Assembly: GCA_000525675.1 (NCBI GenBank)
Contig: CP002190.1
Location: forward strand, 1,054,001-1,118,000
DNA length: 64,000 nt
Direction of reading: 5' to 3'
Source: Bdellovibrio bacteriovorus W
Lineage (GTDB): Bacteria > Bdellovibrionota > Bdellovibrionia > Bdellovibrionales > Bdellovibrionaceae
This document shows positions 1 through 64,000 of this stretch, piece after piece (within the stretch, counting starts at the first letter, position 1; each line of letters opens with the position of its first letter). The position numbers were made by a program, and so were the translations under genes. A model generated the notes under the pieces. It had not been told where the DNA came from. It worked only from the letters and a program-made list of their open reading frames with translations, and searched no databases.

Positions 1-407
1 CTCTCGGGGTAGAGAGCGTCTTTGTCGATGTCGTTGAGCTGTGCTTGGCAAGTCTTGCCAGTATGTCCAGTAAAGAGAGTGGCGCCTTGAAAACTTAATG
101 TCCCGCTTTTTAGATCTCCGAAGATGCTCTCTAAGATCGCTTCACATGTTTTCTTATTCATTGCTGTTTCAGAAACTGCATGAGGTGTATAGAGATCTAC
201 GCGGCGAAGATCTTTGGAGGATTCATTGGAGCGATTAAGGTATCCGACAAAATCTTTACCCTTGGCAAAGTCTAAAAAGGGGCTCTCGCTTGCAGAAACG
301 AATTCAATCTCTTCTTTTGATTTTATGGGAGCTTCTACTTTCTTATTTTTAGCTAAAGAAGGTGATGAAAAGAGAGTCAGTAAAATCAAGAGTGTGGTTT
401 GATACAT
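1..407 (-). CDS. Exported protein of unknown function, partial (3' end beyond window)
   Basis: The reading frame is open from the ATG at 407-405 to the window edge, giving about 135 residues. It starts MYQTTLLILLTLFSSPSLAK, a good Sec signal peptide with a likely cleavage after SLA. The mature part is hydrophilic, with two visible cysteines (KKTCEAI and GKTCQA) but no family I recognise. It begins 4 nt after the stop of the upstream exported gene, and the AGG of its ribosome binding site lies in that gene's last codons. The two are therefore probably co-transcribed and translationally coupled. The C-terminus lies outside the window, so a conserved domain could be missed. Confidence 0.75.
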   Translation of the reverse strand, partial: MYQTTLLILLTLFSSPSLAKNKKVEAPIKSKEEIEFVSASESPFLDFAKGKDFVGYLNRSNESSKDLRRVDLYTPHAVSETAMNKKTCEAILESIFGDLKSGTLSFQGATLFTGHTGKTCQAQLNDIDKDALYPE

Positions 408-411
408 AGAA

Positions 412-900
412 TTACCTAGTCCCTTCGCTGCCTTTGTCGGTAGAGACGTTGATTTTACCATTGCTAGCTTTGCGAACCTTCTCCACGATATTGGCGAACT
501 GCCGATCCGTAGATTGCTTAAATTTAAACCCCTTGATCTCAATGGCTTTATCAACACCGACTTTACCTTCGTAGGTTTTGCCATTATCGAGAGTGACTTT
601 GAGAATCATATTTTCGTAGCAAGCAGACTTGATGTAACCGTCATCGGCATAGATGTCGCCGGGCTGCCAGACGTAGCCTTCGAGCTTAAGTTTGTCGCCC
701 ACAGGGCGGATCTTTAAACCTGCGGTTAAGAAAAAGCTATCGACCGTTAGTAGAGTCGGAAGCTCTTGTAAAATTGCAGGAAGGTTGTCTTTTTGTTTTT
801 GATGTTCAGAGACCGACGAAACGCAGATAGGTTCAGCCCAAGCCGTAGTCGTTGAAGCTAAAATAAAGAGAGCAAAAACTGCGTGTTTTACGAAAAACAT
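412..900 (-). CDS. Exported protein of unknown function
   Basis: A 162-residue protein with a clear signal peptide (about residues 1-22, ending TTAWA) and a mature hydrophilic domain. Two cysteines (PICVSS and SACYEN) could form a disulfide in the periplasm. I do not recognise the fold. The start is well supported: GGAGG lies 7 nt upstream of the ATG (reading the minus strand from 900). It is the first gene of a two-gene unit with the exported protein that runs off the left edge. The 116-bp gap to mazG holds an inverted repeat at 989-1010 but no clear promoter. Confidence 0.75.
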   Translation of the reverse strand: MFFVKHAVFALFILASTTTAWAEPICVSSVSEHQKQKDNLPAILQELPTLLTVDSFFLTAGLKIRPVGDKLKLEGYVWQPGDIYADDGYIKSACYENMILKVTLDNGKTYEGKVGVDKAIEIKGFKFKQSTDRQFANIVEKVRKASNGKINVSTDKGSEGTR

Positions 901-988
901 AAACGTGCCTCCATAGGATCTGATCGACTTTTCAATCCGAGACCTTTAGATAAAGCCGAGGTATAAACACGCATCAGTGAAGTACTAG

Positions 989-1010
989 CCTAAGGTCGCT
1001 CTACCTTAGG
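989..1010 (-). other. Hairpin downstream of mazG
   Basis: A perfect 8-bp inverted repeat (CCTAAGGT, 6-nt loop, ACCTTAGG) begins 7 nt past the mazG stop. It lacks a following U tract, so it may be an mRNA 3'-end or processing structure rather than a standard intrinsic terminator. Confidence 0.45.
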
Positions 1011-1016
1011 TAGGAT

Positions 1017-1847
1017 TTATTTCTTCAGAGCTTCCTCTCGCTGCTGGAGTTTTGCTTTCTTCCAGAATTCATCTTTTTCTTCCAGCGACATCGCCTCCCA
1101 ATCAAGTTCTTCTTTGCGGATCAGTTTGACCATTTTTTCAAAGCGATCTTCGAAGCGGCGATTGGCTTTTTGCAGTGAATCTTCCGCATCCATTTTTAGA
1201 TGTCGCGCAAGTTGAGTGAGGGAGAATAAAGTGTCGCCCAGTTCATGTTCAATATCGGCTTGCTGATTGCTTTCGAGGGCTTCTTGAAATTCGTTGATCT
1301 CTTCTTTGACCTTTTCAAGAGCTCCATAGACATCGTGCCAATCAAATTTTAATTTTTCCGTTTGTTTGCCAATTTTGTGGGCGCGCATCAAGGCGGGCAG
1401 TGGAGGAACACTCAGAGAGACAGGGTCCCTTGAGATCCCCTTGGCGGCTTTTTCTTGAGCTTTGATGGCCTGCCAGTTGACGATCACTTCTTCGGGAGTG
1501 TTGGCCACTGAGTTGGAAAACACATGGGGGTGGCGACGGATGAGTTTTTCATTAATCCCTTGAAGAACGTCTTCGATTTGAAAGGCCTGCCGCTCGCTGG
1601 CCATGACTGTATTGAGCACGACTTGAAAGAGCACATCGCCTAATTCCTCTTTCATCTTAAGGTCGGTCTCTGTGCCCGCGTCTAACGAAAGAACTTCAGC
1701 GAGTTCATGGGCTTCTTCAATAGCAAAAGGTGCTAAAGTTTGGTGCGTCTGCTCTTTATCCCATGGGCAGCCGTTGGGGCCCCGTAGTTTTTCGACGATT
1801 TCAAAAAGAGCTGCTAAACTTTGTAAATTAGAAGGTGCTTTTTCCAT
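1017..1847 (-). CDS. mazG: Nucleoside triphosphate pyrophosphohydrolase MazG
   Basis: MazG hydrolyses (d)NTPs to the monophosphate and pyrophosphate, a house-cleaning activity. The protein has the two-domain MazG layout. The N-terminal repeat carries GPNGCPWDKEQTHQTL and the EEAHEL and KEELGDVLFQ helices that bind Mg. The C-terminal repeat carries FDWHDVYGALEKVKEEINEF and ELGDTLFSLTQLARHL. From the chosen start it is 276 residues, normal for the family. The frame is open further upstream to 1892, but the extra 15 residues have no ribosome binding site and do not resemble MazG. The chosen start also has only a weak site, so it is not certain. The gene is divergent from ybeY. Confidence 0.93.
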   Translation of the reverse strand: MEKAPSNLQSLAALFEIVEKLRGPNGCPWDKEQTHQTLAPFAIEEAHELAEVLSLDAGTETDLKMKEELGDVLFQVVLNTVMASERQAFQIEDVLQGINEKLIRRHPHVFSNSVANTPEEVIVNWQAIKAQEKAAKGISRDPVSLSVPPLPALMRAHKIGKQTEKLKFDWHDVYGALEKVKEEINEFQEALESNQQADIEHELGDTLFSLTQLARHLKMDAEDSLQKANRRFEDRFEKMVKLIRKEELDWEAMSLEEKDEFWKKAKLQQREEALKK

Positions 1848-1937
1848 GAAAAGGGTCTCGACTTTCTGAAAGAATACCTCCATTGTTAACACAGAATACG
1901 CTGATGGACGATAGAAAATCCCAGCTAAACAACAAAG

Positions 1938-1965
1938 CCTAGAAAATAAAACCTAGAAAAATAAT
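1938..1965. repeat. Two-copy 14-bp tandem repeat in the mazG/ybeY divergent region
   Basis: CCTAGAAAATAAAA is followed directly by CCTAGAAAAATAAT. The 90-bp region between the divergent genes must hold both promoters, so the repeat could be a regulator site or chance in AT-rich DNA. Confidence 0.35.
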
Positions 1966-1982
1966 TGAGGACCTTTAAAGTC

Positions 1983-2423
1983 ATGCAAGTCTTAATCGTA
2001 AACCAAGCCAAGAATCGACTGCCTCGTAAGTTTATTCAAAACTGGATGGAAGAGCTAGGTGCTCTCTTGGTTAAAAAAAGAGTTTTAAAAAAAGCGGACC
2101 TTAAAAAAGAGCTGACGGTGGTTTTTTTAGAGCCAAAAGAGGCTAAGAAACTCAATAACGAATTCCGTCAGAAAAACTACGCGACAGATGTGCTCAGTTT
2201 TGGCTCGATGGACGATTTTTCTATGGGAGAACTCATTCTTTGTCCTGCGGTTTTGGTCAAGCAAGCGGCGGAGCACGGCCTCAGCTACCAGCACGAGTTA
2301 GGATATATGCTTTTGCATGGCGTCTTACATCTTTTGGGTTATGACCACGAAACTGGCGAAGAGGATGCGCGAGAGATGTTTTCGCTGCAAGACAGCCTCT
2401 TTGAGCAACTTTTAGAGAAATAA
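1983..2423 (+). CDS. ybeY: Endoribonuclease YbeY (16S rRNA maturation)
   Basis: YbeY is a zinc-dependent endoribonuclease needed for 16S rRNA 3'-end processing and ribosome quality control. The signature is present: DVLSFG in the middle and, near the C-terminus, HGVLHLLGYDH with the three zinc-binding histidines. From the ATG at 1983 the protein is 146 residues, the usual size. An in-frame TTG at 1965 adds only six residues, and that TTG overlaps the GAGGA that is the likely ribosome binding site of the ATG, so I reject it. The next gene is prfB, preceded by its own promoter-like sequence. Confidence 0.93.
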   Translation: MQVLIVNQAKNRLPRKFIQNWMEELGALLVKKRVLKKADLKKELTVVFLEPKEAKKLNNEFRQKNYATDVLSFGSMDDFSMGELILCPAVLVKQAAEHGLSYQHELGYMLLHGVLHLLGYDHETGEEDAREMFSLQDSLFEQLLEK

Positions 2424-2463
2424 AAACTTTGTCTTCAGGCATGGGTGCATAAGGGGCTTTTTC

Positions 2464-2491
2464 TTGACAGGCTTTCGCGGCTATATACACT
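2464..2491 (+). promoter_or_regulatory. Sigma-70-type promoter for prfB
   Basis: TTGACA (2464-2469), a 16-bp spacer and TACACT (2486-2491, 4/6 match). A transcript would start around 2498, only a few nucleotides before the prfB ATG at 2501. Confidence 0.5.
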
Positions 2492-2500
2492 CTAAAGCCT

Positions 2501-3635
2501 ATGTCTATCGTTACAGAATCATCTGAAATTAAAAGTAAAATCTCTGCTCTCGAAAGTTTCTTAGAGGACCTTCGGGGGTATCTTTGACTTAGATAAAAAG
2601 AAAAAACGCTTGGATGAGCTTGCTCTTCAAGCCGAGAATCCGGCTCTTTGGGAAAAACCCGCAGAGATGCAAAAACTCAATAAAGAAAAAACTCTTCTCG
2701 AAAAAGAACTAGAGGAATTCAATAATTTCTCTTCACGTTTGAGTGATGCAGAAGTTCTTTTAGAAATGGCTCAAGAGGCAGGTGATGAAGACAGTTTCGT
2801 TGAAGTAAAAAGCGAAGTTGCGGCATTAGAGAAATACTCTGAAGAGCTAGAGTTGAAGCGTGTTCTGAACGGGGAGTTAGACGCGAATAGTGCCTACCTT
2901 TCAATCAACTCCGGAGCCGGTGGAACAGAATCCTGTGATTGGGCGCAAATGCTTCTTCGCATGTACACGCGTTACGCTGAACACCAAGGATTTAAGGTCT
3001 CTATAGTGGAGATGACAGAGGGGGAAGAAGCTGGGGTTAAATCTTGCACGCTTCTCATTGAAGGGCCCTATGCTTATGGTTACTTGAAAGCAGAATCTGG
3101 GGTGCATCGTCTTGTGCGCATTTCTCCATTTGATTCCAATGCTCGTCGTCATACTTCGTTTGCATCTGTTTTTGCCTGGGCGGAAGTGGATGATGATATC
3201 AACATTGAAGTCCGCCCTGAAGATCTAAAAGTTGATACCTTCCGCGCGAGTGGCGCCGGTGGGCAGCACGTTAATAAAACAGACTCTGCGGTTCGAATGC
3301 ATCATATTCCATCTGGGGTCATCGTGGCCTGCCAAATGGAGAGATCGCAAATTCAAAATAGAGAAAAAGCTCTCAAAATGTTGAAGGCTCGTCTTTATGA
3401 AATTGAGGTTGAAAAGCGCAATGCTGAACGTGATGCCATGAACTCTCAAAAGAAAGCTACGGAGTGGGGATCGCAAATTCGTTCCTATGTTATGCACCCG
3501 TATCACATGGTAAAAGATCATCGAACGGATTTTGAAACAAGCCAAGTTGATGACATCATGGACGGTGAACTGGATGGATTTATTATGGCTTACTTAAAGC
3601 AAGAAGCTAATCTCAATGAGGTTCCAAACTCGTGA
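2501..3635 (+). CDS. prfB: Peptide chain release factor 2, with programmed +1 frameshift
   Basis: RF2 recognises UAA and UGA and releases the peptide. Translation starts at 2501 in frame 0 and meets an in-frame TGA at 2585-2587 inside CGG GGG TAT CTT TGA C. This is the known autoregulatory slippage site: a purine-rich Shine-Dalgarno-like stretch, the CTT slip codon, and UGA followed by C. After a +1 shift at CTT (2582-2584), decoding resumes with GAC at 2586 and runs to 3635, giving 377 residues. The SPF anticodon-mimic tripeptide (ISPFDSNARRH) and the GGQ catalytic motif (GAGGQHVNKTDSAVR) are intact. Low RF2 favours the shift, so RF2 controls its own level. No Shine-Dalgarno is evident before 2501. 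The stop overlaps the lolC/E start. Confidence 0.95.
2573..2588 (+). promoter_or_regulatory. RF2 programmed frameshift site
   Basis: CGGGGG TAT CTT TGA C. The purine-rich stretch 3 nt upstream of CTT pairs with the 16S 3' end, CTT slips to TTT, and the UGA stop is bypassed. The only change from the E. coli core is CGG for AGG. Confidence 0.93.
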
Positions 3636-4858
3636 ATAAATCCTTGGCCTGGATCGCGTGGCGACTTCTAATGTCTCGAACGACTCTTTTTGGTGGCTCC
3701 GCCCCTCTGGCTCTTGTGGGCTTGGTTTTAGGTGTCGCTGCCTTAGTAGCCTCTATGGCTGTGATGAGTGGTTTTGAAATGACATTGAAGAACGCCATGG
3801 CTGATGTTTCAGGTCATGCGCAAGTTATTAAGAGATCGCGCATCAATGATGACTGGAAAGAACTTGAAGATAGAATTCGCAAGATTGAGCCAACCTTAGA
3901 GTCCTCGGCGCGCTTTGTTTTTGTCGAAGCCGTGATGGCTCATAGTGGAAAGATTTCCGGTGTTCTAGTTCAAGGCGTGGATGCAGATCGACTTGATGAA
4001 GTTTTGAATTTTAAAAATCGTGTGATTGCTGGATCGGGAACTTTAAAAGGGGCCGAGCCCAACGCAGCTCTTATTGGTAAAGGGTTGGCAAAAAAAATGG
4101 GTTTACAAGAGGGCGATCGCTTTCGCGTGGTTGTTCCCGTTGCTGACGCCATTGATCCTTCTAGCTTTCAAAGAAAAGTCGGCCAGTTTCAAGTTCATGG
4201 TATTTTAGATTTAGGTAAATACGAATGGAATGAGCGTTTTATCTTAACTGATATAGGTACAGCTCAAGAGGTTGCGGGGATCGGCGATCGTTACACGGGG
4301 TTGTTGATGAAATTCGCAGACATCAATCATGCCAGAACTGCTGCATTGAATCTTAGTATGACCTTGGGAAGTCCTTATTGGGTCAGGGACTGGAGAGACT
4401 CTAACGAAAATCTTTTTGAGGCTGTTGAAGTTGAAAGGCCCGGGATCTTTTTCGTTGTTCTAGTAATTACCTTGGTTGCTGCATTCAATATTTCTGCGAC
4501 TCTTTTTGTGAATGTTGTTCGACGCTATAAAGACATCGCCATTTTAAAAACCATCGGTGTTTCTGAAAAGGACATCGTTAAAATTTTTGTTTTTCAAGGT
4601 CTGTTTTTAGGAGTCATCGGTCTTGGTTTAGGGTTTTTGTTAGGCTATATTCTCTCGCTTCTATTCTCGTTGGCGCAGTCGAAACTGGGTTTGATAGCCG
4701 GAGAAGTTTATCGCTTGGATTCGATCGATATTAATATCCGTTGGGTGGATTCCATCGCCATTGTCATTGCGACATTATTAATTTGTTTTATTGCGACTCT
4801 CGCGCCAGCTCGTCGAGGTGGAAAGTTAAATCCTGTGGAGGGCTTAAGAAATGAATAA
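3632..4858 (+). CDS. lolC: Lipoprotein-releasing ABC transporter permease, LolC/LolE family
   Basis: Inner-membrane subunit of the Lol system, which extracts outer-membrane lipoproteins from the inner membrane for the LolA carrier. It has 408 residues in the MacB/LolC layout: one N-terminal transmembrane helix (about residues 24-48), a large periplasmic domain (about 50-265), and three C-terminal helices (about 270-400) ending in the conserved APARRGGKLNPVEGLR. Start is GTG, overlapping the prfB stop (GTGA), with GAGG 11 nt upstream. Only one LolC/E-type gene precedes lolD, so the transporter may be homodimeric (LolF-like) unless a second gene lies elsewhere. Confidence 0.88.
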   Translation: MNKSLAWIAWRLLMSRTTLFGGSAPLALVGLVLGVAALVASMAVMSGFEMTLKNAMADVSGHAQVIKRSRINDDWKELEDRIRKIEPTLESSARFVFVEAVMAHSGKISGVLVQGVDADRLDEVLNFKNRVIAGSGTLKGAEPNAALIGKGLAKKMGLQEGDRFRVVVPVADAIDPSSFQRKVGQFQVHGILDLGKYEWNERFILTDIGTAQEVAGIGDRYTGLLMKFADINHARTAALNLSMTLGSPYWVRDWRDSNENLFEAVEVERPGIFFVVLVITLVAAFNISATLFVNVVRRYKDIAILKTIGVSEKDIVKIFVFQGLFLGVIGLGLGFLLGYILSLLFSLAQSKLGLIAGEVYRLDSIDINIRWVDSIAIVIATLLICFIATLAPARRGGKLNPVEGLRNE

Positions 4859-5537
4859 TGAAGAAGTCTTTTTAAGAGCGGTTGATATTCATAAATCTTA
4901 CGAACAGGGTTCGGGTAGTTTAGATATTCTGCGTGGCGTGAGTTTAGACATCGGCAAAGGAGAAGCTCTTGCAATTCTTGGGGCTTCCGGTGCTGGCAAG
5001 AGTACACTTTTACAGATCATGGGAACTTTGGATCGCCCTTCAGCAGGTCAACTTTTCTGCGAAGGAAGAGATCTTTTAGCTATGGGTGATGAAGAGCTTT
5101 CCCGTTTTCGTAATTCTGAAATGGGTTTTGTTTTTCAGTTCCATCATTTGTTAGCAGAGTTCAACGCGCTCGAAAATGTTATTTTGCCAGCAAGAGTGGC
5201 AGGCGACTCTTTGAAGGAAGCTAAAGAGCGTGGCGCTTATCTTTTGGAATTTATGGGTCTTGCTGAAAGACAAGATCACTTCCCCAATCAGCTCTCTGGC
5301 GGGGAGTTGCAGCGAGTGGCCATTGCGCGCGCCTTGATGCGTCAACCTAAAATCCTATTTGCTGACGAGCCTACCGGGAACTTGGATTCTCAGACCAGTT
5401 TAAAAATTCAAGATCTGTTTTTCCGTCTTCGCGACGAGATGAATTTAGCACTTGTCGTGGTGACGCATGATCTGACTTTTGCGACGAGGTTTCCCAAAGT
5501 GTATCAAATGAAAGACGGCCACTGGAGCGGGCGCTGA
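4851..5537 (+). CDS. lolD: Lipoprotein-releasing ABC transporter ATPase LolD
   Basis: Cytoplasmic ATPase that powers lipoprotein release with LolC/E. It is 228 residues with Walker A GASGAGKST, Q-loop FQFHHLLAEF, signature LSGGELQRVAIARAL, Walker B ILFADEPTGNLD and switch histidine VVVTHD. The HHLL stretch after the Q-loop is typical of LolD/MacB ATPases. It overlaps the permease gene by 8 nt. The last three codons and the stop (AGC GGG CGC TGA) are also the left arm of a dispersed hairpin repeat (5526-5653), so the C-terminus may have been set by insertion of that element. Confidence 0.93.
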   Translation: MNNEEVFLRAVDIHKSYEQGSGSLDILRGVSLDIGKGEALAILGASGAGKSTLLQIMGTLDRPSAGQLFCEGRDLLAMGDEELSRFRNSEMGFVFQFHHLLAEFNALENVILPARVAGDSLKEAKERGAYLLEFMGLAERQDHFPNQLSGGELQRVAIARALMRQPKILFADEPTGNLDSQTSLKIQDLFFRLRDEMNLALVVVTHDLTFATRFPKVYQMKDGHWSGR

Positions 5538-5653
5538 AAAGGGTCCGTCTGACTGCGTTGTCAGGCCTCGTCCTCACTCCGGCGTACATTGAGTACGCCT
5601 ACGTTGCGGGCGAAACCTTCCGCCTTGCATACGAACCCTTTTGAGCGCCCGCT
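5526..5653. repeat. Structured dispersed repeat, copy 1 (after lolD)
   Basis: An 84-bp core (5547-5630) is 79/84 identical to the core at 58202-58285. It contains three hairpins: CTGAC/GTCAG (5549-5564), GGCGTAC/GTACGCC (5581-5599) and GGCGAAA/TTCCGCC (5609-5624, one mismatch). The core is enclosed by inverted arms 5526-5548 and 5631-5653 that match at 21 of 23 positions. The arms overlap the end of lolD, including its TGA stop. The arm sequence is different in copy 2 but is self-complementary there too. No ORF in it looks real. Confidence 0.85.
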
Positions 5654-5960
5654 TGCGAAGTGTTCGTGTGGGGTTTGTTTTTTCCTCATCTAGTTTGTGG
5701 TTCCAATTTTTTAAAAAAGTGACGGTTGGGTATTTAAGCACAAGGATTCTCCTCGTTGCCGTTTTGTTTCATTGCCCACGGCTCATCGTGCTTAATTGTT
5801 GGGCGACAGAGAGTTGGCTTTCTGCTGCGACTGGCAAGAATTTCAGAGCTAAACCGAGTATAGGCTAGACAGGACCTTTGTCTTGCGTTACGATTCCTGA
5901 ATTAGTTTGTAAGTATCGGTAAATCTTATGGATTTCCAAAAACGACTGAGGATGTAGGTC
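5654..5960. other. Gap before bamA with a nested inverted repeat
   Basis: No convincing gene. It holds TTTTTTAAAAAA at 5707-5718 and a perfect 8-bp inverted repeat, TTAAGCAC (5734-5741) and GTGCTTAA (5788-5795), enclosing a smaller GCCGT/ACGGC pair. It could be a structured bamA leader or a regulator site. I could not define a promoter with confidence. Confidence 0.4.
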
Positions 5961-8342
5961 TTGAATAAGCTTCTTTGTTTCTTGTTGTTGGCGACGATGG
6001 TTTCTTCTGTGGAAGCAGCGCCGGCAAAAAAGCAGAATCCACGTAATCAGAAAGCCGCAGCGAGTGCTCCTGCGGAACTCACTATCAAAACAATCAACGT
6101 CATTGGAAATAAGAAAATCGAAAAGGATGCAATCCTTGCGAAGCTTATTTCTAAAGAAGGCGAAGCCTATTCGGCAGAGAATCTGCGCCGTGATACAGAG
6201 GCGTTGTTTAAACTGGGCTTCTTCAACGACATCACAATTTCTCGTGAAGTCAGTGGGAAGACAGTGGCTCTAACGTACAAGGTGCTAGAGAAACCTTCGA
6301 TTTTAGAAATTAGCTATGAAGGCAACAGCGAAATTAAATCTGATGATATTGCTGATGCTACGGGAATAAAGACATATCAGCTTTTGAATATGGCGAAGGT
6401 TAAAGAGGCTGTTGAGAAAGTTCAAAAGCTATATGAAGACAAAGGTTTTTTCTTAGCTAAAGTTGATGCCGTTGTAGAGACAATGAAAGAAGACGAAAGC
6501 GTTCGCTTGGTCTTTAAAATTCGTGAAAACGATAAGGTTAAAGTCAAGAAGATCACTTTCTTAGGTAATAAGCATCTGGGTGATAGCGAGCTTAAAGGTA
6601 AGCTTTTAACTCAAGAGGGCGGTTTCTTTTCTGGCTTGAGTGGTTCTGGTCAATACAAACAGGAAATGTTTGAGCGTGACGTGCAGATCTTAAGATTCCT
6701 TTATTGGAATAAAGGTTATGTGCAAGCCAAGGTGGATCGTCCTCAAGTGACGGTGACGCCAGATAAAAAGAATATCTACATCACGATTCGCGTTGAAGAG
6801 GGCGAGCAGTACGATGTGGGAGAGGTCGATTTTGCGGGCGACATCTTGTTTCCTCGCCAAGAACTCTATGATGCTATCAAAATTGATGACAATGGAATCT
6901 TTGCCTACGACGTACTTCAAAAAGATATCAGTGAGCTGACAGCAAAGTACGGTGACTTGGGTTATGCCTACGCCAACGTGATTCCGCGCACGGCATTTAA
7001 TGCCAAAGATCGCAAAGTGAATCTGATTTTTGAATTTGATAAGGGATCTAAAGTTTACTTTGGCCGAATCGCGATGGTGGGTAACACGAAAACTCGTGAT
7101 AAAGTTATTCGTCGTGAATTGAAGGTGAACGAAGGCGAGTTGTATAATGAAACTCGTCGTCGTCAATCTTTAGAAAACATCCAGCGTCTTGGATATTTTG
7201 AAGAAGTGAACTTTAAAACATCGATTGATCCTGAACGCACTGATGTGATGAACGTGGATATCGCGGTCAAAGAAAGAAACACAGGGCAGATTCAGTTAGG
7301 TGCGGGGTACGGAAGCTCTCAAGGCTTTACGTTGCAAGGTTCGATCAACCAAGCCAATTTCTTGGGTAAAGGGCAGAGCTTAGGGGCATCGTTAAATCTA
7401 AGTGATACCGGAAGCTACTATAGCCTTTCTTTCACCGAGCCCTATTTCCGCGACACTCTCTGGTCAGTGGGTGCGGATGTTTATCAAAGTGCCAATACGG
7501 CTCGTTTGGACTTTGATGAGAAGCACCAAGGGGGGGCGATTCGTTTCGGTCACCCTATTGCCGAGTACACTCGCGGATTTATTCGCTATAAGTATGACGA
7601 CACTGAGTTGAGTAATAAGTATGACGGGGACGGAAAACTTATTACGGACCCAGACTTATTTCCACTTTCTAAAGCTTCGGGTGTAACGAGTTCTTTAACG
7701 GCAACGGTTGAGTACGATACGCGCAATGACCGACAGATGCCGACAAAAGGTATTTATACGAATGCGTCGTTTGAGTACGCGGGTCTAGGTGGTGACTTAA
7801 AGTACACACGTGGATCGGGTGGTTTCCGCTACTACAAAAATCTTTTTTGGGACGTAGTGTGGAGAAATAACATCAGTTTCGCACGCATTGAGGGGATTGA
7901 TGGACAAGAAGTGCCATTCAGTGAGCTGTACTTATTGGGTGGACCTTATTCGTTGCGTGGATACCGCACCTACCGTGTCGGAAAAATGAAATACTCGCAA
8001 AAAGTTTTTGACGAGTTAACCACAGGGTCGAATCCCCTGCCGGTCGATGAGGCGCGCAAGCGTGCGATGCGTTTTTACGGTGGTACGCAACAGGCTCTTC
8101 TTCAAACTGAATTGCAGTTCCCTTTGGTTAAAGAAGCTGGCATCATGGGTGCTGGGTTCTTCGACGTCGGTGCGGCTGATGATACGATCACAAATGACAA
8201 TCTTCACGCCGACGTAGGTTTTGGGATTCGTTGGTATTCTCCGATTGGTGTTTTAAGATTTGAGTGGGGCTTCCCATTAAATCGTGATTCGTACTATCAA
8301 GATGCTGCGGTCTTTGAGTTTTCGATTGGCCCAAGTTTTTAA
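5961..8342 (+). CDS. bamA: Outer membrane protein assembly factor BamA (Omp85)
   Basis: Central subunit of the BAM complex, which inserts beta-barrel proteins into the outer membrane. It has 793 residues: a signal peptide (about 1-19, ending VEAA), a lysine-rich spacer, five POTRA domains (about 40-445), and a 16-strand barrel from about 450 to the end. The barrel contains the conserved LLGGPYSLRGYR lid-lock motif and a terminal phenylalanine (SIGPSF). Start codon is TTG with GAGGA about 12 nt upstream. It sits directly upstream of skp, the usual arrangement. It is the likely essential hub for the several barrel proteins encoded in this window. Confidence 0.96.
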   Translation: MNKLLCFLLLATMVSSVEAAPAKKQNPRNQKAAASAPAELTIKTINVIGNKKIEKDAILAKLISKEGEAYSAENLRRDTEALFKLGFFNDITISREVSGKTVALTYKVLEKPSILEISYEGNSEIKSDDIADATGIKTYQLLNMAKVKEAVEKVQKLYEDKGFFLAKVDAVVETMKEDESVRLVFKIRENDKVKVKKITFLGNKHLGDSELKGKLLTQEGGFFSGLSGSGQYKQEMFERDVQILRFLYWNKGYVQAKVDRPQVTVTPDKKNIYITIRVEEGEQYDVGEVDFAGDILFPRQELYDAIKIDDNGIFAYDVLQKDISELTAKYGDLGYAYANVIPRTAFNAKDRKVNLIFEFDKGSKVYFGRIAMVGNTKTRDKVIRRELKVNEGELYNETRRRQSLENIQRLGYFEEVNFKTSIDPERTDVMNVDIAVKERNTGQIQLGAGYGSSQGFTLQGSINQANFLGKGQSLGASLNLSDTGSYYSLSFTEPYFRDTLWSVGADVYQSANTARLDFDEKHQGGAIRFGHPIAEYTRGFIRYKYDDTELSNKYDGDGKLITDPDLFPLSKASGVTSSLTATVEYDTRNDRQMPTKGIYTNASFEYAGLGGDLKYTRGSGGFRYYKNLFWDVVWRNNISFARIEGIDGQEVPFSELYLLGGPYSLRGYRTYRVGKMKYSQKVFDELTTGSNPLPVDEARKRAMRFYGGTQQALLQTELQFPLVKEAGIMGAGFFDVGAADDTITNDNLHADVGFGIRWYSPIGVLRFEWGFPLNRDSYYQDAAVFEFSIGPSF

Positions 8343-8363
8343 TCGGCAGCAGGGATGTTGACC

Positions 8364-8381
8364 GTTTGATTTTAATCAAAC
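8364..8381 (+). other. Hairpin between bamA and skp
   Basis: Perfect palindrome GTTTGATT-TT-AATCAAAC followed by CCTTTT, directly ahead of the skp ribosome binding site. It could be a weak terminator or processing site that gives skp a different mRNA level from bamA. Confidence 0.4.
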
Positions 8382-8397
8382 CTTTTAAGGAGGATTC

Positions 8398-8898
8398 ATG
8401 AAAAAGTTATTAATCGCACTTGCGGTTTTTGCATCAGCGTCGTTTGCACACGCACAAGCAAAAGTTGGATTCGTGGATATGCAAAAAGCTATTCAGACAA
8501 CTGCTGCTGGTAAAAAAGCAAAGACTGAACTTGAGGGTGAGTTTAACAAAAAGAAAAAAGAATTAGAAAAGAAAGAAGCTGATCTTAAAAAGATGGGCGA
8601 AGATTTAGAGAAGAAAAAATCTGTTCTTTCTGAAGAAGCTTTAGCTAAGAAACAAGCGGAATTTCAAGAAGAAATGTTGAAGTACCGTGACGTTGTTGGC
8701 AAAAGCCAAGTTGAGATTCAGAAGAAAGAGCGTGATTTGACGGCTCCAATTCTAGAGAAGATGAGAAAAGTTATTGCGACACTTGCTAAAGACCAAGGTT
8801 ACGCAATGGTTTTAGAGAATTCTCAAATGGTGTTGTACGCAACTCCAGAGGCTGATTTAACTGATGCAGTTGTAAAGGCCTTCGAAAAAACGAAGTAA
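8398..8898 (+). CDS. skp: Periplasmic chaperone Skp (OmpH)
   Basis: Skp holds unfolded outer-membrane proteins in the periplasm and passes them to BamA. It has 166 residues: signal peptide (1-20, ending SFAHAQA), the KVGFVDMQKAIQTT strand-helix start typical of OmpH, and a long lysine/glutamate-rich coiled coil (about 45-125) that forms the tentacles of the trimer. A strong ribosome binding site (AAGGAGGATTC) precedes the ATG. A strong intrinsic terminator follows, separating skp from lpxA. The genes lpxD and fabZ, often between skp and lpxA in other Gram-negatives, are not here. Confidence 0.93.
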   Translation: MKKLLIALAVFASASFAHAQAKVGFVDMQKAIQTTAAGKKAKTELEGEFNKKKKELEKKEADLKKMGEDLEKKKSVLSEEALAKKQAEFQEEMLKYRDVVGKSQVEIQKKERDLTAPILEKMRKVIATLAKDQGYAMVLENSQMVLYATPEADLTDAVVKAFEKTK

Positions 8899-8901
8899 TC
8901 A

Positions 8902-8936
8902 AAAAAAAGGGGCCTTAAAGGGCCCTTTTTTGTTTT
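8902..8936 (+). terminator. Intrinsic terminator after skp
   Basis: An A run, GC-rich stem GGGCC/GGCCC with a short loop, then TTTTTTG. It lies only 29 bp before the lpxA start, so lpxA needs readthrough or a promoter overlapping skp or the terminator. Confidence 0.88.
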
Positions 8937-8964
8937 CAGTGCATGAAAGAGCGCTTAGGAATTT

Positions 8965-9789
8965 ATGGCAAACTATATTGTTCACCCTAGCAGTGTTTTA
9001 TCCCCAGATGTTGAATTGGCAGATGACGTTGTCATCGGTCCTTATTGCCTTATTCAAGGGAAAGTAAAAATTGGAAAAGGTACCTTCGTTGAAGGTCACG
9101 TGACTTTAGGGTCTCGTTACGGAATCGTAGAAATCGGCGAAAACAATCATTTCTCTCCAGGTGCTGTGATCGGTGGACCTCCACAAGATCACTCTTACAA
9201 AGGTGAGCCGACAAAACTTATCATTGGTAATAATAATAAATTCAGAGAGTTTTCAACTGCGAACCTTGCAACTAGCAAAGCAGATGGAATCACTGAAATC
9301 GGAAATAACAATTACTTCATGGCATACACGCACGTTGGGCACGATTGCAAAATCGGTAATGACGTGACGATTGCCAACGACTCTCACTTGGGCGGTCACT
9401 GTATTATTGAAGACGGTGTGACTATTGGTGGAGTGAGTGCCTTCAATCAATTTACAAAAGTAGGCCGTGGTGCATTTATCGCGGGATCTGCAGTTGTAAA
9501 TAAAGACATTCTTCCGTTCAGTCGTGCACAAGGCACATACGCTACCATTCGTGCGACAAATAAAATTGGTCTTGCAAGAAAAGGTTACTCTCGCGAGGAG
9601 ATCGCCAATGTTCATAAAGCAATTCGTATTATGATCATGGGATCGTCGACAGTTGAAGAGGGTATTGCGCGCATTAAAGAAGAATGCGTAATGAGCGATA
9701 ACATTAAGTATTTTATCGACTTCGTTCAAAGCTCTAAACGCGGAATCGCGGTTGATAGAAGCCCAAAGAATTGGAAAGACGATGAGTAA
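8965..9789 (+). CDS. lpxA: Acyl-ACP--UDP-sugar O/N-acyltransferase LpxA
   Basis: First step of lipid A synthesis: transfer of a hydroxyacyl chain from ACP to the 3-position of the UDP-GlcNAc (or diamino) sugar. The 274-residue protein shows left-handed beta-helix hexapeptide repeats from about residue 5 to 190, the conserved GPPQDHSYKGEPTKLIIGNNN segment (split here at about 71-91), and the catalytic region THVGHDC with His126 matching E. coli His125. The helical C-terminus (FSREEI-type, here YSREEIANVHKAI) is also present. TTAGGA precedes the ATG. It overlaps the next gene by 8 nt and starts the lipid A operon. Confidence 0.94.
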   Translation: MANYIVHPSSVLSPDVELADDVVIGPYCLIQGKVKIGKGTFVEGHVTLGSRYGIVEIGENNHFSPGAVIGGPPQDHSYKGEPTKLIIGNNNKFREFSTANLATSKADGITEIGNNNYFMAYTHVGHDCKIGNDVTIANDSHLGGHCIIEDGVTIGGVSAFNQFTKVGRGAFIAGSAVVNKDILPFSRAQGTYATIRATNKIGLARKGYSREEIANVHKAIRIMIMGSSTVEEGIARIKEECVMSDNIKYFIDFVQSSKRGIAVDRSPKNWKDDE

Positions 9790-10705
9790 GGTATTACGTG
9801 GCGCAGTTGTTGGGGTTGGCTATTTAGGTCAATTCCACGCACAAAAATATGCTAATTGTCCAGATGTCGAGTTGATCGGTGTTTGTGACGCCTTCCCAGA
9901 GCAGGCAGATAAAATTGCAGCTAACATGGAAGTTCAGAGTTTTCATAAACCTGAAGATCTGATTGGTAAAGTTGACGTTGTTACGATTGCTGCAAGCACG
10001 TTGAGCCACTTTGAATTGGCTGAGATGTACTTGAAAAATGGAATTCACGTCAATGTCGAGAAGCCGATCACGGCCACTGTTCCTCAGGCAGAAATTCTTG
10101 TAAAGCTTGCTAAAGAAAAAAATCTGAAGTTAGCAGTAGGGCACATTGAACGATTCAATCCGTCGGTGATTGAGATTAAGAAGAATCTTAAAGGTCTGAA
10201 GTTTTTGGAACTGACTCGCATGGCTCCTTATAAGGCGCGCGGCGCTGACGTGAGTGTGCTTCATGACTTAATGATTCATGATATCGACATGCTTTATAAT
10301 CTTACTGGAAGCGAAATTAAATCAATGACGGCCTCGGGTAGTAAATTGATTTCTCCAGCGCTTGATGTGGCTTCTGTATCTATGGTTATGGAAAACGGAG
10401 TGCACGCATTGATTAATGTGAGCCGTATTGCCACCAACACTGTTCGCTCGGTGAGAGTGGTTCAAGAAGAGAACACTCTTTTTGCAAATACAGGCACGCA
10501 TGAGTTAGAAAAAGTTGAAAAGGGCAGTGCTGAAGAACCGATTCGTATTACGAAGTGGACTCTTGAGAAGGCAGATGCTCTGCAAGCAGAAACAAATGCG
10601 TTTATTAAAGCTGTGTTAAATAATGAAGAGCCAGTTGTTACTGGAGTTGATGGTTTAAGAGCTTTAAGAACAATTGAAGAAATCGAAAAGTTGATAGGTA
10701 AGTAG
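9782..10705 (+). CDS. Gfo/Idh/MocA-family NAD-dependent oxidoreductase in the lpx operon (GnnA candidate)
   Basis: 307 residues from the ATG inside the lpxA stop region. The N-terminal Rossmann fold has GVGYLGQFHAQKY, and the EKPITAT motif of Gfo/Idh enzymes is at about residue 95. The C-terminal dehydrogenase half includes the HDLMIHDIDML stretch. Placement between lpxA and lpxB fits a role on the nucleotide sugar. In some bacteria a Gfo/Idh enzyme, GnnA, oxidises UDP-GlcNAc at C3 so that GnnB can add an amino group, giving a diaminoglucose lipid A. No GnnB-type aminotransferase is in this window, so the exact role is inferred. The track-like upstream start at 9752 lies within lpxA and is not needed. 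Confidence 0.85.
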   Translation: MSKVLRGAVVGVGYLGQFHAQKYANCPDVELIGVCDAFPEQADKIAANMEVQSFHKPEDLIGKVDVVTIAASTLSHFELAEMYLKNGIHVNVEKPITATVPQAEILVKLAKEKNLKLAVGHIERFNPSVIEIKKNLKGLKFLELTRMAPYKARGADVSVLHDLMIHDIDMLYNLTGSEIKSMTASGSKLISPALDVASVSMVMENGVHALINVSRIATNTVRSVRVVQEENTLFANTGTHELEKVEKGSAEEPIRITKWTLEKADALQAETNAFIKAVLNNEEPVVTGVDGLRALRTIEEIEKLIGK

Positions 10706-10707
10706 TA

Positions 10708-11859
10708 ATGAATGAAGTCTTGATTGTCGCCGCCGAAGCATCCAGTGTTACATATGCTCAAAGAATTCTTGAGATGTGGAAGTCACAGGGTAAAAAAGTT
10801 CATGCTTTTGGTGTCGGCAGTCAGGACATGGAAAACCTAGGCTTTGAGCGCCTCGGAAAATCTGAAGAGATGGCTGTTGTCGGAGCTGCCGAAATTATTT
10901 CTCAGTACAGTCATTTGAAATCAGTATTCGATAAATTAGTTGAAGAAGCAGGTAAACGTCGTCCAAAGGTTGCGATCGTCATGGATTACCCAGAGTTTAA
11001 CCTGATGCTTGCCAAGAAGCTTCACGCGCTGGGTATTCCTGTTGTGTACTACATTTCTCCGCAGGTGTGGGCATGGCGCAAGGGACGCGTTGAAACTATT
11101 AAAAAATACTGTCAAAAAGTTTTCGTTCTTTTTCCATTTGAAGTTAAGTTCTATGAAGAGCATGGCGTTCCGGTGGAGTTCGTAGGGCATCCATTGCTCG
11201 ATGAAATTGACGATCGTCTTTTGACAGATCCAGGCTATTTAAAAAGCCATCGCAATCAATGTGGAATTCGTGACGACGAAATCGTTCTTGGTCTTATGCC
11301 AGGAAGTCGCAGACTCGAATTAAAGCAGCACTTTCAGATTCAGTTGGATACCGCACGCATTCTTTCTAAAAAGTATAAGAATTTAAAAATTCTAATTTTA
11401 ACGGCTCCAACATTTAGCAAAGAGCAGATGCAAGACTATCTGGAAGACTTCCGTTTGCCTTATATCCTTTTAAAAGATGAACCATTCCGTATGATTCATT
11501 TAGTGGACATGATGCTTGTGGCTTCTGGAACCGCGACTTTACAAGTGGGCATTATGAAGCGTCCTATGGTCATCATGTATAAGATGAAATGGTTGACGGG
11601 GATCTTCGCAAAACTCTTTGTGCGCGGAACTAAATACTTTGGTCTTGCGAATCTAATTTTAGGTAAAGAGGCCGTGCCTGAAAGATTTCAATCAGACGCC
11701 AATCCAGAGTTATTAGCATCTTTACTTTCTCGTTATATCGAAGAGCCTGAGTATAAAGCTCAGGTCATTTCTGATTTGGAAGAGCTTCGCCAACATCTTG
11801 GAGATAAAGGAGCTACTCAGAGAGTTGTTAAGGCTCTCGATGAGTATTTGCAATCATGA
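10708..11859 (+). CDS. lpxB: Lipid-A-disaccharide synthase LpxB
   Basis: GT19 glycosyltransferase that condenses UDP-diacyl sugar with lipid X to form the lipid A disaccharide at the inner face of the inner membrane. The 383-residue length is normal. Recognisable segments are GVGSQDME near the N-terminus, VVYYISPQVWAWRKGRV (about 111-127), FVGHPLLDEI (about 158-167), LMPGSRRLEL (about 196-205) and ASGTATLQVGI with KMKWLTG in the C-terminal half. It starts 2 nt after the oxidoreductase stop and overlaps lpxK by an ATGA junction. Confidence 0.95.
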   Translation: MNEVLIVAAEASSVTYAQRILEMWKSQGKKVHAFGVGSQDMENLGFERLGKSEEMAVVGAAEIISQYSHLKSVFDKLVEEAGKRRPKVAIVMDYPEFNLMLAKKLHALGIPVVYYISPQVWAWRKGRVETIKKYCQKVFVLFPFEVKFYEEHGVPVEFVGHPLLDEIDDRLLTDPGYLKSHRNQCGIRDDEIVLGLMPGSRRLELKQHFQIQLDTARILSKKYKNLKILILTAPTFSKEQMQDYLEDFRLPYILLKDEPFRMIHLVDMMLVASGTATLQVGIMKRPMVIMYKMKWLTGIFAKLFVRGTKYFGLANLILGKEAVPERFQSDANPELLASLLSRYIEEPEYKAQVISDLEELRQHLGDKGATQRVVKALDEYLQS

Positions 11860-12875
11860 GACCGTATTTAAGACCAATTTCATTTCTGTATGAACAAGTT
11901 GTTGGTGTTAAGAATTTTCTCTATGACAAGGGAGTCTTAGCTCAGAACTCTGTCGGTGTTCCTGTTATTAGTATCGGGAATTTGACAGTGGGTGGGACAG
12001 GGAAGACTCCGGTGACAGATTTTTGTCTGAAGTCGTTAGTTGCAGATGGAAAAAAAGTGGCGGTTATCAGTCGCTCCTACAAAGCAGACGCTGAGGCCCC
12101 TTCGCTCGTGGATACAGAGCATCGCTACGCGGCTCGGTACTACGGTGATGAACCTGTTCTCTTGGCGCAAACCAATCCAGAAGTAGATGTATACGTGGGT
12201 CCCAATAAGCTGGAGACAGCTCAGTTTGCAGTTCGCCAAGAAAAATACGATGTACTTATTGTGGATGATGGTTTTCAGCATCGTAAACTCGCTCGCGATT
12301 TAAATATCGTGATCTTGGATGCGACGGAAGCTTTGGCTAATTATGCTGTGGTTCCAGAGGGCAGGGGGCGTGAGTCTTTTGCGGGAATCCAAAGAGCTGA
12401 CCTATTGATTCTTACAAAATGCAATCTTGCTTCTGAAGAGTACCTTCATCTTTTAGAAAAAAGAGTTCCAGAAGAGAAGGAAGTTCTGCACTTTGGGTAC
12501 TCGATTAATCAGTTTAATAGCGCTGGAAGCGATATCAAACTGACGAAAAGTCAGATGATCGGAAAAAGCTTTTTCTTAGTTTCGGCGATTGCTCGCCCAG
12601 ACGTTTTTGAAAAGATGATGGGTGATATCGGAAGTGTCTCTAAAAAGAGTCTGCACTTCAGAGACCACCACCAATACACAAATGATGATATCAAACGCAT
12701 CGAATCTGAGTTTACAAATTCGAAGGCAGACTTTTTAGTAACCACAGAAAAGGATGCTGTTAAATTGCGTTCTTTGATGAGTGAGCCCTCTCAACTTTGG
12801 ATTGCAAAGCTTGAGGTTGCCGAGGTTGGACAGAAAGGCCGCTTACATGCAGCTCTTAGTAAAATTTTTAGTTAA
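11856..12875 (+). CDS. lpxK: Tetraacyldisaccharide 4'-kinase LpxK
   Basis: P-loop membrane-associated kinase that phosphorylates the 4' position of the lipid A disaccharide. 339 residues with the LpxK P-loop SIGNLTVGGTGKTP (about 40-53), the VLIVDDGFQHRKL motif, the GRGRES region and FRDHHQYT in the C-terminal half. If this organism makes a mannosylated, phosphate-poor lipid A, as reported for Bdellovibrio bacteriovorus, the LpxK product would have to be dephosphorylated later. The ATGA overlap with lpxB implies coupled translation. Confidence 0.94.
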   Translation: MRPYLRPISFLYEQVVGVKNFLYDKGVLAQNSVGVPVISIGNLTVGGTGKTPVTDFCLKSLVADGKKVAVISRSYKADAEAPSLVDTEHRYAARYYGDEPVLLAQTNPEVDVYVGPNKLETAQFAVRQEKYDVLIVDDGFQHRKLARDLNIVILDATEALANYAVVPEGRGRESFAGIQRADLLILTKCNLASEEYLHLLEKRVPEEKEVLHFGYSINQFNSAGSDIKLTKSQMIGKSFFLVSAIARPDVFEKMMGDIGSVSKKSLHFRDHHQYTNDDIKRIESEFTNSKADFLVTTEKDAVKLRSLMSEPSQLWIAKLEVAEVGQKGRLHAALSKIFS

Positions 12876-13731
12876 AATTATGATTTTCTTAAGCTCCCTC
12901 TTTCCTCGGCATTGGCTGAGAAAGTCAGGAGTTTGGGTTGGTTTTCTTTGGTTTGATGTGTTGGGATTTCGTAAGCGCATCGTCTTAGACAACCTGGCTT
13001 TAGCCTTTCCAGAGAAGTCAGAAAAAGAACGTGAAGCTATTGGAAGAGAGTCTGTTTATCAGCTAGGTTATAACTTTGCAGAGTTCTTTTTCATCCCGTC
13101 TATTTCTAACGAGTGGTTGCAAGAAAACGTCGTCTTTGAAGGCTGGGAAAATATCGAAAAGGCCCGAGAGCTTAAAAAAGGCATGTTTTTCCTAAGTTTG
13201 CACCTTGGAAACGGAGACCTTGCTTCCAATGCAATTGCGATGAAGGGTCAAGAGATCTTCATTATCACCAAGCGCTTTAAATCCAAATGGTTTGATGATT
13301 TGTGGTTTTCCGTCCGTGGCGCAAAGGGTGTTCAGTACATTGATGCTCACGGCCCGAATAACGCTTTTGAAATCCTAAAAGCTTTGAAAAAAAATGCTGG
13401 ACTGGTATTTGTTCTAGATCAATTTATGGGGAAACCTTACGGAATTGAAACGAGCTTCTTCGGAAAGAAGACGGGGACTGCCTATGGCTTGGCATTGTTT
13501 GCGCAAAAAACCAAAGCCCCTATCTTGCCGATTTACACTTATGAGGGAGCCGATCACAAAATTCACGTGGTCGTGGAGCCAGCCCTAGACACTGCTAAAT
13601 ATGTGACAGAGAATAAAGATGAAAGTATCCTTAATCTTACTCAAGCATTCAATGACAAGCTTGAAGAGATTGTACGCCAGCATCCAGAGCAGTGGATGTG
13701 GGTGCATCGTCGCTGGAAGGATTTTAAGTGA
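12847..13731 (+). CDS. Lipid A late acyltransferase, LpxL/LpxM (HtrB/MsbB) family
   Basis: Adds a secondary acyl chain to lipid A at the inner membrane. 294 residues from the ATG at 12847, which lies inside lpxK. An N-terminal hydrophobic helix (about 5-20) anchors the enzyme. The family catalytic H-x4-D motif is HLGNGD, His119 and Asp124. The GRES-like and FVLDQFMGKPYG segments and the C-terminal WMWVHRRWK are typical. A longer frame extends upstream into lpxK but lacks a ribosome binding site. Overlaps with lpxK and the lipoprotein gene place it firmly in the operon. Confidence 0.92.
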   Translation: MQLLVKFLVKIMIFLSSLFPRHWLRKSGVWVGFLWFDVLGFRKRIVLDNLALAFPEKSEKEREAIGRESVYQLGYNFAEFFFIPSISNEWLQENVVFEGWENIEKARELKKGMFFLSLHLGNGDLASNAIAMKGQEIFIITKRFKSKWFDDLWFSVRGAKGVQYIDAHGPNNAFEILKALKKNAGLVFVLDQFMGKPYGIETSFFGKKTGTAYGLALFAQKTKAPILPIYTYEGADHKIHVVVEPALDTAKYVTENKDESILNLTQAFNDKLEEIVRQHPEQWMWVHRRWKDFK

Positions 13732-14828
13732 GACTCTATAAAGCATTCGCTCTTGTTGGCACCTCTGTTTTGATTGCATCTTGTGCATCGGTTTTAAAAT
13801 ATGAGAAAGCAGACCAACTTAAGAAGAATGAAGAGTTCGATAAAGCGGTAGAGATTGTAAAGCCTGTTGAGACGGTAACTCCCGAAGGTGAAGTTCAAGT
13901 GACGGAGGTTGTACCGGAAGTCAAACAACCTGCTAAAGCCACTTCGGCAAAGAAAACATCTACAGCCAAGACTAAAGAATCGGCAAAGACCTCAGGATCA
14001 GCGACAGTGAACAAAGTGTCCAAGTCAGGAACGACCAAAGGGGGAGTTGTGCAAACAGAGCCAACCTTGAAAGTGCGTCAACCAGAGCTTGAAGATAGTG
14101 AGGGCTTCGAGGGGCGCCGGCCTCTTGTTGATCCTTTTAGAGTCGGTGAAGAAGTTGTGCATGATGTGCATTACTTTAAAGTCTCTGCCGGTGAGCTTCG
14201 CATGAGGGTGAATCCCTTCGCCCTGGTTAATAATCGCAAGTCTTATAACTTCGGTATCGCTATTAAAACCAGTTCTTTGTTCTCAAGATTTTATAGTGTT
14301 GACGATAAAGTAGAAATTTTTTCTGACTATGAAGACCTTGTTCCGAGAGTTTTCCAACTTCACGTGAAAGAAAGCAATCAGTTGCGTGAAGCTAAAATGC
14401 TTTTTGATACTGAAAAAAACACAGCGACTTTTTGGGAAAAGAAAGTCACGAAAGAGCATGGCGAGCAGGAAAAACGCTTAGAGTGGGAAATCCCCGAGTA
14501 CACACAAAACGTGTATAGTGCGATTTTTTATATGCGCAACTTTAAGTGGGAAGTCGGTAAGCAGTACGCCTTTAGAGTCGCTAACGATGATGAGAACTTG
14601 GTTTTTTCAGGTGAGGCTTTGCGTAAGGAAGTTTTGCAAACAAAGCTAGGACCTATGAAAGCCATCGTCATCAAGCCTAATATCGTTCTGAAAGGGCAGT
14701 TTAAGCCCATCGGCGATAACTTTATCTGGCTCTCTGATGATGACAGAAAGTATGTTCTGCGCATTGAATCTAAAATCAAAATCGGAACACTGGTTTCTGA
14801 AGTTGTTGAAATTAAGCCGGGTAAGTAA
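13728..14828 (+). CDS. DUF3108-containing lipoprotein
   Basis: 366 residues, start GTG overlapping the acyltransferase stop (GTGA). The signal peptide ends in a lipobox (IASC), so Cys19 would be lipidated; the +2 alanine predicts outer-membrane sorting. Residues about 40-115 are a lysine, threonine and serine-rich linker of low complexity. Residues about 130-365 form a beta-rich DUF3108-type domain (DPFRVGEEVVHDVHYFKVSAG). The function of DUF3108 is not established. Its place at the end of the lipid A operon suggests an envelope role. A hairpin plus T tract follows. Confidence 0.83.
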   Translation: MRLYKAFALVGTSVLIASCASVLKYEKADQLKKNEEFDKAVEIVKPVETVTPEGEVQVTEVVPEVKQPAKATSAKKTSTAKTKESAKTSGSATVNKVSKSGTTKGGVVQTEPTLKVRQPELEDSEGFEGRRPLVDPFRVGEEVVHDVHYFKVSAGELRMRVNPFALVNNRKSYNFGIAIKTSSLFSRFYSVDDKVEIFSDYEDLVPRVFQLHVKESNQLREAKMLFDTEKNTATFWEKKVTKEHGEQEKRLEWEIPEYTQNVYSAIFYMRNFKWEVGKQYAFRVANDDENLVFSGEALRKEVLQTKLGPMKAIVIKPNIVLKGQFKPIGDNFIWLSDDDRKYVLRIESKIKIGTLVSEVVEIKPGK

Positions 14829-14845
14829 AAAAAATGAGTTAGAAA

Positions 14846-14885
14846 CTAAAAAGTTACTTCTAAGAAGTCCCTTTTTTTATTTTTA
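14846..14885 (+). terminator. Terminator between the lipid A operon and the convergent cNMP gene
   Basis: Stem ACTTC/GAAGT with a TAA loop (14856-14868), followed by CCC and a run of seven T. A-rich sequence on the left side could make it work for both strands. Confidence 0.6.
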
Positions 14886-14902
14886 AATATCTCTGATAGA
14901 AA

Positions 14903-16021
14903 TTATTTCTGCATTCTCTTAGCTGCCAATTCTTCAATGTCTTTAGCAAGAAAAAGATTCTGAGCTAGAATACGGTAAAAATCTCGTTGTTGAATCTCAA
15001 GTAGCAAACATTCTTGCTGAGCCATCACTGTAGCTGTACGCACACCACCACTTAAGAGTAAAGAAATCTCTCCGAAGCTGGTGCCTTGAGTGAGGACGTT
15101 GATATTTACTCCGCCCTTACTAATAACTACATTTCCCTGCAAAAGAATGAAGCACGAATTCCCAGGAAGGCCTTCGCGCATTAAAACTTGGTGCGGATGG
15201 GCTTTGCAGATCTTACCGCTAAATATCAAACTGTCTAAGCTGTAAGAGGGAAGATCCTTAAAAAACTCCGAAGAGTTCAAAGCTTGCAAAGCTAGAAAAC
15301 GATATTGCAGACTTTCTGCTTTATCAGTTTTAATCAAAGAATCAATCTCCTGAGAATGACGAACTCTGAGAATTTCACAATCAGAGGTTGTGATAATATC
15401 CGCTGTGCGAGGTTGGTTTAGCAGAAAACCTCTTTCGCCAAAGATGGCTCCTGGCTGAAGTGTGCTCACGAGTCTGCGCTGCCCAGGGCCTGTGACTTTA
15501 TAGATCGAAGCCGTTCCTTTGAGGAGAATAAAAAGATCGCGATTCGTGTCACCAGTTTTAGTGATGAGTCTTTGTGCGGGAACAAAATGTCGTTCCGCTC
15601 CTTGAAGCAGATGTTTAGCCAGTTCTGGTTTTAAAGAGCGAAAGAAGGGAAGACTTGCAGAATCCGCACTTGCGTATTTTTCATAGTTTTTAAAAGAGTG
15701 TCCATCTTCGGTTTTTACAGTGGAAGCTTGCTGCGACTCTTTTTCTTGTTGGAGCAGGTGGGGATTGGTGACCACTTTTTCTTTGATTAGAATTTGCAGA
15801 AGTTTGTGCAGTTCGCGGAAACTGACAATCCAACCTTGACCTAGAAAGAACTGAACAAGGCGCTCGATACTTCCAGTTTTTTGTAAAACCTCAAGATACG
15901 AGTATTGAAGAGAGTTGAGCGCTATCGCTTGAGTACTGTTATCAACGGAGAAGCTTCCACCTTGTGAAGAGGGGGAGAGACGAAGGGGTTTTAAATTTAG
16001 ATTTTCAGTCTCAAAACGCAT
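14903..16021 (-). CDS. Protein with two cyclic nucleotide-binding (CRP-like) domains
   Basis: 372 residues. Residues 1-90 form an uncharacterised helical N-terminal region. Two cNMP-binding beta-roll domains follow at about 130-245 and 250-365. Each has the phosphate-binding-cassette pattern in weakened form: GAIFGERGFLLNQPRTADI in the first and GTSFGEISLLLSGGVRTATV in the second. The arginine after the turn is present in both, so nucleotide binding is plausible. There is no DNA-binding helix-turn-helix or enzymatic domain, so it is more likely an adaptor or regulator acting through protein contacts. It is convergent with the lipid A operon and divergent from the GT9 pair. Confidence 0.8.
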   Translation of the reverse strand: MRFETENLNLKPLRLSPSSQGGSFSVDNSTQAIALNSLQYSYLEVLQKTGSIERLVQFFLGQGWIVSFRELHKLLQILIKEKVVTNPHLLQQEKESQQASTVKTEDGHSFKNYEKYASADSASLPFFRSLKPELAKHLLQGAERHFVPAQRLITKTGDTNRDLFILLKGTASIYKVTGPGQRRLVSTLQPGAIFGERGFLLNQPRTADIITTSDCEILRVRHSQEIDSLIKTDKAESLQYRFLALQALNSSEFFKDLPSYSLDSLIFSGKICKAHPHQVLMREGLPGNSCFILLQGNVVISKGGVNINVLTQGTSFGEISLLLSGGVRTATVMAQQECLLLEIQQRDFYRILAQNLFLAKDIEELAAKRMQK

Positions 16022-16136
16022 GCTGACCTATCGGCAAATTTAAGGGGATTATTAAAGCCCCCACTTAGGTTTAGAACCTCTTCTTTGTCATTTTTATGAC
16101 TCTCTAGATAAAGGCAACCTTCGGTATCATAAGGAT

Positions 16137-17297
16137 ATGGCGAACACTCAATGTCGATACTTTTCTGGATATAAACCCTGCACGCGAAATAGTAGCTGCA
16201 CGGACTCTTGTGTCTATCAGTCTCCAGTTGAAAAATCGATTCTGATTGTACATTTAGGAGCCTTAGGGGCCGTTGTTCGCAGTACAGCCCTCCTTAAGTC
16301 TATTCAAAAAAAGTATCCACGGGCGATGATCACATGGGTGACCGATGCTCCGGCAAATTATTTACTTAAGAATCACCCAGCCATAGATCGAGTTTACACC
16401 AGTAAAGAAAGTGATCTCCTAGAGCTAAGAGCTCTGGCTTTTGACGTCTGCCTTGTTGTTGATAAATCGCTGAAAGCTGTGGGGATCTCAAAGTTGCCGC
16501 AAGTGAAAGAGTACTTTGGTTTTTCAGCTCATCCGATCACAGGCGGAATTGTTCCAGCCAGTGAGGCGGCCTTTGAGTTGTGGGAGCTTGGTTTAGACAA
16601 TCATAAAAAGTTCTTTGTAAATACAAAGCCCGAAACGCAGCTCATCTGTGAAGCCCTAGAGCTTCCCTATCAAAGAGACGACTACTGGCTTCCTCTTTCA
16701 GAAGAAGAGAGCCAATCAGCAGAGTTGCGCCGCCAATCTTGGTTAGAGGGGCGCCGCAAGGATTTTATCATTGGTTTAAACACGGGTTGCAGTGCCACGA
16801 TTCCCTATAAAAAATTAAGCATTGAGTATCATCGCGATCTTATTAGTGCCCTTTATAAAAACTTTCCCTTTGCTCAGATTGTTCTATTGGGGGGACCAGA
16901 AGACACCGCCAGAAATCGTGAAATTGCCGAAGGTCTTTCAGTGATTGCTTCTAATACAGAAGGTGGACTGCGTGATGGGCTTATCAGTGTGGCGGCTGTG
17001 GATGTGGTGATCACAGGCGATAGCTTGGGAATGCACATGGCCATCTCTCAAAAAAAGCATGTGCTAGCTTGGTTTGGACCTACCTGCGCCCAAGAGATTG
17101 ACCTGTTTGAGAGGGGAGAAAAGTTGCTCTCCCAAGCCCTCTGCTCGCCTTGCTGGAAGAGGACTTGTGAAAAAAGTCGAATGTGTTACGATCAGGTCCA
17201 GTTAGAGGAATTTATTAATGGCATCAAATCTTATTGTTCAGACCGCTTTTTTGGGGGATCTCCTTCTATCGATCCCACTTATGAAGAAGTGTCGTGA
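16137..17297 (+). CDS. GT9-family glycosyltransferase (heptosyltransferase-like) with N-terminal Cys cluster
   Basis: 386 residues. A GT9 core begins at about residue 34 (SILIVHLGALGAVVRSTALL). The second Rossmann domain includes IGLNTGCSATIPYKK, VLLGGPED and the GDSLGMHMAI nucleotide-sugar site. GT9 enzymes add heptose or related sugars to the LPS core. An odd feature is a short N-terminal extension with four cysteines (Cys6, 15, 21, 25), plus a second cluster near the C-terminus (LCSPCWKRTCEKSRMC). Both could bind metal. ATG follows AAGGAT closely. The last 80 nt overlap the next GT9 gene in another frame. Confidence 0.85.
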   Translation: MANTQCRYFSGYKPCTRNSSCTDSCVYQSPVEKSILIVHLGALGAVVRSTALLKSIQKKYPRAMITWVTDAPANYLLKNHPAIDRVYTSKESDLLELRALAFDVCLVVDKSLKAVGISKLPQVKEYFGFSAHPITGGIVPASEAAFELWELGLDNHKKFFVNTKPETQLICEALELPYQRDDYWLPLSEEESQSAELRRQSWLEGRRKDFIIGLNTGCSATIPYKKLSIEYHRDLISALYKNFPFAQIVLLGGPEDTARNREIAEGLSVIASNTEGGLRDGLISVAAVDVVITGDSLGMHMAISQKKHVLAWFGPTCAQEIDLFERGEKLLSQALCSPCWKRTCEKSRMCYDQVQLEEFINGIKSYCSDRFFGGSPSIDPTYEEVS

Positions 17298-18306
17298 GCT
17301 ATGGCCAGAAGATGATTTAGTTTTAGTTTGTCGTAAAGGTCTGGGCGATTTCTTTCTTAAGGCAGGGTTGGTTGATCGTGTTTTTGAAGTTCAAAAAGGT
17401 CAAAGAAAAACTTACGTTGAAGCTCTGCAAGGACTTTCCAAACTTACTATTCGCAATCTTGTTTCTCCTCATCAGTCGGTACGCACTCAGCTTTTTTGCG
17501 CTCAAGTTAAAGCAGCCCAAAAAATCTCTTTCGACAATTTCTTAGGTCGCTTCATTTTTAGAACAGTTCAGAGGCAAGATAGTTTGCCAGACGCTCTTCG
17601 ACAATTGGCTCTTCTTCAAGATCTTGATGCCGACTTAGCTCAAAAGATTTCAGATTATAAAAATACGGTTCAGCCTTATAAGACAGATGCCCGTCATCAG
17701 TTGCCAGGTACTCCAGGTTGGGCATCGATGTCGCTGCGAGAATCTATTTTAAAAGATGAAAGCTTGTGGGCAGAGCTCGAGAAGAAATTCTCTCTGCAAG
17801 GTTTTCGAGATAATAAAACCGTTCTGATTTTTCCAGGCAGTGTTTGGGCGACCAAGCGTTGGACGGAAGAGGGATTTGCAGGAGCAGGCAGAGCTTTAAA
17901 GGATCAGGGCTATCAAGTCTATGTGATGGGTGGCCCTGGAGAGGAAGAACTCTCTGAGCGAGTCGCAGCAGCGATTGGCGGGGTGTGTTCACTCGCTGGT
18001 AAAACAAAGATTTTTGAATCAGCACAGTTGATCGCAAGAGCCAGTTTGGTGATTGGAAATGACAGTGCTTCGACCCATTTGGCGGCGGTCTGTGAAACTC
18101 CGTTAATTGCGGTCTTTGGGCCCACAGTTCTCGAATTCGGGTATCGTCCGTGGTCAAATCAGAGTTATGTCGTCGAAGAAAAAGGCCTGTCTTGCAGGCC
18201 TTGTGGAAAGCATGGGCACAATAAATGTCCTATTGGAACCCATGCCTGTATGAAGCAGATCAGTGCTGAGCGCGTGACGGCTGTCGCAGAGTCTATTCTT
18301 CCGTAG
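17218..18306 (+). CDS. GT9-family glycosyltransferase (heptosyltransferase-like)
   Basis: 362 residues starting MASNLIVQTAFLGDLLLSIP, a textbook GT9/WaaF N-terminus. The C-terminal half has LIFPGSVWATKRW, VYVMGGPGEEEL, GKTKIFESAQLIARA and IGNDSASTHLAA. A final Cys cluster (SCRPCGKHGHNKCPIGTHAC) is usual for this subfamily. The start is backed by an AGAGGAA site, so the 80-nt overlap with the upstream GT9 gene appears real and suggests coupled expression. The 3' end overlaps the convergent response regulator gene by 14 nt. Both enzymes would act on the inner LPS core. Confidence 0.88.
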   Translation: MASNLIVQTAFLGDLLLSIPLMKKCRELWPEDDLVLVCRKGLGDFFLKAGLVDRVFEVQKGQRKTYVEALQGLSKLTIRNLVSPHQSVRTQLFCAQVKAAQKISFDNFLGRFIFRTVQRQDSLPDALRQLALLQDLDADLAQKISDYKNTVQPYKTDARHQLPGTPGWASMSLRESILKDESLWAELEKKFSLQGFRDNKTVLIFPGSVWATKRWTEEGFAGAGRALKDQGYQVYVMGGPGEEELSERVAAAIGGVCSLAGKTKIFESAQLIARASLVIGNDSASTHLAAVCETPLIAVFGPTVLEFGYRPWSNQSYVVEEKGLSCRPCGKHGHNKCPIGTHACMKQISAERVTAVAESILP

Positions 18307-19699
18307 AGTAATCTTTTACGTTAATGCCATACTTACGAATCTTGCGCAGCAATGTGTTCTTTGGAATATTTGCTTGCGCGACGGTTTGGTTAATTCTTCC
18401 GTTATTCGCCTTTAATGCATTGATGATAAATTCTTTTTCCATATCTTCTTTAAAGACGTCAAAGTCCATAGGGCCAGAGAAGCTCACTTTGGTGTTGTCT
18501 TTGATTTCTTGAGTCGTTGTTTTAACGTTATCTGGCAAAGAGTTCATCGTGATCTTATCCGTGCTTTCAACGATGAAGGCTCTTTCGATTAAGTTCTCAA
18601 GTTCACGGATATTTCCTGGCCAGCGATAAGTTTTTAAAGCCTCTAGTGCCTCTGGAGTAATACCTTGAATTTTATGATCGTGCTGCTTAGAGAACTTTTT
18701 GATGAACGTTTGAATCAACGCTTCAAGGTCATCTGTTCTTTCACGAAGTGGCGGAAGGAAAATCGGCATCACATTCAGACGATAGAAAAGATCTTCTCTA
18801 AAAGTTCCCTCTTCCATCATCTTTTCAAGATTTCTATTAGTAGCTGCAATAATACGAGTTGTCGTTTTGACTTCGCGATTTCCACCAACAGGTGTGAACT
18901 TTTTTTCTTGGAGAACGCGCAGAAGTTTTACCTGCATATCAGGCTTAAGCTCTCCGATTTCATCCAAGAAAAGAGTCCCGTTGTTTGCTAACTGGAACTT
19001 CCCAATTTTTCTTTCAATGGCTCCGGTGAACGCGCCTTTTTCGTGACCAAAGAGTTCGCTCTCCATCAAATTCTCAGGAATAGCTCCGCAGTTGATGGCC
19101 ACAAAACTTCCTGATTTGCGAGGAGAGTTGAAGTGGATAGCGCGAGCGACAAGCTCTTTGCCAGTTCCATTTTCTCCACGCACAAGAACCGTTGTGTCGA
19201 CTTTGCACAATTTGTAGATCAGGTTAAAGACTTCCTTCATCTTGGAAGAACCACCGACAAATTCACTTTCAATGTCATCATCAAAAACGGGGTTCGAAAG
19301 TGCTAAGCTAGAGATAAGGTCGCGAGCTTCAAGACTCTTGCGCACGATCTCACGGAGGCGGTCAGCGTCCACAGGCTTTTCTAGGTAATCGTATGCACCT
19401 TCTTTAATTGCAAGTACTGCATCATTTAGATTCGAGTGGGCGGTCATAAGCACCACAAAAGTGCGTGGGTCATGTTCTTTAATTGCCGTTAAGGCCTCAA
19501 GACCATCCATCTCTGGCATCTTGACGTCCATTAAAACGAGATCCCATTGCTTTTGCTTTACTTTGTCGAAGGCTTCTTTTCCGGTGGCGGCTTCATCAAT
19601 AGTGAACTCGATTTCCGGCATCGTAGATTGCAGGATAGAGATGACCGAGCGTCTAAGTTCGGCTTCATCATCAACGATAAGTGTGTGCAGTTGATTCAT
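18293..19699 (-). CDS. Sigma-54-dependent NtrC-type response regulator
   Basis: 468 residues: receiver domain (about 1-125; phosphoacceptor Asp in LVLMDVKMP, conserved Lys in YLEKPVD), AAA+ sigma-54 activation domain (about 145-390; Walker A GENGTGKE, GAFTGA loop intact, Walker B LFLDEIGE), and a C-terminal Fis-type helix-turn-helix (about 415-465, NQTVAQANIPKNTLLRKI). It remodels sigma-54 RNA polymerase at target promoters when phosphorylated. It overlaps the stop of its partner kinase gene by an ATGA junction. Targets are unknown; one candidate sigma-54 promoter lies at 44747. Confidence 0.93.
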   Translation of the reverse strand: MNQLHTLIVDDEAELRRSVISILQSTMPEIEFTIDEAATGKEAFDKVKQKQWDLVLMDVKMPEMDGLEALTAIKEHDPRTFVVLMTAHSNLNDAVLAIKEGAYDYLEKPVDADRLREIVRKSLEARDLISSLALSNPVFDDDIESEFVGGSSKMKEVFNLIYKLCKVDTTVLVRGENGTGKELVARAIHFNSPRKSGSFVAINCGAIPENLMESELFGHEKGAFTGAIERKIGKFQLANNGTLFLDEIGELKPDMQVKLLRVLQEKKFTPVGGNREVKTTTRIIAATNRNLEKMMEEGTFREDLFYRLNVMPIFLPPLRERTDDLEALIQTFIKKFSKQHDHKIQGITPEALEALKTYRWPGNIRELENLIERAFIVESTDKITMNSLPDNVKTTTQEIKDNTKVSFSGPMDFDVFKEDMEKEFIINALKANNGRINQTVAQANIPKNTLLRKIRKYGINVKDYSTEE

Positions 19700-21567
19700 A
19701 GGAGTACCTCCGCTTCTTCTGTTTCTTCATCAAGTGGCAAAGTAAAAGAAACTGTTGTTCCTTGACCCAAAATACTTTCAAGATGAACTTTGCCACCATG
19801 GAGTTCAATAAAATACTTAACTAAATATAAACCCAAACCCGTGCCCTTGGTCTTAAGGTCTTGATCACTTCCGCGAGTGAACTTACCCCAAATTCTTTCA
19901 AGGTCTTCAGGGTGAATGCCGGCTCCGTCATCTTTCACGATCACCTGAATTTGATCGTCAGACTCTAAAGAAACCACTTCGATATGGCCCCCTTCGCTTC
20001 CGTACTTAATGGCATTCTCAATCAGATTGATAATAACTTCTTTGATCAAAGTCGTATCAAACTCCGCTGAAAACATCGGTTCCAGCTGGGTATGAATGGT
20101 GATGTTCTTTTGCGCGGCTAACGGGCGTAGGAAGACTAACGCCTCATCAATAACTTCGTTAATATCCGCTACATCTTTGTGAATTTTAAAGTCTCTGGAT
20201 TCAACGCGCAGAACCTTAAGAATAGACTGGATATAGCGATTGAGTTCATCCCCATACAGACGGAGAGACATCAGATCAGAGGTCAAGCCTTGACCCTTTT
20301 GCTCCACTAAAAGGCGATCTACAATGGCTTGGATTTTTGCGATCGGAGTTTTAAGGTCGTGGGAAATCAAGCTGACGAAATTGTTTTTTAAACGCTCGAG
20401 TTCCTGAAGATACTGTTGTTCTTGTTGGAGTTCGAAGTTGCGCTTCTCAACTTTGGTGGCTTGATAACCAATAAAGACAATCCACGTTGTCCCAAGAAGC
20501 ACAAACGGCGAGAAAGCGGGGGACCAGAAATAGAACGTGTCAAAAACCCAAGCCGACAGAGCCGCTAACAAAGTGCCAATCCAGATAATAAAGAAAAATG
20601 CGACGGATTGGGGATAGGTCGTAATTAAGAAGACCGCGATCACCATCAAAAGCACAAACCCAGAAGCGTACCACCAGAAGGAAAGTCTTTGGATCCACTT
20701 GCCGCCTAAAACGGTGTCAGTGGCATGGGCTAAAATCTCCATGCGCGAGATGGTCCCCATTGGAGTCATGTACACAGGACCTGTTGAGGTTTCTGCACCA
20801 ATAAGGATGATCTTTCCAGTGAAGGCTTTTGATGGAAGGTCGTCATAGAGAATTTCGCTTAACGAGTATTGAGTGAAAACCTTATTGCTTCCGCGGAAGT
20901 TGATCGGTAGGCCGGCAAGCTTTGTTGGAAAGGCTTTGCCCGTGATTTTTTCTACTAGGTGGGGGATGTCTCCCCGTTGTGGAAAGACTCGTCTCACAAC
21001 GCCGTCATCATCACGTCGGACTTCGTTGCTACCAAGGTTTGAGTAGTTGCTATTGGTAAACGATGGAGTGAGAACTCTTTCTAAGCTGTTCATCGTTGAA
21101 GACCAGATGATGCGTGGGTCGTGAAAGATACGATCTTCTTCTTTGTTAAGGCGAATGGTTCCAATGTTGTCACCGAAGTACAACGTTACACCGACAGATT
21201 TTGGATTTTGTTTTAAAATGCGGCTGAGCATTCTTGACCAGATTTGGCGATTCCAAAAATAGGAGTCAGTAATGTCAGTGACCTCATGCATATTATCTAG
21301 AAAGTTTGTGCGCGCATCATAGACATTGGCAAAATCGGACTGACGAATCGTGATAAGAACTATGTTCGGAGAAGTCTTTTGATCTCCGCGAAGTTTGAAT
21401 CTTTGGTCGTAGGATTGAATTTCGTCATTGGAAAGGGCGATACAGCCTATGCCCCAACATAATAAGCAACGCAGCCAGAAACCTCTTCTTAAAGATAAGA
21501 AGCGCAAGAGGATTTGAATCTTATGGCGGAGCCGCTCGAAATTGATTTTTTGCACGCGTTGCAACAT
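19696..21567 (-). CDS. CHASE2-domain sensor histidine kinase
   Basis: 623 residues from ATG 21567. A cytoplasmic N-terminus and one transmembrane helix (about 30-47) are followed by a periplasmic CHASE2 domain (about 50-290). Three closely spaced helices come next (about 300-395), then a short coiled coil, HisKA with SLISHDLKTPI, and an HATPase domain with NLIENAIKYG (N box), DDGAGIH (G1) and GTGLGLYL (G2). CHASE2 domains sense unknown extracellular signals. The kinase is translationally coupled to the NtrC-type regulator and should phosphorylate it. A GTG start 36 nt further upstream is possible; neither start has a clear ribosome binding site. Confidence 0.9.
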   Translation of the reverse strand: MLQRVQKINFERLRHKIQILLRFLSLRRGFWLRCLLCWGIGCIALSNDEIQSYDQRFKLRGDQKTSPNIVLITIRQSDFANVYDARTNFLDNMHEVTDITDSYFWNRQIWSRMLSRILKQNPKSVGVTLYFGDNIGTIRLNKEEDRIFHDPRIIWSSTMNSLERVLTPSFTNSNYSNLGSNEVRRDDDGVVRRVFPQRGDIPHLVEKITGKAFPTKLAGLPINFRGSNKVFTQYSLSEILYDDLPSKAFTGKIILIGAETSTGPVYMTPMGTISRMEILAHATDTVLGGKWIQRLSFWWYASGFVLLMVIAVFLITTYPQSVAFFFIIWIGTLLAALSAWVFDTFYFWSPAFSPFVLLGTTWIVFIGYQATKVEKRNFELQQEQQYLQELERLKNNFVSLISHDLKTPIAKIQAIVDRLLVEQKGQGLTSDLMSLRLYGDELNRYIQSILKVLRVESRDFKIHKDVADINEVIDEALVFLRPLAAQKNITIHTQLEPMFSAEFDTTLIKEVIINLIENAIKYGSEGGHIEVVSLESDDQIQVIVKDDGAGIHPEDLERIWGKFTRGSDQDLKTKGTGLGLYLVKYFIELHGGKVHLESILGQGTTVSFTLPLDEETEEAEVLL

Positions 21568-21639
21568 AGCAAATTTGCTAAAAAATTCAACTATTAAAAG
21601 CACTTACGCGAAGCCCGAGAAGTGTATATACTGAAAAAT

Positions 21640-22581
21640 ATGCAAGTATTTAGAGGCATTCAAGAGATCCAAAAAGCTTATCCTGCGTCTGTAGTCACTA
21701 TAGGCAATTTTGATGGTGTCCACTTAGGTCATCAGCAGCTTATAGAGACGGTTGTAAGGGAGGCTCAGCATTTCGGAGTACCGGGGGTGGTTTATACTTT
21801 TCACCCTCACCCTGTGAAAGTTCTTCATCCCGAAAGGCCCACCCATCGGCTGTTTGACCTTAAGGATCAGCAGGAACAGTTTGAGAAAAAAGGCATAGAC
21901 CTAGTTATCATTGAAGACTTTACGGAAGATTTTTCTAAAGTCTCGCCTCAGACATTCTTAGATCACTACATTTACTCAAGACTACGTCCAAAGACTCTGG
22001 TCGTAGGCCATGACTTTTCTTTTGGGATGGGGAGAGAGGGGAACATTCCCTTTCTGGAAAAGTATTGCGCACAAAAAGAAATTCGTTTGATCATTATCCC
22101 GCCATTTAAAAAAGATAATATGGTGGTTTCGTCTTCGTTGATTCGTGAAAATTTGCGCAGCGGAGATGTGGAAACCGCCAATGAGTTATTAGGCAGAACT
22201 TACTACTTGCGTGGTCCTGTTGAGCATGGCTTCAAGCGTGGACGCACTATCGGAGTGCCCACAGCAAATGTGCATCCGGATGTGGAATTCGTTCCTCGTC
22301 ATGGAGTGTACTGCACAACCGTGGTTCATCAGGGGAAGTGTTATCCTTCCATTGCTAATATTGGAATCAATCCAACGTTTGCCAATAAAGATGTGCAGAT
22401 TAAAACTGAAGTTCATATATTCGATTTTAACGAAGATATTTACGGTCAAGAGATTGAAATATATCTGCATCACTTCATTCGTGATGAGAAAAAATTTAAC
22501 GGAGTTGAAGAACTAAAATCGCAAATTCAAACCGATATGGACTTTGCTAGGAAGTATTTCGATGAGCGAAAGAAAACTTAA
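21640..22581 (+). CDS. ribF: Bifunctional riboflavin kinase / FAD synthetase RibF
   Basis: Converts riboflavin to FMN and FMN to FAD. The N-terminal FAD synthetase (nucleotidyltransferase) domain has TIGNFDGVHLGHQQLI (about 22-37), FHPHP and VVSSSLIRENL (HxGH-type and ISSSxIR motifs). The C-terminal flavokinase domain has GFKRGRTIGVPTANV and the IANIGINPTF stretch. 313 residues from ATG 21640, the normal length; a GTG at 21622 is an alternative. The gene is divergent from the histidine kinase, with only about 70 bp between the two ATGs. The 3' end overlaps the AroE-like gene by 20 nt. Confidence 0.94.
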   Translation: MQVFRGIQEIQKAYPASVVTIGNFDGVHLGHQQLIETVVREAQHFGVPGVVYTFHPHPVKVLHPERPTHRLFDLKDQQEQFEKKGIDLVIIEDFTEDFSKVSPQTFLDHYIYSRLRPKTLVVGHDFSFGMGREGNIPFLEKYCAQKEIRLIIIPPFKKDNMVVSSSLIRENLRSGDVETANELLGRTYYLRGPVEHGFKRGRTIGVPTANVHPDVEFVPRHGVYCTTVVHQGKCYPSIANIGINPTFANKDVQIKTEVHIFDFNEDIYGQEIEIYLHHFIRDEKKFNGVEELKSQIQTDMDFARKYFDERKKT

Positions 22582-23377
22582 GATTGCAGGGGTTTCGATT
22601 TCAAGAAGTAGCGAGTGGAATGCTTTGCGCAAACTTGCTGAGAGTTGTGCGTGGGCCTGGGACTTCGTTGAGCTAGAGGAGTTAGATCTCGCAGACCTTG
22701 AAGATTTTGATGCTGCAATAATCCCTCCGTCCTCAGGCAAGGGTAGTATTGAAAAGTTTCGCGTTTTGCCGACTCAGGTTCGGAAGTTAGAAGTCTTTGA
22801 TTCTCTTTTTCGCGATAGCGGAGCTCTGTTACCTCGTTTAGTTATGCCAGAAGCTTTGCGCCAATTCTTAGTTCATGGCGCTAAAGGTATTGATATTCGA
22901 GAGCCTGCTTTTATTGTGGGTGATACGCCTATGGTCAGGGTGGCGGGCGCTGTTTTGGCCGATATGGGATACGGAATTGTATATTTAGTCGGGGAGGGAG
23001 AGGCGCTTCAAAATGAAAAGGCGATTTTGAAACGAGCGCAATTTGGTGTTCAGTATCAAATTGTAAATCCAGAGAATCTCACGCTCCAAGCGGTGAGTGC
23101 GAGTTTATTGGTGAACACGGCATCTCTTCCAGAGGGTGATCTCTTTTTAAACGACCTTTCTTATTTTAATTATATGAAGCCAGAGGGGATCGTCCTCGAC
23201 CTCAATCCAGTCGATGAAGAAAAGCCGCTTTTGAAAGAAGCTGAGGATGCAAGTTTAAAAACTCTTTCTACGGAAACTTATATCGAGTTTTATCTCTATC
23301 ATTGGTTGCAGAAGTTAGAGGATTCAAGCTTCCATCTTAAGTTTGAAGAAGTTCAGCAGCGCTTAAGTGCGAAGTAA
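22562..23377 (+). CDS. Shikimate dehydrogenase-like (AroE-like) protein, divergent
   Basis: 271 residues from ATG 22562, inside the end of ribF. The pattern is that of the AroE fold: an N-terminal substrate domain starting KIAGVSISRSSEWNALR, a central segment (AAIIPPSSGKGSIEKF) where AroE has the catalytic Lys region, and a C-terminal Rossmann-like half ending SLEE-type helices (YHWLQKLE). The canonical GAGGAxxA nucleotide motif is not present; the matching region reads VAGAVLADMGYGI. It may therefore be a paralogue with altered chemistry rather than the shikimate pathway enzyme. Assignment rests on overall pattern, so moderate confidence. Confidence 0.6.
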   Translation: MSERKLKIAGVSISRSSEWNALRKLAESCAWAWDFVELEELDLADLEDFDAAIIPPSSGKGSIEKFRVLPTQVRKLEVFDSLFRDSGALLPRLVMPEALRQFLVHGAKGIDIREPAFIVGDTPMVRVAGAVLADMGYGIVYLVGEGEALQNEKAILKRAQFGVQYQIVNPENLTLQAVSASLLVNTASLPEGDLFLNDLSYFNYMKPEGIVLDLNPVDEEKPLLKEAEDASLKTLSTETYIEFYLYHWLQKLEDSSFHLKFEEVQQRLSAK

Positions 23378-23494
23378 AATCTAATTTCTTTAATAATTTC
23401 CGATGTTCATCAAATGTTGAGTCACACAAAACTAACCTAATGGCTAGTTACAAAAAACGGCACCCTCTAGTAGAGTTTGAGACTAGGGGAGTCT

Positions 23495-25198
23495 ATGTCT
23501 TCTTCGCTTAAAATTGGTGAGTTATTAGTTAAACAAGGTTTGTTGAAACCAGATCAGTTATCTGCGGCCCTTGAGGAGCAAAAAAAATCTGGACACAAAC
23601 TCACGACGGCTATCATTCAGTTAAACTTTCTGAAAGAGGCAGCGATCCTGCGTGCTATGGAAAAGCACTACGCTGTTCCAGGAGTTGAAGTTAATACGTT
23701 TGAAATTGATCAAAGTGTAACTGCGCTTATTCCGAAAGAACTGTGCGAGAGAAACACTCTTATACCTCTGCAAAAGGCGGGAACCACGCTGGTTGTAGCC
23801 TTTGCTGATCCTACAAATATTATTATCAAGGAAGACCTTCGATTCATTACTCGTTGCCGTATTCAGGCAGTCGTGGGAACTGAAAGTGCCATCAGCTCTG
23901 CAATTGAGAAATACTACGGTGCTAGTATCTCAATGAAATCATTCAGTGTGGGGGGAGATGGACTTGATGAAGAGTTCAGTGTTTCCACGCCGTCGGCAGA
24001 GATTATCGACAATGCTGGACCGATGGATGATGCGCCGATTGTGAAGTTCGTGAACGGAATTCTTGGCGAAGCGATGAAAAAAAGAGTTTCCGATATTCAC
24101 TTTGAACCCTACGAAAAAAAATATCGTGTGCGTTATCGTATTGACGGAAATTTGGTAGAAGCGACAGCTCCTCCTGCTGAAACAGGGGCCGCGATTGCTT
24201 CGCGTATTAAGATTATGTCTAAGTTAGATATTGCGGAAAAACGCCGACCTCAGGATGGTCGCCTAAAAGTGCGCACATCCAAAGGCAAAGAGATGGATTT
24301 TCGTGTGAGCGTTCTACCAACCCTTTGGGGTGAAAAAGTCGTTCTACGTTTATTGGATAAATCGAATCTTCAACTGGATATGACGAAGCTTGGGTTTGAA
24401 GAAGATGACCTTAAGATCTTCAAGAGCAATATTAATTTACCGCAAGGTCTGGTTTTTATCACAGGTCCAACGGGGTCTGGTAAAACGACGACGATTTACT
24501 CGGCATTGGCCGAGTTAAATACATCCGATGTGAACATATCAACTGCTGAAGATCCGGTAGAGTTTAACTTAGAAGGCATTAATCAGGTTCAAATGAATCC
24601 TGATATTGATTTAACTTTCTCCTCAGCATTGAAGTCTTTCCTTCGTCAAGATCCAGATGTCGTGATGGTGGGGGAGATACGTGACCTCGAAACCGCAGAG
24701 ATCGCGTTCAAAGCAGCTTCGACAGGTCACTTGGTCGTAAGTACTTTGCATACTAACGATGCTCCGGGAACTGTTGTGCGTCTTACAGAGATGGGTGTGG
24801 CTCCGTACATTATCACATCAACCGTGAATCTTATTGTGGCTCAACGTCTTGTGGGTAAGATCTGTGATTCTTGTAAGGCACCTGTAGAAGTGCCCGCACA
24901 AACACTACTGAATTTGGGTGTGCCTCAAGCAGAGATACACGATTACAAAGTTTTTGAAGGCAAGGGTTGTGCGAACTGCAACGGCACTGGCATTAAAGGT
25001 CGTGCGGCGATTTATGAGCTCATGCAAATGACAGAAAAAATGAAAGAAGCCATCTTAAAAGGAGCTTCCACGGGGCAGCTTCGCTTCTTAGCTAGAGAGC
25101 AGGGCATGAGAACTCTGCGCCGAAGTGCTCTGTTGAAATTAAAACGTGGTGTTACGACAATTCAAGAAGTTCTCAACGCATCTGTGAAGGATTCATAA
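23495..25198 (+). CDS. pilB: Type IV pilus extension ATPase PilB
   Basis: Hexameric secretion ATPase that drives pilus polymerisation at the inner membrane. 567 residues: an N-terminal MshEN/T2SSE-N domain (about 5-150), N2 domain, then the ATPase core. Walker A GPTGSGKTT is at about 324-332, the Asp box ISTAEDPVE follows, Walker B is VVMVGEIRDLETAEIA, and the His box is STLHTNDAP. The zinc tetracysteine site is CDSC and CANC. GGGGA precedes the ATG. It is the first gene of the pilB / pilT-like / pilC / pilS run, with a 1-nt overlap to the next gene. Confidence 0.95.
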   Translation: MSSSLKIGELLVKQGLLKPDQLSAALEEQKKSGHKLTTAIIQLNFLKEAAILRAMEKHYAVPGVEVNTFEIDQSVTALIPKELCERNTLIPLQKAGTTLVVAFADPTNIIIKEDLRFITRCRIQAVVGTESAISSAIEKYYGASISMKSFSVGGDGLDEEFSVSTPSAEIIDNAGPMDDAPIVKFVNGILGEAMKKRVSDIHFEPYEKKYRVRYRIDGNLVEATAPPAETGAAIASRIKIMSKLDIAEKRRPQDGRLKVRTSKGKEMDFRVSVLPTLWGEKVVLRLLDKSNLQLDMTKLGFEEDDLKIFKSNINLPQGLVFITGPTGSGKTTTIYSALAELNTSDVNISTAEDPVEFNLEGINQVQMNPDIDLTFSSALKSFLRQDPDVVMVGEIRDLETAEIAFKAASTGHLVVSTLHTNDAPGTVVRLTEMGVAPYIITSTVNLIVAQRLVGKICDSCKAPVEVPAQTLLNLGVPQAEIHDYKVFEGKGCANCNGTGIKGRAAIYELMQMTEKMKEAILKGASTGQLRFLAREQGMRTLRRSALLKLKRGVTTIQEVLNASVKDS

Positions 25199-26241
25199 TG
25201 AGTGTAACGGACTTACTATTAAAGGCGAAGTCGAGTAAAGCAGAAGAGCTAATGTTTGTCGTGGGGAGCGAGCCTCGTATGCGTGGCTCCCAAGGATGGC
25301 AGACGTTGAGAAACTCTCCGGCTTTGTTGTCTGAGTGGAATATTCTTTTACAGAGCTTGTTGTCTTCTCAGCAGAAGGCAACTCTTGAAACTCGTGGATT
25401 TATTACTGGCGAGACTGCTATGAATAATTTCCGCATGGGCTTTTCGTTTGTTCAAAACGAGACGACGATGAAGGCCTTATTGGACATGAACTTAGATGGT
25501 CATGTTCAAGAGTTGCAAATTCCCCCAGCGTTGATGGACTCTTGTCTGCAAATGAAGGGCTTGATCATGCTCTCGTCGGCGGGCGACCTTGGTCAGGTTT
25601 GGGCGTTACATAAAATTTTACAGAATATGGGAGAGCAGAAGTCTTTCGTTGCGGCAGTTATAAGTCGCAGAGCTTTTCCACAAATTAAAGAAAACAATGC
25701 TTGCTTCATTTATCACACGGGGAACTTTTCCTCTCAGCAAGACCGCGAGGTTTTTCTAGAGGGTGTAGATATGGTTGTTTTTGAGGGATTCTCTGGTGAA
25801 GAGTATCTGCAAGAAGCCGTTGAGCTTGCTGAGCAAGGCTATTTCGTAGTGTATTCGATGCGTGCTCCGCATCTGATGAACTGTCTTCGTCGCAGTATTG
25901 CACATCTGGAAAACGAATGGGGCGACCATGCCGCTCCTCGTTTAGCTGGAATTCTTTCCTTAGCAAGTGCTCAGTATTCAATCACTGGTCTAGGTGATGA
26001 ACGTGTTTTTGCTCACGAGGTCTTATTGATGAAACCTCAGCTAAAAGAAAAGCTTGAAGTTGCCGATATTAAATCCATTGGAGAAATTTTAGAAAGCACG
26101 ACGGAAGCTCCGGGAATTCTCACATTGAATCAATCGCTTCTTCAGCATCTGATTCGAAGAAGAATCGATCTTAAGAGTGCCTTTGAAGTTACACACAATC
26201 CAGACAACTTAGATCAACTGCTTAAGAAGGTAGGGATTTAG
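25198..26241 (+). CDS. PilT-like protein lacking all ATPase motifs (pseudo-ATPase)
   Basis: 347 residues in the position usually held by pilT, between pilB and pilC. The layout follows PilT: a short N-terminal domain beginning SVTDLLLKAKSSKAEEL, then a core aligned with the retraction ATPase. The catalytic signatures are gone. At about 121-133 the P-loop position reads GLIMLSSAGDLGQ in place of GPTGSGKT. The Walker B region (about 190-202) reads VDMVVFEGFSGEE without the GEIRD motif. The His box reads YSMRAP in place of TLHT. The frame is full length with no breaks, so it is maintained. A regulatory or structural role at the pilus base is likely; hydrolysis is not. Confidence 0.8.
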   Translation: MSVTDLLLKAKSSKAEELMFVVGSEPRMRGSQGWQTLRNSPALLSEWNILLQSLLSSQQKATLETRGFITGETAMNNFRMGFSFVQNETTMKALLDMNLDGHVQELQIPPALMDSCLQMKGLIMLSSAGDLGQVWALHKILQNMGEQKSFVAAVISRRAFPQIKENNACFIYHTGNFSSQQDREVFLEGVDMVVFEGFSGEEYLQEAVELAEQGYFVVYSMRAPHLMNCLRRSIAHLENEWGDHAAPRLAGILSLASAQYSITGLGDERVFAHEVLLMKPQLKEKLEVADIKSIGEILESTTEAPGILTLNQSLLQHLIRRRIDLKSAFEVTHNPDNLDQLLKKVGI

Positions 26242-26243
26242 AA

Positions 26244-27464
26244 ATGGCAAAGTTTCAATACCAAGCGAAGAACTCTGCGGGCCAAGTCGTCCAAGGAGAA
26301 ATCGAGGCCGCTTCACAACAAGAGGCAATTATTCGCTTGCGCGCACAGCAACTTTTACCAATGCGAGTGACGGGTGGAGGGGCTGCAAGACCGGGAGCAA
26401 AAAAGGCTTCGACGGGGCTTTTTGCTCCGAGTGTAAAAGGTAAAGACTTACAAGTTTTCACGCGTCAGTTTGCGACGTTGATTAACGCCGGTATTCCAGT
26501 TGTTGATTCATTGAAAATTCTTTCGGAAGGGTTGCGCCCTGGATTACTGAAAGAGGCTTCTGCACAGGTTAAGACCTCCATTGAGAGCGGACGAAGACTT
26601 GCTGATTCTATGGCTACGGTTCCAAATGTATTTGATCGCCTTTATGTGAACATGATTCAAGCGGGTGAAGAAGCCGGTATCTTGGATGGCATTTTACAGC
26701 GATTAGCTGCTTATATGGAGAAATCAGAAAAGCTGAAGTCTCAAGTAAAAGGCGCCCTAGTTTATCCAGTGGTTATTATCATCGTAGCGATGATTGTTAT
26801 TGCGGGTATTTTGGTCTTCATTATTCCTAAATTTATGGAGTTCTTTGCTTCCTCTGGAAACGAGCCACCGATGTTGACTCAAATGGTGGTGAATATCAGT
26901 AATAGCATGATCTCTAATTGGTATGTGTATTTGGGGATTCTTGTTGTTGGTCCTTTTGCATTTATGAATTGGTTGAAGACTGATGGTGGTAGAGACACCT
27001 TTGGTCGCTTCATTATGCATGCTCCGGTTTTTGGTGAAGTGGTGCAGAAGTCAGCGATTGCTCGTTTGACTCGTACTCTTTCAACACTATTGTCATCGGG
27101 AGTTGGTCTTATTGAAGCTATTGATATCTCTTCGCGCACAGCGGGAAATATCGTTATTGAACAAGCTCTTTTAAGAAGTAAAGAGTCAGTGACTCAAGGA
27201 CGCACGTTCTCTGCTCCTTTAGCTAAAGAAAAAGCTTTCCCTGAGATGGTCGTTCAAATGATCGCGATTGGAGAACAGTCGGGAACATTGGATATCATGT
27301 TAGGTAAAATCGCGGACTTTTATGAAGATGAAGTTGAGACGGCTGTGAAGGCGATGACATCACTTTTAGAACCTCTTTTAATGGTTGTTCTGGGTGGTAT
27401 TATTGCGGTTCTAGTTATTGCGATGTACTTACCAATCTTTAATATGGCGGACGTGGTTCAATAG
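26244..27464 (+). CDS. pilC: Type IV pilus platform protein PilC
   Basis: Polytopic inner-membrane protein that couples the PilB/PilT motors to the pilus. 406 residues with two T2SSF/GspF domains: the first (about 70-195) carries FTRQFATLINAGIPVVDSL and AGEEAGILDGIL, and the second (about 275-400) carries LTRTLSTLLSSGVGLIEAI and IGEQSGTLD. Transmembrane helices are at about 172-195, 222-240 and 375-398. It starts 2 nt after the PilT-like gene and abuts the pilS gene, so one transcript is likely. Confidence 0.95.
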   Translation: MAKFQYQAKNSAGQVVQGEIEAASQQEAIIRLRAQQLLPMRVTGGGAARPGAKKASTGLFAPSVKGKDLQVFTRQFATLINAGIPVVDSLKILSEGLRPGLLKEASAQVKTSIESGRRLADSMATVPNVFDRLYVNMIQAGEEAGILDGILQRLAAYMEKSEKLKSQVKGALVYPVVIIIVAMIVIAGILVFIIPKFMEFFASSGNEPPMLTQMVVNISNSMISNWYVYLGILVVGPFAFMNWLKTDGGRDTFGRFIMHAPVFGEVVQKSAIARLTRTLSTLLSSGVGLIEAIDISSRTAGNIVIEQALLRSKESVTQGRTFSAPLAKEKAFPEMVVQMIAIGEQSGTLDIMLGKIADFYEDEVETAVKAMTSLLEPLLMVVLGGIIAVLVIAMYLPIFNMADVVQ

Positions 27465-27465
27465 A

Positions 27466-29034
27466 ATGCGCTTAAGCTATTTATTGCAAAGTCATCAAAA
27501 GCAAGGGCTGATGGTGGAATTATCCCGCGTCAGTCTCTACGCTTTGATTCTTTTAATCAGTGTGATTTCAAGCATTGCTCAAGAGGGGTTCACCAACTGG
27601 GCCATCTTGGGTCCATTTTATACGATCATCACTATTGGGATATCTCTCCATGCCATTTACTTTGCGAAGTGGGAGTGGTTGCTTAGAAGACCCTTTCTGT
27701 TCTTCCTCGGCTTTGTCATTGATAGCGTCCTGATTTCAGCGTTGATATATTTCTCTGGGATTAATCAGTCGCTATTTTTGTTTTTACATCTAGTGAATAT
27801 TCTTCTTGCGGGGATTGCAACGGGAAGTGCTGGGGCGATCGCGCTGGCACTTTGTACAAGTATTTCATTCTCTGTAGCAGCGATCTTTTCGCCGGAGCTT
27901 AAGGCTCTGAATTTCTTTTTCTTACTAGCTCTGAATAACGTGGCCTTCTTTTCAGTGGCAGCTTTAGGTGGATACCTCAGTCAGCAGTTGCAAATCGTGG
28001 GTTCTGAACTTAAAGAGGCCGGTCAGTCTTTAAGAACTGCGGAAGAGCTGAATGAGATCATGATCGAGAACATTCCCTCGGGAATGGTGTCTTTTGACTC
28101 TAAGGGTACGGTTTTAAAAGCCAACAAAGCTGCCTTAGAGATTTTGGGCCTTGAAGAACTTCTTGAAAAAAATTGGTTCGATGTTTTTCCAAGTATTTCT
28201 GACGTAAAAGGTTCCTTGCGCGAGGATTTAAAATACCAGAGCCCCTCAGGTGAAGCGAAGATCCTTGAGATGAAAGTATCTTCCGTGACCGCCCTCAATG
28301 AGGGTTTGTCGGTTGCGATTTTTGATGATCTTACAAAGATTCGCCAGTTGGAGTTTTCAGCTCGTCAAAACGAAAAGCTTGCGGCCATTGGCGGTCTTGC
28401 TGCGGGGATTGCCCATGAAATTAGGAATCCATTGGCGGGTATCAGTGGAAGCATTGAGTTGTTATCGCAGACTGTGAACAATGATGATGATCGTCGTCTT
28501 ATGAAAATTATTTTACGCGAGATTGATCGCCTGAATAATTTGATCACAGAATTCCTAGATTACTCTCGCCCCGAGGAGCCACCCACTGATCCTGTGAATA
28601 TTTCTGATCTCTTGTTAGAGGTTTTAGAGGGGATTAAGACGAATACTCAGGTCCGTCTTGAAACTGAGCAGGTCCTTCATATTGATCAAGGGTTGGTGAT
28701 TTTAGGAAAGCGCGATAAGCTCAAGCAAGCCTTTCTTAATATCATTCTTAATTCCTATCAAGCCATGAATGAATCAGCGACTCCAGCTATTACCGTGTCA
28801 GCACTTGTAGTGGATGAAAGTGTTCAGGTGAGAATTAAGGATGCGGGATCTGGCATGAGTGAGAGCACTCGCAAGAGGTTGTTTGAACCCTTTCATACAA
28901 CCAAGGCAAAAGGCACTGGCTTAGGTCTAGCTGTGACTCATAAGATTTTAGAAGGGCATTATGCCCAAGTATTTGTAGAGAGTGAAGTCGGTGTTGGAAC
29001 AGAGTTTGTTTTGACATTTCCGAAGGCACGTTGA
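27466..29034 (+). CDS. pilS: PilS-type sensor histidine kinase
   Basis: 522 residues. Six transmembrane helices (about 20-185) are followed by a PAS domain (about 205-305), HisKA with GIAHEIRNPLAGI, and an HATPase domain (NIILNSYQAM, DAGSGMS, GTGLGLAV). The multi-helix sensor plus PAS matches PilS, which reads pilin levels in the membrane and controls PilR. The ATG follows the pilC stop by 1 nt; an upstream TTG inside pilC is rejected. PilR follows 40 nt downstream. Confidence 0.88.
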   Translation: MRLSYLLQSHQKQGLMVELSRVSLYALILLISVISSIAQEGFTNWAILGPFYTIITIGISLHAIYFAKWEWLLRRPFLFFLGFVIDSVLISALIYFSGINQSLFLFLHLVNILLAGIATGSAGAIALALCTSISFSVAAIFSPELKALNFFFLLALNNVAFFSVAALGGYLSQQLQIVGSELKEAGQSLRTAEELNEIMIENIPSGMVSFDSKGTVLKANKAALEILGLEELLEKNWFDVFPSISDVKGSLREDLKYQSPSGEAKILEMKVSSVTALNEGLSVAIFDDLTKIRQLEFSARQNEKLAAIGGLAAGIAHEIRNPLAGISGSIELLSQTVNNDDDRRLMKIILREIDRLNNLITEFLDYSRPEEPPTDPVNISDLLLEVLEGIKTNTQVRLETEQVLHIDQGLVILGKRDKLKQAFLNIILNSYQAMNESATPAITVSALVVDESVQVRIKDAGSGMSESTRKRLFEPFHTTKAKGTGLGLAVTHKILEGHYAQVFVESEVGVGTEFVLTFPKAR

Positions 29035-29074
29035 GAGAATGAACTGTGAATATACCGAACGTGGGAGCGTATAA

Positions 29075-30481
29075 ATGAAGTCGAGAATTCTTGTTGTCGA
29101 TGACGAAGAATCAATTCGCGAGTTTTTGGAGATCATGCTCAAAAAAGAGGGGTATGAGATTACTTTGGCTGAAGATGGCCAAAAGGCGAAAGATCTTCTG
29201 ACGAAGAAAACTTTCGACATGATTATTTCTGACTTACAGATGCCTCATGTAACTGGGATCGAGTTATTAGCGCACGTTAAAGAGTCTTACCCAGACACAG
29301 TGTTCATGCTTATTACGGCTTTCGGTACAACTGAAACAGCTGTAGAGGCCATGAAAATGGGTGCCTATGATTATCTCACAAAGCCGTTCAAAATTGATGA
29401 AGTCCGTTTGAATATTCAAAACGCTCTTCGTTCTAAGAACCTTGAAGTTGAGAACAGAGTACTTAAGAAAGAACTTGTTAAAGAATACTCCTTCCAGAAC
29501 ATGGTTGGAAATAGCCCGGCAATGCACACAATCTTTGACATGGTAAAGCGCGTGTCGATGACGCCGACAAACGTTCTAATCACGGGTGAATCAGGAACGG
29601 GGAAAGAAGTTGTTGCAAAAGCAATTCACTACAACGGTCCATTAAAAGACAAACCATTTGTTACAATTAACTGTGGTGCGATTCCAGAGAACCTTATGGA
29701 ATCAGAAATGTTCGGTCATAAAAAAGGCTCTTTCACAGGCGCGGTTACTGATAAGTCAGGTCTTTTCGAAGTCGCTGATGGCGGATCACTGTTCCTGGAT
29801 GAAGTCGGTGAGTTGCCATTAACAATTCAAGTAAAACTTCTACGTGCTATTCAAGAGCGCACCATTCGCAGAGTGGGTGCAACTGAAGACGTTAAAGTGG
29901 ATGTTCGCATTATCGCGGCAACCAATAGAAATCTTGAGGAGATGGTCGCTAAGGGCACTTTCCGTCAAGATCTCTATTACCGTTTGAATGTTATCAATAT
30001 CAAGACTCCATCATTGCGTGAGCGTTCAGAGGATATTCCTCTTTTGGCAAGCCACTTTTTGAAAAAGTACAATGAACGTCTTAATAAAAATATCGGTGGC
30101 ATCAGTGTTGAAGCCATGGATATTTTGAAAAAATACGATTACCCAGGTAACGTGCGTGAGCTAGAAAACTTGATTGAGCGCACAGTGGCACTTGAAGGTG
30201 GAGCAACGATTCTACCTGAGTCACTTCCACCAATGGTGAACACGACTTCCGGAAGGAAGATGGCATCATCTAATGAAATCGAAATCGGAGACGATGGCGT
30301 GGATTTAGATAAGGTGATGGGGCAAATTGAAAAAGAGCTTCTTATCAAAGCTATTCATGCTGCGGGTGGAGTCAAGAAGCGCGCTGCAAAGCTATTAAAT
30401 ATTTCTTTCCGTTCAATGCGCTACCGTATCGAGAAATACAACCTCGGTGTGGTGGGTGACGACGAGTTAGACGACGAATAG
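29075..30481 (+). CDS. pilR: PilR-type sigma-54 response regulator
   Basis: 468 residues: receiver (about 1-120, Asp in MIISDLQMP), AAA+ domain (about 140-380; Walker A GESGTGKE, Walker B LFLDEVGE) and a C-terminal Fis-type helix-turn-helix. The sigma-54 contact loop reads GSFTGA rather than GAFTGA, a conservative change that still has the essential threonine-glycine. GGGAG precedes the ATG. Together with PilS it most likely activates pilin transcription; no major pilin gene lies in this window, so its target is elsewhere. Confidence 0.92.
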   Translation: MKSRILVVDDEESIREFLEIMLKKEGYEITLAEDGQKAKDLLTKKTFDMIISDLQMPHVTGIELLAHVKESYPDTVFMLITAFGTTETAVEAMKMGAYDYLTKPFKIDEVRLNIQNALRSKNLEVENRVLKKELVKEYSFQNMVGNSPAMHTIFDMVKRVSMTPTNVLITGESGTGKEVVAKAIHYNGPLKDKPFVTINCGAIPENLMESEMFGHKKGSFTGAVTDKSGLFEVADGGSLFLDEVGELPLTIQVKLLRAIQERTIRRVGATEDVKVDVRIIAATNRNLEEMVAKGTFRQDLYYRLNVINIKTPSLRERSEDIPLLASHFLKKYNERLNKNIGGISVEAMDILKKYDYPGNVRELENLIERTVALEGGATILPESLPPMVNTTSGRKMASSNEIEIGDDGVDLDKVMGQIEKELLIKAIHAAGGVKKRAAKLLNISFRSMRYRIEKYNLGVVGDDELDDE

Positions 30482-30512
30482 TAATATCAACTTTGGTTGC
30501 CGAGGAGGATGT

Positions 30513-30944
30513 ATGGTGAACCACAATAATGAAGAAGTGATCGCACTTCTGAATGAAATTATCGAAATGGAAATCTCTGGCGTAGTTCGTTATTTGCATT
30601 ATGCTTTGATGGTTAAAGGACCTAATAGAATTCCAATCGTGAAGTGGTTCCATGATCAGGCAAACGAAGGTTACTTGCATGCTTCTACAATTGGGGAAAA
30701 AATCACTTCACTAGGTGGTCACCCATCTTTGAAAGTGAAGCCAGTTCCAGAGACAACGACTCATAAGACTATGGACATCCTTAAGGAAAGTCTTGAGTTT
30801 GAGAAGAGTGCCCTAGAGAAATATAAAAAAGTTCTTAAATTCTGTGCTGAAGATGTGGCATTGGATGAGTTAATTCGTGGGATGATCCGCGAAGAGACTG
30901 AGCACATCGAAGAAGTGATTAAAATGTTGGACGTTAATCACTAA
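30513..30944 (+). CDS. Bacterioferritin-like ferritin-family protein
   Basis: 143 residues, all helical, matching a four-helix ferritin bundle. Iron-ligand candidates are Glu in the first helix (EIIEMEISGVVRYLH), an E-x3-H in the second (NEGYLHAS), Glu in the third (LEFEKSALEKY) and EETEH in the fourth. It is shorter than E. coli Bfr and lacks its C-terminal extension. It would store or detoxify iron. AGGAGG precedes the ATG strongly. It is transcribed in the same direction as pilR, 31 nt away, and ends in a strong terminator. Confidence 0.8.
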   Translation: MVNHNNEEVIALLNEIIEMEISGVVRYLHYALMVKGPNRIPIVKWFHDQANEGYLHASTIGEKITSLGGHPSLKVKPVPETTTHKTMDILKESLEFEKSALEKYKKVLKFCAEDVALDELIRGMIREETEHIEEVIKMLDVNH

Positions 30945-30969
30945 AACGATTCATTGAGATAAAAAATAG

Positions 30970-31006
30970 AACACCTCGGTAAAAAACTTCCGAGGTGTTT
31001 TTTTTT
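30970..31006 (+). terminator. Strong intrinsic terminator after the bacterioferritin-like gene
   Basis: Perfect 10-bp stem AACACCTCGG/CCGAGGTGTT followed by a long T run. It also separates the convergent exported gene at 31034. Confidence 0.93.
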
Positions 31007-31033
31007 GAAAAAAGAAACTTCAAGGGGCAGGAC

Positions 31034-31423
31034 TTATTTACACTGCACTTTGCTTAAAAGCTCACCCGCCATACTATATACAAGATCTTCTTCGCCGGTG
31101 GTATCGGCTCTACCTAAAAGACCCGCGACGATAAGCTCTGTTGCCAAAGACTTCGTGTGTAGAATTTGACTGAGCTCAATCTTTTCAACTTTTATCGTAT
31201 TCAGTTCTTTACCAGAAATCTTTAAACGTCCCTCTGTTCTATGGATAAGGTCGCTATAGCGAACGAAGTTGCGACTATCGAGTTTCATGATGACGTCTTG
31301 ACCAGACTGCTCAAACTCCACCATGTGATACTTCGTAATTCCCTTGCACTGACTGTAAGGCAAGATGGCAGCGAGTGAATGACTAGAAATAAGGGTTCCT
31401 AAAAGAAGACATAGATAGCGCAT
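31034..31423 (-). CDS. Exported protein of unknown function
   Basis: 129 residues with a signal peptide (about 1-18, ending SLAA) and a small mature domain with cysteines at both ends (SQCKGI near the N-terminus and KVQCK at the C-terminus), suggesting a disulfide. No family recognised. A CTGGAGGAAA sequence lies just upstream of the ATG. It is 132 bp downstream of the M1 peptidase gene on the same strand; that gap holds an 8-bp inverted repeat (ATACGCGG 31498-31505, CCGCGTAT 31524-31531) that may end the peptidase transcript. Confidence 0.65.
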   Translation of the reverse strand: MRYLCLLLGTLISSHSLAAILPYSQCKGITKYHMVEFEQSGQDVIMKLDSRNFVRYSDLIHRTEGRLKISGKELNTIKVEKIELSQILHTKSLATELIVAGLLGRADTTGEEDLVYSMAGELLSKVQCK

Positions 31424-31497
31424 AGATTTCCTCCAGAGAAAAAATCTATATCAAGAAACTTACGTAGCCCCTAATTACGAACCAGAAATAGTGTTTA

Positions 31498-31531
31498 ATA
31501 CGCGGCAATGGCAAAAGACGTCACCGCGTAT
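31498..31531 (-). other. Hairpin downstream of the M1 peptidase gene
   Basis: Perfect 8-bp inverted repeat ATACGCGG/CCGCGTAT with an 18-nt loop and no U tract, 25 nt past the stop codon. It may be an mRNA 3'-end structure or a protein site. Confidence 0.4.
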
Positions 31532-31555
31532 CAGAGAAGTGATCTTTTGAGGCGA

Positions 31556-33598
31556 CTATAAGGAGCGTTTTAAAGGGCCACCGATTGCAGGGAAGGCCGA
31601 CTTTAAAACCACGGGCCGACCTTTAAACGTTAAAAGTCCAAAGGACGTATAGTGAGTCAGGCGCTGTGCCCAATCGGCAATATCTGTTTCATCGGTCCAT
31701 CTTACCCAAATAAACTGGCGTGTGGGATTGGACTTTAAAGGGGCGACAATCACAGAACTGTGTTCAGCCACAGTGTAGTTCTGCTTAAGAAGGTTTAAGT
31801 TCTCGTCAGAGATACTAAATTCATAGTCGCTTAAGTTTTCGCTCACAAAGCGGCGGATCTCAGGGGAATCACCTAAAAGAACAACTGTTCCCTCTAAAGG
31901 CAGTTCTAGAGCATGATCTTTTTTTAGTTCCGCGTAAATGTGAGTGCCGTTGTCAAAGCGTTGTGACCAAATATCAAAAAGGCTTTGCGCTTGGGGTAGA
32001 ACGGAAAAGTAATTTACTTTCTTTTGAGTAAGAGCCGAAGAAAGAGTTGCTGGGCGCTCTTGAGAATCAATTTTTCTAAAAATCTCAAAGTCAGGATCAA
32101 TCTCAATAAATACAGGACGGCGAGGTAAAAGTACCAGGAAATCTTGCTCGCTCGACTTCATCGACATCTGTGTGCGATAGACGTCTCCATTTTCAAGAGT
32201 GATCGCAACGGGGATATCAAGATCGTAGGCTGTCTTTTGTTTTTGCAGAATTTGAAATGACAAGTTGTAAGAACCTTGCCAGTTCATGAAGTTCACTTTT
32301 CCAAGGATAAGTTCTGGTGCGCCTTTGCGATCTAGCCATTGATTGAAAAAGTGCGAGAGGTCTTTTCCACTCACAGTTTCAAAAGAGAACTGCAGCTCTT
32401 CAAACGAGACTCTTTGATATTGATTGTTTAAATAGAAGTGGCGCAGGCTTTCTTTGACGACTTCAGCTCCAAGCTTCTTTTCGAGCATCACATAAAGCAT
32501 CATGGACTTGGAATAACCGACGGCCTGAGAGCTTGAATTGTGACGTCCCTTAAATTGTCTAAGTGGAAAATCTGAGTTTGAATTATTACTGACGAAATCA
32601 GTAAACGACATGAGAGCTTTTTGACGGTAGTCCTTATCTTGTTTTTGAACTTGGGACTGCCAGTAATCTGACATGAACGTTGTGAGTCCCTCACTCCAGT
32701 TTCCACGCTCATAGTCCACATAGACACTGTTGCCCCACCAGTTATGAAGAATCTCGTGGGGAAGAGAAGTCGTCAAAATAAACGGCAAACGAATAACCGT
32801 CGGACCCAAGAGAGTAAAACTGGGCATTCCGTAGCCTGTTTCCCAAAAATTTTCGACAATCGAAAAACTTGTGTAAGGATACGGAGCCAAAATTTTTGAG
32901 TAATGTTCAACGTAAGTAGGAACTAGATCGAGATACTTTTTCGCAAGCTCTGGTTCATCTTGGCGTAGATATACACGGAAGCTATGTTGCGAAGACTTCT
33001 TTTCAAAGAGAAAGAAGTGATTGGCAATTAAATAGATCTGTTCTTGGGGTTTGAGTTCTTGGTGAGTTTGAATAGACACGCCATTGCGAAGCTCATCTTG
33101 TAAAAGGCTTCCTTGAGAGACTGCTTTCCAGTCTGCGGGCAGATGAGTTTGCAGTTCAAATGTGATCGCTGTGTTTTCAAAGTGCGGGTACCAGTAGCTG
33201 GAACCGAAAAGAGCTACACCATCGCTAGAGATAAGACCCGAGCTGACGTCGTCGATCACTGGTGAAAAAAGAGTCCCGATGTATTTGAGTTCTAATTCTT
33301 GAATTCCAGACTCAAGGGGAGAGATCTCGTACTCAGAGTAGTCTCCATGAGATTGAATCTTTGTGAGTGCAATGTTTTGTCGAAGAGATTCAACTTCTAA
33401 ATCTTTATAAAGGCGAAAACGCAGACTCGTTGTCAGAGGCTTTGAAAAGCGAATCGTAGTTTGTGCTTCGAGACCTTGCACAAGGGGATTGATCAGGGCT
33501 TTAAGGCTATAATGGGTTTGAACTTTTTCAGCAAAAGCTGAAAAACTTGTCAGTAGAACAAATACGTAAACCCAGATGTTTTTTCTTAAAAAGCTCAT
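31556..33598 (-). CDS. Exported M1-family (aminopeptidase N-like) metallopeptidase
   Basis: 680 residues with a signal peptide (about 1-23, ending SAFA), so it acts in the periplasm or beyond. The zinc site is complete: HEILHNWWGN and, 18 residues on, the third ligand Glu in NWSEGLTTF. The exopeptidase motif GAMEN is replaced by ETGYGMPSF, which is common in M1-like proteins of uncertain specificity. The region after about residue 480 has no obvious family. An exported peptidase would suit nutrient acquisition from protein, including prey protein if this is a predator. Confidence 0.85.
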   Translation of the reverse strand: MSFLRKNIWVYVFVLLTSFSAFAEKVQTHYSLKALINPLVQGLEAQTTIRFSKPLTTSLRFRLYKDLEVESLRQNIALTKIQSHGDYSEYEISPLESGIQELELKYIGTLFSPVIDDVSSGLISSDGVALFGSSYWYPHFENTAITFELQTHLPADWKAVSQGSLLQDELRNGVSIQTHQELKPQEQIYLIANHFFLFEKKSSQHSFRVYLRQDEPELAKKYLDLVPTYVEHYSKILAPYPYTSFSIVENFWETGYGMPSFTLLGPTVIRLPFILTTSLPHEILHNWWGNSVYVDYERGNWSEGLTTFMSDYWQSQVQKQDKDYRQKALMSFTDFVSNNSNSDFPLRQFKGRHNSSSQAVGYSKSMMLYVMLEKKLGAEVVKESLRHFYLNNQYQRVSFEELQFSFETVSGKDLSHFFNQWLDRKGAPELILGKVNFMNWQGSYNLSFQILQKQKTAYDLDIPVAITLENGDVYRTQMSMKSSEQDFLVLLPRRPVFIEIDPDFEIFRKIDSQERPATLSSALTQKKVNYFSVLPQAQSLFDIWSQRFDNGTHIYAELKKDHALELPLEGTVVLLGDSPEIRRFVSENLSDYEFSISDENLNLLKQNYTVAEHSSVIVAPLKSNPTRQFIWVRWTDETDIADWAQRLTHYTSFGLLTFKGRPVVLKSAFPAIGGPLKRSL

Positions 33599-33626
33599 CC
33601 CTTAGACCCTTTGCACAGGGACTGTT

Positions 33627-34370
33627 TTACGCTTCGATTTCGATTTCGTCAAAATTTTCAGTCTGAATTTCCGGTGGTGAACTCAAATTGAAAATACGCT
33701 GTATTTTTATCCATTTTTTACTTAGTGGAGCGCGAATTGTCACCTCTTCCTGAGTCCACGGGTGGACAAATTTATACTCATAGGAATGGAGGCAAAGGCC
33801 AGGGACCTGCATCTCTGTTCTAAAGAACCGATTATGGTGAGAATCACCATGAACAGCATCGCCAACAAGGGGATGCGAAATACGATTAAAATGGCGACGG
33901 ATCTGATGGAATCTTCCTGTTTTTGGAGAGGCTTCGACCCACGAATACCGAGCTCGCGGAAACCTTTTGCCCACTTGGTAGTCAAGCTCCACAGTCCCGA
34001 GGCGTTTATAGCCGGTCGCAGCTTCTACGAGTTCGCCTGTGGAATCAAGTTCCAAGGGGACTTCAATATTTCCCTCTTCAGGGACCCAGCCGCGTGCGAT
34101 GGCGTGATAGGTTTTCTCGGGTGAACGCTCCACAAGGAGTTTACACATTTTGCTGGCCGACTCTGAAGACAGAGCAAAGATCAGGACTCCGCTGGTACCG
34201 GCATCTAAGCGATGGATGGGGTAGACATACTGATTGAGCATATCGCGAACGTGATAGAGGCATACCTTATCACGAGAGACTCTATGCTTGGCAATTTCAT
34301 GGGGATGCACATGGAAGCCACTCGGCTTGTTAATAGCAACCATATACTCGTCTTGATAGATGATTTGCAT
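33627..34370 (-). CDS. RluA-family pseudouridine synthase, TruC-like
   Basis: 247 residues. The catalytic motif HRLDAGTSG (about 53-61) is intact, with the PSGFHVHP and FHQIRRHFNRISHPLVGD segments typical of TruC, which makes pseudouridine 65 in tRNA. There is no S4 RNA-binding domain, as in TruC. The start is the ATG at 34370 with GAGG 10 nt upstream; a GTG 3 nt before it is less likely. It is divergent from the DJ-1 gene and 28 nt upstream of the M1 peptidase gene, with which it may be co-transcribed. Confidence 0.85.
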   Translation of the reverse strand: MQIIYQDEYMVAINKPSGFHVHPHEIAKHRVSRDKVCLYHVRDMLNQYVYPIHRLDAGTSGVLIFALSSESASKMCKLLVERSPEKTYHAIARGWVPEEGNIEVPLELDSTGELVEAATGYKRLGTVELDYQVGKRFPRARYSWVEASPKTGRFHQIRRHFNRISHPLVGDAVHGDSHHNRFFRTEMQVPGLCLHSYEYKFVHPWTQEEVTIRAPLSKKWIKIQRIFNLSSPPEIQTENFDEIEIEA

Positions 34371-34461
34371 CACTCATAACCTCTGCTCTTAAACACTCAA
34401 GCCCACAGACGTAACGCATTGACTGTAAAATGGCAAGTTCGCAAGCAGGCTCGTGTAGGAA

Positions 34462-34501
34462 AGAGAGCCTCAGAGCGCTGTTCATTCACAGAATGCTCTC
34501 T
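34462..34501. other. Inverted repeat upstream of the DJ-1 gene
   Basis: AGAGAGC (34462-34468) pairs with GCTCTCT (34495-34501) and encloses a CTGT/ACAG hairpin. The gap 34371-34571 otherwise shows no gene. A promoter may lie at TTGAGA near 34507 with TACTAT 16 bp on, but the match is weak. Confidence 0.35.
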
Positions 34502-34571
34502 CGACGTTGAGATAATAGCAGCAGACCATACTATGATAAAGACAGCCTTAAAGTATCTAAGGAGGCCATTT

Positions 34572-35333
34572 ATGCTCTCGCGAAGAATTTTATTTATAAT
34601 GACCAATGCCAATACCTTGGGGGACACGGGTTTAAAGACGGGTGCCTACCTGTCTGAAATTACTCACGCATTTAATGAATTCTATGAGGCGGGTTGTGAA
34701 ATGGTGATGGCAAGCCCCTTTGGTGGGGCGATTCCCTTAGACGGAGTCAAGATGGACGATCCACTCAATGTCACCTGGGTGAATGACTCTAACTTTATGA
34801 GCATGCTTCAAAACTCCATTCCCACTTATCATGCTCAGAGTGAAGACTATGAAGCCGTCTATATCCCAGGGGGACACGGAGCAAGTTTCGATTTACCGTG
34901 GGATCGAGAAACACAAAAGCTTATTCAAGAGATCTACGAGAATAACGGAGTGGTGGGCGCTGTTTGTCACGGAGTTGCAGCTTTAGTAAATGTTAAACTT
35001 TCGGATGGGACATATCTTGTTTCAGGGCAAGAGATTTCGAGCTTTACCAACGACGAAGAGAGCATCGTGGGAATGGATCGAGTGGTGCCATTTCTTCTAG
35101 AGTCAAAGTTGATTGAAAGAGGTGCGCACTTTAAGTCTTGTCCTGCATTCACAGAGTGTGTGGCTCGCAGTGGACGCTTGATCACAGGGCAGAATCCCGC
35201 ATCGAGCATTGCTGTTGCAAATTCGATGTTAGAAGTGATGGACCTAGTGATGGCAGGCTTGCAGTACTCAAGTCATAAAAACAGGGCTGCTTGGATGAGC
35301 AAACCCCAGAGATTTTCAAATAAGGATTTTTAA
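34572..35333 (+). CDS. DJ-1/PfpI-family protein (Hsp31/glyoxalase III-like)
   Basis: 253 residues from the ATG at 34572, which has a strong AAGGAGG 9 nt upstream; the longer open frame to 34419 lacks one. The class I glutamine amidotransferase-like fold carries the nucleophile elbow GAVCHGVAAL with the reactive cysteine, YIPGGHGASFD before it, and a conserved acidic residue near the N-terminus. Length and the AGLQYSSHK-type tail fit the Hsp31 subfamily, which acts as a methylglyoxal-detoxifying enzyme or chaperone. Its stop is directly followed by the ATG of a sigma-54 activator, so the two are one operon. Confidence 0.85.
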   Translation: MLSRRILFIMTNANTLGDTGLKTGAYLSEITHAFNEFYEAGCEMVMASPFGGAIPLDGVKMDDPLNVTWVNDSNFMSMLQNSIPTYHAQSEDYEAVYIPGGHGASFDLPWDRETQKLIQEIYENNGVVGAVCHGVAALVNVKLSDGTYLVSGQEISSFTNDEESIVGMDRVVPFLLESKLIERGAHFKSCPAFTECVARSGRLITGQNPASSIAVANSMLEVMDLVMAGLQYSSHKNRAAWMSKPQRFSNKDF

Positions 35334-36317
35334 ATGCAGGCCACTTTGATTGCGGAAAGCCCTTCATTTCGAAATGTTCTTGAAAAAGCGCAGCGAGCTG
35401 CGCGAAGCACCGCCAATATTTTGATAACCGGCGAAAGTGGAACGGGCAAAGAAGTTATAGCCCGCTTCATTCATCAGCAAAGCTCGCGGCTAAAGGGAGA
35501 CTTTATTCCTTTAAACTGTTCGGCGATTCCTGAGCAACTTTTAGAATCAGAACTTTTTGGATATGCCAAGGGCGCATTTACAGGAGCCCTTGGAGCAAAA
35601 CCCGGTCTTTTTGAAGAGGCCCATGGTGGGACTTTATTTCTAGATGAGATCGGGGACATGGACTTATCCCTGCAGGCAAAGATCTTAAGGGTTTTACAAG
35701 AGAGAAAAATTAAACGCGTTGGAGAAAATCAATATCGCGATTTAGATATTCGTTTTTTAGCGGCCACTCACAATGATCTGGCAGAAAGCGTGCAAAAAAA
35801 AGAATTTCGCGAAGATTTATATTTTCGTCTCAACGTTGTGCCTCTCCACATTCCACCGTTGCGCGAACGAGAAGAGGATATTTTACCTCTAACAGACTAT
35901 TTTATTGGGAAGTTCTCAGCTCGCCATAAAGTTCCTAGCAAAGTACTGAGTACTCAGGCGAAAAATTTCATTCAAAATCACTATTGGCCAGGGAATGTAA
36001 GAGAGCTTGAAAATGTGATTGAACGCGCGGTGGTTTTAGGGCGTAGTTCTGAAATTGAGCTTGGCGATGTTTACGACACATCTTCTGATGGAAGCGGCGT
36101 GGTTGTTTTTTCTGCCTTTGAACAACTTTTTCAAAAAGACCAACGCTTGTTGTCCTTAGAAGAAATGAATAAGTTCTATATCGAATATGCGTTGACAAAA
36201 AATCAGGGAGCTAAAGAAAAGACGGCAAAGGATCTGGGGATTGACCGTAAAACCTTGTACCGCAAAATTTCAGCAAAAGATCGATCTGCAAAAATAGAAA
36301 TTCAAAAAGAAATATAG
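35334..36317 (+). CDS. Orphan sigma-54 activator without a sensory domain
   Basis: 327 residues. It starts directly with the AAA+ domain (Walker A GESGTGKE at about 31-38, GAFTGA intact at about 78-83, Walker B LFLDEIGD, arginine-finger region LREREEDI) and ends in a Fis-type helix-turn-helix (TAKDLGIDRKTLYRKI). No receiver, GAF or PAS domain precedes the ATPase, so it resembles PspF or HrpR in being controlled by expression or a partner protein. It begins immediately after the DJ-1 stop codon. A likely target is the promoter at 37322-37337 ahead of the YqjD-like gene, by proximity only. Confidence 0.92.
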   Translation: MQATLIAESPSFRNVLEKAQRAARSTANILITGESGTGKEVIARFIHQQSSRLKGDFIPLNCSAIPEQLLESELFGYAKGAFTGALGAKPGLFEEAHGGTLFLDEIGDMDLSLQAKILRVLQERKIKRVGENQYRDLDIRFLAATHNDLAESVQKKEFREDLYFRLNVVPLHIPPLREREEDILPLTDYFIGKFSARHKVPSKVLSTQAKNFIQNHYWPGNVRELENVIERAVVLGRSSEIELGDVYDTSSDGSGVVVFSAFEQLFQKDQRLLSLEEMNKFYIEYALTKNQGAKEKTAKDLGIDRKTLYRKISAKDRSAKIEIQKEI

Positions 36318-36370
36318 TTAGGATGCATTGAGGGATCGCCGATAGTTCAGACGACCCCGATAAAAAGCTT

Positions 36371-36967
36371 TTAATGGAAGTGTTTTCTTTCACGACGCGA
36401 GAGATCGTCTTCGCTTTCAGGACGATTCTGTGAAAAAGGACCAGGCTCATTGGCAGAAAAACGCTGTTCTCTGAGATCTCTTTTTGATTGGCGTTCATGG
36501 ATAAAGTCCATAACAAGGGCTGCAAGAGCACCTTCCAGTGATGAAGCTGACTCCGAGCGAGGAGCTTGAGCATAGCGACGAGAGCTACGTTGCAGTCTCT
36601 CCTTCTTTTTCTTTTCATCTCTTTCAGCAAGAACTTCCTCGCGGTCATCTTTAGTAAAGCTTGCGTAAAGACCAATATACACAATCAATGCTAAGCCCAT
36701 TAAAACAAGGCCGGAAATCAGAGTTGCGGACCATGCAATTTGACGGGATTGATCCCATTGAGCTGAGAGATTGATCAAAGCAATAAAGAATCCACCGCAA
36801 AAAAAGATCGTAGCGGCGATTCCTCCGATAATTAGATTGGCTAGTTTCTTACTTTTTTCTCGTGCCTCGTAAAAAATATCCATCAAAGTTTGACGCAGGC
36901 TCGGCCCGCGCAAGCGAGTATTGAGCTGACGGAGGGATAGAGTGAGGAACATTAAAATCCACTTCAT
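36371..36967 (-). CDS. YqjE-like (phage-holin superfamily III type) membrane protein
   Basis: 198 residues from ATG 36967, which has AGGAGAT upstream; nine extra upstream codons are not needed. Two transmembrane helices (about 45-70 and 80-105) are followed by a long, highly charged cytoplasmic tail of about 90 residues rich in Arg, Lys, Glu and Ser. YqjE proteins are paired with YqjD in other bacteria. The YqjD-like gene lies just upstream on the same strand, but a strong terminator sits between them, so this gene is probably expressed less or separately. Confidence 0.7.
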   Translation of the reverse strand: MKWILMFLTLSLRQLNTRLRGPSLRQTLMDIFYEAREKSKKLANLIIGGIAATIFFCGGFFIALINLSAQWDQSRQIAWSATLISGLVLMGLALIVYIGLYASFTKDDREEVLAERDEKKKKERLQRSSRRYAQAPRSESASSLEGALAALVMDFIHERQSKRDLREQRFSANEPGPFSQNRPESEDDLSRRERKHFH

Positions 36968-36997
36968 AAAACGATCTCCTGTCGGGAATTTCAATCA

Positions 36998-37032
36998 AAA
37001 AAAGAGGAAGTCCATCGGAAGAACTTCCTCTG
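36998..37032 (-). terminator. Terminator between the YqjD-like and YqjE-like genes
   Basis: On the minus strand a perfect 9-bp stem AGAGGAAGT/ACTTCCTCT is followed by a T run. It begins 7 nt after the YqjD-like stop. Confidence 0.85.
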
Positions 37033-37038
37033 TAAGGG

Positions 37039-37269
37039 CTAGCGGCCGCGTCTAACAAGCATCGCAGCTACAAAGCCCACTGCTGCAGCTCCAAGAACTG
37101 TAGAGATAGGGTATTCGCGAATCACGTCTTCAGAGGCTTCCATAGCTCCACGAGCTCTTTTTTCAATCTCGTGGTAACCTTCTTTAAGAGGGCCACCTTC
37201 AAATTCTCTTTTCACGTTTTTTTTAATGTTGCCAAAGCTATTCTTGATATCATTTTGAATCGGTTCCAT
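37039..37269 (-). CDS. YqjD/ElaB-family (DUF883) tail-anchored protein
   Basis: 76 residues from ATG 37269 with AAGGAGAA upstream. An amphipathic helical N-terminal half (EPIQNDIKNSFGNIKK) is followed by REYPISTVLGAAAVGFVAAMLVRRGR-type C-terminal anchor (about 51-76), the hallmark of this family. E. coli YqjD sits in the inner membrane, binds ribosomes and slows growth in stationary phase under RpoS. Here a good sigma-54 promoter match with an upstream direct repeat lies about 50 nt before the start, suggesting different control. Confidence 0.8.
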   Translation of the reverse strand: MEPIQNDIKNSFGNIKKNVKREFEGGPLKEGYHEIEKRARGAMEASEDVIREYPISTVLGAAAVGFVAAMLVRRGR

Positions 37270-37321
37270 CCTCTTCTCCTTTGTTGTGATTGGTTGACGA
37301 CATCTGACCTTAGCTAAGCAA

Positions 37322-37337
37322 AGCAGGGAATGTACCA
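37322..37337 (-). promoter_or_regulatory. Candidate sigma-54 promoter for the YqjD-like gene
   Basis: On the minus strand TGGTACA-TTCC-CTGCT: GG and GC elements with exact -24/-12 spacing. The start would be near 37311, 42 nt before the ATG. Confidence 0.55.
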
Positions 37338-37355
37338 ATCTAAACTCAATCTAAA
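37336..37355. repeat. Direct repeat next to the sigma-54 promoter
   Basis: CAATCTAAA occurs twice, at 37336-37344 and 37347-37355, with an 11-bp period, close to one helical turn. It abuts the -24 element, so it could be a regulator site, though usual enhancer sites lie further upstream. Confidence 0.45.
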
Positions 37356-37502
37356 TGGAGTAGGTTTTAAATATGAGTCAGAGTGCCTCAAGGGCTGGGG
37401 GATTTTAGTCCCGCTCTGAAAAGCGAGCTGCCATTTATCAGCCTCTCTTGTGAAATAGGGTTGAAGTCTGAGGTGAACTTTATCAAAATATGGAGGATTA
37501 AA

Positions 37503-37544
37503 ATGTACTTCATCAGTCCTCGGGGTGTTTATCGTGCGCGTTAG
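37503..37544 (+). CDS. Possible 13-codon leader ORF overlapping the ppx-like start
   Basis: ATG at 37503 has an excellent TGGAGGATTAAA site upstream and reads MYFISPRGVYRAR before a TAG. It overlaps the first codons of the Ppx/GppA-like gene in another frame. The larger gene has no such site of its own, so translation of this small ORF may deliver ribosomes to the GTG start of the larger gene (coupling). The alternative is a sequence error joining the two frames. Confidence 0.45.
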   Translation: MYFISPRGVYRAR

Positions 37545-38532
37545 TTTTCTTCTGATTTTTTGTTTTTTCCTGTCATCTGAAGCTTTTTCAAGTGAGTGTC
37601 GACAAATAGAAGGTGCCGTTGATTTTGGTTCAGGAACGACAAAGTTCATCGCGGCCGAAGTTGATCACTGTGCGAAGAAAATCGTGAACATTCTGCATGA
37701 AGACCGTCTGCAGATTTCTTTAAATGAGTATCTTGAAAAATCGGATTCCGCACAGGTGAAGATAGATGACTTAAAAAAGTATCTGCCACAATTGCGCAAA
37801 AGCTTAGATGCACTTCAAGCAAAGGGTGTGCAGAGGCCCTATGCGGTCGCGACCTCTGTTTTTCGGGTGGCAAAAAACGGGCCCGAGATGGCAAGTTTTT
37901 TAAAAAAAGAATTAAACATCGATATACAAATCATTTCTCAAGATCAAGAGGCTGAATTGGGATATTACTCGGCCCTTGCTAAGATGAACGAAGCACACCC
38001 TCGCTTGATCGTTTGGGATATCGGTGGGGGCTCGATGCAGATGTTTGCCAAACAAGCGAAAAAAGACCGCATCTATCGTGGAGACCTTGCTTCTGTTACT
38101 TTTAAAAATCAAGTATTGCGCGATTTGAAGTTTGCAGACCCCAAGGTGACATCGTCTCCAAATCCAATTGGAGTCTGGAAAGACGCTGCCGTGCAAATCG
38201 CTAAGAACCATGCCTACCTGAATGTACCTGACTATTTTAAAAAAGAAGCTTCTGCGGCAACCATTGTTGGAGTGGGCGGAGTTCTATCCATATCTGTTTT
38301 AAAACAGACGGGTAGTGAAAAGCCAGAGTTCAGTCAGAGCCAACTCGAGACCACCTTGGGCGCTCGGGCTCAATGGACAGATGAGCAAATTAAGAGTCCG
38401 TATAAGGCCACGGATGTGACTAACTTAGCTTTAGTACTTGGATATATGAAGGCCCTGAATATTCAGTCCATTCAAGTTGTAGAGGCCGCCTTAGGGGAAG
38501 GGCTTATCTACAAAAAATTACAAGCACCCTAG
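37525..38532 (+). CDS. Exported Ppx/GppA-family phosphatase-like protein
   Basis: 335 residues starting at GTG 37525 (a second GTG at 37534 is possible). The N-terminus VRVSFLLIFCFFLSSEAFSS is a signal peptide. The mature protein is a single ASKHA-fold Ppx/GppA domain: phosphate 1 loop GAVDFGSGTTKF, a central YAVATSVFRVAKNG segment, QDQEAELGYYSA, phosphate 2 loop VWDIGGGSMQM and an adenosine-type GVGGVLSI. Ppx/GppA enzymes split polyphosphate or pppGpp and are normally cytoplasmic, so an exported copy is unusual. The 3' end overlaps the convergent baeRF gene by 4 nt. Confidence 0.8.
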   Translation: MFIVRVSFLLIFCFFLSSEAFSSECRQIEGAVDFGSGTTKFIAAEVDHCAKKIVNILHEDRLQISLNEYLEKSDSAQVKIDDLKKYLPQLRKSLDALQAKGVQRPYAVATSVFRVAKNGPEMASFLKKELNIDIQIISQDQEAELGYYSALAKMNEAHPRLIVWDIGGGSMQMFAKQAKKDRIYRGDLASVTFKNQVLRDLKFADPKVTSSPNPIGVWKDAAVQIAKNHAYLNVPDYFKKEASAATIVGVGGVLSISVLKQTGSEKPEFSQSQLETTLGARAQWTDEQIKSPYKATDVTNLALVLGYMKALNIQSIQVVEAALGEGLIYKKLQAP

Positions 38533-39659
38533 TTAGTAATAAGAGCTGCTGCGACGGTATTCGTTGGCATATCCTTATCTTTAAGGACAACGACTTCGCC
38601 GCCTTGGCGAATGACCTCGCAGGCGATATCGTCTAAGACGTCGTCGTCTTTCGAGGAACTCTGCTTTTCGATGAACGTAATATCGCCCCCTTTACTGAGC
38701 TGTCCCCATATTTCAATATCTTCTCTTAAAAACAGAGTTTCGACTTTCCCATTAAGAGCGGCCCGTGAAATTCTTAAAAGGTCGCTGACGATGCGCGGTT
38801 TATTAGTATCGCTTTCTTTCTTGGCTTCGGCGGCCATTCTCTTTTCTTTTGCCGTGATTTCTTTATTCAATACTTCATGGGCTTTGTGGGCCATGCTTTC
38901 AGCACTTGGAATCTCTGTGGCTGCGATCTTATGAAAAGTGGGAGAATCATGGGAGGTAATTTCGTTATAAAGATCAAAGAGCCCTTCATTGGTGAATACA
39001 AAAAGAGGAGTGGTTTTAAAGGCCAGTTCCTTATTAATTTTTGATTCCATCCATCTCAAGAAAATTTTGACGGTGGTGCGTTTCTTCCCTTTATTGTCTT
39101 GCAGTCCTCGGCCACGGGTTGTCACTTTGGTATGTGGCATTTGAAAGCTTTCTTCATCATCCCCATGCTTCCAGTCGACGCTATTGCTGTGCGAACCGTA
39201 CTGAAATAGAAAATTATGAGTTTCGCTACAGCGATCGCCATCGCAGTTAAGAAGCACGGCCTCTTGAGTTGTGAGAGCGAGGATATGAAAAATATTTTGC
39301 TGTTTAAGATCTTTGAGCAGGGGCTTGAGATGAAAAGTCTCTGCGACAACGACCTTCATAGGCACTTCGTGCGAAGGCAGAAAGTAGCCAGCCCAGGTTT
39401 TATTGACAAACACTGCAATCCCTTTGTCTTCCTCTAAAAGATATTCCGAAGGATTGAAGTTGCGCAGATGCTTTTGAATCATTGCAACAGCTTCTTTGTT
39501 TTTGTCAAAAGAGAGAAGGTGGACGGCGCGACTTACCAAGGAGTCGTACTCTTCTGCGAGGTTTCTCTCTGGCATATTGGGAAGATAAATAGAAGCGCAG
39601 GGGCCTTCATGAACAGAGGTTAATATCAGAAGATCTTTGTGGGTTAACTTATCAAGCAT
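38529..39659 (-). CDS. eRF1-like protein of the bacterial baeRF group
   Basis: 376 residues from ATG 39659 with GGAG 6 nt upstream. The pattern is that of the bacterial archaeo-eukaryotic release-factor-like proteins: an N-terminal domain starting MLDKLTHKDLLILTSVHEGPCASIYLP, a central domain (FHILALTTQEAVLLNCDG) and a C-terminal pelota/eRF1-like domain (VSDLLRISRAALNGKVETLFL, then GGEVVVLKDKDMP). No GGQ is seen, so it would not act as a standard release factor. Members of this group are thought to work on stalled ribosomes or in stress, without firm proof. It is divergent from a host-attachment-family gene. Confidence 0.65.
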   Translation of the reverse strand: MLDKLTHKDLLILTSVHEGPCASIYLPNMPERNLAEEYDSLVSRAVHLLSFDKNKEAVAMIQKHLRNFNPSEYLLEEDKGIAVFVNKTWAGYFLPSHEVPMKVVVAETFHLKPLLKDLKQQNIFHILALTTQEAVLLNCDGDRCSETHNFLFQYGSHSNSVDWKHGDDEESFQMPHTKVTTRGRGLQDNKGKKRTTVKIFLRWMESKINKELAFKTTPLFVFTNEGLFDLYNEITSHDSPTFHKIAATEIPSAESMAHKAHEVLNKEITAKEKRMAAEAKKESDTNKPRIVSDLLRISRAALNGKVETLFLREDIEIWGQLSKGGDITFIEKQSSSKDDDVLDDIACEVIRQGGEVVVLKDKDMPTNTVAAALITN

Positions 39660-39927
39660 ACTCACTCCGTTCCAAGCTTCTGAAGGCGAGGGGGACTTTA
39701 AAGAAATTAAAGTTTGGATGATTTTCGTGTAAATCCAATAAGTCTCTCGGATCATTATGCACGACCATCTGGCGCAAAGCTAAGGGCAAGGATATGAGAA
39801 GTAACAGTCTAGTGTCTGAAGTCAAAAAAGAATCATAAGGAGCCGATTGCGATAGAATTATAGAATGGCAGGGAGGAAGTAATCATCGACTCCTTGAATC
39901 TATTCATTCTCAAGAAAGGAGGCTGAT

Positions 39928-40392
39928 ATGAAGTCCTGGATTGTGGTGGTAAATAGAACAGAAGCAAAATTTTATACCTATTATAATCATCGTAACAGTG
40001 ATTTGAAGTTTGTGACTAAGATTGAGAACCCTCGGGGGAGATTGAAAGCTCAAGAAATTGACGCCGATAAGCCAGGGATCTTTAGCTCACTCTTAACCTA
40101 CGGACCAAGATTGGTAAAAAAGCAAACTCCCACACAAAGGGTGGCGGAAGAGTTTGCTAAAGAAGTGGCTGAGTTTATGGAAAATTGCCGAACCAAACAA
40201 ATGTTCGATAATTTGATTATCGTCGCACCTCCTGCATTCTTAGGTGAATTACGTCAGAAACTCTCGGGGCCTTTGAAGAAAATCGTAAAAAAAGAAATTG
40301 CCAAGGATTTGGCTCCTGATATGTCCGAAGTGGAATTGAAGAAACGCCTTTTCCCTGAGGAAGAGCAGCCCGACTATCTGAACTTCTTGTAG
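39928..40392 (+). CDS. Host-attachment-family protein (baeRF-related)
   Basis: 154 residues. WIVVVNRTEAKFYTY at the start, PGIFSSLL in the middle and the FDNLIIVAPPAFLGELRQKL and KKEIAKDLAPDMSEVEL segments match the family named 'protein required for attachment to host cells', which is now linked to the eRF1 domain-2 fold. The plant-attachment name comes from one Agrobacterium protein and is unlikely to describe its role here. AAAGGAGGCTGAT gives a strong start. It is head-to-head with the baeRF gene across 268 bp and ends in a bidirectional terminator. Confidence 0.72.
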   Translation: MKSWIVVVNRTEAKFYTYYNHRNSDLKFVTKIENPRGRLKAQEIDADKPGIFSSLLTYGPRLVKKQTPTQRVAEEFAKEVAEFMENCRTKQMFDNLIIVAPPAFLGELRQKLSGPLKKIVKKEIAKDLAPDMSEVELKKRLFPEEEQPDYLNFL

Positions 40393-40427
40393 GATCCCTT
40401 CGTAAAAAGCAGCTAGAGAAAATTCAC

Positions 40428-40467
40428 AAAAGTCACAAGATCTTTTAAGTAAGACCTTGTGACTTTT
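40428..40467. terminator. Bidirectional terminator
   Basis: Perfect 12-bp stem AAAAGTCACAAG/CTTGTGACTTTT between two convergent genes, with A and T runs that suit both directions. Confidence 0.88.
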
Positions 40468-40491
40468 CTATTTTTAGAGAATCTTTTTGTA

Positions 40492-40716
40492 TTAGCCTTG
40501 AGAGCGCAACCAAATAAAGTAGGCGATAGCACCGAGTACAATGCCAGCGATCAATAGCATGACCGACATTTCAAAGAAAAGTTTTGCAGGTTCTGGAATG
40601 TTTTCTTTTTCTTTCAAACCATCTTTACGCGCTTGTTCGGTCTCTTTGCGCAATTCATTCTCGCGGCGTTTCTCGAGTTCGAGTTCAAGATCTCGTTGGG
40701 TTTCTTGGGGTTCCAT
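40492..40716 (-). CDS. Small membrane protein with charged N-terminal helix
   Basis: 74 residues. Residues 1-45 are a very charged helix, probably a coiled coil (ELELEKRRENELRKETEQ). A single transmembrane helix (about 48-68, FFEMSVMLLIAGIVLGAIAYFIW) ends in WLRSQG. AAAGG lies upstream of the ATG. No family recognised. It resembles the YqjD-like protein in layout (charged helix, then C-terminal anchor). Confidence 0.65.
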   Translation of the reverse strand: MEPQETQRDLELELEKRRENELRKETEQARKDGLKEKENIPEPAKLFFEMSVMLLIAGIVLGAIAYFIWLRSQG

Positions 40717-40987
40717 AATTCACCAGCCTTTCTCGTCCATTCAATGGATCTAAACTTGTAACTGTGCAAAGTTCTTAAGGAGAGGGGGACGTATGGGATA
40801 TTGTAAACGCTTCTGAGCAAGACCCCTAAGGGGGCCCCTACGGAGTGCTTAGAAACAGATGAGGGGCAGAAAATCCCATCCGACGTCTAGGAAGGGCTCC
40901 ACCTATAGTTGAGTTTGTATTCATACAAAGTGCTAATTCGTTTACAAGAGTGAAAATCAACGGAGAACATGAAGGGACGGGGGATTC
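40717..40987. other. Gap with a 7-codon mini-ORF and alternative hairpins
   Basis: AAGGAG at 40778 is followed 9 nt on by ATG 40793 and an ORF of 7 codons (MGYCKRF, stop at 40816). CCCC (40823-40826), GGGGG (40830-40834) and CCCC (40835-40838) can form either of two hairpins just after it. At 40914-40929 lies a perfect palindrome TTTGTAT-TC-ATACAAA. This could be a leader and operator for the exported gene at 40988; no gene of normal size is present. Confidence 0.35.
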
Positions 40988-41515
40988 ATGAGACTTCATA
41001 ATTTATTTATCGCATCACTGTTCTTCGCTCCATTTCATTCTTTTGCGAAAACCAGTCAAGCGCCAAGTTTCTATTGTGGGGCCGAGTTGCCACTGACCTC
41101 CGTGATGGCAGAACCCTCTTCATCAGATGCTAAAGCGCCGGTTATATTTAAAATCAAACATCATTTTGGCGCTCACACAGCTCCGGTTTTTAGTGGTGTG
41201 GTGACGATGGCAGATCTAAATCACATCCAAGAAAAAATTTCGCTGTATCAAAAATTAGGCGATGAAATTGTTATCGCGTTCGACAAGCAGAAGTGCGAAA
41301 ACTTCGGTGGATCTGTATGGAGTTGTTTCCGGAACGATAGCTTTGATTTAAATGGTGTTCCTTTAAAAGGAGTCAGCTTCACCACGAGAGAAGTCGAAAC
41401 GAAAGTGTATGACTATGTTTTTAAATCATACAACGTCGTATTCTCGTTTATTCTAGATGGAAGATCCTACGACATGCCAATGAGTTATTCTTCTGACGAA
41501 TGTCATTTTCAGTAG
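40988..41515 (+). CDS. Exported protein of unknown function
   Basis: 175 residues with a signal peptide (about 1-20, ending HSFA). Four or more cysteines (FYCGAE, QKCENF, WSCFRN, DECHFQ) are spread along the mature domain and probably form disulfides. It looks beta-rich. No family recognised. It is 24 nt upstream of another small exported gene, with GTGAGGGAC between them, so the two are probably co-transcribed. A palindrome 60 bp upstream may be an operator. Confidence 0.65.
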   Translation: MRLHNLFIASLFFAPFHSFAKTSQAPSFYCGAELPLTSVMAEPSSSDAKAPVIFKIKHHFGAHTAPVFSGVVTMADLNHIQEKISLYQKLGDEIVIAFDKQKCENFGGSVWSCFRNDSFDLNGVPLKGVSFTTREVETKVYDYVFKSYNVVFSFILDGRSYDMPMSYSSDECHFQ

Positions 41516-41539
41516 ATTGAATTGTAGAGTGAGGGACAC

Positions 41540-41896
41540 ATGAGTTTAATGAGTAAAGTTTTTCTTTTTATGTTTTTTGCAGCTTCCGTAAGCGAGGCAG
41601 CACCTCAAACAATGCGTATCCACTCTTCGCGCTCCATTACCTCCCATGTGGATCGATTCTACGATAAAGTACAAAATGCATTTGCGACCATATTTTGCCG
41701 AGAAGACGCGGCTCAGGTCATGATTGTTGATAGTCGCATGACAGATCTTGATGGAAAGAATTTCTATTTTAGCTCTGAAGATGAATGCAACAAGGCTAGA
41801 AGCGATGCTCGCATGCAAAGCGCTCGTTGTCAGGTTACCTTGAGTGTTGATTTGAAAAGCCAAAAAGCTAAAGTTAAAGTTGAGCAGTGCCGGTAA
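41540..41896 (+). CDS. Small exported protein of unknown function
   Basis: 118 residues, signal peptide about 1-20 (ending SEAA), then a compact domain with four cysteines (IFCRED, DECNKA, ARCQVT, EQCR). GAGGGAC precedes the ATG by 9 nt. It probably forms a unit with the exported gene just upstream. No family recognised. Confidence 0.65.
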   Translation: MSLMSKVFLFMFFAASVSEAAPQTMRIHSSRSITSHVDRFYDKVQNAFATIFCREDAAQVMIVDSRMTDLDGKNFYFSSEDECNKARSDARMQSARCQVTLSVDLKSQKAKVKVEQCR

Positions 41897-42037
41897 CGTA
41901 GATAATCGATCAGCTTGATGCTTTTAACGGGCTGTCGATCCATAAAATCCTTAGAAAAGTGAATAAATAAATTATTAAAAATTATGACTCTGAGTAAGCC
42001 ATTTGTGATGAGCCACGTTTTTTGGTATTCTCGTAAA

Positions 42038-43327
42038 ATGGCATCAGACACTTACTTATCTATAGATTTTGGGACCAGCAACTCTTTAGTCGGAGCTTAT
42101 CATAATGGGAAGAGGCACGAGGCTCTACCCATTGATCCACAGAGCGTGGACCCAACAATTATGCGGACTCTTTTATTCTTCCCCCACGCAGATCTTTGTT
42201 ATTACGGAGCAGAGGCGATTCAGCAGTATATAGAACAAGATATGGAGGGACGACTTTTCCGTTCCTTTAAGTCTCATCTTCCTAATAAGAGTTATCTTGG
42301 CACCGTGCTCGACAATCGTATTCTGACGCTCGAGTCTCTTGTTGGTATTTTTCTTTTAGAGCTTCGTAAACGATCTGAAAAAATTCTGGGTACATCCATT
42401 GAAAAAGCCGTGATCGGAAGACCTGCTCGCTATTCAATGGACTCTGTCAGTGATGGCTTTGCTTTGCATCGAATGCAAAAGGCGGCCGACTTTGCTGGCT
42501 TTAAAGAAGTTCAATTTGTGCCAGAGCCTTTGGCGGCGGCTTTTGATTATCGCCGTCAAATATCTGAAGAAAAATTAGTCCTGATAGGGGATTTTGGCGG
42601 TGGGACATCGGACTTTACTTTGATTCGCTTGCGACCTGATGGTTTTGCTAAAGAGGATGTCTTGTCTATTGAAGGTTGTCCACTAGCAGGGGATGCATTA
42701 GACAGTGTTTTCATGAGTCAGCATTTGAATGAATACTTTGGTGCAAAGTCTCGATATCGATTTCCAATGGCGAATAATGTTTTCATAATGCCGCCGACAG
42801 TTTCTCAGAGGCTCAATCATCCAGCTCACATCGTGCATCTCAAAGAGCGCGAGACCTATGAGTTTATTAAAGAAGTTAAGCGCTGTGCTTTAACTCCTAA
42901 AGATGCATCGGCCATCGAGCGATTGTTTATTCTGTTAGAAGATCAGCAGATATTTCCATTCTTTGAAAATATAGAAAAAACAAAACGTGAGTTGTCTGAT
43001 AACGAGCAAAGTGAATTTCATTACTCTTATCCTGGGATCGAGATCTCGGCGCTCTTTCAAAGTCAGCAATTCCAAGGGTGGGCGGAAACAACCAAAGAGA
43101 AGATCTTTGCCGCTCTGGATGAGTGCTTGAAGATGGCAAGTCTTACCCCCGACCAAGTGGACCTCGTTTGTTTAACTGGCGGGACTGCCAAGGTGCCGTT
43201 TATTCAAAACGAATTTGAAAAGCGCTTTGGGAAAACGAAGCTGCAAACGCAAAGTCATTTCCATTCGGTTTTATCGGGACTTACTGAGTCTGCAAGTTTT
43301 TGGGCTAACGGAACGCGCGTGACTTAG
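42038..43327 (+). CDS. Hsp70-like (YegD-type) ATPase-domain protein
   Basis: About 429 residues from ATG 42038. It starts TYLSIDFGTSNSLVGAY (phosphate 1), with VIGRPARY, PEPLAAAFDY, VLIGDFGGGTSDFTLI (phosphate 2) and VCLTGGTAKVPFIQ (adenosine loop). These define an Hsp70 nucleotide-binding domain. There is no canonical substrate-binding domain or lid at the C-terminus, as in YegD. Its clients are unknown, and no J protein or GrpE gene is nearby. In-frame starts at 41984 and 42008 exist; 42038 best fits the family. No ribosome binding site is evident for any of them. Confidence 0.85.
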   Translation: MASDTYLSIDFGTSNSLVGAYHNGKRHEALPIDPQSVDPTIMRTLLFFPHADLCYYGAEAIQQYIEQDMEGRLFRSFKSHLPNKSYLGTVLDNRILTLESLVGIFLLELRKRSEKILGTSIEKAVIGRPARYSMDSVSDGFALHRMQKAADFAGFKEVQFVPEPLAAAFDYRRQISEEKLVLIGDFGGGTSDFTLIRLRPDGFAKEDVLSIEGCPLAGDALDSVFMSQHLNEYFGAKSRYRFPMANNVFIMPPTVSQRLNHPAHIVHLKERETYEFIKEVKRCALTPKDASAIERLFILLEDQQIFPFFENIEKTKRELSDNEQSEFHYSYPGIEISALFQSQQFQGWAETTKEKIFAALDECLKMASLTPDQVDLVCLTGGTAKVPFIQNEFEKRFGKTKLQTQSHFHSVLSGLTESASFWANGTRVT

Positions 43328-43409
43328 AAGATGAATATATATTGTGGATACAAAAAAACCGACTCTGGGTCGGCTTGCAAAATCGGAATATGTTCGATTT
43401 GAAGAGATT

Positions 43410-43495
43410 TGGTGCGGGTGGAGGGACTTGAACCCCCACGGACGTGAATCCAAGGGATTTTGAGTCCCTCGTGGCTACCATTACACCACACCCGC
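43410..43495 (-). tRNA. tRNA-Leu (anticodon CAA)
   Basis: 86 nt including an encoded CCA end. Acceptor stem GCGGGTG/CACCCGC, D arm with GTGTAATGGTAGC, anticodon stem AGGGA/TCCCT around loop CTCAAAA (anticodon CAA, reads UUG), a long class II variable arm, and T arm with GTTCAAG. Confidence 0.96.
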
Positions 43496-43601
43496 AACGA
43501 AGATACATTTTGTAAAGAAATCTGGGGTATTAGACAAGTTCTTTTTTAAAAAGACGCAAAATTATCGCCTCGGCGTTAAAATCTGCCTCTTCGTTGGGCA
43601 A

Positions 43602-44492
43602 CTATTTGAGTTGCAGCATTTGCAGTTGAATCCACTCTAAGTGAGGGCGCAGATCCGTAAAAAGTGAAATACCATGGCAAACGCGGGTCTTACTAATGGA
43701 TGTCGTTCTGTGATCCACTCCCATGGAGGTGATTCCCACTAAAAGAGGTTTCCCATCAGGATTGTTCACAAACAGAGGGCCCCCCGAATCTCCACCGCAA
43801 ACTCCATTTTTATCTTGAAGGAGTGCGAAGGTCTTCGGGATTTCAAAGTCAGTTTTTGTTAAAGCGACGTGGAAACTTTTCTGCAATCGCGTGGCAGAAG
43901 CAGACGTCATGCGCAGGGTGCCGGCATCTCGAGCATTTTCAATCGTGTCACCGAATCCTAACATCGTCAGATTGTCAGAGTCAGAAACTTTAAGGTCTTT
44001 CAGGGGTAATTCTTCAACTGAGTACCCCAGAGCTTTGGGCCCTGAAAACTTCATAACTGCAATGTCTTGAGAGGCATTGTTTAAAGACTTCGAAGTGAAA
44101 TCATAATCAGGATGAGTTAAAACCTTGTCGACCACGCGAAGTGTATTAATAGGATCAGCTCCAATACACTGGCTGTTTTTTGTGAAGGCAATATAGATGG
44201 CCGAAGTATCAGGCGGAGCGCAATGGGCTGCCGTGAGAACTTTGTTATCGTCTATAAGAGTTCCCGTGCAGACGGATTGTTCATCTTTAGAGTTTACTTG
44301 AACGATCAATACGGTGCTGTTGGTAATTTGCGTAGATTTCGTAACAATATCGCCGTTAATTATGCCTTGAGCCTCTGTCAAAGATTCACACATCTCGACG
44401 TCAATGGGCGCTGTGAAGTTGCTATTATGCGGAGAGCAGGCGGCTACTGCGACGGCAGAGCTTAGTATAATAGATAAGCGCCTTAAAATCAT
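43602..44492 (-). CDS. Trypsin-like (S1) serine protease, lipoprotein
   Basis: 296 residues. The signal peptide ends in a lipobox (VAAC), so it is probably anchored to the envelope by Cys19. The S1 domain begins at IINGDIVTKS (about 44). The catalytic triad is visible: His in LTAAHC, Asp in SQDIAVMKF and Ser in CGGDSGGPLF. AAGGAGAGGAT precedes the ATG. S1 proteases of this type are abundant in predatory bacteria. The 319-bp gap up to the barrel gene holds the divergent promoters. Confidence 0.9.
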   Translation of the reverse strand: MILRRLSIILSSAVAVAACSPHNSNFTAPIDVEMCESLTEAQGIINGDIVTKSTQITNSTVLIVQVNSKDEQSVCTGTLIDDNKVLTAAHCAPPDTSAIYIAFTKNSQCIGADPINTLRVVDKVLTHPDYDFTSKSLNNASQDIAVMKFSGPKALGYSVEELPLKDLKVSDSDNLTMLGFGDTIENARDAGTLRMTSASATRLQKSFHVALTKTDFEIPKTFALLQDKNGVCGGDSGGPLFVNNPDGKPLLVGITSMGVDHRTTSISKTRVCHGISLFTDLRPHLEWIQLQMLQLK

Positions 44493-44690
44493 ATCCTCTC
44501 CTTATATAAGTAGCCTTTGCGGGCTTCCTTGTCTCAAAGAGGTGCAAATACTAGGCCCTCTGTCTTGGATGAGAAGGGCGAGGGGGAGTAAAGGGCTTTT
44601 AAATAGGGGTTTTTGCAAGAATTACCAAAACTGTTTCATTGGTTGTCACAAAATGAGTCACTCCCAAATTTGCGAAAGAACTTAGGCCCT

Positions 44691-44704
44691 ACAGGAAATC
44701 CTGT
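44691..44704. promoter_or_regulatory. Inverted repeat upstream of a sigma-54 promoter
   Basis: Perfect ACAGGA-AA-TCCTGT, about 43 bp upstream of the -24 element at 44747. It could be an activator site for an NtrC-type protein. Confidence 0.4.
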
Positions 44705-44746
44705 TAAAACAAGAGGTTAGAGGGATCTTTTAAATGCTTGTAAACT

Positions 44747-44762
44747 TGGCACTGGCCTTGCT
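44747..44762 (+). promoter_or_regulatory. Sigma-54 promoter for the outer-membrane barrel gene
   Basis: TGGCACT-GGCC-TTGCT matches the TGGCACG-N4-TTGCW consensus at all key positions and exact spacing. The start would be near 44773, about 39 nt before the ATG at 44812, with the ribosome binding site in the leader. Confidence 0.78.
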
Positions 44763-44811
44763 CTTGCCTGCTGTGACTAAGGTTACAGAACCAGAACCAA
44801 GAGGAGTGTTT

Positions 44812-46062
44812 ATGAAAAAGTATCTTAATATACTTGTCGCTTTGAGTATCGTTCCGACGTTCTCAGTGGCGCAAGGACTTAATGTAGCAGAAGATGTCGA
44901 TGCTGAACTGGAGCAAATGTATGCAAAAGCTCAAGCTCAGGCCGATGCTACGCAAGCTGCACCTCAGGAGCAGCCTGTTTATATCTTAAACCAAGAGGCT
45001 GTACCTGTGACAACACAGGTTGTTCAACCTTCTCAGCCATTGGTACAAACTCAGCCAACGACTGTTATTCAGGACACGCCGTTGACGGAGTCACGCGCTG
45101 AAAGTCTTCGCCGTTCTCGTCAAGAAGCTGAGCTTCAGACAGAACAACGAATTGTCGAAAAGCTCGAGCAATCACGTATGGAAGATGAAAGACGTCGTGC
45201 TAATTTATTATTTGGAAACGTAGAGCAACAACAGCAACCAGCGGTGCAGCAGCCAGTCGTTGTACAACAACCTGTTGTTCAAGAAGCTGTGATCGTTCCT
45301 GCGCAGCAACCAGTAGTGGTGCCTGCGGCAGTTGTAACGCCAGTTGAAGTTCAAGAAGTTAAAGAGACAAAAGAAGTTGCAGTTGAGAATCTTGAGCCGA
45401 AAGAAAGTACTCGCGATATCATTCGTGAAGAGTTAGCGGCTGCTCTTAAGACAGAAGCTGAGCTTCCAGTAGAGCCATTAAAAACTTCTTATGTAGCTGG
45501 TATCCTTGGCGTGGGAGAGTATCCAGATGCGCGTCAAGTTGAAGGTAACTATGCTCTGGGTGTAGCGTTTGGTACTAAATACGATAACTTCATCGTTGAG
45601 GGATCGTTTGTTTACTCAAACTACACTGTAAAAGGTCAGGGTTATTACACAGGTTATGGCTATGGTTATAACTACGGTGGAACTTATGTGCCAGATTCTA
45701 TCGACGTACAACAATACTCAGGTTCACTAGCTGCTAAAGTTCAGTTGTTTTCTGGAATCGTTCGTCCGGTGTTTGGTGGTCTGGTGTCTTATTCATACAG
45801 GGATTTCTCTTGGGGTAATAACTCTTGGGGTTACGTGAATGATACAAAAGCCAACTCTCATGCTATCGACGTAGGTGCGATCATGGGTGCGGACCTTGAG
45901 TTCAATCCTAAGTATTCTCTAGGTTTAGATTTCCGTTATATGTGGAATCTTTCAAGCCGAATCAATGCGGGTAATTCTTGGATGTCTACATCTGATTACA
46001 GCAACCCGATTGAAAAGCTTCAGTACTATGTAATGTCAATTGTTGGTCGAGTTAATTTCTAA
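44812..46062 (+). CDS. Outer-membrane beta-barrel protein with Gln/Val/Pro-rich linker
   Basis: 416 residues from ATG 44812 (AGAGGAG upstream). A longer frame to 44734 would span the sigma-54 promoter and is rejected. The signal peptide is about 1-20 (ending SVAQ). Residues about 25-210 are a low-complexity, Gln, Val, Pro-rich and helical region with VVQQPVVQ-type repeats. Residues about 225-416 form a small barrel (OmpA/Opa-like) with alternating strands, a YTGYGYGYNYGG loop, and a terminal phenylalanine. The linker could span the periplasm or reach peptidoglycan. A terminator follows. Control by sigma-54 is likely. Confidence 0.82.
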   Translation: MKKYLNILVALSIVPTFSVAQGLNVAEDVDAELEQMYAKAQAQADATQAAPQEQPVYILNQEAVPVTTQVVQPSQPLVQTQPTTVIQDTPLTESRAESLRRSRQEAELQTEQRIVEKLEQSRMEDERRRANLLFGNVEQQQQPAVQQPVVVQQPVVQEAVIVPAQQPVVVPAAVVTPVEVQEVKETKEVAVENLEPKESTRDIIREELAAALKTEAELPVEPLKTSYVAGILGVGEYPDARQVEGNYALGVAFGTKYDNFIVEGSFVYSNYTVKGQGYYTGYGYGYNYGGTYVPDSIDVQQYSGSLAAKVQLFSGIVRPVFGGLVSYSYRDFSWGNNSWGYVNDTKANSHAIDVGAIMGADLEFNPKYSLGLDFRYMWNLSSRINAGNSWMSTSDYSNPIEKLQYYVMSIVGRVNF

Positions 46063-46096
46063 GAATTGAATTTGACTGTCCTTCTCTGGTTGGTTC

Positions 46097-46130
46097 GCAG
46101 GCCCCGTCATTCAGATGGGGTCTGCTTTTT
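46097..46130 (+). terminator. Terminator after the barrel gene
   Basis: 9-bp stem GCAGGCCCC/GGGGTCTGC (one G-U pair) followed by TTTTT. Confidence 0.87.
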
Positions 46131-46179
46131 GCGTTAAGGGAACTGGACTTCTCTAGGTCTTTGATGTCATAGTTTTTCT

Positions 46180-46812
46180 ATGACGCTACTTTTAGCATTT
46201 CTATTATCCCTTCCGAGTTTTTCTTATCAAATCGTGTCTCAGTCTGTGGGGCAGGTTGCTGACTCCGTAGTGACAAGTCGTGAGGTGAAGGCCTCTATGA
46301 TTATTGAAAACATTCTTTATCCCTCCAAGTCGGCGAAGTCTGATTATGAGCTGAAAGATGATTATCCTGAGTTTCGCCAAGCTGTGACTTCGATTCTTTT
46401 AGAATCTGTCGTTGCACTTGAGGCTGAAAATTTTAATGTCGTGAGTATTGCTGACGAAGAGCTTTCTAAGGCTTTAGCAAAAGTGCAAAAAGAGGCTATG
46501 AGTAAAAGTTATTGGACCAAGCTTGAAATGACTCCTAAAGAAGTTCGAGATTTGGTTATTAGAAAAATCACGGCGAAGAGATTTTTGAGCTTTAAGACAG
46601 AGTCTTTGTCGGGCGTTATTACCGATGCAGAGGCGCGCCGGTATTATGAGCGAAACAGAGCTAAGTTTTCTGGGCATTCCTACGAAGCCTTTGCTGCAAA
46701 TATCAAATCATTCTTGTCTCAGCAGCAGCTCGAAGAACGTATTCGCAGTTGGTTTGAAGTTATCAAGCGCAAGTATCGCGTTCGCAACTTTATTGCCGAT
46801 CAGGGAGTTTAA
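46180..46812 (+). CDS. SurA N-domain-like periplasmic chaperone candidate
   Basis: 210 residues. A signal peptide (about 1-16) precedes QSVGQVADSVVTSREVKASMII, the start pattern of SurA/PpiD-type chaperones. The rest is helical, with AEARRYYERNRAKFSG matching the helix before the PPIase domain in SurA. No parvulin PPIase domain follows. It may be a chaperone-only protein for outer-membrane proteins. It ends 1 nt before the GNAT gene, so both are on one transcript. Confidence 0.65.
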   Translation: MTLLLAFLLSLPSFSYQIVSQSVGQVADSVVTSREVKASMIIENILYPSKSAKSDYELKDDYPEFRQAVTSILLESVVALEAENFNVVSIADEELSKALAKVQKEAMSKSYWTKLEMTPKEVRDLVIRKITAKRFLSFKTESLSGVITDAEARRYYERNRAKFSGHSYEAFAANIKSFLSQQQLEERIRSWFEVIKRKYRVRNFIADQGV

Positions 46813-46813
46813 A

Positions 46814-47269
46814 GTGTCGAGTTTTTCAATTCGTCGCATGAGTGCTGAGGATTGGAAGTTTGTGAAAGAGTTGGTTCGTCTCATTGAAGCGGAAGGCGGA
46901 TTGGGGGCGCATTTTCATTGGCCCCAAGATTTGCTAGATGCTGAGCTTCGTTCAAGTTTTGGATTTGGAATTTTTCAGGAAAGTGAGCTCTGCGGGTTTA
47001 TTTTATACCGCGACATGCTCGATGTTTGGGACATTTCAGTGGTGGCAAGTCATCCAGCGCGTCGGCGCCAGGGCTTGATGGAGAAGCTCTTTGGGGCTCT
47101 TGTTGCTGCGAAGGGTCGGGGGCGGGCTTTGGTCTTGGAAGTTCATGAAGAAAATGAGCCGGCCCAAAAACTCTATGAAAAACTTGGGTTTAGGGAAGTC
47201 CGTCGACGCCCCAGGTACTATGGGGATGGGGGGACAGCAATAGTCTACATCTTGTCCGCCGAGGCTTAG
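46814..47269 (+). CDS. GNAT-family N-acetyltransferase (RimI-like)
   Basis: 151 residues from GTG 46814, with GGGAG 7 nt upstream; an upstream in-frame extension inside the SurA-like gene is rejected. The acetyl-CoA motif A is HPARRRQGLMEKLFGAL, and the C-terminal ENEPAQKLYEKLGFREVRRRPRYY is the RimI-type motif B. It would acetylate a protein N-terminus or small amine; the substrate is unknown. A terminator-like hairpin lies 70 nt after the stop, before rimP. Confidence 0.85.
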   Translation: MSSFSIRRMSAEDWKFVKELVRLIEAEGGLGAHFHWPQDLLDAELRSSFGFGIFQESELCGFILYRDMLDVWDISVVASHPARRRQGLMEKLFGALVAAKGRGRALVLEVHEENEPAQKLYEKLGFREVRRRPRYYGDGGTAIVYILSAEA

Positions 47270-47299
47270 AGGTTCCGCAAGTCAAGATAAACCCTTGCA

Positions 47300-47326
47300 T
47301 TGTTTGAATATTTTTGTTAGTTTAAT
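47300..47326 (+). promoter_or_regulatory. Possible promoter for rimP-nusA-infB
   Basis: TTTAAT (47321-47326, 5/6 match to the -10 box) in an AT-rich stretch; a -35 element is only weakly matched (TTGTTT at 47300, 15-bp spacing). A transcript would start just before the hairpin at 47338. Confidence 0.35.
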
Positions 47327-47337
47327 TTTCGTTCGAG

Positions 47338-47379
47338 TGGGCCCATAGGCCCATTTTTTTTTGCGCCCGGACGGGCCCA
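47338..47379 (+). terminator. Terminator with a possible competing pairing, ahead of rimP
   Basis: TGGGCC (47338-47343) and GGCCCA (47348-47353) form a perfect stem with a 4-nt loop followed by nine T. Downstream, GGGCCCA (47373-47379) can pair with TGGGCCC (47338-47344) instead, which would break the terminator. A second hairpin GCCCG/CGGGC lies at 47366-47377. It may simply end the GNAT transcript, or act as an attenuator for the rimP operon. Confidence 0.75.
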
Positions 47380-47504
47380 TTGATGCAGATCCACCTTTTC
47401 AAACTAAGGTCCCTCTCTGCCCAGTGCACATAGCTCTAGACCTGCGACTTCGTAGGAACTGGACTCCGTCCAGTCGCCGTATTGAAGAAAAGGGTAATCA
47501 AAGC

Positions 47505-48026
47505 ATGTCTCAAACACCATCATGGATGGAACAGGTTGAAAATATCGCGCGTGAAGCTGCGGCTAAACACGGTGTTCATATCTATGACGTTGAATTCGTT
47601 GGAGTGGGTAAAGGGCGCACGCTGCGCGTATTTATCGACAAAGAAGATGAGGGTGTGAGCTTGGATGATTGTTCGAACGTATCTCAAGAACTCAACGAAG
47701 TTCTTGATGCCAATGAAGAGTTAATTCCTGGAGAAGGTTATACCCTAGAGGTCTCAACTCCTGGAATTGAACGTCGCCTCAGTAAGCCATGGCATTTTGA
47801 AAAAGCCATTGGCAAAAAAATCTATATTAAGACGACGAAGGCTCTTGAATCCATGGGTGTGACGGACAAGAAGTGGAAGGCTGCTAAAACTGTTGAAGAA
47901 GTTTTAGAGTCTGCCAACGAAGAGGGCGTACGTTTCATGGTTAAAGATGTAGAGATTAAAATTCCTTACGGAATGATTGATAAAGCTAAAGTTGTATTTG
48001 AAATGACCAAAGGTCAAAAAAAGTAA
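47505..48026 (+). CDS. rimP: Ribosome maturation factor RimP
   Basis: Needed for 30S subunit maturation. 173 residues from ATG 47505. The N-terminal KH-like domain has HIYDVEFVGVGKGRTLRVFIDK, and the central LEVSTPGIERRLSKPWHF is the diagnostic motif. The longer frame to 47361 covers the leader hairpins and is rejected. The leader also holds a hairpin ACTGGAC/GTCCAGT just before the ribosome binding site. First gene of rimP-nusA-infB-rbfA-truB. Confidence 0.93.
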   Translation: MSQTPSWMEQVENIAREAAAKHGVHIYDVEFVGVGKGRTLRVFIDKEDEGVSLDDCSNVSQELNEVLDANEELIPGEGYTLEVSTPGIERRLSKPWHFEKAIGKKIYIKTTKALESMGVTDKKWKAAKTVEEVLESANEEGVRFMVKDVEIKIPYGMIDKAKVVFEMTKGQKK

Positions 48027-48042
48027 ACGAAAAGGAAAAGTC

Positions 48043-49446
48043 ATGGCTGAAAATATGTTTTCAGATCTTTCCAAGGTGATTGATCTAGTCGGTAAAGACA
48101 AGGGAATCGATAAACAAGTGGTTATCGATGCAATCACGCAAGGTATGCTTGTGGCCGCTCGTAAAAAGTACGGCACATACCGTGAAATTGAAGCTGCATA
48201 TAATGAAGACACTGGTGAAGTGGAGCTTTTCGAATTTAAAGACGTTGTCGATCGTGAAAAGTTTGTAGACGAAGAAGTTGAGATTCCTCTTGATGAAGCT
48301 CAAAAGCTAGATCCAAACGTTCAGTTGGACGATTCAATTGGTATTAAGCTTGAAGCAACTGATTTGGGTCGTATTGCTGCGCAAACGGCAAAACAAATCA
48401 TCATGCAAAAAGTAAGAGATGCTGAACGCAACATCATCTTCAATGAATTTGAAGAGAGAAAAGGTGAAATCGCTTCTGGTATCGCTCGTCGCGTAGAAAA
48501 AGGCGCTATCGTTGTAGATTTGGGCCGTACAGAGGCTTATATTCCTCCTCGCGAGCAGATCCCAGGCGAACAATTCAAGCCGGGTGATCGCATTCAAGGT
48601 TATTTATCTGAAGTTCGTCAAACGACTCGTGGACCTCAAATCATCATGTCACGCGCAGACGAGCGTTACTTAATGAAACTTTTCGAAATGGAAGTTCCAG
48701 AGATCTACGACGGAGTTGTAGAAATCATGGCTGCTGCTCGTGAACCAGGTCAAAGAGCAAAAATCGCTGTTCGTTCTAGCGATAACTCTGTAGATCCAGT
48801 GGGCGCGTGTGTTGGTATGAAGGGTTCTCGTGTACAGAATATCGTACAAGAGCTTAAAGGTGAGAAAATCGACATCGTTCCTTGGGACGAAGATATCACT
48901 CGCTTTGCATGTAATGCTTTAGCTCCTGCTGAAATTTCACGTGTGTTCCTTGATGATACAAACCATGAGATGGAAATCGTAGTTCCAGATTCTCAGTTGA
49001 GCTTGGCAATCGGTAAGCGTGGTCAAAACGTGCGCCTTGCAGCTAAATTGACGGGTTGGAAATTGGATATCTTGTCTGAGTCTTCAGCGGCGTCTCGCAC
49101 GGCTGAGTCTATCTTCAACCTAATGTTGATTCCAGGCATGAATGAGACAATGGCTCAAAATATTTTCCAATCTGGATTCGGATCTTTCCAAGCGGTTGCT
49201 GGATCAAGTGTAGAAGAATTAATGACTATTCCAGGTTATGATGATCCTGAAAAAGCAGAGAAACTTTTGGTAGAGGCTAAAGCTCTTCTACAGAAATATG
49301 AAACTGAAGGAACTCCAGTTCCAACGGCTCCAACTGCAAACAAAGACAGTGGAAAATCATCGAACGTATCTGCAAAAGCTCAAGCAGATCTATTACTAAA
49401 GCAAGAGCTACAAAAACTCGACGCTCAAGAAGCGGACGAAGAATAG
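48043..49446 (+). CDS. nusA: Transcription elongation/termination factor NusA
   Basis: 467 residues: N-terminal RNA polymerase-binding domain (about 1-130), S1 domain (about 135-200, GAIVVDLGRTEAYIPPREQ), two KH domains (about 200-345, VGACVGMKGSRVQNIV and LAIGKRGQNVRLAAK), then a helical C-terminal part with one HhH-like repeat (about 365-425). It modulates pausing, termination and antitermination. NusA often affects its own operon leader, which is notable given the possible attenuator upstream of rimP. 16 nt separate it from rimP. Confidence 0.96.
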   Translation: MAENMFSDLSKVIDLVGKDKGIDKQVVIDAITQGMLVAARKKYGTYREIEAAYNEDTGEVELFEFKDVVDREKFVDEEVEIPLDEAQKLDPNVQLDDSIGIKLEATDLGRIAAQTAKQIIMQKVRDAERNIIFNEFEERKGEIASGIARRVEKGAIVVDLGRTEAYIPPREQIPGEQFKPGDRIQGYLSEVRQTTRGPQIIMSRADERYLMKLFEMEVPEIYDGVVEIMAAAREPGQRAKIAVRSSDNSVDPVGACVGMKGSRVQNIVQELKGEKIDIVPWDEDITRFACNALAPAEISRVFLDDTNHEMEIVVPDSQLSLAIGKRGQNVRLAAKLTGWKLDILSESSAASRTAESIFNLMLIPGMNETMAQNIFQSGFGSFQAVAGSSVEELMTIPGYDDPEKAEKLLVEAKALLQKYETEGTPVPTAPTANKDSGKSSNVSAKAQADLLLKQELQKLDAQEADEE

Positions 49447-49502
49447 ATATATCGCTTTAGTAAGCTGTATGTTTGTTTAAGAAAGAATAACAGGGAGACT
49501 GA

Positions 49503-52421
49503 GTGAGTAATCCAAAGGTTTTTGAATTTGCGAAAGAGATCGGGATGACCCCGCTAGCTCTCATGGATAAAATCCGTGAGTGGAATTTGCCTGTGAAGAG
49601 TCACATGGCGGAGTTGTCGCCAGACGTTTTGACGCAAATTAAGAGTAAGTTGAGCGTTAGCGAAGCTGAAACCCAAGCTCAAGAAGCTAAACCGAAAAAA
49701 ACAGCTGCACGTAGAAGTGTTAAAAAAGCTGCTGCGCCTGCAGAGGACGAAGCTGCGCCAGTAAAAACTCCTGTTATTCGCCGTAAAAAAGAAGATATTC
49801 AAGCGGCAGAAGCAGCAGCGGCGGCTGAAGCTCCTAAAGTTAAGGTGATCGCAAAACCTGCAGCTGAAGGTGTTGAAGACGATGCAGCGGCGAAGCCAAA
49901 ACGTGTTGTTGTAAAACGCTCATCTTCAAAAGATGAGGCCGCAGAGGCGGCTCCAGCAGCAACTGAGTCTGCTGAAACCGTAAAGGCCGAAGCAGCTCCA
50001 GTACCATCGGTGAAGTCTGAAGACGTAGCAGTGGAAGCAAAAGCTCCCGCTAAACCAGTAAAAGAAGAAGAAAAAGTAGCGACGCCAGCTGTAGCCGAAG
50101 AAGCTCCAGCTCCAGCTCGTAAGAAAGAAGTTGTTGTGGGCACAAGTGGTGTTTCAAGTTCAACGACTCCAGCGGTTAAGAGAAATATCATCGGCCGTAT
50201 GGATCTTTCACGTGTGCAACCGCAAGGTGGACAAAATCGTTCTGAAAGACCTCAAGGTGGATACCAAAGAGGTGCTGGTGGCGATCGTCCGGCTGGTGGG
50301 CAACAAGGTGGAGGAGGTTATCAACCTCGCCCAGGTGGATTTAATCGTCCAGCCGGTGGAGCTCCAACGCGCAATATTCGTCCGGGATTTGTAGCTCAAT
50401 CAACTCCAGAGCCAATGCCAGATGCTAGTAGCGAATTCCGTCGTGATTTTGACAAGCGTAAAAAAGCAACTCCTTCTGCAGGAGGTGGCTTCGCAGCTGG
50501 TCGCGAGCGTGAGAAAGAAAAAGAAGAAGAAGTACAAGTTTTCAACCCAGTTGAATTCCGTAAGCGCGAGATGGTTTTCCAGCCGAAGAAGCGTAAGGGA
50601 GTTCTTGAGCGTGTGGCTATGAAGACTCAGATTACGACTCCTTCTGCACATAAGCGCGTAGTTAAAGTTAATAAGACAATGAAAGTCAGCGATCTTGCTA
50701 TGGAGATGGGGATTAAAGCTCCACAATTAGTAAGAGTCTTGATGCAAAACGGTGTTATGGCGAACATGAACGCTGATTTGGATTTCGATACTATCGCATT
50801 GATCGTTCCTGAATTTGGTTGGGAAGCACAAAACGTTTTCCAAACAGCAGACGAGCTAGCTGAAGAATTAGCATTTGGTGACCTTAACGCAGAACCAGTA
50901 ACACGTCCTCCAGTAGTGACGGTGATGGGTCACGTTGACCACGGTAAAACATCTCTATTAGATGCTATTCGTAATGCACACGTTGCGCGCGGTGAAGCGG
51001 GTGGTATCACTCAGCACATCGGTGCCTACAGTGTCGGTTTAGAAGACGGAACATTGATTACGTTCTTAGATACTCCTGGTCACGAAGCCTTTACGGCAAT
51101 GCGTGCTCGTGGAGCGAATGCGACTGATATCGCGATCATCGTGGTTGCAGCAGATGATGGTATGATGCCTCAAACTCAAGAAGCTATCAGCCATGCTAAA
51201 GCAGCGGGTGTTCCTATTATCGTAGCTGTAAATAAAATGGACAAGCCAACAGCGAATCCAGATCGTATTAAGCAACAATTAACAGAGCTTGAGATCGTCC
51301 CAGAAGAATGGGGTGGATCTACAATCTTCTGTGAGGTTTCTGCTCTTCAAAGAATGGGAATCAACGAACTTCTTGAACAAGTAAAACTTGTTGCCGAGGT
51401 TTCTGAATTAAAAGCAAATCCGAAGCGTTCAGCGACGGGTATAGTGATTGAAGCGAAGATGGAAAAGGGCAAGGGCCCTGTCGCTACGCTTCTAGTTAAA
51501 GATGGTACAATTGAAGTGGGTCAATATATCGTTGCAGGGTCTGTAAAGGGCCGTGTTCGTTCACTTATGAACGATAAAGGCGAGCGTGTTGATTCTGTAG
51601 GCCCAGGTCTTCCGGTGGAAGTTCTTGGCTTGGATGCAGTTCCATCTGCGGGTGATAAGTTCGACGTTGTTAAAGACGAAGAAACTGCAAATAAAGTATC
51701 GACTCTTCGTAAAGAACAGGCCGAGAAAGCAGAAGTCACTCCGAATTCGAAAATGTCTCTTGAGGATATCTTCTCTAAAGTGAAGGCCGGAGATGTTAAG
51801 GAATTGGCGATCGTACTTAAAGCTGACGTGCATGGTACGTTGGAAGCTATTAGCGGTATGCTAAATAAGCTTTCTACGTCGGAAGTGAAGGCGCGCATTA
51901 TCCACTCTGCAGTGGGTGGTGTGAGTGAGAGTGACGTGGTTCTAGCTCATACGGCAAAAGGTGTTGTTATTGGCTTTAACGTTCGTCCTGATCTAAGTGC
52001 GCAAGCAAAAGCGAAGCAAATGGGTGTTGATATCCGTACTTACTCTGTTGTGTACGAGTTGATCGATCAGATCAAAGCGGCAATGGAAGGTCTATTGTCA
52101 CCAGACGTTGTGGAAGAAGTTATGGGTCGCGCAGAAGTGCGTAACACGTTCTCTGTTCCAAAAGTCGGCGTGATTGCGGGTTGCTTCGTATTGGATGGAA
52201 AAGTTCAGCGTAACAACATGATCCGTCTACTTCGTGATAATAAGATTATCTACGAAGGTAAGATCGGTTCATTGAAGCGCTTTAAAGATGACGCTCGTGA
52301 AGTGGCTTCTGGCTATGAGTGCGGTATCGGTATCGAAAACTATAACGACGTTAAAGTGGGCGATATGATGGAAGCATTCATTAAGAAAGAAGTAGCTCGT
52401 GAGTTGGGAGCTTCTAATTAA
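49503..52421 (+). CDS. infB: Translation initiation factor IF-2
   Basis: 972 residues from GTG 49503 (AGGGAGACTGA upstream). The N-terminal IF2-N domain (about 1-50) is followed by a very long Ala, Pro, Lys, Glu-rich linker (about 55-225) and a Gly, Gln, Arg, Pro-rich stretch (about 245-290). A second IF2-N domain starts at about 385. The GTPase domain begins at about 475 with GHVDHGKTS (G1), DTPGH (G3) and NKMDKP (G4). Domains II to IV follow and bind initiator tRNA. It delivers fMet-tRNA to the 30S subunit. It overlaps rbfA by 1 nt. Confidence 0.96.
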   Translation: MSNPKVFEFAKEIGMTPLALMDKIREWNLPVKSHMAELSPDVLTQIKSKLSVSEAETQAQEAKPKKTAARRSVKKAAAPAEDEAAPVKTPVIRRKKEDIQAAEAAAAAEAPKVKVIAKPAAEGVEDDAAAKPKRVVVKRSSSKDEAAEAAPAATESAETVKAEAAPVPSVKSEDVAVEAKAPAKPVKEEEKVATPAVAEEAPAPARKKEVVVGTSGVSSSTTPAVKRNIIGRMDLSRVQPQGGQNRSERPQGGYQRGAGGDRPAGGQQGGGGYQPRPGGFNRPAGGAPTRNIRPGFVAQSTPEPMPDASSEFRRDFDKRKKATPSAGGGFAAGREREKEKEEEVQVFNPVEFRKREMVFQPKKRKGVLERVAMKTQITTPSAHKRVVKVNKTMKVSDLAMEMGIKAPQLVRVLMQNGVMANMNADLDFDTIALIVPEFGWEAQNVFQTADELAEELAFGDLNAEPVTRPPVVTVMGHVDHGKTSLLDAIRNAHVARGEAGGITQHIGAYSVGLEDGTLITFLDTPGHEAFTAMRARGANATDIAIIVVAADDGMMPQTQEAISHAKAAGVPIIVAVNKMDKPTANPDRIKQQLTELEIVPEEWGGSTIFCEVSALQRMGINELLEQVKLVAEVSELKANPKRSATGIVIEAKMEKGKGPVATLLVKDGTIEVGQYIVAGSVKGRVRSLMNDKGERVDSVGPGLPVEVLGLDAVPSAGDKFDVVKDEETANKVSTLRKEQAEKAEVTPNSKMSLEDIFSKVKAGDVKELAIVLKADVHGTLEAISGMLNKLSTSEVKARIIHSAVGGVSESDVVLAHTAKGVVIGFNVRPDLSAQAKAKQMGVDIRTYSVVYELIDQIKAAMEGLLSPDVVEEVMGRAEVRNTFSVPKVGVIAGCFVLDGKVQRNNMIRLLRDNKIIYEGKIGSLKRFKDDAREVASGYECGIGIENYNDVKVGDMMEAFIKKEVARELGASN

Positions 52422-52819
52422 TGAAAAATATGGGTGATGGACGCAGAGTTGCTCGCGTCGAAAGAGAAATTCAGGCAACCATCGCGCAGTTTTTGATCAG
52501 TGGTTTTAAGTTACCGTTACCAGGTTTGGTAACGGTAGCATCCGTAAAAATGCCCGCGGATCTTCGTGCGGCAAGAGTCTATATCAGTGTTATAGGTTCT
52601 GAAGGACAGCTCGACGAAACTGTTGAGTTGCTTCAAGAGCGTGCTTTTGAAATTCAAAATTACATCGGAAAACAGTTGCGAATGAAGTTTTGCCCTAAGC
52701 TTACTTTTTACCCAGATCATATGACTGATCAGGTTTTAAAGGTTGAGCGAATTCTGCATGAGCTTGAAAAAGAGCGCAAAGCCAAGGGTGAATCCGATGA
52801 ATCAGAATCTGACGAATAA
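52421..52819 (+). CDS. rbfA: Ribosome-binding factor A
   Basis: KH-fold cold-shock factor for 30S maturation. 132 residues: RRVARVEREIQATIAQFL at the start, TVASVKMPADLRAARVYISV in the middle and LKFCPK-type strand (here LRMKFCPKLTFYPD). An acidic tail (GESDESESDE) ends the protein. It starts in the infB stop codon (TAATG) and overlaps truB by 23 nt. Confidence 0.94.
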   Translation: MKNMGDGRRVARVEREIQATIAQFLISGFKLPLPGLVTVASVKMPADLRAARVYISVIGSEGQLDETVELLQERAFEIQNYIGKQLRMKFCPKLTFYPDHMTDQVLKVERILHELEKERKAKGESDESESDE

Positions 52820-53741
52820 TAAAGCTTTAAATTTTAACGGTCTGCTTTTGGTCGATAAGCCTTCCGGAATCACTAGTCACGATGTCGTTGCTAGGCTTCG
52901 CCGTATTCTTAAAACCAAAGCGGTGGGGCATTCGGGGACTTTGGATCCATTAGCTTCAGGGTTGATGGCTTGTCTTATCAACGAAGGAACGAAGCTGAGT
53001 CAGTATATTCTTGAAGGCGATAAGGGCTATCGTGCTCGATTGCAATTTGGCCTGCGCACCGACACTCTAGATATCACCGGTGAGGTTCTTGAAACCAAGC
53101 CTGTGGACCTGACAAGTGAGCAAATTCTCAAGGCGGCTGATTCTCTGCAAGGCGAGATGGAGCTTGAAGTTCCAGTCTATTCTGCGATCAAAGTTCAGGG
53201 GAAAAAGCTTTACGAGTATGCTCGTTCTGATGAAGAAGTTCAGATTCCTAAGAAGATTATGAAGTTCTGGTCCGTAAAACCTGTCCAGGTGGGGGCGGAC
53301 TTTGCTGAATTTGATATTGAATGCTCAAAGGGGAGTTATATTCGCACGTGGGTGGATCAACTAGGTCAAAAGCTTGGTTGTGGGGCTACTATGACGGCAC
53401 TGCGAAGGACGATTTCATCCCCTTATCTTGTGCAGCAGGGGCAAAGCTTAGAGGATATTCAGGCGGCTGTGGAGCAAGGGGAGAAGACTTCGGCTTTCGT
53501 GCCGATGGATTTAGCCCTTCCCCATGTAAAAAGGATTCGCGTAAAGGGACAGGATCGTGTTTTGTTAGGAAACGGTCAGATCAGCCATGATTTACGCGCC
53601 CAATTAATCAGCCTCTTTAATCCAGCTCAGGACCAATATATTCAGGTTTTAGCACAAGATTCGGGGCAGTTGCTAGCCCTGATCGGCCTAGAAACTGGGC
53701 GAGGCTTTGTTCTGAAAAGAGTTTTCAAATACGCCCCCTAA
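52797..53741 (+). CDS. truB: tRNA pseudouridine-55 synthase TruB
   Basis: 314 residues from ATG 52797, inside rbfA, with AAGGGTG upstream. Motifs: LLVDKPSGITSHDVV, catalytic GHSGTLDPLASGL with the nucleophilic Asp, YRARLQFGLRTDTLD, and KGSYIRTWVDQLG. It has a C-terminal PUA-like extension. It makes pseudouridine 55 in the T loop of tRNAs. Its position between rbfA and rpsO is the common bacterial order. Confidence 0.95.
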   Translation: MNQNLTNNKALNFNGLLLVDKPSGITSHDVVARLRRILKTKAVGHSGTLDPLASGLMACLINEGTKLSQYILEGDKGYRARLQFGLRTDTLDITGEVLETKPVDLTSEQILKAADSLQGEMELEVPVYSAIKVQGKKLYEYARSDEEVQIPKKIMKFWSVKPVQVGADFAEFDIECSKGSYIRTWVDQLGQKLGCGATMTALRRTISSPYLVQQGQSLEDIQAAVEQGEKTSAFVPMDLALPHVKRIRVKGQDRVLLGNGQISHDLRAQLISLFNPAQDQYIQVLAQDSGQLLALIGLETGRGFVLKRVFKYAP

Positions 53742-53892
53742 GTCCTTAAAACATAACGGAAAGGGCTGGATTCCGGCCTTGACCCATAGGAGCTTTCGGG
53801 GTTAGAACCTTAGACTTATTCGACTCTGCGGATCGACAGCCATGACGACCAAAGGGTTGAGTGAATAAAAACAAACAAACTAGGAGACTTTA
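53742..53892 (+). other. rpsO leader with possible structure
   Basis: A 151-bp gap without a gene. It holds a stem-loop near 53765-53779 (GGCTGG/CCGGCC) and GC-rich segments further on, and ends in CTAGGAGACTTTA before the rpsO ATG. S15 represses its own synthesis through leader RNA structures in several phyla, so this could be such a regulator. No specific known motif is recognised. Confidence 0.35.
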
Positions 53893-54162
53893 ATGGCAGT
53901 CACAAAAGAAGTAAAAGCAGAGATCATTGGTAAATTTCAAACTAAGGATCTTGATACTGGTTCTACAGAAGTTCAGGTTGCAATTCTTACTGCAAGAATC
54001 AACGACCTAACTGGTCACTTCGTAGCGAACAAGAAAGACCACCACGGTCGTCGCGGTCTAGTTGCATTGGTTAACAAAAGAAGAAAACTTTTGGATTACC
54101 TTCGTCGTAAAGACCTTACTCGTTACCAAGCTTTGATCAAAGCTCTTGAACTACGTAAATAA
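53893..54162 (+). CDS. rpsO: 30S ribosomal protein S15
   Basis: 89 residues, normal length. It carries the family segments [37 protein letters not shown] and [13 protein letters not shown]15 binds 16S rRNA early in 30S assembly. TAGGAGACTTTA precedes the ATG. A perfect hairpin terminator follows at 54171, before pnp. Confidence 0.97.
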
Positions 54163-54170
54163 TTCTGAAA

Positions 54171-54202
54171 CTAGAAGGGGCGAAAAGCCCCTTCTAGCTT
54201 TT
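54171..54202 (+). terminator. Terminator after rpsO
   Basis: Perfect 11-bp stem CTAGAAGGGGC/GCCCCTTCTAG, GAAAA loop, then CTTTT. It may be partly read through into pnp. Confidence 0.92.
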
Positions 54203-54262
54203 GTTGCCTGACGGCCATTTGCGCCAGAGATGCGCACAACAACACTCCAAGGAGAACAACTA

Positions 54263-56356
54263 ATGAAAACGACTGTCACAACATCGGTGGGTGGTAAACA
54301 GGTTACCATCGAAACAGGCCGTTTGGCGAAACAAGCAGATGGAGCGGTACTTGTTTCTTGCGGTAATAATATGGTTCTTGTAACGGCAGTTTCCTCTCGC
54401 AAAGCATCCGAGTTGGATTTCTTCCCTCTTACTGTTGAATATATCGAAAAATTCTATGCGACTGGTAAAATTCCAGGTGGCTACTTCAAACGTGAAGCAA
54501 AGCCGACTAACGATGCAGTTCTAGTAGCTCGTCTTATCGACAGACCTATTCGCCCATCTTTCCCAGAAGGTTACCGTCACGAAACTCAAGTAGTAGCAAC
54601 GATCGTATCTGCGGACGGAGCTTTCCCTCTTGAGATTCTTGCAAGCTTAGGTGCCTCTGCAGCTCTTCATATTTCTGATATTCCATTCAACGGCCCAACA
54701 GCTGCTGTTCAAGTAGCACGTATTGATGGTCAGTTCGTTGCGAATCCAACACCTCAACAACTTGAGAAGTCTGATATGGACATTATCGTTGCGGGAACTC
54801 GCAATGGTCTATTGATGGTTGAAGGTGAAACTAAATTCATTTCTGAAGCAGATTGCTTAGCAGCTATGAAGTTCGGTCATCAGTCGATGATGCCTCTACT
54901 AAATGCACAGGATGAATTGCGTGAAAAAACAGGATCAAAAGCAAAACGTGCTTTCGTAGCGCCTGCAATTGATGCTGATTTTAGATCTGCTGTTGAATCA
55001 ATGTTGAAGCCGAAAATCGCTGAAGCATTGTCAATGAAAGTAAAGCAAGATCGTTATACAGCGGTTGCTGAAGCTCAAGCAGCTGCTGAGGCTGCGTTGG
55101 TTGCAACGATCGAAGATAAAGATTTAGCTAAACAACGTAAAAAAGAATTAAACGCGATCGTTGAAGATCTTAAATATCATGAGGCGCGTTCAATGATTCT
55201 TGATAAAAAAGTTCGTATCGATGGACGTGACACAGTTACAGTTCGTCCGATTGCGAATGAAGTAGGTTTGCTGCCAAGAGCCCATGGTTCTGGTCTATTC
55301 ACTCGTGGCGAGACTCAGTGTCTTGGTACGGTGACTTTAGGAACAGGTGACGATGAGCAGATGGTAGACGCATTGCTTGGAACTCAAAAGCGCAAGTTCT
55401 TGCTTCACTATAACTTCCCTCCATACTCTGTAGGAGAGGTAGGTCGCTTCGGTGGAACAAGCCGTCGCGAGATCGGTCACGGAAATCTAGCAGAACGCGC
55501 TTTGAAAGCAGTTCTTCCTGAGTTCGAAAAATTCCCATACACAATTCGTATTGTGTCTGAAGTTTTAGAGTCTAACGGTTCTTCATCTATGGGTACTGTG
55601 TGCGCGGGTACTATGGCGCTTCTTGATGCAGGTGTCCCTCTTCAAGGAAACGTAGCAGGTGTTGCTATGGGTCTTATTAAAGAAGGTGATCGCGTAGCTG
55701 TATTGACGGATATCCTTGGTGATGAAGATCACTTAGGTGACATGGACTTCAAAGTTGCAGGAACTCCAGCTGGAATCACTGCGCTTCAAATGGATATTAA
55801 AATTGACTCTGTTTCTTTCGAAGTGATGGAACAAGCTTTAGCACAAGCTAAAGAAGGTCGTTCACACATCTTGAATGAAATGGAAAAAGTGATCAAAGTT
55901 CCTCGTGGACAGATCTCTGAGTTTGCTCCTCGTATTGAGACCATCAAAATTAAACCAGATAAGATCCGTGAAGTGATCGGTTCTGGCGGTAAGGTAATCC
56001 GTGGTATCACTGAAGCTACCGGCGTGAAAATTGAGATCGAAGACGATGGAACAATTCACATTGCTTCTGCTGACCCTGAAGCTACTAAAAAAGCTATTGC
56101 GATGATCAATGACATCATTGCAGAAGCAGAAGTTGGTAAGACTTATAAAGGTCGCGTTGTTAAGATCGCTGAATTCGGAGCATTCGTTGAGATTCTTCCG
56201 AACACACAAGGACTTCTACACATCTCTGAGATCGCCAATGAGCGCGTTCGTGCTGTGACTGATGTTCTTAAAGAAGGCGAAATGATCGACGTTAAAGTTC
56301 TTGAAGTTGACCGTGCCGGTCGCATCAAGCTTTCTCGCAAAGCCCTTTTACAATAG
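54263..56356 (+). CDS. pnp: Polynucleotide phosphorylase
   Basis: 697 residues from ATG 54263 (AAGGAGAACAACTA upstream). Two RNase PH domains (about 1-210 and 300-520; the second contains FPPYSVGEVGRFGGTSRREIGHG and the active-site DILGDEDHLGDMDFKVAG) are separated by a helical domain. KH (about 555-610, IREVIGSGGKVIRGI) and S1 (about 620-690) domains bind RNA. It degrades RNA 3' to 5' by phosphorolysis in the degradosome. The rpsO-pnp order is conserved. Confidence 0.97.
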   Translation: MKTTVTTSVGGKQVTIETGRLAKQADGAVLVSCGNNMVLVTAVSSRKASELDFFPLTVEYIEKFYATGKIPGGYFKREAKPTNDAVLVARLIDRPIRPSFPEGYRHETQVVATIVSADGAFPLEILASLGASAALHISDIPFNGPTAAVQVARIDGQFVANPTPQQLEKSDMDIIVAGTRNGLLMVEGETKFISEADCLAAMKFGHQSMMPLLNAQDELREKTGSKAKRAFVAPAIDADFRSAVESMLKPKIAEALSMKVKQDRYTAVAEAQAAAEAALVATIEDKDLAKQRKKELNAIVEDLKYHEARSMILDKKVRIDGRDTVTVRPIANEVGLLPRAHGSGLFTRGETQCLGTVTLGTGDDEQMVDALLGTQKRKFLLHYNFPPYSVGEVGRFGGTSRREIGHGNLAERALKAVLPEFEKFPYTIRIVSEVLESNGSSSMGTVCAGTMALLDAGVPLQGNVAGVAMGLIKEGDRVAVLTDILGDEDHLGDMDFKVAGTPAGITALQMDIKIDSVSFEVMEQALAQAKEGRSHILNEMEKVIKVPRGQISEFAPRIETIKIKPDKIREVIGSGGKVIRGITEATGVKIEIEDDGTIHIASADPEATKKAIAMINDIIAEAEVGKTYKGRVVKIAEFGAFVEILPNTQGLLHISEIANERVRAVTDVLKEGEMIDVKVLEVDRAGRIKLSRKALLQ

Positions 56357-56360
56357 TAGA

Positions 56361-56383
56361 AAGCAGCTCTTTGGGGGCTGCTT
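56361..56383 (+). terminator. Possible terminator after pnp
   Basis: 7-bp stem AAGCAGC/GCTGCTT immediately after the stop, without a good T run. Confidence 0.4.
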
Positions 56384-56401
56384 CTAGTAAACGTTCAATC
56401 C

Positions 56402-56419
56402 GGAGTCCTTAAGGACTCC
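56402..56419 (+). promoter_or_regulatory. Palindrome at the start of the M16 protease gene
   Basis: GGAGTCC-TTAA-GGACTCC, an 18-bp perfect palindrome 8 nt before the GTG start. It covers an AAGGA that could serve as ribosome binding site, so it could limit initiation, or act as an operator. Confidence 0.4.
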
Positions 56420-56426
56420 TGTTGGA

Positions 56427-57710
56427 GTGGCATCTAAAGTGATTTCTACTGAGTTCAACAAGTCTGAACTTTCCAATGGGATTCGGGTGCTGAGTGAAAA
56501 GCATCCGAGCTCTCGAGCTGTATCAATAAGCATTTGGGTTTTGACAGGTACGCGGGATGAAGGTTCCGACGTGGCCGGAGTTTCCCATTTCTTAGAGCAC
56601 TTAGTTTTTAAAGGAACTAAGACTCGTTCTGCCTATCAAATAGCTAAATCTTTAGAAGCTCTAGGTGGTGAGCTCAACGCTTACACGACCAGAGAATATA
56701 CCTGCTATCATGCACTGGTCCTGAAGGATCATTGGAAAGTGGCTCTGGATGTTCTTTCAGATCTTGTTTCTAATATGAAGCTGGTAAAGAAAGAGTTCGA
56801 CCTTGAAAAAGGCGTGATTCTGCAAGAGATAGCTATGTCGGAGGACAGTCACGAAGAGATGGTCTATGACGTGTTCTATGAACAAGTTTATGGAAAACAT
56901 CCCCTAGCGAAACCTATTTTAGGCTCGCCTGTGTCGATTGCCAAAATGACTCAGAACCAGATCATCGATTACTATGATAGTAACTATACTGGTAAAAATA
57001 TCATCGTGAGCGTGGCGGGGGCTATCGACCACGCAGATTTGATGAAGGAAACGGAAAAGCGTTTAGGGAAGAAAAAGAAATCGACTCTGAAAGTAAATCG
57101 CAAAGTTCCTCGTTGGTTGCGCCGCAGAGCTGTCGTTGAAAAGCAGGCCGAGCAAATGCACATGCTGATGGGTTTTCCAACTGGAAGTTTTAAAGATAAA
57201 ACGCGTTTCGATGCGGTGATTGCCAATACACTTTTAGGTGGTGGTATGACATCGAAACTTTACCAGAGTGTTCGTGAGAAAAAAGGTTTGGTTTACTCCA
57301 TTCACTCAAGTCTCAACACTCATTTAGACTCTGGTATGTTAACAATTTATGCCGGCACAGAGGCTAAGAACGCAAAAAAAGTGGGTGAGTTGATCTCCCA
57401 CGAACTGCAAAAAGTTCGTAAAAAGGGCGTTACTAAGCACGACGTTGAAATGTTCAAGACCCAAGTTATTGGAAACATTCTTTTGGGTTCTGATGACATT
57501 GAAAATCGTATGACCTCATTGGCTGTAAATGAGATTGTTTTTGGAAGTTATCGTTCTGTTGACGATGTTATTTCTGAAATCAAAAAAGTCACTGTCGATT
57601 CGGTGAACGAGTATGTTGAAAGGCATTTGGATCTTACCAAGGCTTCCGGTGTACTATTGGGTCCTGGAGTCGGTGAGTTGAAAACTTGGTGGGAAGACTT
57701 ATCGTTTTAA
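56427..57710 (+). CDS. M16-family (pitrilysin-like) zinc peptidase
   Basis: 427 residues in the single-unit mitochondrial-processing-peptidase-like layout. The inverted zinc motif HFLEH (in GVSHFLEHLVFKG, about 52-64) is followed about 75 residues on by the third ligand region (VILQEIAMSED). The C-terminal half has the inactive-domain signature LLGGGMTSKLYQSVREKKGLVYS. No signal peptide is visible, so it is cytoplasmic. Start is GTG 56427 or GTG 56439; both have a purine-rich site about 11 nt upstream. The order pnp, M16 protease, dut is common in related bacteria. Confidence 0.92.
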   Translation: MASKVISTEFNKSELSNGIRVLSEKHPSSRAVSISIWVLTGTRDEGSDVAGVSHFLEHLVFKGTKTRSAYQIAKSLEALGGELNAYTTREYTCYHALVLKDHWKVALDVLSDLVSNMKLVKKEFDLEKGVILQEIAMSEDSHEEMVYDVFYEQVYGKHPLAKPILGSPVSIAKMTQNQIIDYYDSNYTGKNIIVSVAGAIDHADLMKETEKRLGKKKKSTLKVNRKVPRWLRRRAVVEKQAEQMHMLMGFPTGSFKDKTRFDAVIANTLLGGGMTSKLYQSVREKKGLVYSIHSSLNTHLDSGMLTIYAGTEAKNAKKVGELISHELQKVRKKGVTKHDVEMFKTQVIGNILLGSDDIENRMTSLAVNEIVFGSYRSVDDVISEIKKVTVDSVNEYVERHLDLTKASGVLLGPGVGELKTWWEDLSF

Positions 57711-57731
57711 ATATTTCTTAGGGAGCTTGAG

Positions 57732-58181
57732 ATGCAAAAGATCAATGTAAAAATTAAAAAATTAAGCAACTTCCGTGGCGAGATTCCTCAATACCAATCT
57801 GCAGGTGCAAGTGGTTTTGATGTTCGTGCACAACTAGCAGGTCCCGTTCTTTTGAATCCAGGAGAGAGAGCCCTTATTCCCACAGGTTTAAGTTTTGAAA
57901 TCCCTGTAGGATACGAAATTCAATGCCGTCCACGCAGTGGTTGGGCAGCGAAGAATGGCCTTTCTGTTTTAAACACTCCAGGCACTATTGATGCTGACTA
58001 TCGCGGTGAAGTAAAAGTTATTCTCGTGAACCTTGGTAACGAAGCTGTTGCTATCAACGATCAAGATCGTTGCGCACAGTTCGTGATCGCTCCTGTCATT
58101 CATGCAAACTTTGAAGTTGTTTCTGAGCTTGCGGAGTCGGAGAGGGGAGCGGGAGGGTTCGGCTCCACCGGTCACCGCTAA
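57732..58181 (+). CDS. dut: dUTP pyrophosphatase
   Basis: 149 residues, normal for the trimeric enzyme. All five motifs are present: SGFDVRA (1), PRSGWA (2), GTIDADYRGE (3), DRCAQFVIAP (4) and RGAGGFGSTG (5). It hydrolyses dUTP to keep uracil out of DNA and supplies dUMP for dTMP. GGGAGCTTGAG precedes the ATG. The last base of its stop codon is the first base of the repeat arm at 58181. Confidence 0.96.
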   Translation: MQKINVKIKKLSNFRGEIPQYQSAGASGFDVRAQLAGPVLLNPGERALIPTGLSFEIPVGYEIQCRPRSGWAAKNGLSVLNTPGTIDADYRGEVKVILVNLGNEAVAINDQDRCAQFVIAPVIHANFEVVSELAESERGAGGFGSTGHR

Positions 58182-58308
58182 GAGATCGGTGAAAAGCGGG
58201 TGTCTGACTGCGTTGTCAGGCACCGTCCTCACTCCGGCGTACATTGAGTACGCCTACATTCCGGGCGGAACCTTCCGCCTTGCATCCACCCACTTTTGAC
58301 CAATCTCT
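58181..58308. repeat. Structured dispersed repeat, copy 2 (after dut)
   Basis: Core 58202-58285 matches the core after lolD at 79/84 positions, with three hairpins at 58204-58219, 58236-58254 and 58264-58279 (all perfect here). Arms 58181-58202 and 58287-58308 match at 19 of 22 positions. Two of the three mismatches become G-U pairs in a minus-strand transcript; the third (G opposite G) is the same one seen in copy 1. Confidence 0.85.
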
Positions 58309-58355
58309 CAAGAAAGTGACGAAGAGATCACTAGTAGTGCGTCTAAGCTGCGTGA

Positions 58356-58390
58356 GCCTACTTCCACTTTGCATTCGAACCTTTTTGACC
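58356..58390. repeat. Decayed remnant of the dispersed repeat
   Basis: GCCTAC then TTCCACTTTGCATTCGAAC and CTTTTTGA match the right part of copy 1 (GCCTAC ... TTCCGCCTTGCATACGAAC, CCTTTTGA) with an internal deletion of about 15 bp. Confidence 0.6.
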
Positions 58391-58424
58391 AACTTCTTTG
58401 TTGTTCTAGAGTTGGTTTTCTTAT
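58388..58424 (+). terminator. Possible terminator for dut
   Basis: Perfect ACCAACT/AGTTGGT stem (58388-58394, 58410-58416) followed by TTTCTTATTTC. The loop is 15 nt, so it is a moderate candidate. Confidence 0.5.
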
Positions 58425-58470
58425 TTCTATTTCAAAATAAAATCGTGGATTTTTTAATTAAAATGCGGCT

Positions 58471-58589
58471 GCGAGGTAATCCCCATTAAATGGGATCTCC
58501 GGCAGGCATGGATGCCTGCGACCGCCAGAGGCGGTCAAGAAGCCGGCTGAGCCTGGATGGCGTGTCCCATTTAATGGGGATTGCCTTGC
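58471..58589. repeat. Cloverleaf-like palindromic element
   Basis: Arms of 25 nt (58471-58495 and 58565-58589) match at 23 positions, and both mismatches are G-U pairs on the plus strand. Inside are two perfect hairpins, GCAGGCAT/ATGCCTGC (58502-58519) and GACCGCC/GGCGGTC (58520-58536), and a self-complementary GCCGGC. It lies between the convergent genes dut and the Yip1-like gene. It is unrelated in sequence to the repeat at 58181. Confidence 0.8.
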
Positions 58590-58611
58590 GGGCGGTTTGC
58601 TTAGTTAGAGC

Positions 58612-59184
58612 TTAGAGGCGATCGAGGCGGGAGATATCGATGCGGTTCCAGAGCCAAAGAATGAAGACGATGGCGAAAAGAATTGTCACGAGGCGAATGG
58701 ATTTTCTTTTTTCTAACTGAAAGTTTTCAGTTAAGCCAACAGCCATAAGAAGGGCAGTAAAGGCAAAGCCTACCAATGTTATCGGTGGGATCACTTCAGA
58801 GCCAATTTGAAAAATAAAAAATGGGATATTTGCAAAAATCAAAAGTGTAAAGATCTTGCGGAATGAATGCGTGTGCTTTTCATAGACTTGAAAGTAATAG
58901 TAAATGAAAAGAGCTCCTACAAATGTCGTTGCCGCACTGACTAGAGGGGAGATGATCAATCCCCCCATGATTCTGAAGAAATTAGGTGGGATAAGCCCCG
59001 TAATGACTCCTGAGATCATCGACAAACAAACCAGTGTAATGATCAGAACAGGCCAGTTCCAGTTTGGAAGAACTTTGATGCGTTCGATAGGCTGTTTGAG
59101 ATATTCAAAAATATATTGCAATACCTCGCGCGCATTTTCAGACGGTTGCTTATCCTTCGGTGTCACATCTCGATAATCATTCAT
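58612..59184 (-). CDS. Yip1-domain-like membrane protein
   Basis: 190 residues with five predicted transmembrane helices (about 47-68, 72-98, 103-120, 125-155 and 165-180) after a 40-residue polar N-terminus. The loop FFRIMGGLIISPLVSAATTFVGALFIYYYF is typical of bacterial Yip1-family proteins, whose function is unknown. It is a lone gene convergent with dut, with palindromic elements beyond its stop. Confidence 0.6.
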   Translation of the reverse strand: MNDYRDVTPKDKQPSENAREVLQYIFEYLKQPIERIKVLPNWNWPVLIITLVCLSMISGVITGLIPPNFFRIMGGLIISPLVSAATTFVGALFIYYYFQVYEKHTHSFRKIFTLLIFANIPFFIFQIGSEVIPPITLVGFAFTALLMAVGLTENFQLEKRKSIRLVTILFAIVFILWLWNRIDISRLDRL

Positions 59185-59255
59185 ATCACTATTGCATCAT
59201 TGCTGAGCACTGCTTGCAAGAATGGATTTCAATGGGGACTAAATGGGCTAGATTC

Positions 59256-59921
59256 TTATGAAACGCTGTCGCTATCGCCATCAATCAAGTCACGCTCTGC
59301 AAGGTGTTGGGCTCGGACTAATAGCATTTCGGCATTTTTAAACTGAGAGTCCGCACAGGCCCCCAAAGAGGAAAGGCTAGGGCAGGGGCCAAAGAGCAGT
59401 TGGTGAAGGCGATAGGAAACTTTAACCAAGGGCCTTGCTTGCGTGCCAAGCTCCGAGATGATTTCTTCATGGGGAATCGAAGACGGGGAAAGCTGAGAGC
59501 TTTTTAAAGGGGCGTCAGCCATAACTGTGATCGAGCGAATGTCTTTATAGGCATCGAGATTGAGACTTGCCTTAAGTTCCTCATAGACTTCTTGATCGAA
59601 GATAAGATGCAGCGGTTTATGACCCTCTTGTTCTAAAAACCTTTTAAAGAATCCAGCACGAAGCTTTCCTTTTTTCGAAGGCAATTCGAGATGAAAAATT
59701 TCGTAGCCATGCTCTGCTAAATAAATAGGGTAGAGGTTCCAAAACTTCTTTGTATAAAAAACACTCTGTGTTCCAGAGACAAAAACCAAAGGCCATCGTG
59801 TCAGCAGGCAGTTGGGAGTCAATTCAAAATCAGGCAGGCTTTGGATGCGAACTCTGTTGGCAAAGTATCCTAAGACCAACAGAGCAAATAGAAGAACTAA
59901 GAGAAAGTAAAAGAAGAACAC
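59256..59921 (-). CDS. Membrane-anchored protein of unknown function, alpha/beta-hydrolase-like start
   Basis: 221 residues with an N-terminal anchor (about 2-22). WPLVFVSGTQSVFYTKKFWNLYPIYLAEHGYEIFHLELP resembles the first strands of lipase-like alpha/beta hydrolases, but no GxSxG nucleophile motif is seen. It may be a degenerate relative. It follows the barrel gene by 2 nt on the same strand, so they form one operon. Confidence 0.55.
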   Translation of the reverse strand: MFFFYFLLVLLFALLVLGYFANRVRIQSLPDFELTPNCLLTRWPLVFVSGTQSVFYTKKFWNLYPIYLAEHGYEIFHLELPSKKGKLRAGFFKRFLEQEGHKPLHLIFDQEVYEELKASLNLDAYKDIRSITVMADAPLKSSQLSPSSIPHEEIISELGTQARPLVKVSYRLHQLLFGPCPSLSSLGACADSQFKNAEMLLVRAQHLAERDLIDGDSDSVS

Positions 59922-59923
59922 GA

Positions 59924-60583
59924 TTAAAGAGTCGTATTGAGTTTGAAAATCAGATCAAAAGAATTCTTATCAGCCGTGCGATCCACAAGAGCTGTGCGTG
60001 CGCTGACTTCAGCACCTAAAGAGATAAAACGATTTATTTGAGCATTAAAGCCCGTGCCGACAACAAGGGAAGGAGTCGTATCGTTCACGCTGATTCCACG
60101 CGTATCATCCGAGAACTTCATAAAACGATTAGAGATTCCTGCGCTTAGACTGTATTTCCAAATACCTTCAAGGTAGTTGGTATAGCCCAGTTTCAACTCG
60201 AGCTCTTTTAAAGAAAGTTCTTCATTTCCGGAAGTGTTTACGCCGTAATTGCGAAACACACCCTCTGTGAACCATTCAGGAGTCATTAAGTCCATTCCTA
60301 AAGAAACCTGCACCCCACTAGCATGGCGATTGAAGTTGCTCTTATCAGCAGAAATATTCGTGAAGGAATTCGCAAAACCCACGCCCACATGCATTTTAAC
60401 GGCATCTAGGGAGTCGTTCGTGCGAATAGAGCTGCGCATTTGATTTTTCTTCTGATCCAGCTCTTTGAGGAGGTCTTCGTAGCTCACTTCTTCATAATCT
60501 GAAGAAGCTGCATGGACCATAGTCCCAGCAGAAAGAGTGAATAAAAGGGCTAAAACGAACTGAAACGTATTTCGTGTCTTCAT
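59924..60583 (-). CDS. Outer-membrane beta-barrel-like protein
   Basis: 219 residues: signal peptide (about 1-25, ending VHAA), a short acidic and helical segment (SYEDLLKELDQKKNQM), then alternating strands (KMHVGVGFANSFTNIS, GVQVSLGMDLM, WKYSLSAGISNRFMKF, FISLGAEVSARTAL) ending in a hydrophobic LNTTL. This fits a small eight-strand barrel. No family name can be given. The start is the ATG at 60583, upstream of the membrane-anchored unknown at 59256. Confidence 0.65.
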   Translation of the reverse strand: MKTRNTFQFVLALLFTLSAGTMVHAASSDYEEVSYEDLLKELDQKKNQMRSSIRTNDSLDAVKMHVGVGFANSFTNISADKSNFNRHASGVQVSLGMDLMTPEWFTEGVFRNYGVNTSGNEELSLKELELKLGYTNYLEGIWKYSLSAGISNRFMKFSDDTRGISVNDTTPSLVVGTGFNAQINRFISLGAEVSARTALVDRTADKNSFDLIFKLNTTL

Positions 60584-60620
60584 AACTTAATTCTAGCAAG
60601 ACTTTGCGGAATCGCAAAAA

Positions 60621-61103
60621 ATGAACTTTCAATCTAGACCAGGTTTTAGGCACAATAAGAATATGGGTCGATCTTCTCACTCTCGTCATAATTGTTATTG
60701 TGCCTTCTGCAAAACTCCTCGCCGGATTTATAAAAAGAGAAGCATCTCTTTTGTGAACCTTATTGCTAGTGCGATGACGGCATTGGTTTTTATGTTGGCG
60801 ATGTGGCATAGCTTTGACCCACGAGTGATCGTTGTCTTCGTCGTATGCTTGGGGATTTCTGAAGTTTTCGTAAAGATCCGCTGGAGACTGTCTATCGTTT
60901 GTAAACAGTGTGGGTTTGATCCGGTTTTGTACTTAAAAGCTCCTGATGCTGCTGCTCAAAAGGTCAAAGTTCAATTGGATAAGAGGAAAGAAGATCCTCA
61001 GTATCTATTGGCTAAACCATTGAATTTGCCTGCAATTCCGGCAGAAAAAGCAAAGGCCTTGGAGTCAAAGTCCAAAGGCAAATTGGTCTCACGTTCGATC
61101 TGA
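60621..61103 (+). CDS. Small membrane protein with split zinc-ribbon cysteines
   Basis: 160 residues. YCAFCK (about 26-31) and VCKQCG (about 92-97) give two CxxC pairs, which could form one zinc site. They flank two transmembrane helices (about 43-62 and 66-86). The C-terminal 60 residues are Lys, Ala, Pro-rich. ATG 60621 is used; ATG 60663 (MGRSSHSRH) is an alternative, and neither has a clear ribosome binding site. No family recognised. Confidence 0.6.
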   Translation: MNFQSRPGFRHNKNMGRSSHSRHNCYCAFCKTPRRIYKKRSISFVNLIASAMTALVFMLAMWHSFDPRVIVVFVVCLGISEVFVKIRWRLSIVCKQCGFDPVLYLKAPDAAAQKVKVQLDKRKEDPQYLLAKPLNLPAIPAEKAKALESKSKGKLVSRSI

Positions 61104-61158
61104 GTTATTCCTTCTTCATGATTGCCAGTTCAGGCAGATTATGACAGTTTAGCGCTGC

Positions 61159-61854
61159 ATGAAAACTTTGATCGTAATTCCGACTTATAACGAAAAAGAA
61201 AACATTCAAACTATCGTTCCTGCGGTTCTAGCTCAGAACCTCGGTGTTGATATTCTTGTCGTCGATGACAACTCACCTGATGGTACTGGCGCTATCGTAC
61301 GAGAAATGCAGCAGTCTATTCCACAGCTTCATCTTCTATCTCGTCCGGGTAAGCAAGGACTTGGTAAAGCCTATATTGCGGGCTTCCGTTGGGGTATGGA
61401 TCATGGCTATGAGATCATCACAGAAATGGATGCGGATTTTTCTCACCGCCCTGAAGATCTAGGTCTTCTTTTATCTAAGCTTAAAGATCACGATTTCGCT
61501 GTGGGTTCTCGTTATGTACCGGGTGGCGCCACTGTAAACTGGGGATTGGTTCGTAAGATCATCTCTCGCGGCGGTGGAATTTACGCACGTTTGATTCTTG
61601 GTTTTCCTTTAAATGATTGGACGGGTGGGTTCAATGCTTGGAAGAAGGAAGTTCTTCAGGCCATTGATCTGTCTTCTGTAGAGTCTAATGGATATAGCTT
61701 CCAAATCGAGTTAAAGTATAAGGCATTGAAAAAGGGCTTTAAGGGTGCCGAGTCGCCGATCATTTTTGAAGATCGCCGTGTCGGTCAAAGCAAAATGTCT
61801 TTGAAGATCGTGATAGAGGCTTTTTATCGTGTTTGGATTATGCGCTTTAAGTAA
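61159..61854 (+). CDS. Polyprenol-phosphate mannosyltransferase (DPM1-like, GT2)
   Basis: 231 residues, single GT2 domain without membrane helices. Motifs: VIPTYNEKENIQ, ILVVDDNSPDGTG, KQGLGKAYIAGFRWG, EMDADFSHRPEDL (DAD metal site), VGSRYVPGG, DWTGGFNAWK and FEDRRVGQSKMS. These match dolichol/polyprenol-phosphate mannose synthases, which move mannose from GDP-mannose to the lipid carrier. The product is the donor for periplasmic mannosyltransferases. It overlaps the SH3-barrel gene by 26 nt, so they are co-transcribed. Confidence 0.9.
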   Translation: MKTLIVIPTYNEKENIQTIVPAVLAQNLGVDILVVDDNSPDGTGAIVREMQQSIPQLHLLSRPGKQGLGKAYIAGFRWGMDHGYEIITEMDADFSHRPEDLGLLLSKLKDHDFAVGSRYVPGGATVNWGLVRKIISRGGGIYARLILGFPLNDWTGGFNAWKKEVLQAIDLSSVESNGYSFQIELKYKALKKGFKGAESPIIFEDRRVGQSKMSLKIVIEAFYRVWIMRFK

Positions 61855-62701
61855 GCGACTTCTTGTTTTTTTAACGTTACTTATTTTTCCGAGCCTTGTT
61901 TGGGCAAACTCTCAACAGGGCACGGTTCTTATTCAAGGGGCCGCTGTCTATGCAGATGCGGACTTTGATGCTCCCATTATCGCTGAATTAAAATACGGCG
62001 CTATCTATACAATCTCTGTAAAGAAAAAAGGTCCTTTCTATCGCATCCGTGTTCAACCTGGAAAGATGGGATGGATTTCTGATATCGATATTCAACCGGG
62101 TATTCAAAAAGTTCCTTCGCGCAAAAAAGAAGTCGATAGAGAAGCCAATAAAGAGGCGCCAGAGCTAGCACAAGATGAAGCTCAGTCAGAGACCTTTTAT
62201 GCCACTCGCTATAGGGGGCTGACTTTTGACTATATCAACTTCACTGAAGATACGATGGGACAGGAACGATCGTTCCTGATGCCATTTTTAGGTTTCCGAT
62301 TCAGTGGTTTTAATACAGTTTTTTCTGGAGATATCTATGCAGAGGGGAATATTTTGTTCTCTCCCGGAGCTCCTAAATATTACGAAGAACAGACGGGTGG
62401 CAAAGCCTCTGGCGGCGTTGTGATTGGTAACTTTCTATTGCAGACGGTAATTCCAAAGAGCCCGAATTTAGTTTATTTTTACGGTTTTGGCCCCATGGTG
62501 AAATACTCTCATTTTAATATCGATATAGAGGGGACTTCGCTGGGGAAAAGCTATTCTGTGGATGATTTGAATCTGGGAGTGCTTTTTAATTTGGGGCTTG
62601 GCTATCGCATCAAAAAAGCGGTTATCAAAGGTGATATTAAATACTACTGGGAAAAAACGAAGTATTTTGGCGCGGGTCTTCATTTTGGATGGGAATTTTA
62701 G
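61829..62701 (+). CDS. Exported SH3-domain protein with C-terminal barrel-like region
   Basis: 290 residues from GTG 61829 (GAGG 10 nt upstream). A signal peptide (ending VWANS) is followed by a bacterial SH3 domain (about 33-80, VYADADFDAPIIAELKYGA and MGWISDIDI). A charged linker comes next (about 90-125). The remaining 160 residues are beta-rich and end GAGLHFGWEF, like an outer-membrane barrel. SH3 domains of this kind often bind peptidoglycan, so the protein may link the wall to the outer membrane. No family for the C-terminal part is recognised. Confidence 0.68.
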   Translation: MFGLCALSKRLLVFLTLLIFPSLVWANSQQGTVLIQGAAVYADADFDAPIIAELKYGAIYTISVKKKGPFYRIRVQPGKMGWISDIDIQPGIQKVPSRKKEVDREANKEAPELAQDEAQSETFYATRYRGLTFDYINFTEDTMGQERSFLMPFLGFRFSGFNTVFSGDIYAEGNILFSPGAPKYYEEQTGGKASGGVVIGNFLLQTVIPKSPNLVYFYGFGPMVKYSHFNIDIEGTSLGKSYSVDDLNLGVLFNLGLGYRIKKAVIKGDIKYYWEKTKYFGAGLHFGWEF

Positions 62702-62733
62702 CAACGCGCCGCAAATCAACCCTGAGCCCCTAA

Positions 62734-62764
62734 GCATGAGTGGACTTGCACCTTAAACTCATGC
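62734..62764. other. Inverted repeat at the mutL start
   Basis: GCATGAGT (62734-62741) and ACTCATGC (62757-62764), perfect, 15-nt loop. The right arm contains the upstream ATG at 62761, so it could hide that start. No T run follows. Confidence 0.4.
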
Positions 62765-62775
62765 AAATTCCCCTT

Positions 62776-64000
62776 ATGTCTATTCAGATTTTATCTCCCG
62801 AAGTTGTGGATCAAATTGCCGCCGGTGAGGTGGTCGAACGCCCTGCTCATTTAGTTAAAGAGCTCGTTGAAAACTCCATCGATGCTGGTGCGACGTCAGT
62901 GCATGTTGAGTATTTCGATGGTGGTCGAACGGTCAAGGTCAGTGATAATGGCCGCGGGATGTCTCCAGAGGATCTGCAAAAAAGTTTACAGCGATTCGCC
63001 ACAAGTAAGATTTCAAAAACTGATGATCTGTGGGCTTTGCGAACATTTGGGTTCCGCGGAGAGGCATTGGCCAGTATCGCATCTGTCAGCCGTTTGACAC
63101 TGACTTCTCGCCAAGCGGGTGCAGAGCAAGCTCACCAAATTATCAGTGAATATGGCAAAGTGACTTTTTCAGAAAAAGTCGGTGGCTCTTTCGGAACTTC
63201 TATTTTAGTTGAAAATCTTTTTCAAAATACTCCTGCTAGATTGAAGTTTTTAAAATCAGACTCGGCAGAACATACAGTTATTAAGACGACCCTAAAGGCG
63301 ATGGCGCTTTCTCATCCACACGTTGAGCTGCGCATTCAAGAAAACGGAAAGCTAATCAGCTTTTGGCCTTCTTGCGATAATCGTAAAGACCGTGTGGAGC
63401 AAGTTCTAGAAATCAAACCTCTGTTCGTCGGCGAGGCCGAGCGTGAGTATGTAAAAGCTTATGCGGTTTTTGCAGACCCTCATAACGTCGCGAAAACTTC
63501 TAAGAACATTTGGCTCTTTGCTCAGAATAGATGGATTCAAGATCGTAGTTTGCAAGCTGCGGTGAATGAAGCTTATCGCAGTCTTCTCATGCACGGAGAG
63601 TTTCCAATTGCAGTGGTTTGGGTGGAAGTAGACCCAGCACATGTCGATGTGAATATTCATCCAACAAAATCTCAGGTAAAATTTCAAGAACCTTCGTTGG
63701 CGTTCCGAGCAGTGGCAGCTTCTTTGCGTAATACTCTGGAAGTGGCTCCGTGGTTGAGTCGAGATCAAGCTCGCCTTATGCGCCCTGAAGGGGGAGCCGT
63801 TCCGAATCCATTTACTGAAAATTATCCTGCAGCTCCGACAGAGAACCTAGCTTTTACGGATTCAACTCTGGGGGCGACGCAGTTTCAGAAAAAAGATTTT
63901 TATTTTCCAAGTTCTAACGTCAAAGACAATGCGGTTACTTATAATGCATTGGCTGAATCTAAGGCTTCACGGGAAGATCTCTATTCAGCAAAGAGTGACT
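62776..64000 (+). CDS. mutL: DNA mismatch repair protein MutL, partial (3' end beyond window)
   Basis: 408 codons are visible. The GHKL ATPase domain is complete at the start: QIAAGEVVERPAHLVKELVENSIDAGA, VSDNGRGM, RFATSKI, TFGFRGEALASIASV, then GTSILVENLFQNTPARLKFL and the HPTKSQVKFQ motif near about 295-305. After about 335 the flexible linker begins. The C-terminal dimerisation domain, and whether it has the DQHA(x)2E(x)4E endonuclease motif, are outside the window. The start at 62776 (MSIQILSPEV) matches the family; an in-frame ATG at 62761 adds five residues. Confidence 0.95.
   Translation, partial: MSIQILSPEVVDQIAAGEVVERPAHLVKELVENSIDAGATSVHVEYFDGGRTVKVSDNGRGMSPEDLQKSLQRFATSKISKTDDLWALRTFGFRGEALASIASVSRLTLTSRQAGAEQAHQIISEYGKVTFSEKVGGSFGTSILVENLFQNTPARLKFLKSDSAEHTVIKTTLKAMALSHPHVELRIQENGKLISFWPSCDNRKDRVEQVLEIKPLFVGEAEREYVKAYAVFADPHNVAKTSKNIWLFAQNRWIQDRSLQAAVNEAYRSLLMHGEFPIAVVWVEVDPAHVDVNIHPTKSQVKFQEPSLAFRAVAASLRNTLEVAPWLSRDQARLMRPEGGAVPNPFTENYPAAPTENLAFTDSTLGATQFQKKDFYFPSSNVKDNAVTYNALAESKASREDLYSAKSD

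Follow-up and report, generated by a model that had tools for sequence, protein, structure and literature searches.

Bacterial miniature elements are usually viewed as decaying parasites. Several bacterial MITEs have been named (ERIC, NEMIS and RUP), and the CGTC REPs are hairpin repeats without a dedicated transposase, both according to the available text of PMC3733652. IS200/IS605 elements undergo single-stranded DNA transfer at the replication fork, as described in the accessible part of PMC6006769. Predicted short RNA elements of Geobacter metallireducens, named Gmet_R1###, were reported in 2009 as 24 intergenic copies with a central palindrome, GRCGTAGCGCTGCTACGCC, one of them lying between dapAB and dapL and common to G. 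sulfurreducens (PMC2700814, available portion).

The repeat family described here has a unit of ~125 bp and occupies 48 places in the 3.0-Mb genome of Bdellovibrio bacteriovorus W, all with one polarity along the replichore. Two copies lie in the window, that is, the whole 64,000-nt stretch that was analysed (contig CP002190.1, positions 1,054,001 to 1,118,000 of the forward strand). Their 84-bp cores (5547-5630 and 58202-58285) had been pointed out by a sequence-only reading and are indeed identical at 79 of 84 positions; as stated there, the arms differ between copies 1 and 2, yet in each copy the left arm pairs with its own right arm. The same reading knew of only two copies, a number superseded by a blastn search with copy 1 (33 matches including the query itself in the genome of 3,006,992 bases, one contig) and by a covariance model, R1, built from 28 of the first 30 own copies with two insert-broken copies left out. 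At E 0.01, R1 returned 67 rows in this genome. Opposite-strand shadows account for 17 of them and 67-base partial matches for two, leaving the 48 places, 40 of which score >88 bits. The features of the two window copies are the following.

4851..5537, plus strand: gene upstream of copy 1, a LolD-like ABC ATPase (best model TIGR02211, 267 bits, below the cut-off of 308)
5521..5657, minus strand: element copy 1, whole R1 match (141.6 bits on the minus strand, 37.3 on the plus strand; the rod-forming strand is the minus strand)
5526..5548, plus strand: left outer arm of copy 1, overlapping the last codons of the upstream gene
5535..5537, plus strand: TGA of copy 1, serving both as stop of the upstream gene and as the conserved TGA of the element; the G of this triplet forms one half of the conserved G-G mismatch
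5549..5564, plus strand: local sense-strand hairpin of copy 1 with loop TGCGTT, belonging to the competing fold; its pairing covaries
5581..5599, plus strand: apical hairpin of copy 1, GGCGTAC...GTACGCC, common to both folds
5631..5653, plus strand: right outer arm of copy 1
57732..58181, plus strand: gene upstream of copy 2, dut, dUTP diphosphatase (NF001862, above cut-off)
58176..58312, minus strand: element copy 2, whole R1 match (135.5 bits on the minus strand, 31.8 on the plus strand)
58179..58181, plus strand: TAA stop of the dUTPase gene, directly after which the outer stem of copy 2 begins
58236..58254, plus strand: apical hairpin of copy 2, seen in predicted folds

Folding of both copies is better than that of their shuffled versions on either strand, with z of -5.8 (plus) and -7.2 (minus) for copy 1 and -6.4 (plus) and -6.9 (minus) for copy 2, and 0 of 200 shuffles as good. 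The three hairpins first seen in each core are found on the plus (sense) strand, where they stand within the outer stem; this part of the earlier description does not extend to the minus strand, which forms a single rod. On the sense strand the hairpin form is the best fold of both copies, the wobble pairs of the rod being lost there. An Rfam 15 scan of the window gave no family for the element, its sole match being a tRNA gene (43413-43495, minus strand), and a lax Rfam search of four element loci returned nothing above a gathering score.

At 1e-6, R1 has matches in 20 of 29 genomes (own included) and 5 of 11 genera, hence in 19 of 28 relatives, and in a sample of the phylum it matches 74 of 290 genomes and 43 of 162 genera. 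A pattern scan of GTDB found at least 118 stretches carrying the pattern beyond the phylum; among the 80 stretches listed are Rokubacteria, Methylomirabilota/NC10, many Deltaproteobacteria, Desulfuromonadales, Syntrophobacteria and Pseudodesulfovibrio, together with single MAGs named Chlamydiae, Peregrinibacteria and Firmicutes. The fetched distant loci hold 122 pattern matches, 115 with enough upstream sequence, and the right arm matches in 101 of these 115. R1, trained on own copies only, matches 34 of the 36 distant loci given to it (36 of the at least 118 pattern stretches); the two that fail, L204 and L236, are both without a right arm. Seven distant genomes, all picked for a pattern match, carry the element in high copy in every case, from at least 34 to at least 146 copies each, with scoring limited to 150 candidates in any one genome. 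One exact pattern gave four matches in IMG/VR, none with a right arm within the 170 bases printed, and carriage by viruses was set aside on these matches.

Some variation surrounds the family. A weak-scoring R1 variant, shorter (~115 bases) or divergent, occurs in the own genome at 865222, 2255839, 2352865, 2398868, 2659572, 384112 and 386222, with partial neighbours at 2255631 and 2255746; it too lies behind stop codons with the polarity of the family, and may be a sister family. The first 20 bases past the right arm form a T/G-rich tail (about 70% T+G in 107 copies), which separates tandem copies and may be part of the mobile unit. Short REP-like hairpins are nested in some copies (L337 compared with L162, L344 with L066, and own L018 and L020), where they sit at or near the CGTTG loop or replace the middle part; own L018 and L344, the latter from another species, have a similar type of insert.

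The compensatory change in a folded single strand that the sequence-only reading had proposed is borne out by alignment A1 (28 own copies), in which 97.5% of cells pair and 28 of 40 pairs are double-changed, with 138 double-changed cells. Shuffled alignments average 84.7% pairing, 14.3 pairs and 31.1 cells, and 0 of 500 reach the observed values, for a structure derived from A1 itself, the alignment tested. Neither non-complementary arms nor chance-level covariation, the two outcomes named beforehand as refuting, was found when the own copies were put to this test. In 107 copies from the own genome and related species, the top 13 covarying column pairs all fall on the rod. Read antisense to the gene, the 37 rod pairs hold 3402 Watson-Crick, 394 G·T and 54 A·C cells. 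This imbalance of wobble pairs shows that, relative to the upstream gene, it is the antisense strand on which the rod is tuned. Once five fixed wobble columns are excluded the counts are 154 G·T vs 44 A·C and, copy by copy, G·T exceeds A·C in 68, the reverse holds in 4 and neither in 35; in other groups, 34 loci with 41 copies yield 89 G·T vs 14 A·C on an alignment fitted to the model. The C-A excess on the plus strand (G-U on the minus strand) noticed in two copies is also true family-wide, and so is the conserved G-G mismatch, which reads as C·C on the antisense strand and is retained by 104 of the 107 copies. Folding, too, favours the antisense strand in 104 of 107, whether RNA or DNA parameters are used.

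These counts bear on the proposal that one arm is copied onto the other by fold-back template switching, with no selection on the fold. Such switching, known as quasi-palindrome correction, would yield arm agreement and could depend on replication direction; however, G·T and A·C should then be equally frequent on a given strand, and neither the totals of 394 vs 54 nor the copy-wise 68 vs 4 (35 ties) bear this out. In the window the plus-strand GC skew runs from +0.09 to +0.13, so that the usual leading-strand mutation bias, C-to-T, would give the opposite wobble excess, and the fast change predicted by switching is at odds with shared cores that are mostly nearly fixed. We regard it as very improbable. 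Nor is it necessary to suppose that the element copies its flank as an inverted repeat: at one site, where the copy overlaps the coding end and the element-free relative is readable (L320 vs L345), the arm is not derived from the gene.

Exchanging arms between copies allows an alignment-free comparison, for which 102 of 107 copies had all anchors. The outer stem gives z of -33 to -35; for the rod parts z is -23 and -19 (antisense) and -9 to -10 (sense), and a competing 5′ hairpin reaches -11 (sense) and -7 (antisense). Kinship of copies is ignored in these values, and three control pairings with the same kinship remain low, between +0.1 and -2.2. When the segments of the competing 5′ hairpin pair with each other they exclude the rod, and given these z values against the low controls, it appears that both folds, though mutually exclusive, are maintained. 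The competing hairpin is missing among the strongest covarying column pairs of the 107 copies, which in our opinion is due to register shifts.

A copy was counted as stop-adjacent if the distance from the stop codon of a sense frame (80 codons or more) to the conserved TGAAA is between -3 and 15 bases. Of the own copies with this anchor 24 of 36 qualify, and among relatives 56 of 71 distinct copies do, the anchor being missing in 12 of the 48 own copies kept and in 3 relative copies; the own context set, a first pass, keeps the opposite-strand shadows L114 and L118 and leaves out some neighbouring tandem copies. In the mirror-image control, which asks for a convergent gene at the right arm, 2 of 34 own copies and 1 of 70 in relatives qualify. 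Among the 12 own exceptions, several either are the second member of a tandem pair (distance about 143-154) or stand after a canonical terminator (70-129); L100, at 9 bases from the stop, fails on frame length alone, L099 lies 16 bases away and L123 lacks a clear gene upstream. Among 89 usable copies from distant groups, 67 are stop-adjacent, the commonest distances being 8 bases (32) and -3 (16). In the distant copies at -3 the element's own TGA serves as stop codon, like copy 1, whose arrangement recurs in other copies as well.

Stop-adjacent placement would also be expected of sense-strand intrinsic terminators of an elaborate type, and the copy at L328/L360 occupies the place of the relative's canonical terminator. 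This identity is nonetheless highly improbable: T5 or longer occurs within 30 bases of the right arm in just 27 of 107 copies, copies are found after canonical terminators too and between two genes near the next start (L068), and the fold is tuned on the other strand.

Taking dnaA as origin, all 48 of 48 own copies are co-oriented with replication. Across eight genomes 213 of 232 copies are, including G007, where the bias is missing (4 of 9 copies). That count used 184 of the 223 rows listed for seven relatives; the 39 left-out, weaker rows hold two shadows and 37 others, 31 of which obey, bringing the total to 244 of 269. Leading-strand ORFs of at least 150 codons amount to 138 of 242 in G006 and 99 of 173 in G002, together 237 of 415 (57%), as counted in fetched stretches, two of which overlap by 5 kb, and leading-strand ORFs in the window amount to 37 of 50 (74%). 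Since co-orientation of copies exceeds this ORF bias, the replication bias is more than a gene-strand bias, though not absolute.

Both the orientation to replication and the difference in folding between strands agree with a transfer of single-stranded DNA at the fork, and from the two we infer a single-strand route. Single-strand transposition as known uses the lagging-strand template, which here is the sense strand, whereas the better fold is on the leading-strand template (antisense). The orientation bias may instead reflect survival: a hairpin is more easily lost from the lagging-strand template, and copies that place their weaker fold there would persist.

That the element moves is seen between two close, collinear relatives, G002 and G006. 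When 28 element loci of G002 were aligned with 28 fetched element loci of G006, 13 found a counterpart, two of these 13 at the same place; for the 27 partnerless loci (15 in G002, 12 in G006) the stretch predicted by synteny was compared, some with no flank or one flank, and twelve locus pairs, L335 among them, were inspected. Four sites have both flanks aligned and the element absent in one species. At L309/L353 it stands behind TAA and ahead of a terminator, at L310/L347 and L167/L370 behind the T run of a terminator, and at L068/L359 between two genes, about 16 bases ahead of the next ATG. At five further sites (L320, L323, L159, L171, L328) the gene end aligns, the element is missing and the remainder is replaced. 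The other species holds an internally deleted copy at L319 and another repeat at L315, and further pairs present an internal deletion (L314/L340) or a nested hairpin insert (L162/L337, L066/L344). A constant target-site duplication is absent from the four clean sites, which show TAA..TAA, a T run, TAAGGA/TAAAGGA, or nothing. Element absence at single sites could be loss rather than gain; the empty sites between close relatives nevertheless indicate movement, in agreement with the mobile family suspected by the sequence-only reading. A different repeat, AAAAGGTGCCTGGT...TTTTT, lies directly behind a stop at L353 about 15000 (opposite L315), an element-free site, and also near L319/L355 and L323, beside other element copies.

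Ten of the 13 shared G002/G006 loci were compared for conservation, leaving out L162 (insert), L318 (duplicate) and L314 (deletion). At eight of the ten, cores differ at 6 of 871 positions and 700-base flanks at 974 of 11089, or 688 of 10406 without one flank (286 of 683) that is probably not homologous, so the core is about ten times more conserved than its flanks. At the other two the whole variant has changed (21 and 28 of 108). An in-place double change, T-A to C-G, is found at L308/L331. More distant species share sites as well, in 21 clusters of related upstream proteins, one of which combines two fetches from a single G005 locus, while a few consist of weak paralogues; the dut site is shared with G017, at 80% protein identity. 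Near-unchanged copies at most sites common to the two related species suggest that the cell makes use of the element.

Purifying selection on the cores at 8 of 10 shared sites is in keeping with a host structured RNA family (3′-end or antisense) spread by ordinary duplication or recombination, in which the folded RNA is what is selected. The tuned wobbles (394 G·T vs 54 A·C), the conserved internal loops and the two strand-specific folds are expected of RNA too; however, presence and absence at clean sites, tandem copies and variant replacement need a copying mechanism, and we judge this explanation unlikely, if still a serious one. Sense placement and purifying selection speak for a gene-end role of the element, and on the host side it probably shapes the transcript end, or the ends of antisense transcripts entering the gene from downstream.

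A REP-type transposase had been suggested as the mover, a suggestion that the genomes do not favour. The Y1_Tnp profile (PF01797) has no match in the own genome and is present in 24 of 28 relatives. When 24 Y1 loci of relatives were searched with R1, the element was found on both sides in 0 and on one side within about 0.5 kb in 3. Copy number does not track Y1 genes (copies/Y1 genes: own 48/0, G017 75/1, G012 31/10, G009 1/2), and G008 and G016, like the own genome, carry elements with no Y1_Tnp match. A RAYT was first attractive as mover, with 24 of 28 relatives positive and three Y1 genes beside copies, and was dropped after the Y1 loci had been searched and read. Y1 genes of relatives carry repeats of their own, such as GGGGTATCGGTCA, AAAAGGTACCTGCTTAC, AGGTGCCTG...TTTTTACACC and GGGACCCTCGCCC, several families being found in the genus; loci with such flanking repeats are L380 and L382-L386 (G012), and others among L390-L398.

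The element might still be a REPIN or TIR repeat whose mover is a Y1 transposase of the RAYT/TIRYT type. REPINs are inverted doublets with compensatory arms that lie between genes (PMC3116915, in its available text), and Y1_Tnp is widespread among the relatives, with a copy close by at 3 of 24 Y1 loci. The presence of elements in three genomes with no Y1_Tnp match, the 0 of 24 Y1 loci flanked on both sides and the 12 of 20 loci read that have other repeats such as GGGGTATCGGTCA on both sides make this quite unlikely. A reverse transcriptase was rejected as mover, RVT_1 (PF00078) being present in 7 of 29 genomes and absent from the own. Likeness to integron attC sites (a gene followed by a bottom-strand hairpin) was also rejected: the ends are GTT...AAC and the copies are dispersed. 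The attC consensus is RYYYAAC...GTTRRRY. With neither Y1_Tnp nor RVT_1 in the own genome, and relatives' Y1 loci lacking the element on both sides, no mover was found.

We incline, with roughly even confidence, to a non-autonomous, REPIN/MITE-like hairpin that travels as single-stranded DNA at forks, settles behind stops or terminators and is then kept as a gene-end element. In such a scheme the folded single-stranded element would move at the replication fork via a putative enzyme, would settle directly after a stop codon or terminator, in sense with the gene and mostly with replication, and would then be retained as a structured 3′-end element of that gene. Against this reading stand the strand of the better fold, the missing mover and the lack of a consistent target-site duplication, the absence of bias in G007, the 74% of window ORFs that are themselves on the leading strand, and the different variant held by 2 of 10 shared sites. 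A wider version is possible but tentative: that a mobile family crossing phyla is also a host gene-end device, with two exclusive strand-specific folds, stop-adjacent and replication-coupled delivery by a putative enzyme, and strong purifying selection afterwards.

The family has the same core in several phyla and is mobile yet conserved at most shared sites examined, its place being set by stop codon, gene strand and replication fork together. This combination offers a handle on what moves hairpin repeats without a dedicated transposase, and another on the function of a structured element directly after a stop codon. R1 makes the family searchable, no Rfam 15 family having been found for it in the window and the four loci.

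As for known systems, the Geobacter short RNA elements are probably an earlier sighting of the family, judging from their central motif and from 38 R1 matches in a MAG with contigs labelled geobacteraceae. Their GRCGTAGCGCTGCTACGCC, given in a supplement legend, resembles the apical hairpin of the present family, and G017_L144 contains GACGTAGCTCTGCTACGCC. The available portion of PMC2700814 calls them putative RNA elements and does not analyse mobility, strand, stop codon or replication. Our literature searches, which included sequence words, gave no other relevant match. TIR repeats of the TIRYT type have long inverted arms and are dispersed (PMC3733652, available text), as is the element, and most relatives have Y1 transposases; the repeats flanking Y1 genes here are, however, other sequences. 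MITEs, as presented in the accessible part of a review (PMC10969869), share with the element a length of 70-300 bp, non-coding content, hairpin formation and a location near genes, and the element likewise shows insertion polymorphism between relatives; unlike MITEs, it showed no consistent target duplication at the four clean sites, and its arms covary instead of being fixed terminal repeats. The REP foot GT[AG]G is found within 16 bases on the left in 3 of 36 own copies and 7 of 71 copies of relatives, and on the right in 0 and 7. With REPINs and their RAYT (PMC3116915, available text) the element has in common that it is mobile and extragenic, made of inverted halves with compensatory arm changes, that is, an inverted doublet hairpin dispersed between genes. 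It departs from them in that no cognate Y1 enzyme was found, in its preferred orientation to gene and replication, in the conservation of most shared copies and in the same core being present in several phyla.

Follow-up and report, generated by a model that had tools for sequence, protein, structure and literature searches.

A folded repeat between two convergent genes of Bdellovibrio bacteriovorus W belongs to a genus-wide family with a conserved hairpin core and a stem of free sequence

The window analysed here is a 64,000-nucleotide stretch of the Bdellovibrio bacteriovorus W genome (G000), a single contig of 3,006,992 bp in which copies of the repeats were located by search. A dUTPase gene on the + strand (57732–58181) and a Yip1-domain gene on the − strand (58612–59184) converge on a gap holding two structured repeats: an element at 58471–58589 (+ strand), assigned to what we call family A, and a family B element at 58181–58308 (− strand; fold z −6.2), which is divergent to the first. 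A previous interpretation of the window from its letters (the sequence-only reading) had correctly placed the family A element between convergent genes and had called the two repeats unrelated; their sequences are indeed different, but their build is similar.

The family A element is closed by a long stem, P1, whose arms (58471–58495 and 58565–58589) pair at 25 of 25 positions, including two G-U pairs (G58473–T58587 and T58477–G58583) and no true mismatch, as had been described. Pairing continues outward with few mismatches to about 58466 and 58594, and the whole palindrome including this outer stem (58466–58594, + strand) is an inverted repeat with 30-nt arms (87%). It was matched by both covariance models used in this work, by R1 at genome positions 1112467–1112593 (133.9 bits) and by R2, in its core, at window positions 58491–58569. 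The + strand RNA of the element was predicted to fold at −86.6 kcal/mol (z −8.9), a value equalled by none of 200 shuffles, and the fold of the opposite strand also beat shuffled sequences (z −7.1). A direct scan for stems with at least 24 of 25 pairs and a loop of 60–80 nt found this one alone in the 64-kb window, and five dinucleotide shuffles yielded no such stem.

Inside P1, the helix P2 joins CCGGC (58499–58503) to GCCGG (58542–58546); in other copies a C-G pair changes to U-A, giving TCGGC/GCCGA (consensus YCGGC and GCCGR). P2 lies around two perfect hairpins, P3 (58502–58519, loop TGGA) and P4 (58520–58536, loop AGA), both indicated by the fold and by covariation. Each has 7 bp, where 8 and 7 bp had been proposed. 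A further hairpin, P5 (58551–58561, GCC-TGGAT-GGC), was recognized from the alignment of copies and from covariation. The palindrome GCCGGC noted in the sequence-only reading is present at 58542–58547, but P5 and the CCGGC/GCCGG pairing had been missed. The order of the core is therefore P2 around P3 and P4, then P5, then P1, which makes two stacked three-way junctions. Across copies, the loops of P3 and P5 are related (TGGA, CGGA, ACGA and AGGA types), and that of P4 mostly has three bases, for example AAA or GAA. Comparison of copies also identified a 3′ tail (58590–58608, + strand) common to most close copies in the same genome and ending in CTTAGTTAG. A C-rich unpaired stretch of the type AATCCCYCGC recurs 3′ of the long stem in many copies (e.g. 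L132, L151, L160 and L166) and beyond it lies a short outer stem around TTCGAA; together these are possibly the true end of the element.

Six copies were found in the B. bacteriovorus W genome by blastn. R1 was built from five of them, and the covariance models brought the number of distinct family A loci to about 14–15 (about 14 with R1). In the genus, R1 matched in 23 of 24 Bdellovibrio genomes, and R2, a further model restricted to the core, with P1 left unpaired, found 2–31 copies per genome in 22 of 24. At the family level, R2 matches were seen in 23 of 66 genomes (2 of 20 genera) and at the class level in 25 of 144, where the additional matches came from one genus of the same family (four matches) and from two weak cases. 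A pattern scan of named genomes returned Bdellovibrio records plus two likely chance matches (Frankiaceae and Novosphingobium). The element is thus one copy of a family scattered through nearly all Bdellovibrio genomes and almost none elsewhere in the class; far from being unique, or absent or unstructured in relatives, it has structured counterparts in 22 of 24 genomes of the genus. In agreement with the earlier failure to recognize a named family, Rfam gave no match to the element at the gathering score, and no description of such repeats in Bdellovibrio was found in open-access papers; family A has apparently not been described before.

Conservation resides in the hairpin core, and the sequence of P1 differs from copy to copy yet stays paired. 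Among 94 aligned copies, changes on both sides were observed for 41 of the 42 consensus pairs. In 30 diverse cores 96.3% of cells were paired, and both-side changes numbered 141, compared with 41 ± 4.5 for shuffles and 17–21 for slid controls. The median aligned length of the two P1 arms was about 62 nt in the R1 set and 53 nt in the R2 set, whereas arms cross-paired between different copies, as a control on the R1 set, aligned over only about 12 nt. In R2 cores, which were chosen without regard to P1, arms of at least 31 nt were present in 49 of 50. G-U pairs are few across the stem as a whole. The arms were also compared with neighboring DNA, and the longest exact matches were no better than those of shuffled arms, which rules out an origin of the arms from flanking sequence. 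The folded element is a real, maintained structure.

To determine which strand folds, isolated G.U and A.C mismatches were counted using a strand-neutral alignment, separately for the inner ∼30 bp and the outer stem. Selection acting on double-stranded DNA alone would give equal numbers of G.T and A.C, since the two are equivalent when the strands are exchanged. A count over all positions looked symmetric, and splitting by distance from the core confined the bias to the inner ∼30 bp: in the R1 set, G.U and A.C numbered 56 and 9 in the inner stem and 19 and 27 in the outer stem (summed bins). Because R1 itself favors G.U, the count was repeated on copies found by R2, selected without the stem, and gave 30 versus 8 (inner) and 8 versus 26 (outer). 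That inner mismatches are mostly G.U and seldom A.C indicates that the fold of the + strand is tolerated or selected; judged from these mismatches, it is the + strand that folds, and RNA and single-stranded DNA would both fit. Orthologous copies showed 42 compensated changes in the inner stem, together with 15 single G.U, four A.C and 37 other changes. Transversions made up 18 of the 42, and in the pair L114/L138 the arms diverge faster than the flanks. Taken together, these two observations suggest that arm-to-arm copying may also contribute to the pairing of the stem.

Evidence for dispersal came from comparison of loci within and between genomes. Paralogues in one genome share 155–170 nt including the arms, with unrelated flanks (L016/L019, L154/L167, L162/L167 and L060/L144), and the P1 arms are inverted repeats within each copy, with no arm sequence common to copies. 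One site is occupied by the element in genomes G013 and G010 but lacks it in G016, and in G015 other DNA has taken its place; the flanks of this best case were too diverged to read, and neither a target-site duplication nor a clean empty site was obtained. Many other family A sites are common to G013 and G015, which points to slow movement. Where two copies lie within about 0.75 kb of each other, they are divergent (16 of 16 pairs), and long palindromes near family A lie exclusively on its 5′ side (14 versus 0).

Based on dispersal, stem-inclusive duplication of paralogues, presence and absence at a site, core covariation, strand-specific folding and the divergence of close pairs, we propose, with a probability of roughly 0.5, that family A is a slowly moving non-autonomous mobile element whose core is recognized as a folded single strand. 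A protein would recognize the core once one strand folds, either as single-stranded DNA or as RNA that is copied back, and the same protein would paste the unit beyond gene ends, favoring head-to-head pairs. The stem would stay paired through a fold requirement near the core and probably also through arm-to-arm copying during replication. The mobile palindrome suggested in the sequence-only reading is thereby backed by dispersal, duplication of whole units and presence/absence between species, and that reading is supported in part. Several observations speak against mobility. Family A has no bias relative to replication direction (55 versus 44, with the record start assumed to be the origin), unlike single-stranded DNA elements of the IS200/IS605 type; the strand-specific tolerance of G.U would also suit an RNA maintained for a function of its own; and, besides the lack of a target-site duplication or clean empty site and the many sites shared by G013 and G015, no mobilizing enzyme for family A was found in a search that covered Y1_Tnp.

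Gene contexts were examined for 86 non-redundant copies with clear neighbors, using genes called by a codon-based method. Copies lie between convergent genes in 30 cases, between genes of the same direction in 26 (++) and 21 (−−), and between divergent genes in nine, and there is more room upstream than downstream of copies. The commonness of convergent and rarity of divergent contexts would suit a transcription terminator or 3′-end block serving both convergent genes, as had been suggested for this locus, but ++ and −− contexts are taken as equal and the neighboring genes often have their own intrinsic terminator between gene and element. Moreover, T-runs precede the hairpin and A-runs come after it, whereas a terminator has the opposite order, and neither a GC hairpin with a direct U-run in the window gap nor a U-run after the element hairpin on either strand was found. 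A terminator role was rejected on the random orientation to genes, the reversed run order and the neighbors' own terminators, and we regard it as improbable. The main rival to mobility is that the copies are dispersed, independent small RNA genes, in which the + strand RNA would fold into a cloverleaf and bind a protein, the long stem would protect the RNA or be processed by RNase III, and divergent pairs would share a promoter region. Strand-specific tolerance of G.U, the dense core covariation, the random orientation to neighbors, the greater space upstream than downstream of copies and the restriction of long palindromic partners to the 5′ side are all in line with this proposal. Against it, no enrichment of a sigma-70 signal was seen upstream of copies, and the stem overall holds few G-U pairs. 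Published attack-phase small RNAs overlap just one of the 14 copies in G001, which we take to be B. bacteriovorus HD100. That copy lies inside the attack-phase RNA APsRNA6 (1,338,787–1,339,441; PMC3627812), which favors a small RNA, but the element sits on the complementary strand of this transcript. On balance we consider independent small RNA genes unlikely, though well ahead of the other alternatives. In several species the small SRP RNA gene is preceded, at a distance of about 70–100 nt, by a family A copy; in L056 (G011), at 501–787, the Rfam match RF00169 belongs to this neighbor and not to the element, and similar flanks occur in L038 and L146.

A REP/REPIN family mobilized by RAYT transposases would account for the inverted repeat pairs, and RAYT-like Y1 genes are present in 21 of 24 Bdellovibrio genomes, with up to 12 in each. 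However, no Y1_Tnp gene was detected in the B. bacteriovorus W genome at E ≤ 0.001. The published description of RAYT genes has two inverted REPs flanking them in every case (PMC2817692), but this arrangement was seen neither in that genome nor at 20 RAYT loci elsewhere, 19 of which had no element or long palindrome nearby, with one having an element 1.8 kb away. REPs are, furthermore, short palindromes of 20–40 bp in high copy, and family A elements are far longer (∼125–170 nt), with 2–31 copies. RAYT mobilization is accordingly hard to sustain, being marginally less probable than a terminator. The RAYT-like genes of Bdellovibrio (L178–L197) have no evident long flanking palindromes. It could also be argued that the copies are passive, functionless palindromes, preserved as perfect inverted repeats by nothing more than template switching at replication forks, as the compensated transversions and the faster change of arms than flanks would allow. 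This leaves the covariation, the strand-specific G.U bias and the dispersal unexplained; as a full account it is refuted by the conserved core, and we give it the lowest probability of all.

Family A works like ERIC, REP or MITE repeats, yet fails the REP/RAYT features tested. The ERIC/IRU repeats of enterobacteria are ∼125 nt long, palindromic, intergenic, dispersed and non-autonomous, as is family A; ERIC copies, however, are alike in sequence along their whole length, whereas the arms of family A share no sequence among copies, and its core forms a multi-branch junction. With REP, BIME and REPIN sequences family A shares an extragenic palindromic nature, inverted pairs and complementary changes that preserve pairing, but it differs in size, in being multi-branched and in its lack of RAYT association. 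Rickettsia palindromic elements and bacterial MITEs are small structured mobile repeats without genes. Family A is likewise small, structured and gene-free, and the MITE features of dispersed non-coding copies and site polymorphism were both observed, but its copies have no common terminal repeat and no related autonomous element was found when Y1_Tnp was searched. Known small bacterial repeats are recognized via shared sequence; what family A copies have in common is a small junction core, and only complementarity holds the long stem, whose sequence is rewritten from one copy to the next. The family can thus serve as a natural test between two causes of maintained pairing, selection on a folded strand and arm-to-arm copying at replication, and the predatory bacteria gain a first catalogue of structured repeats.

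Family B is a structured repeat of ∼140 nt with about 54 copies in the B. bacteriovorus W genome and is present in 21 of 24 Bdellovibrio genomes. Like family A, it is genus-wide, has its own core on a stem and tolerates G.U on one strand (isolated mismatches on the minus strand, 14 G.U versus 0 A.C); it differs in core sequence, in being often tandem and in its orientation. Among the best 150 matches listed, all 103 of 103 copies in seven genomes oppose replication, a count that includes non-independent tandem copies and assumes the record start to be the origin, and the family thereby marks replication direction without exception among the copies listed. Families A and B occur close together at four places (L001, L005, L013 and L018) and are divergent in all four. 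It is possible, but in our view rather doubtful, that the two form an undescribed class of folded Bdellovibrio mobile elements with sequence-free stems and single-strand recognition, in which B would be inserted with absolute polarity relative to the replication fork and a novel enzyme would do the mobilizing. In the B. bacteriovorus W genome, a gene running in the opposite direction commonly has its stop codon 4–33 nt from the 3′ end of family B, and another copy is present in the window at 5524–5662 (− strand).
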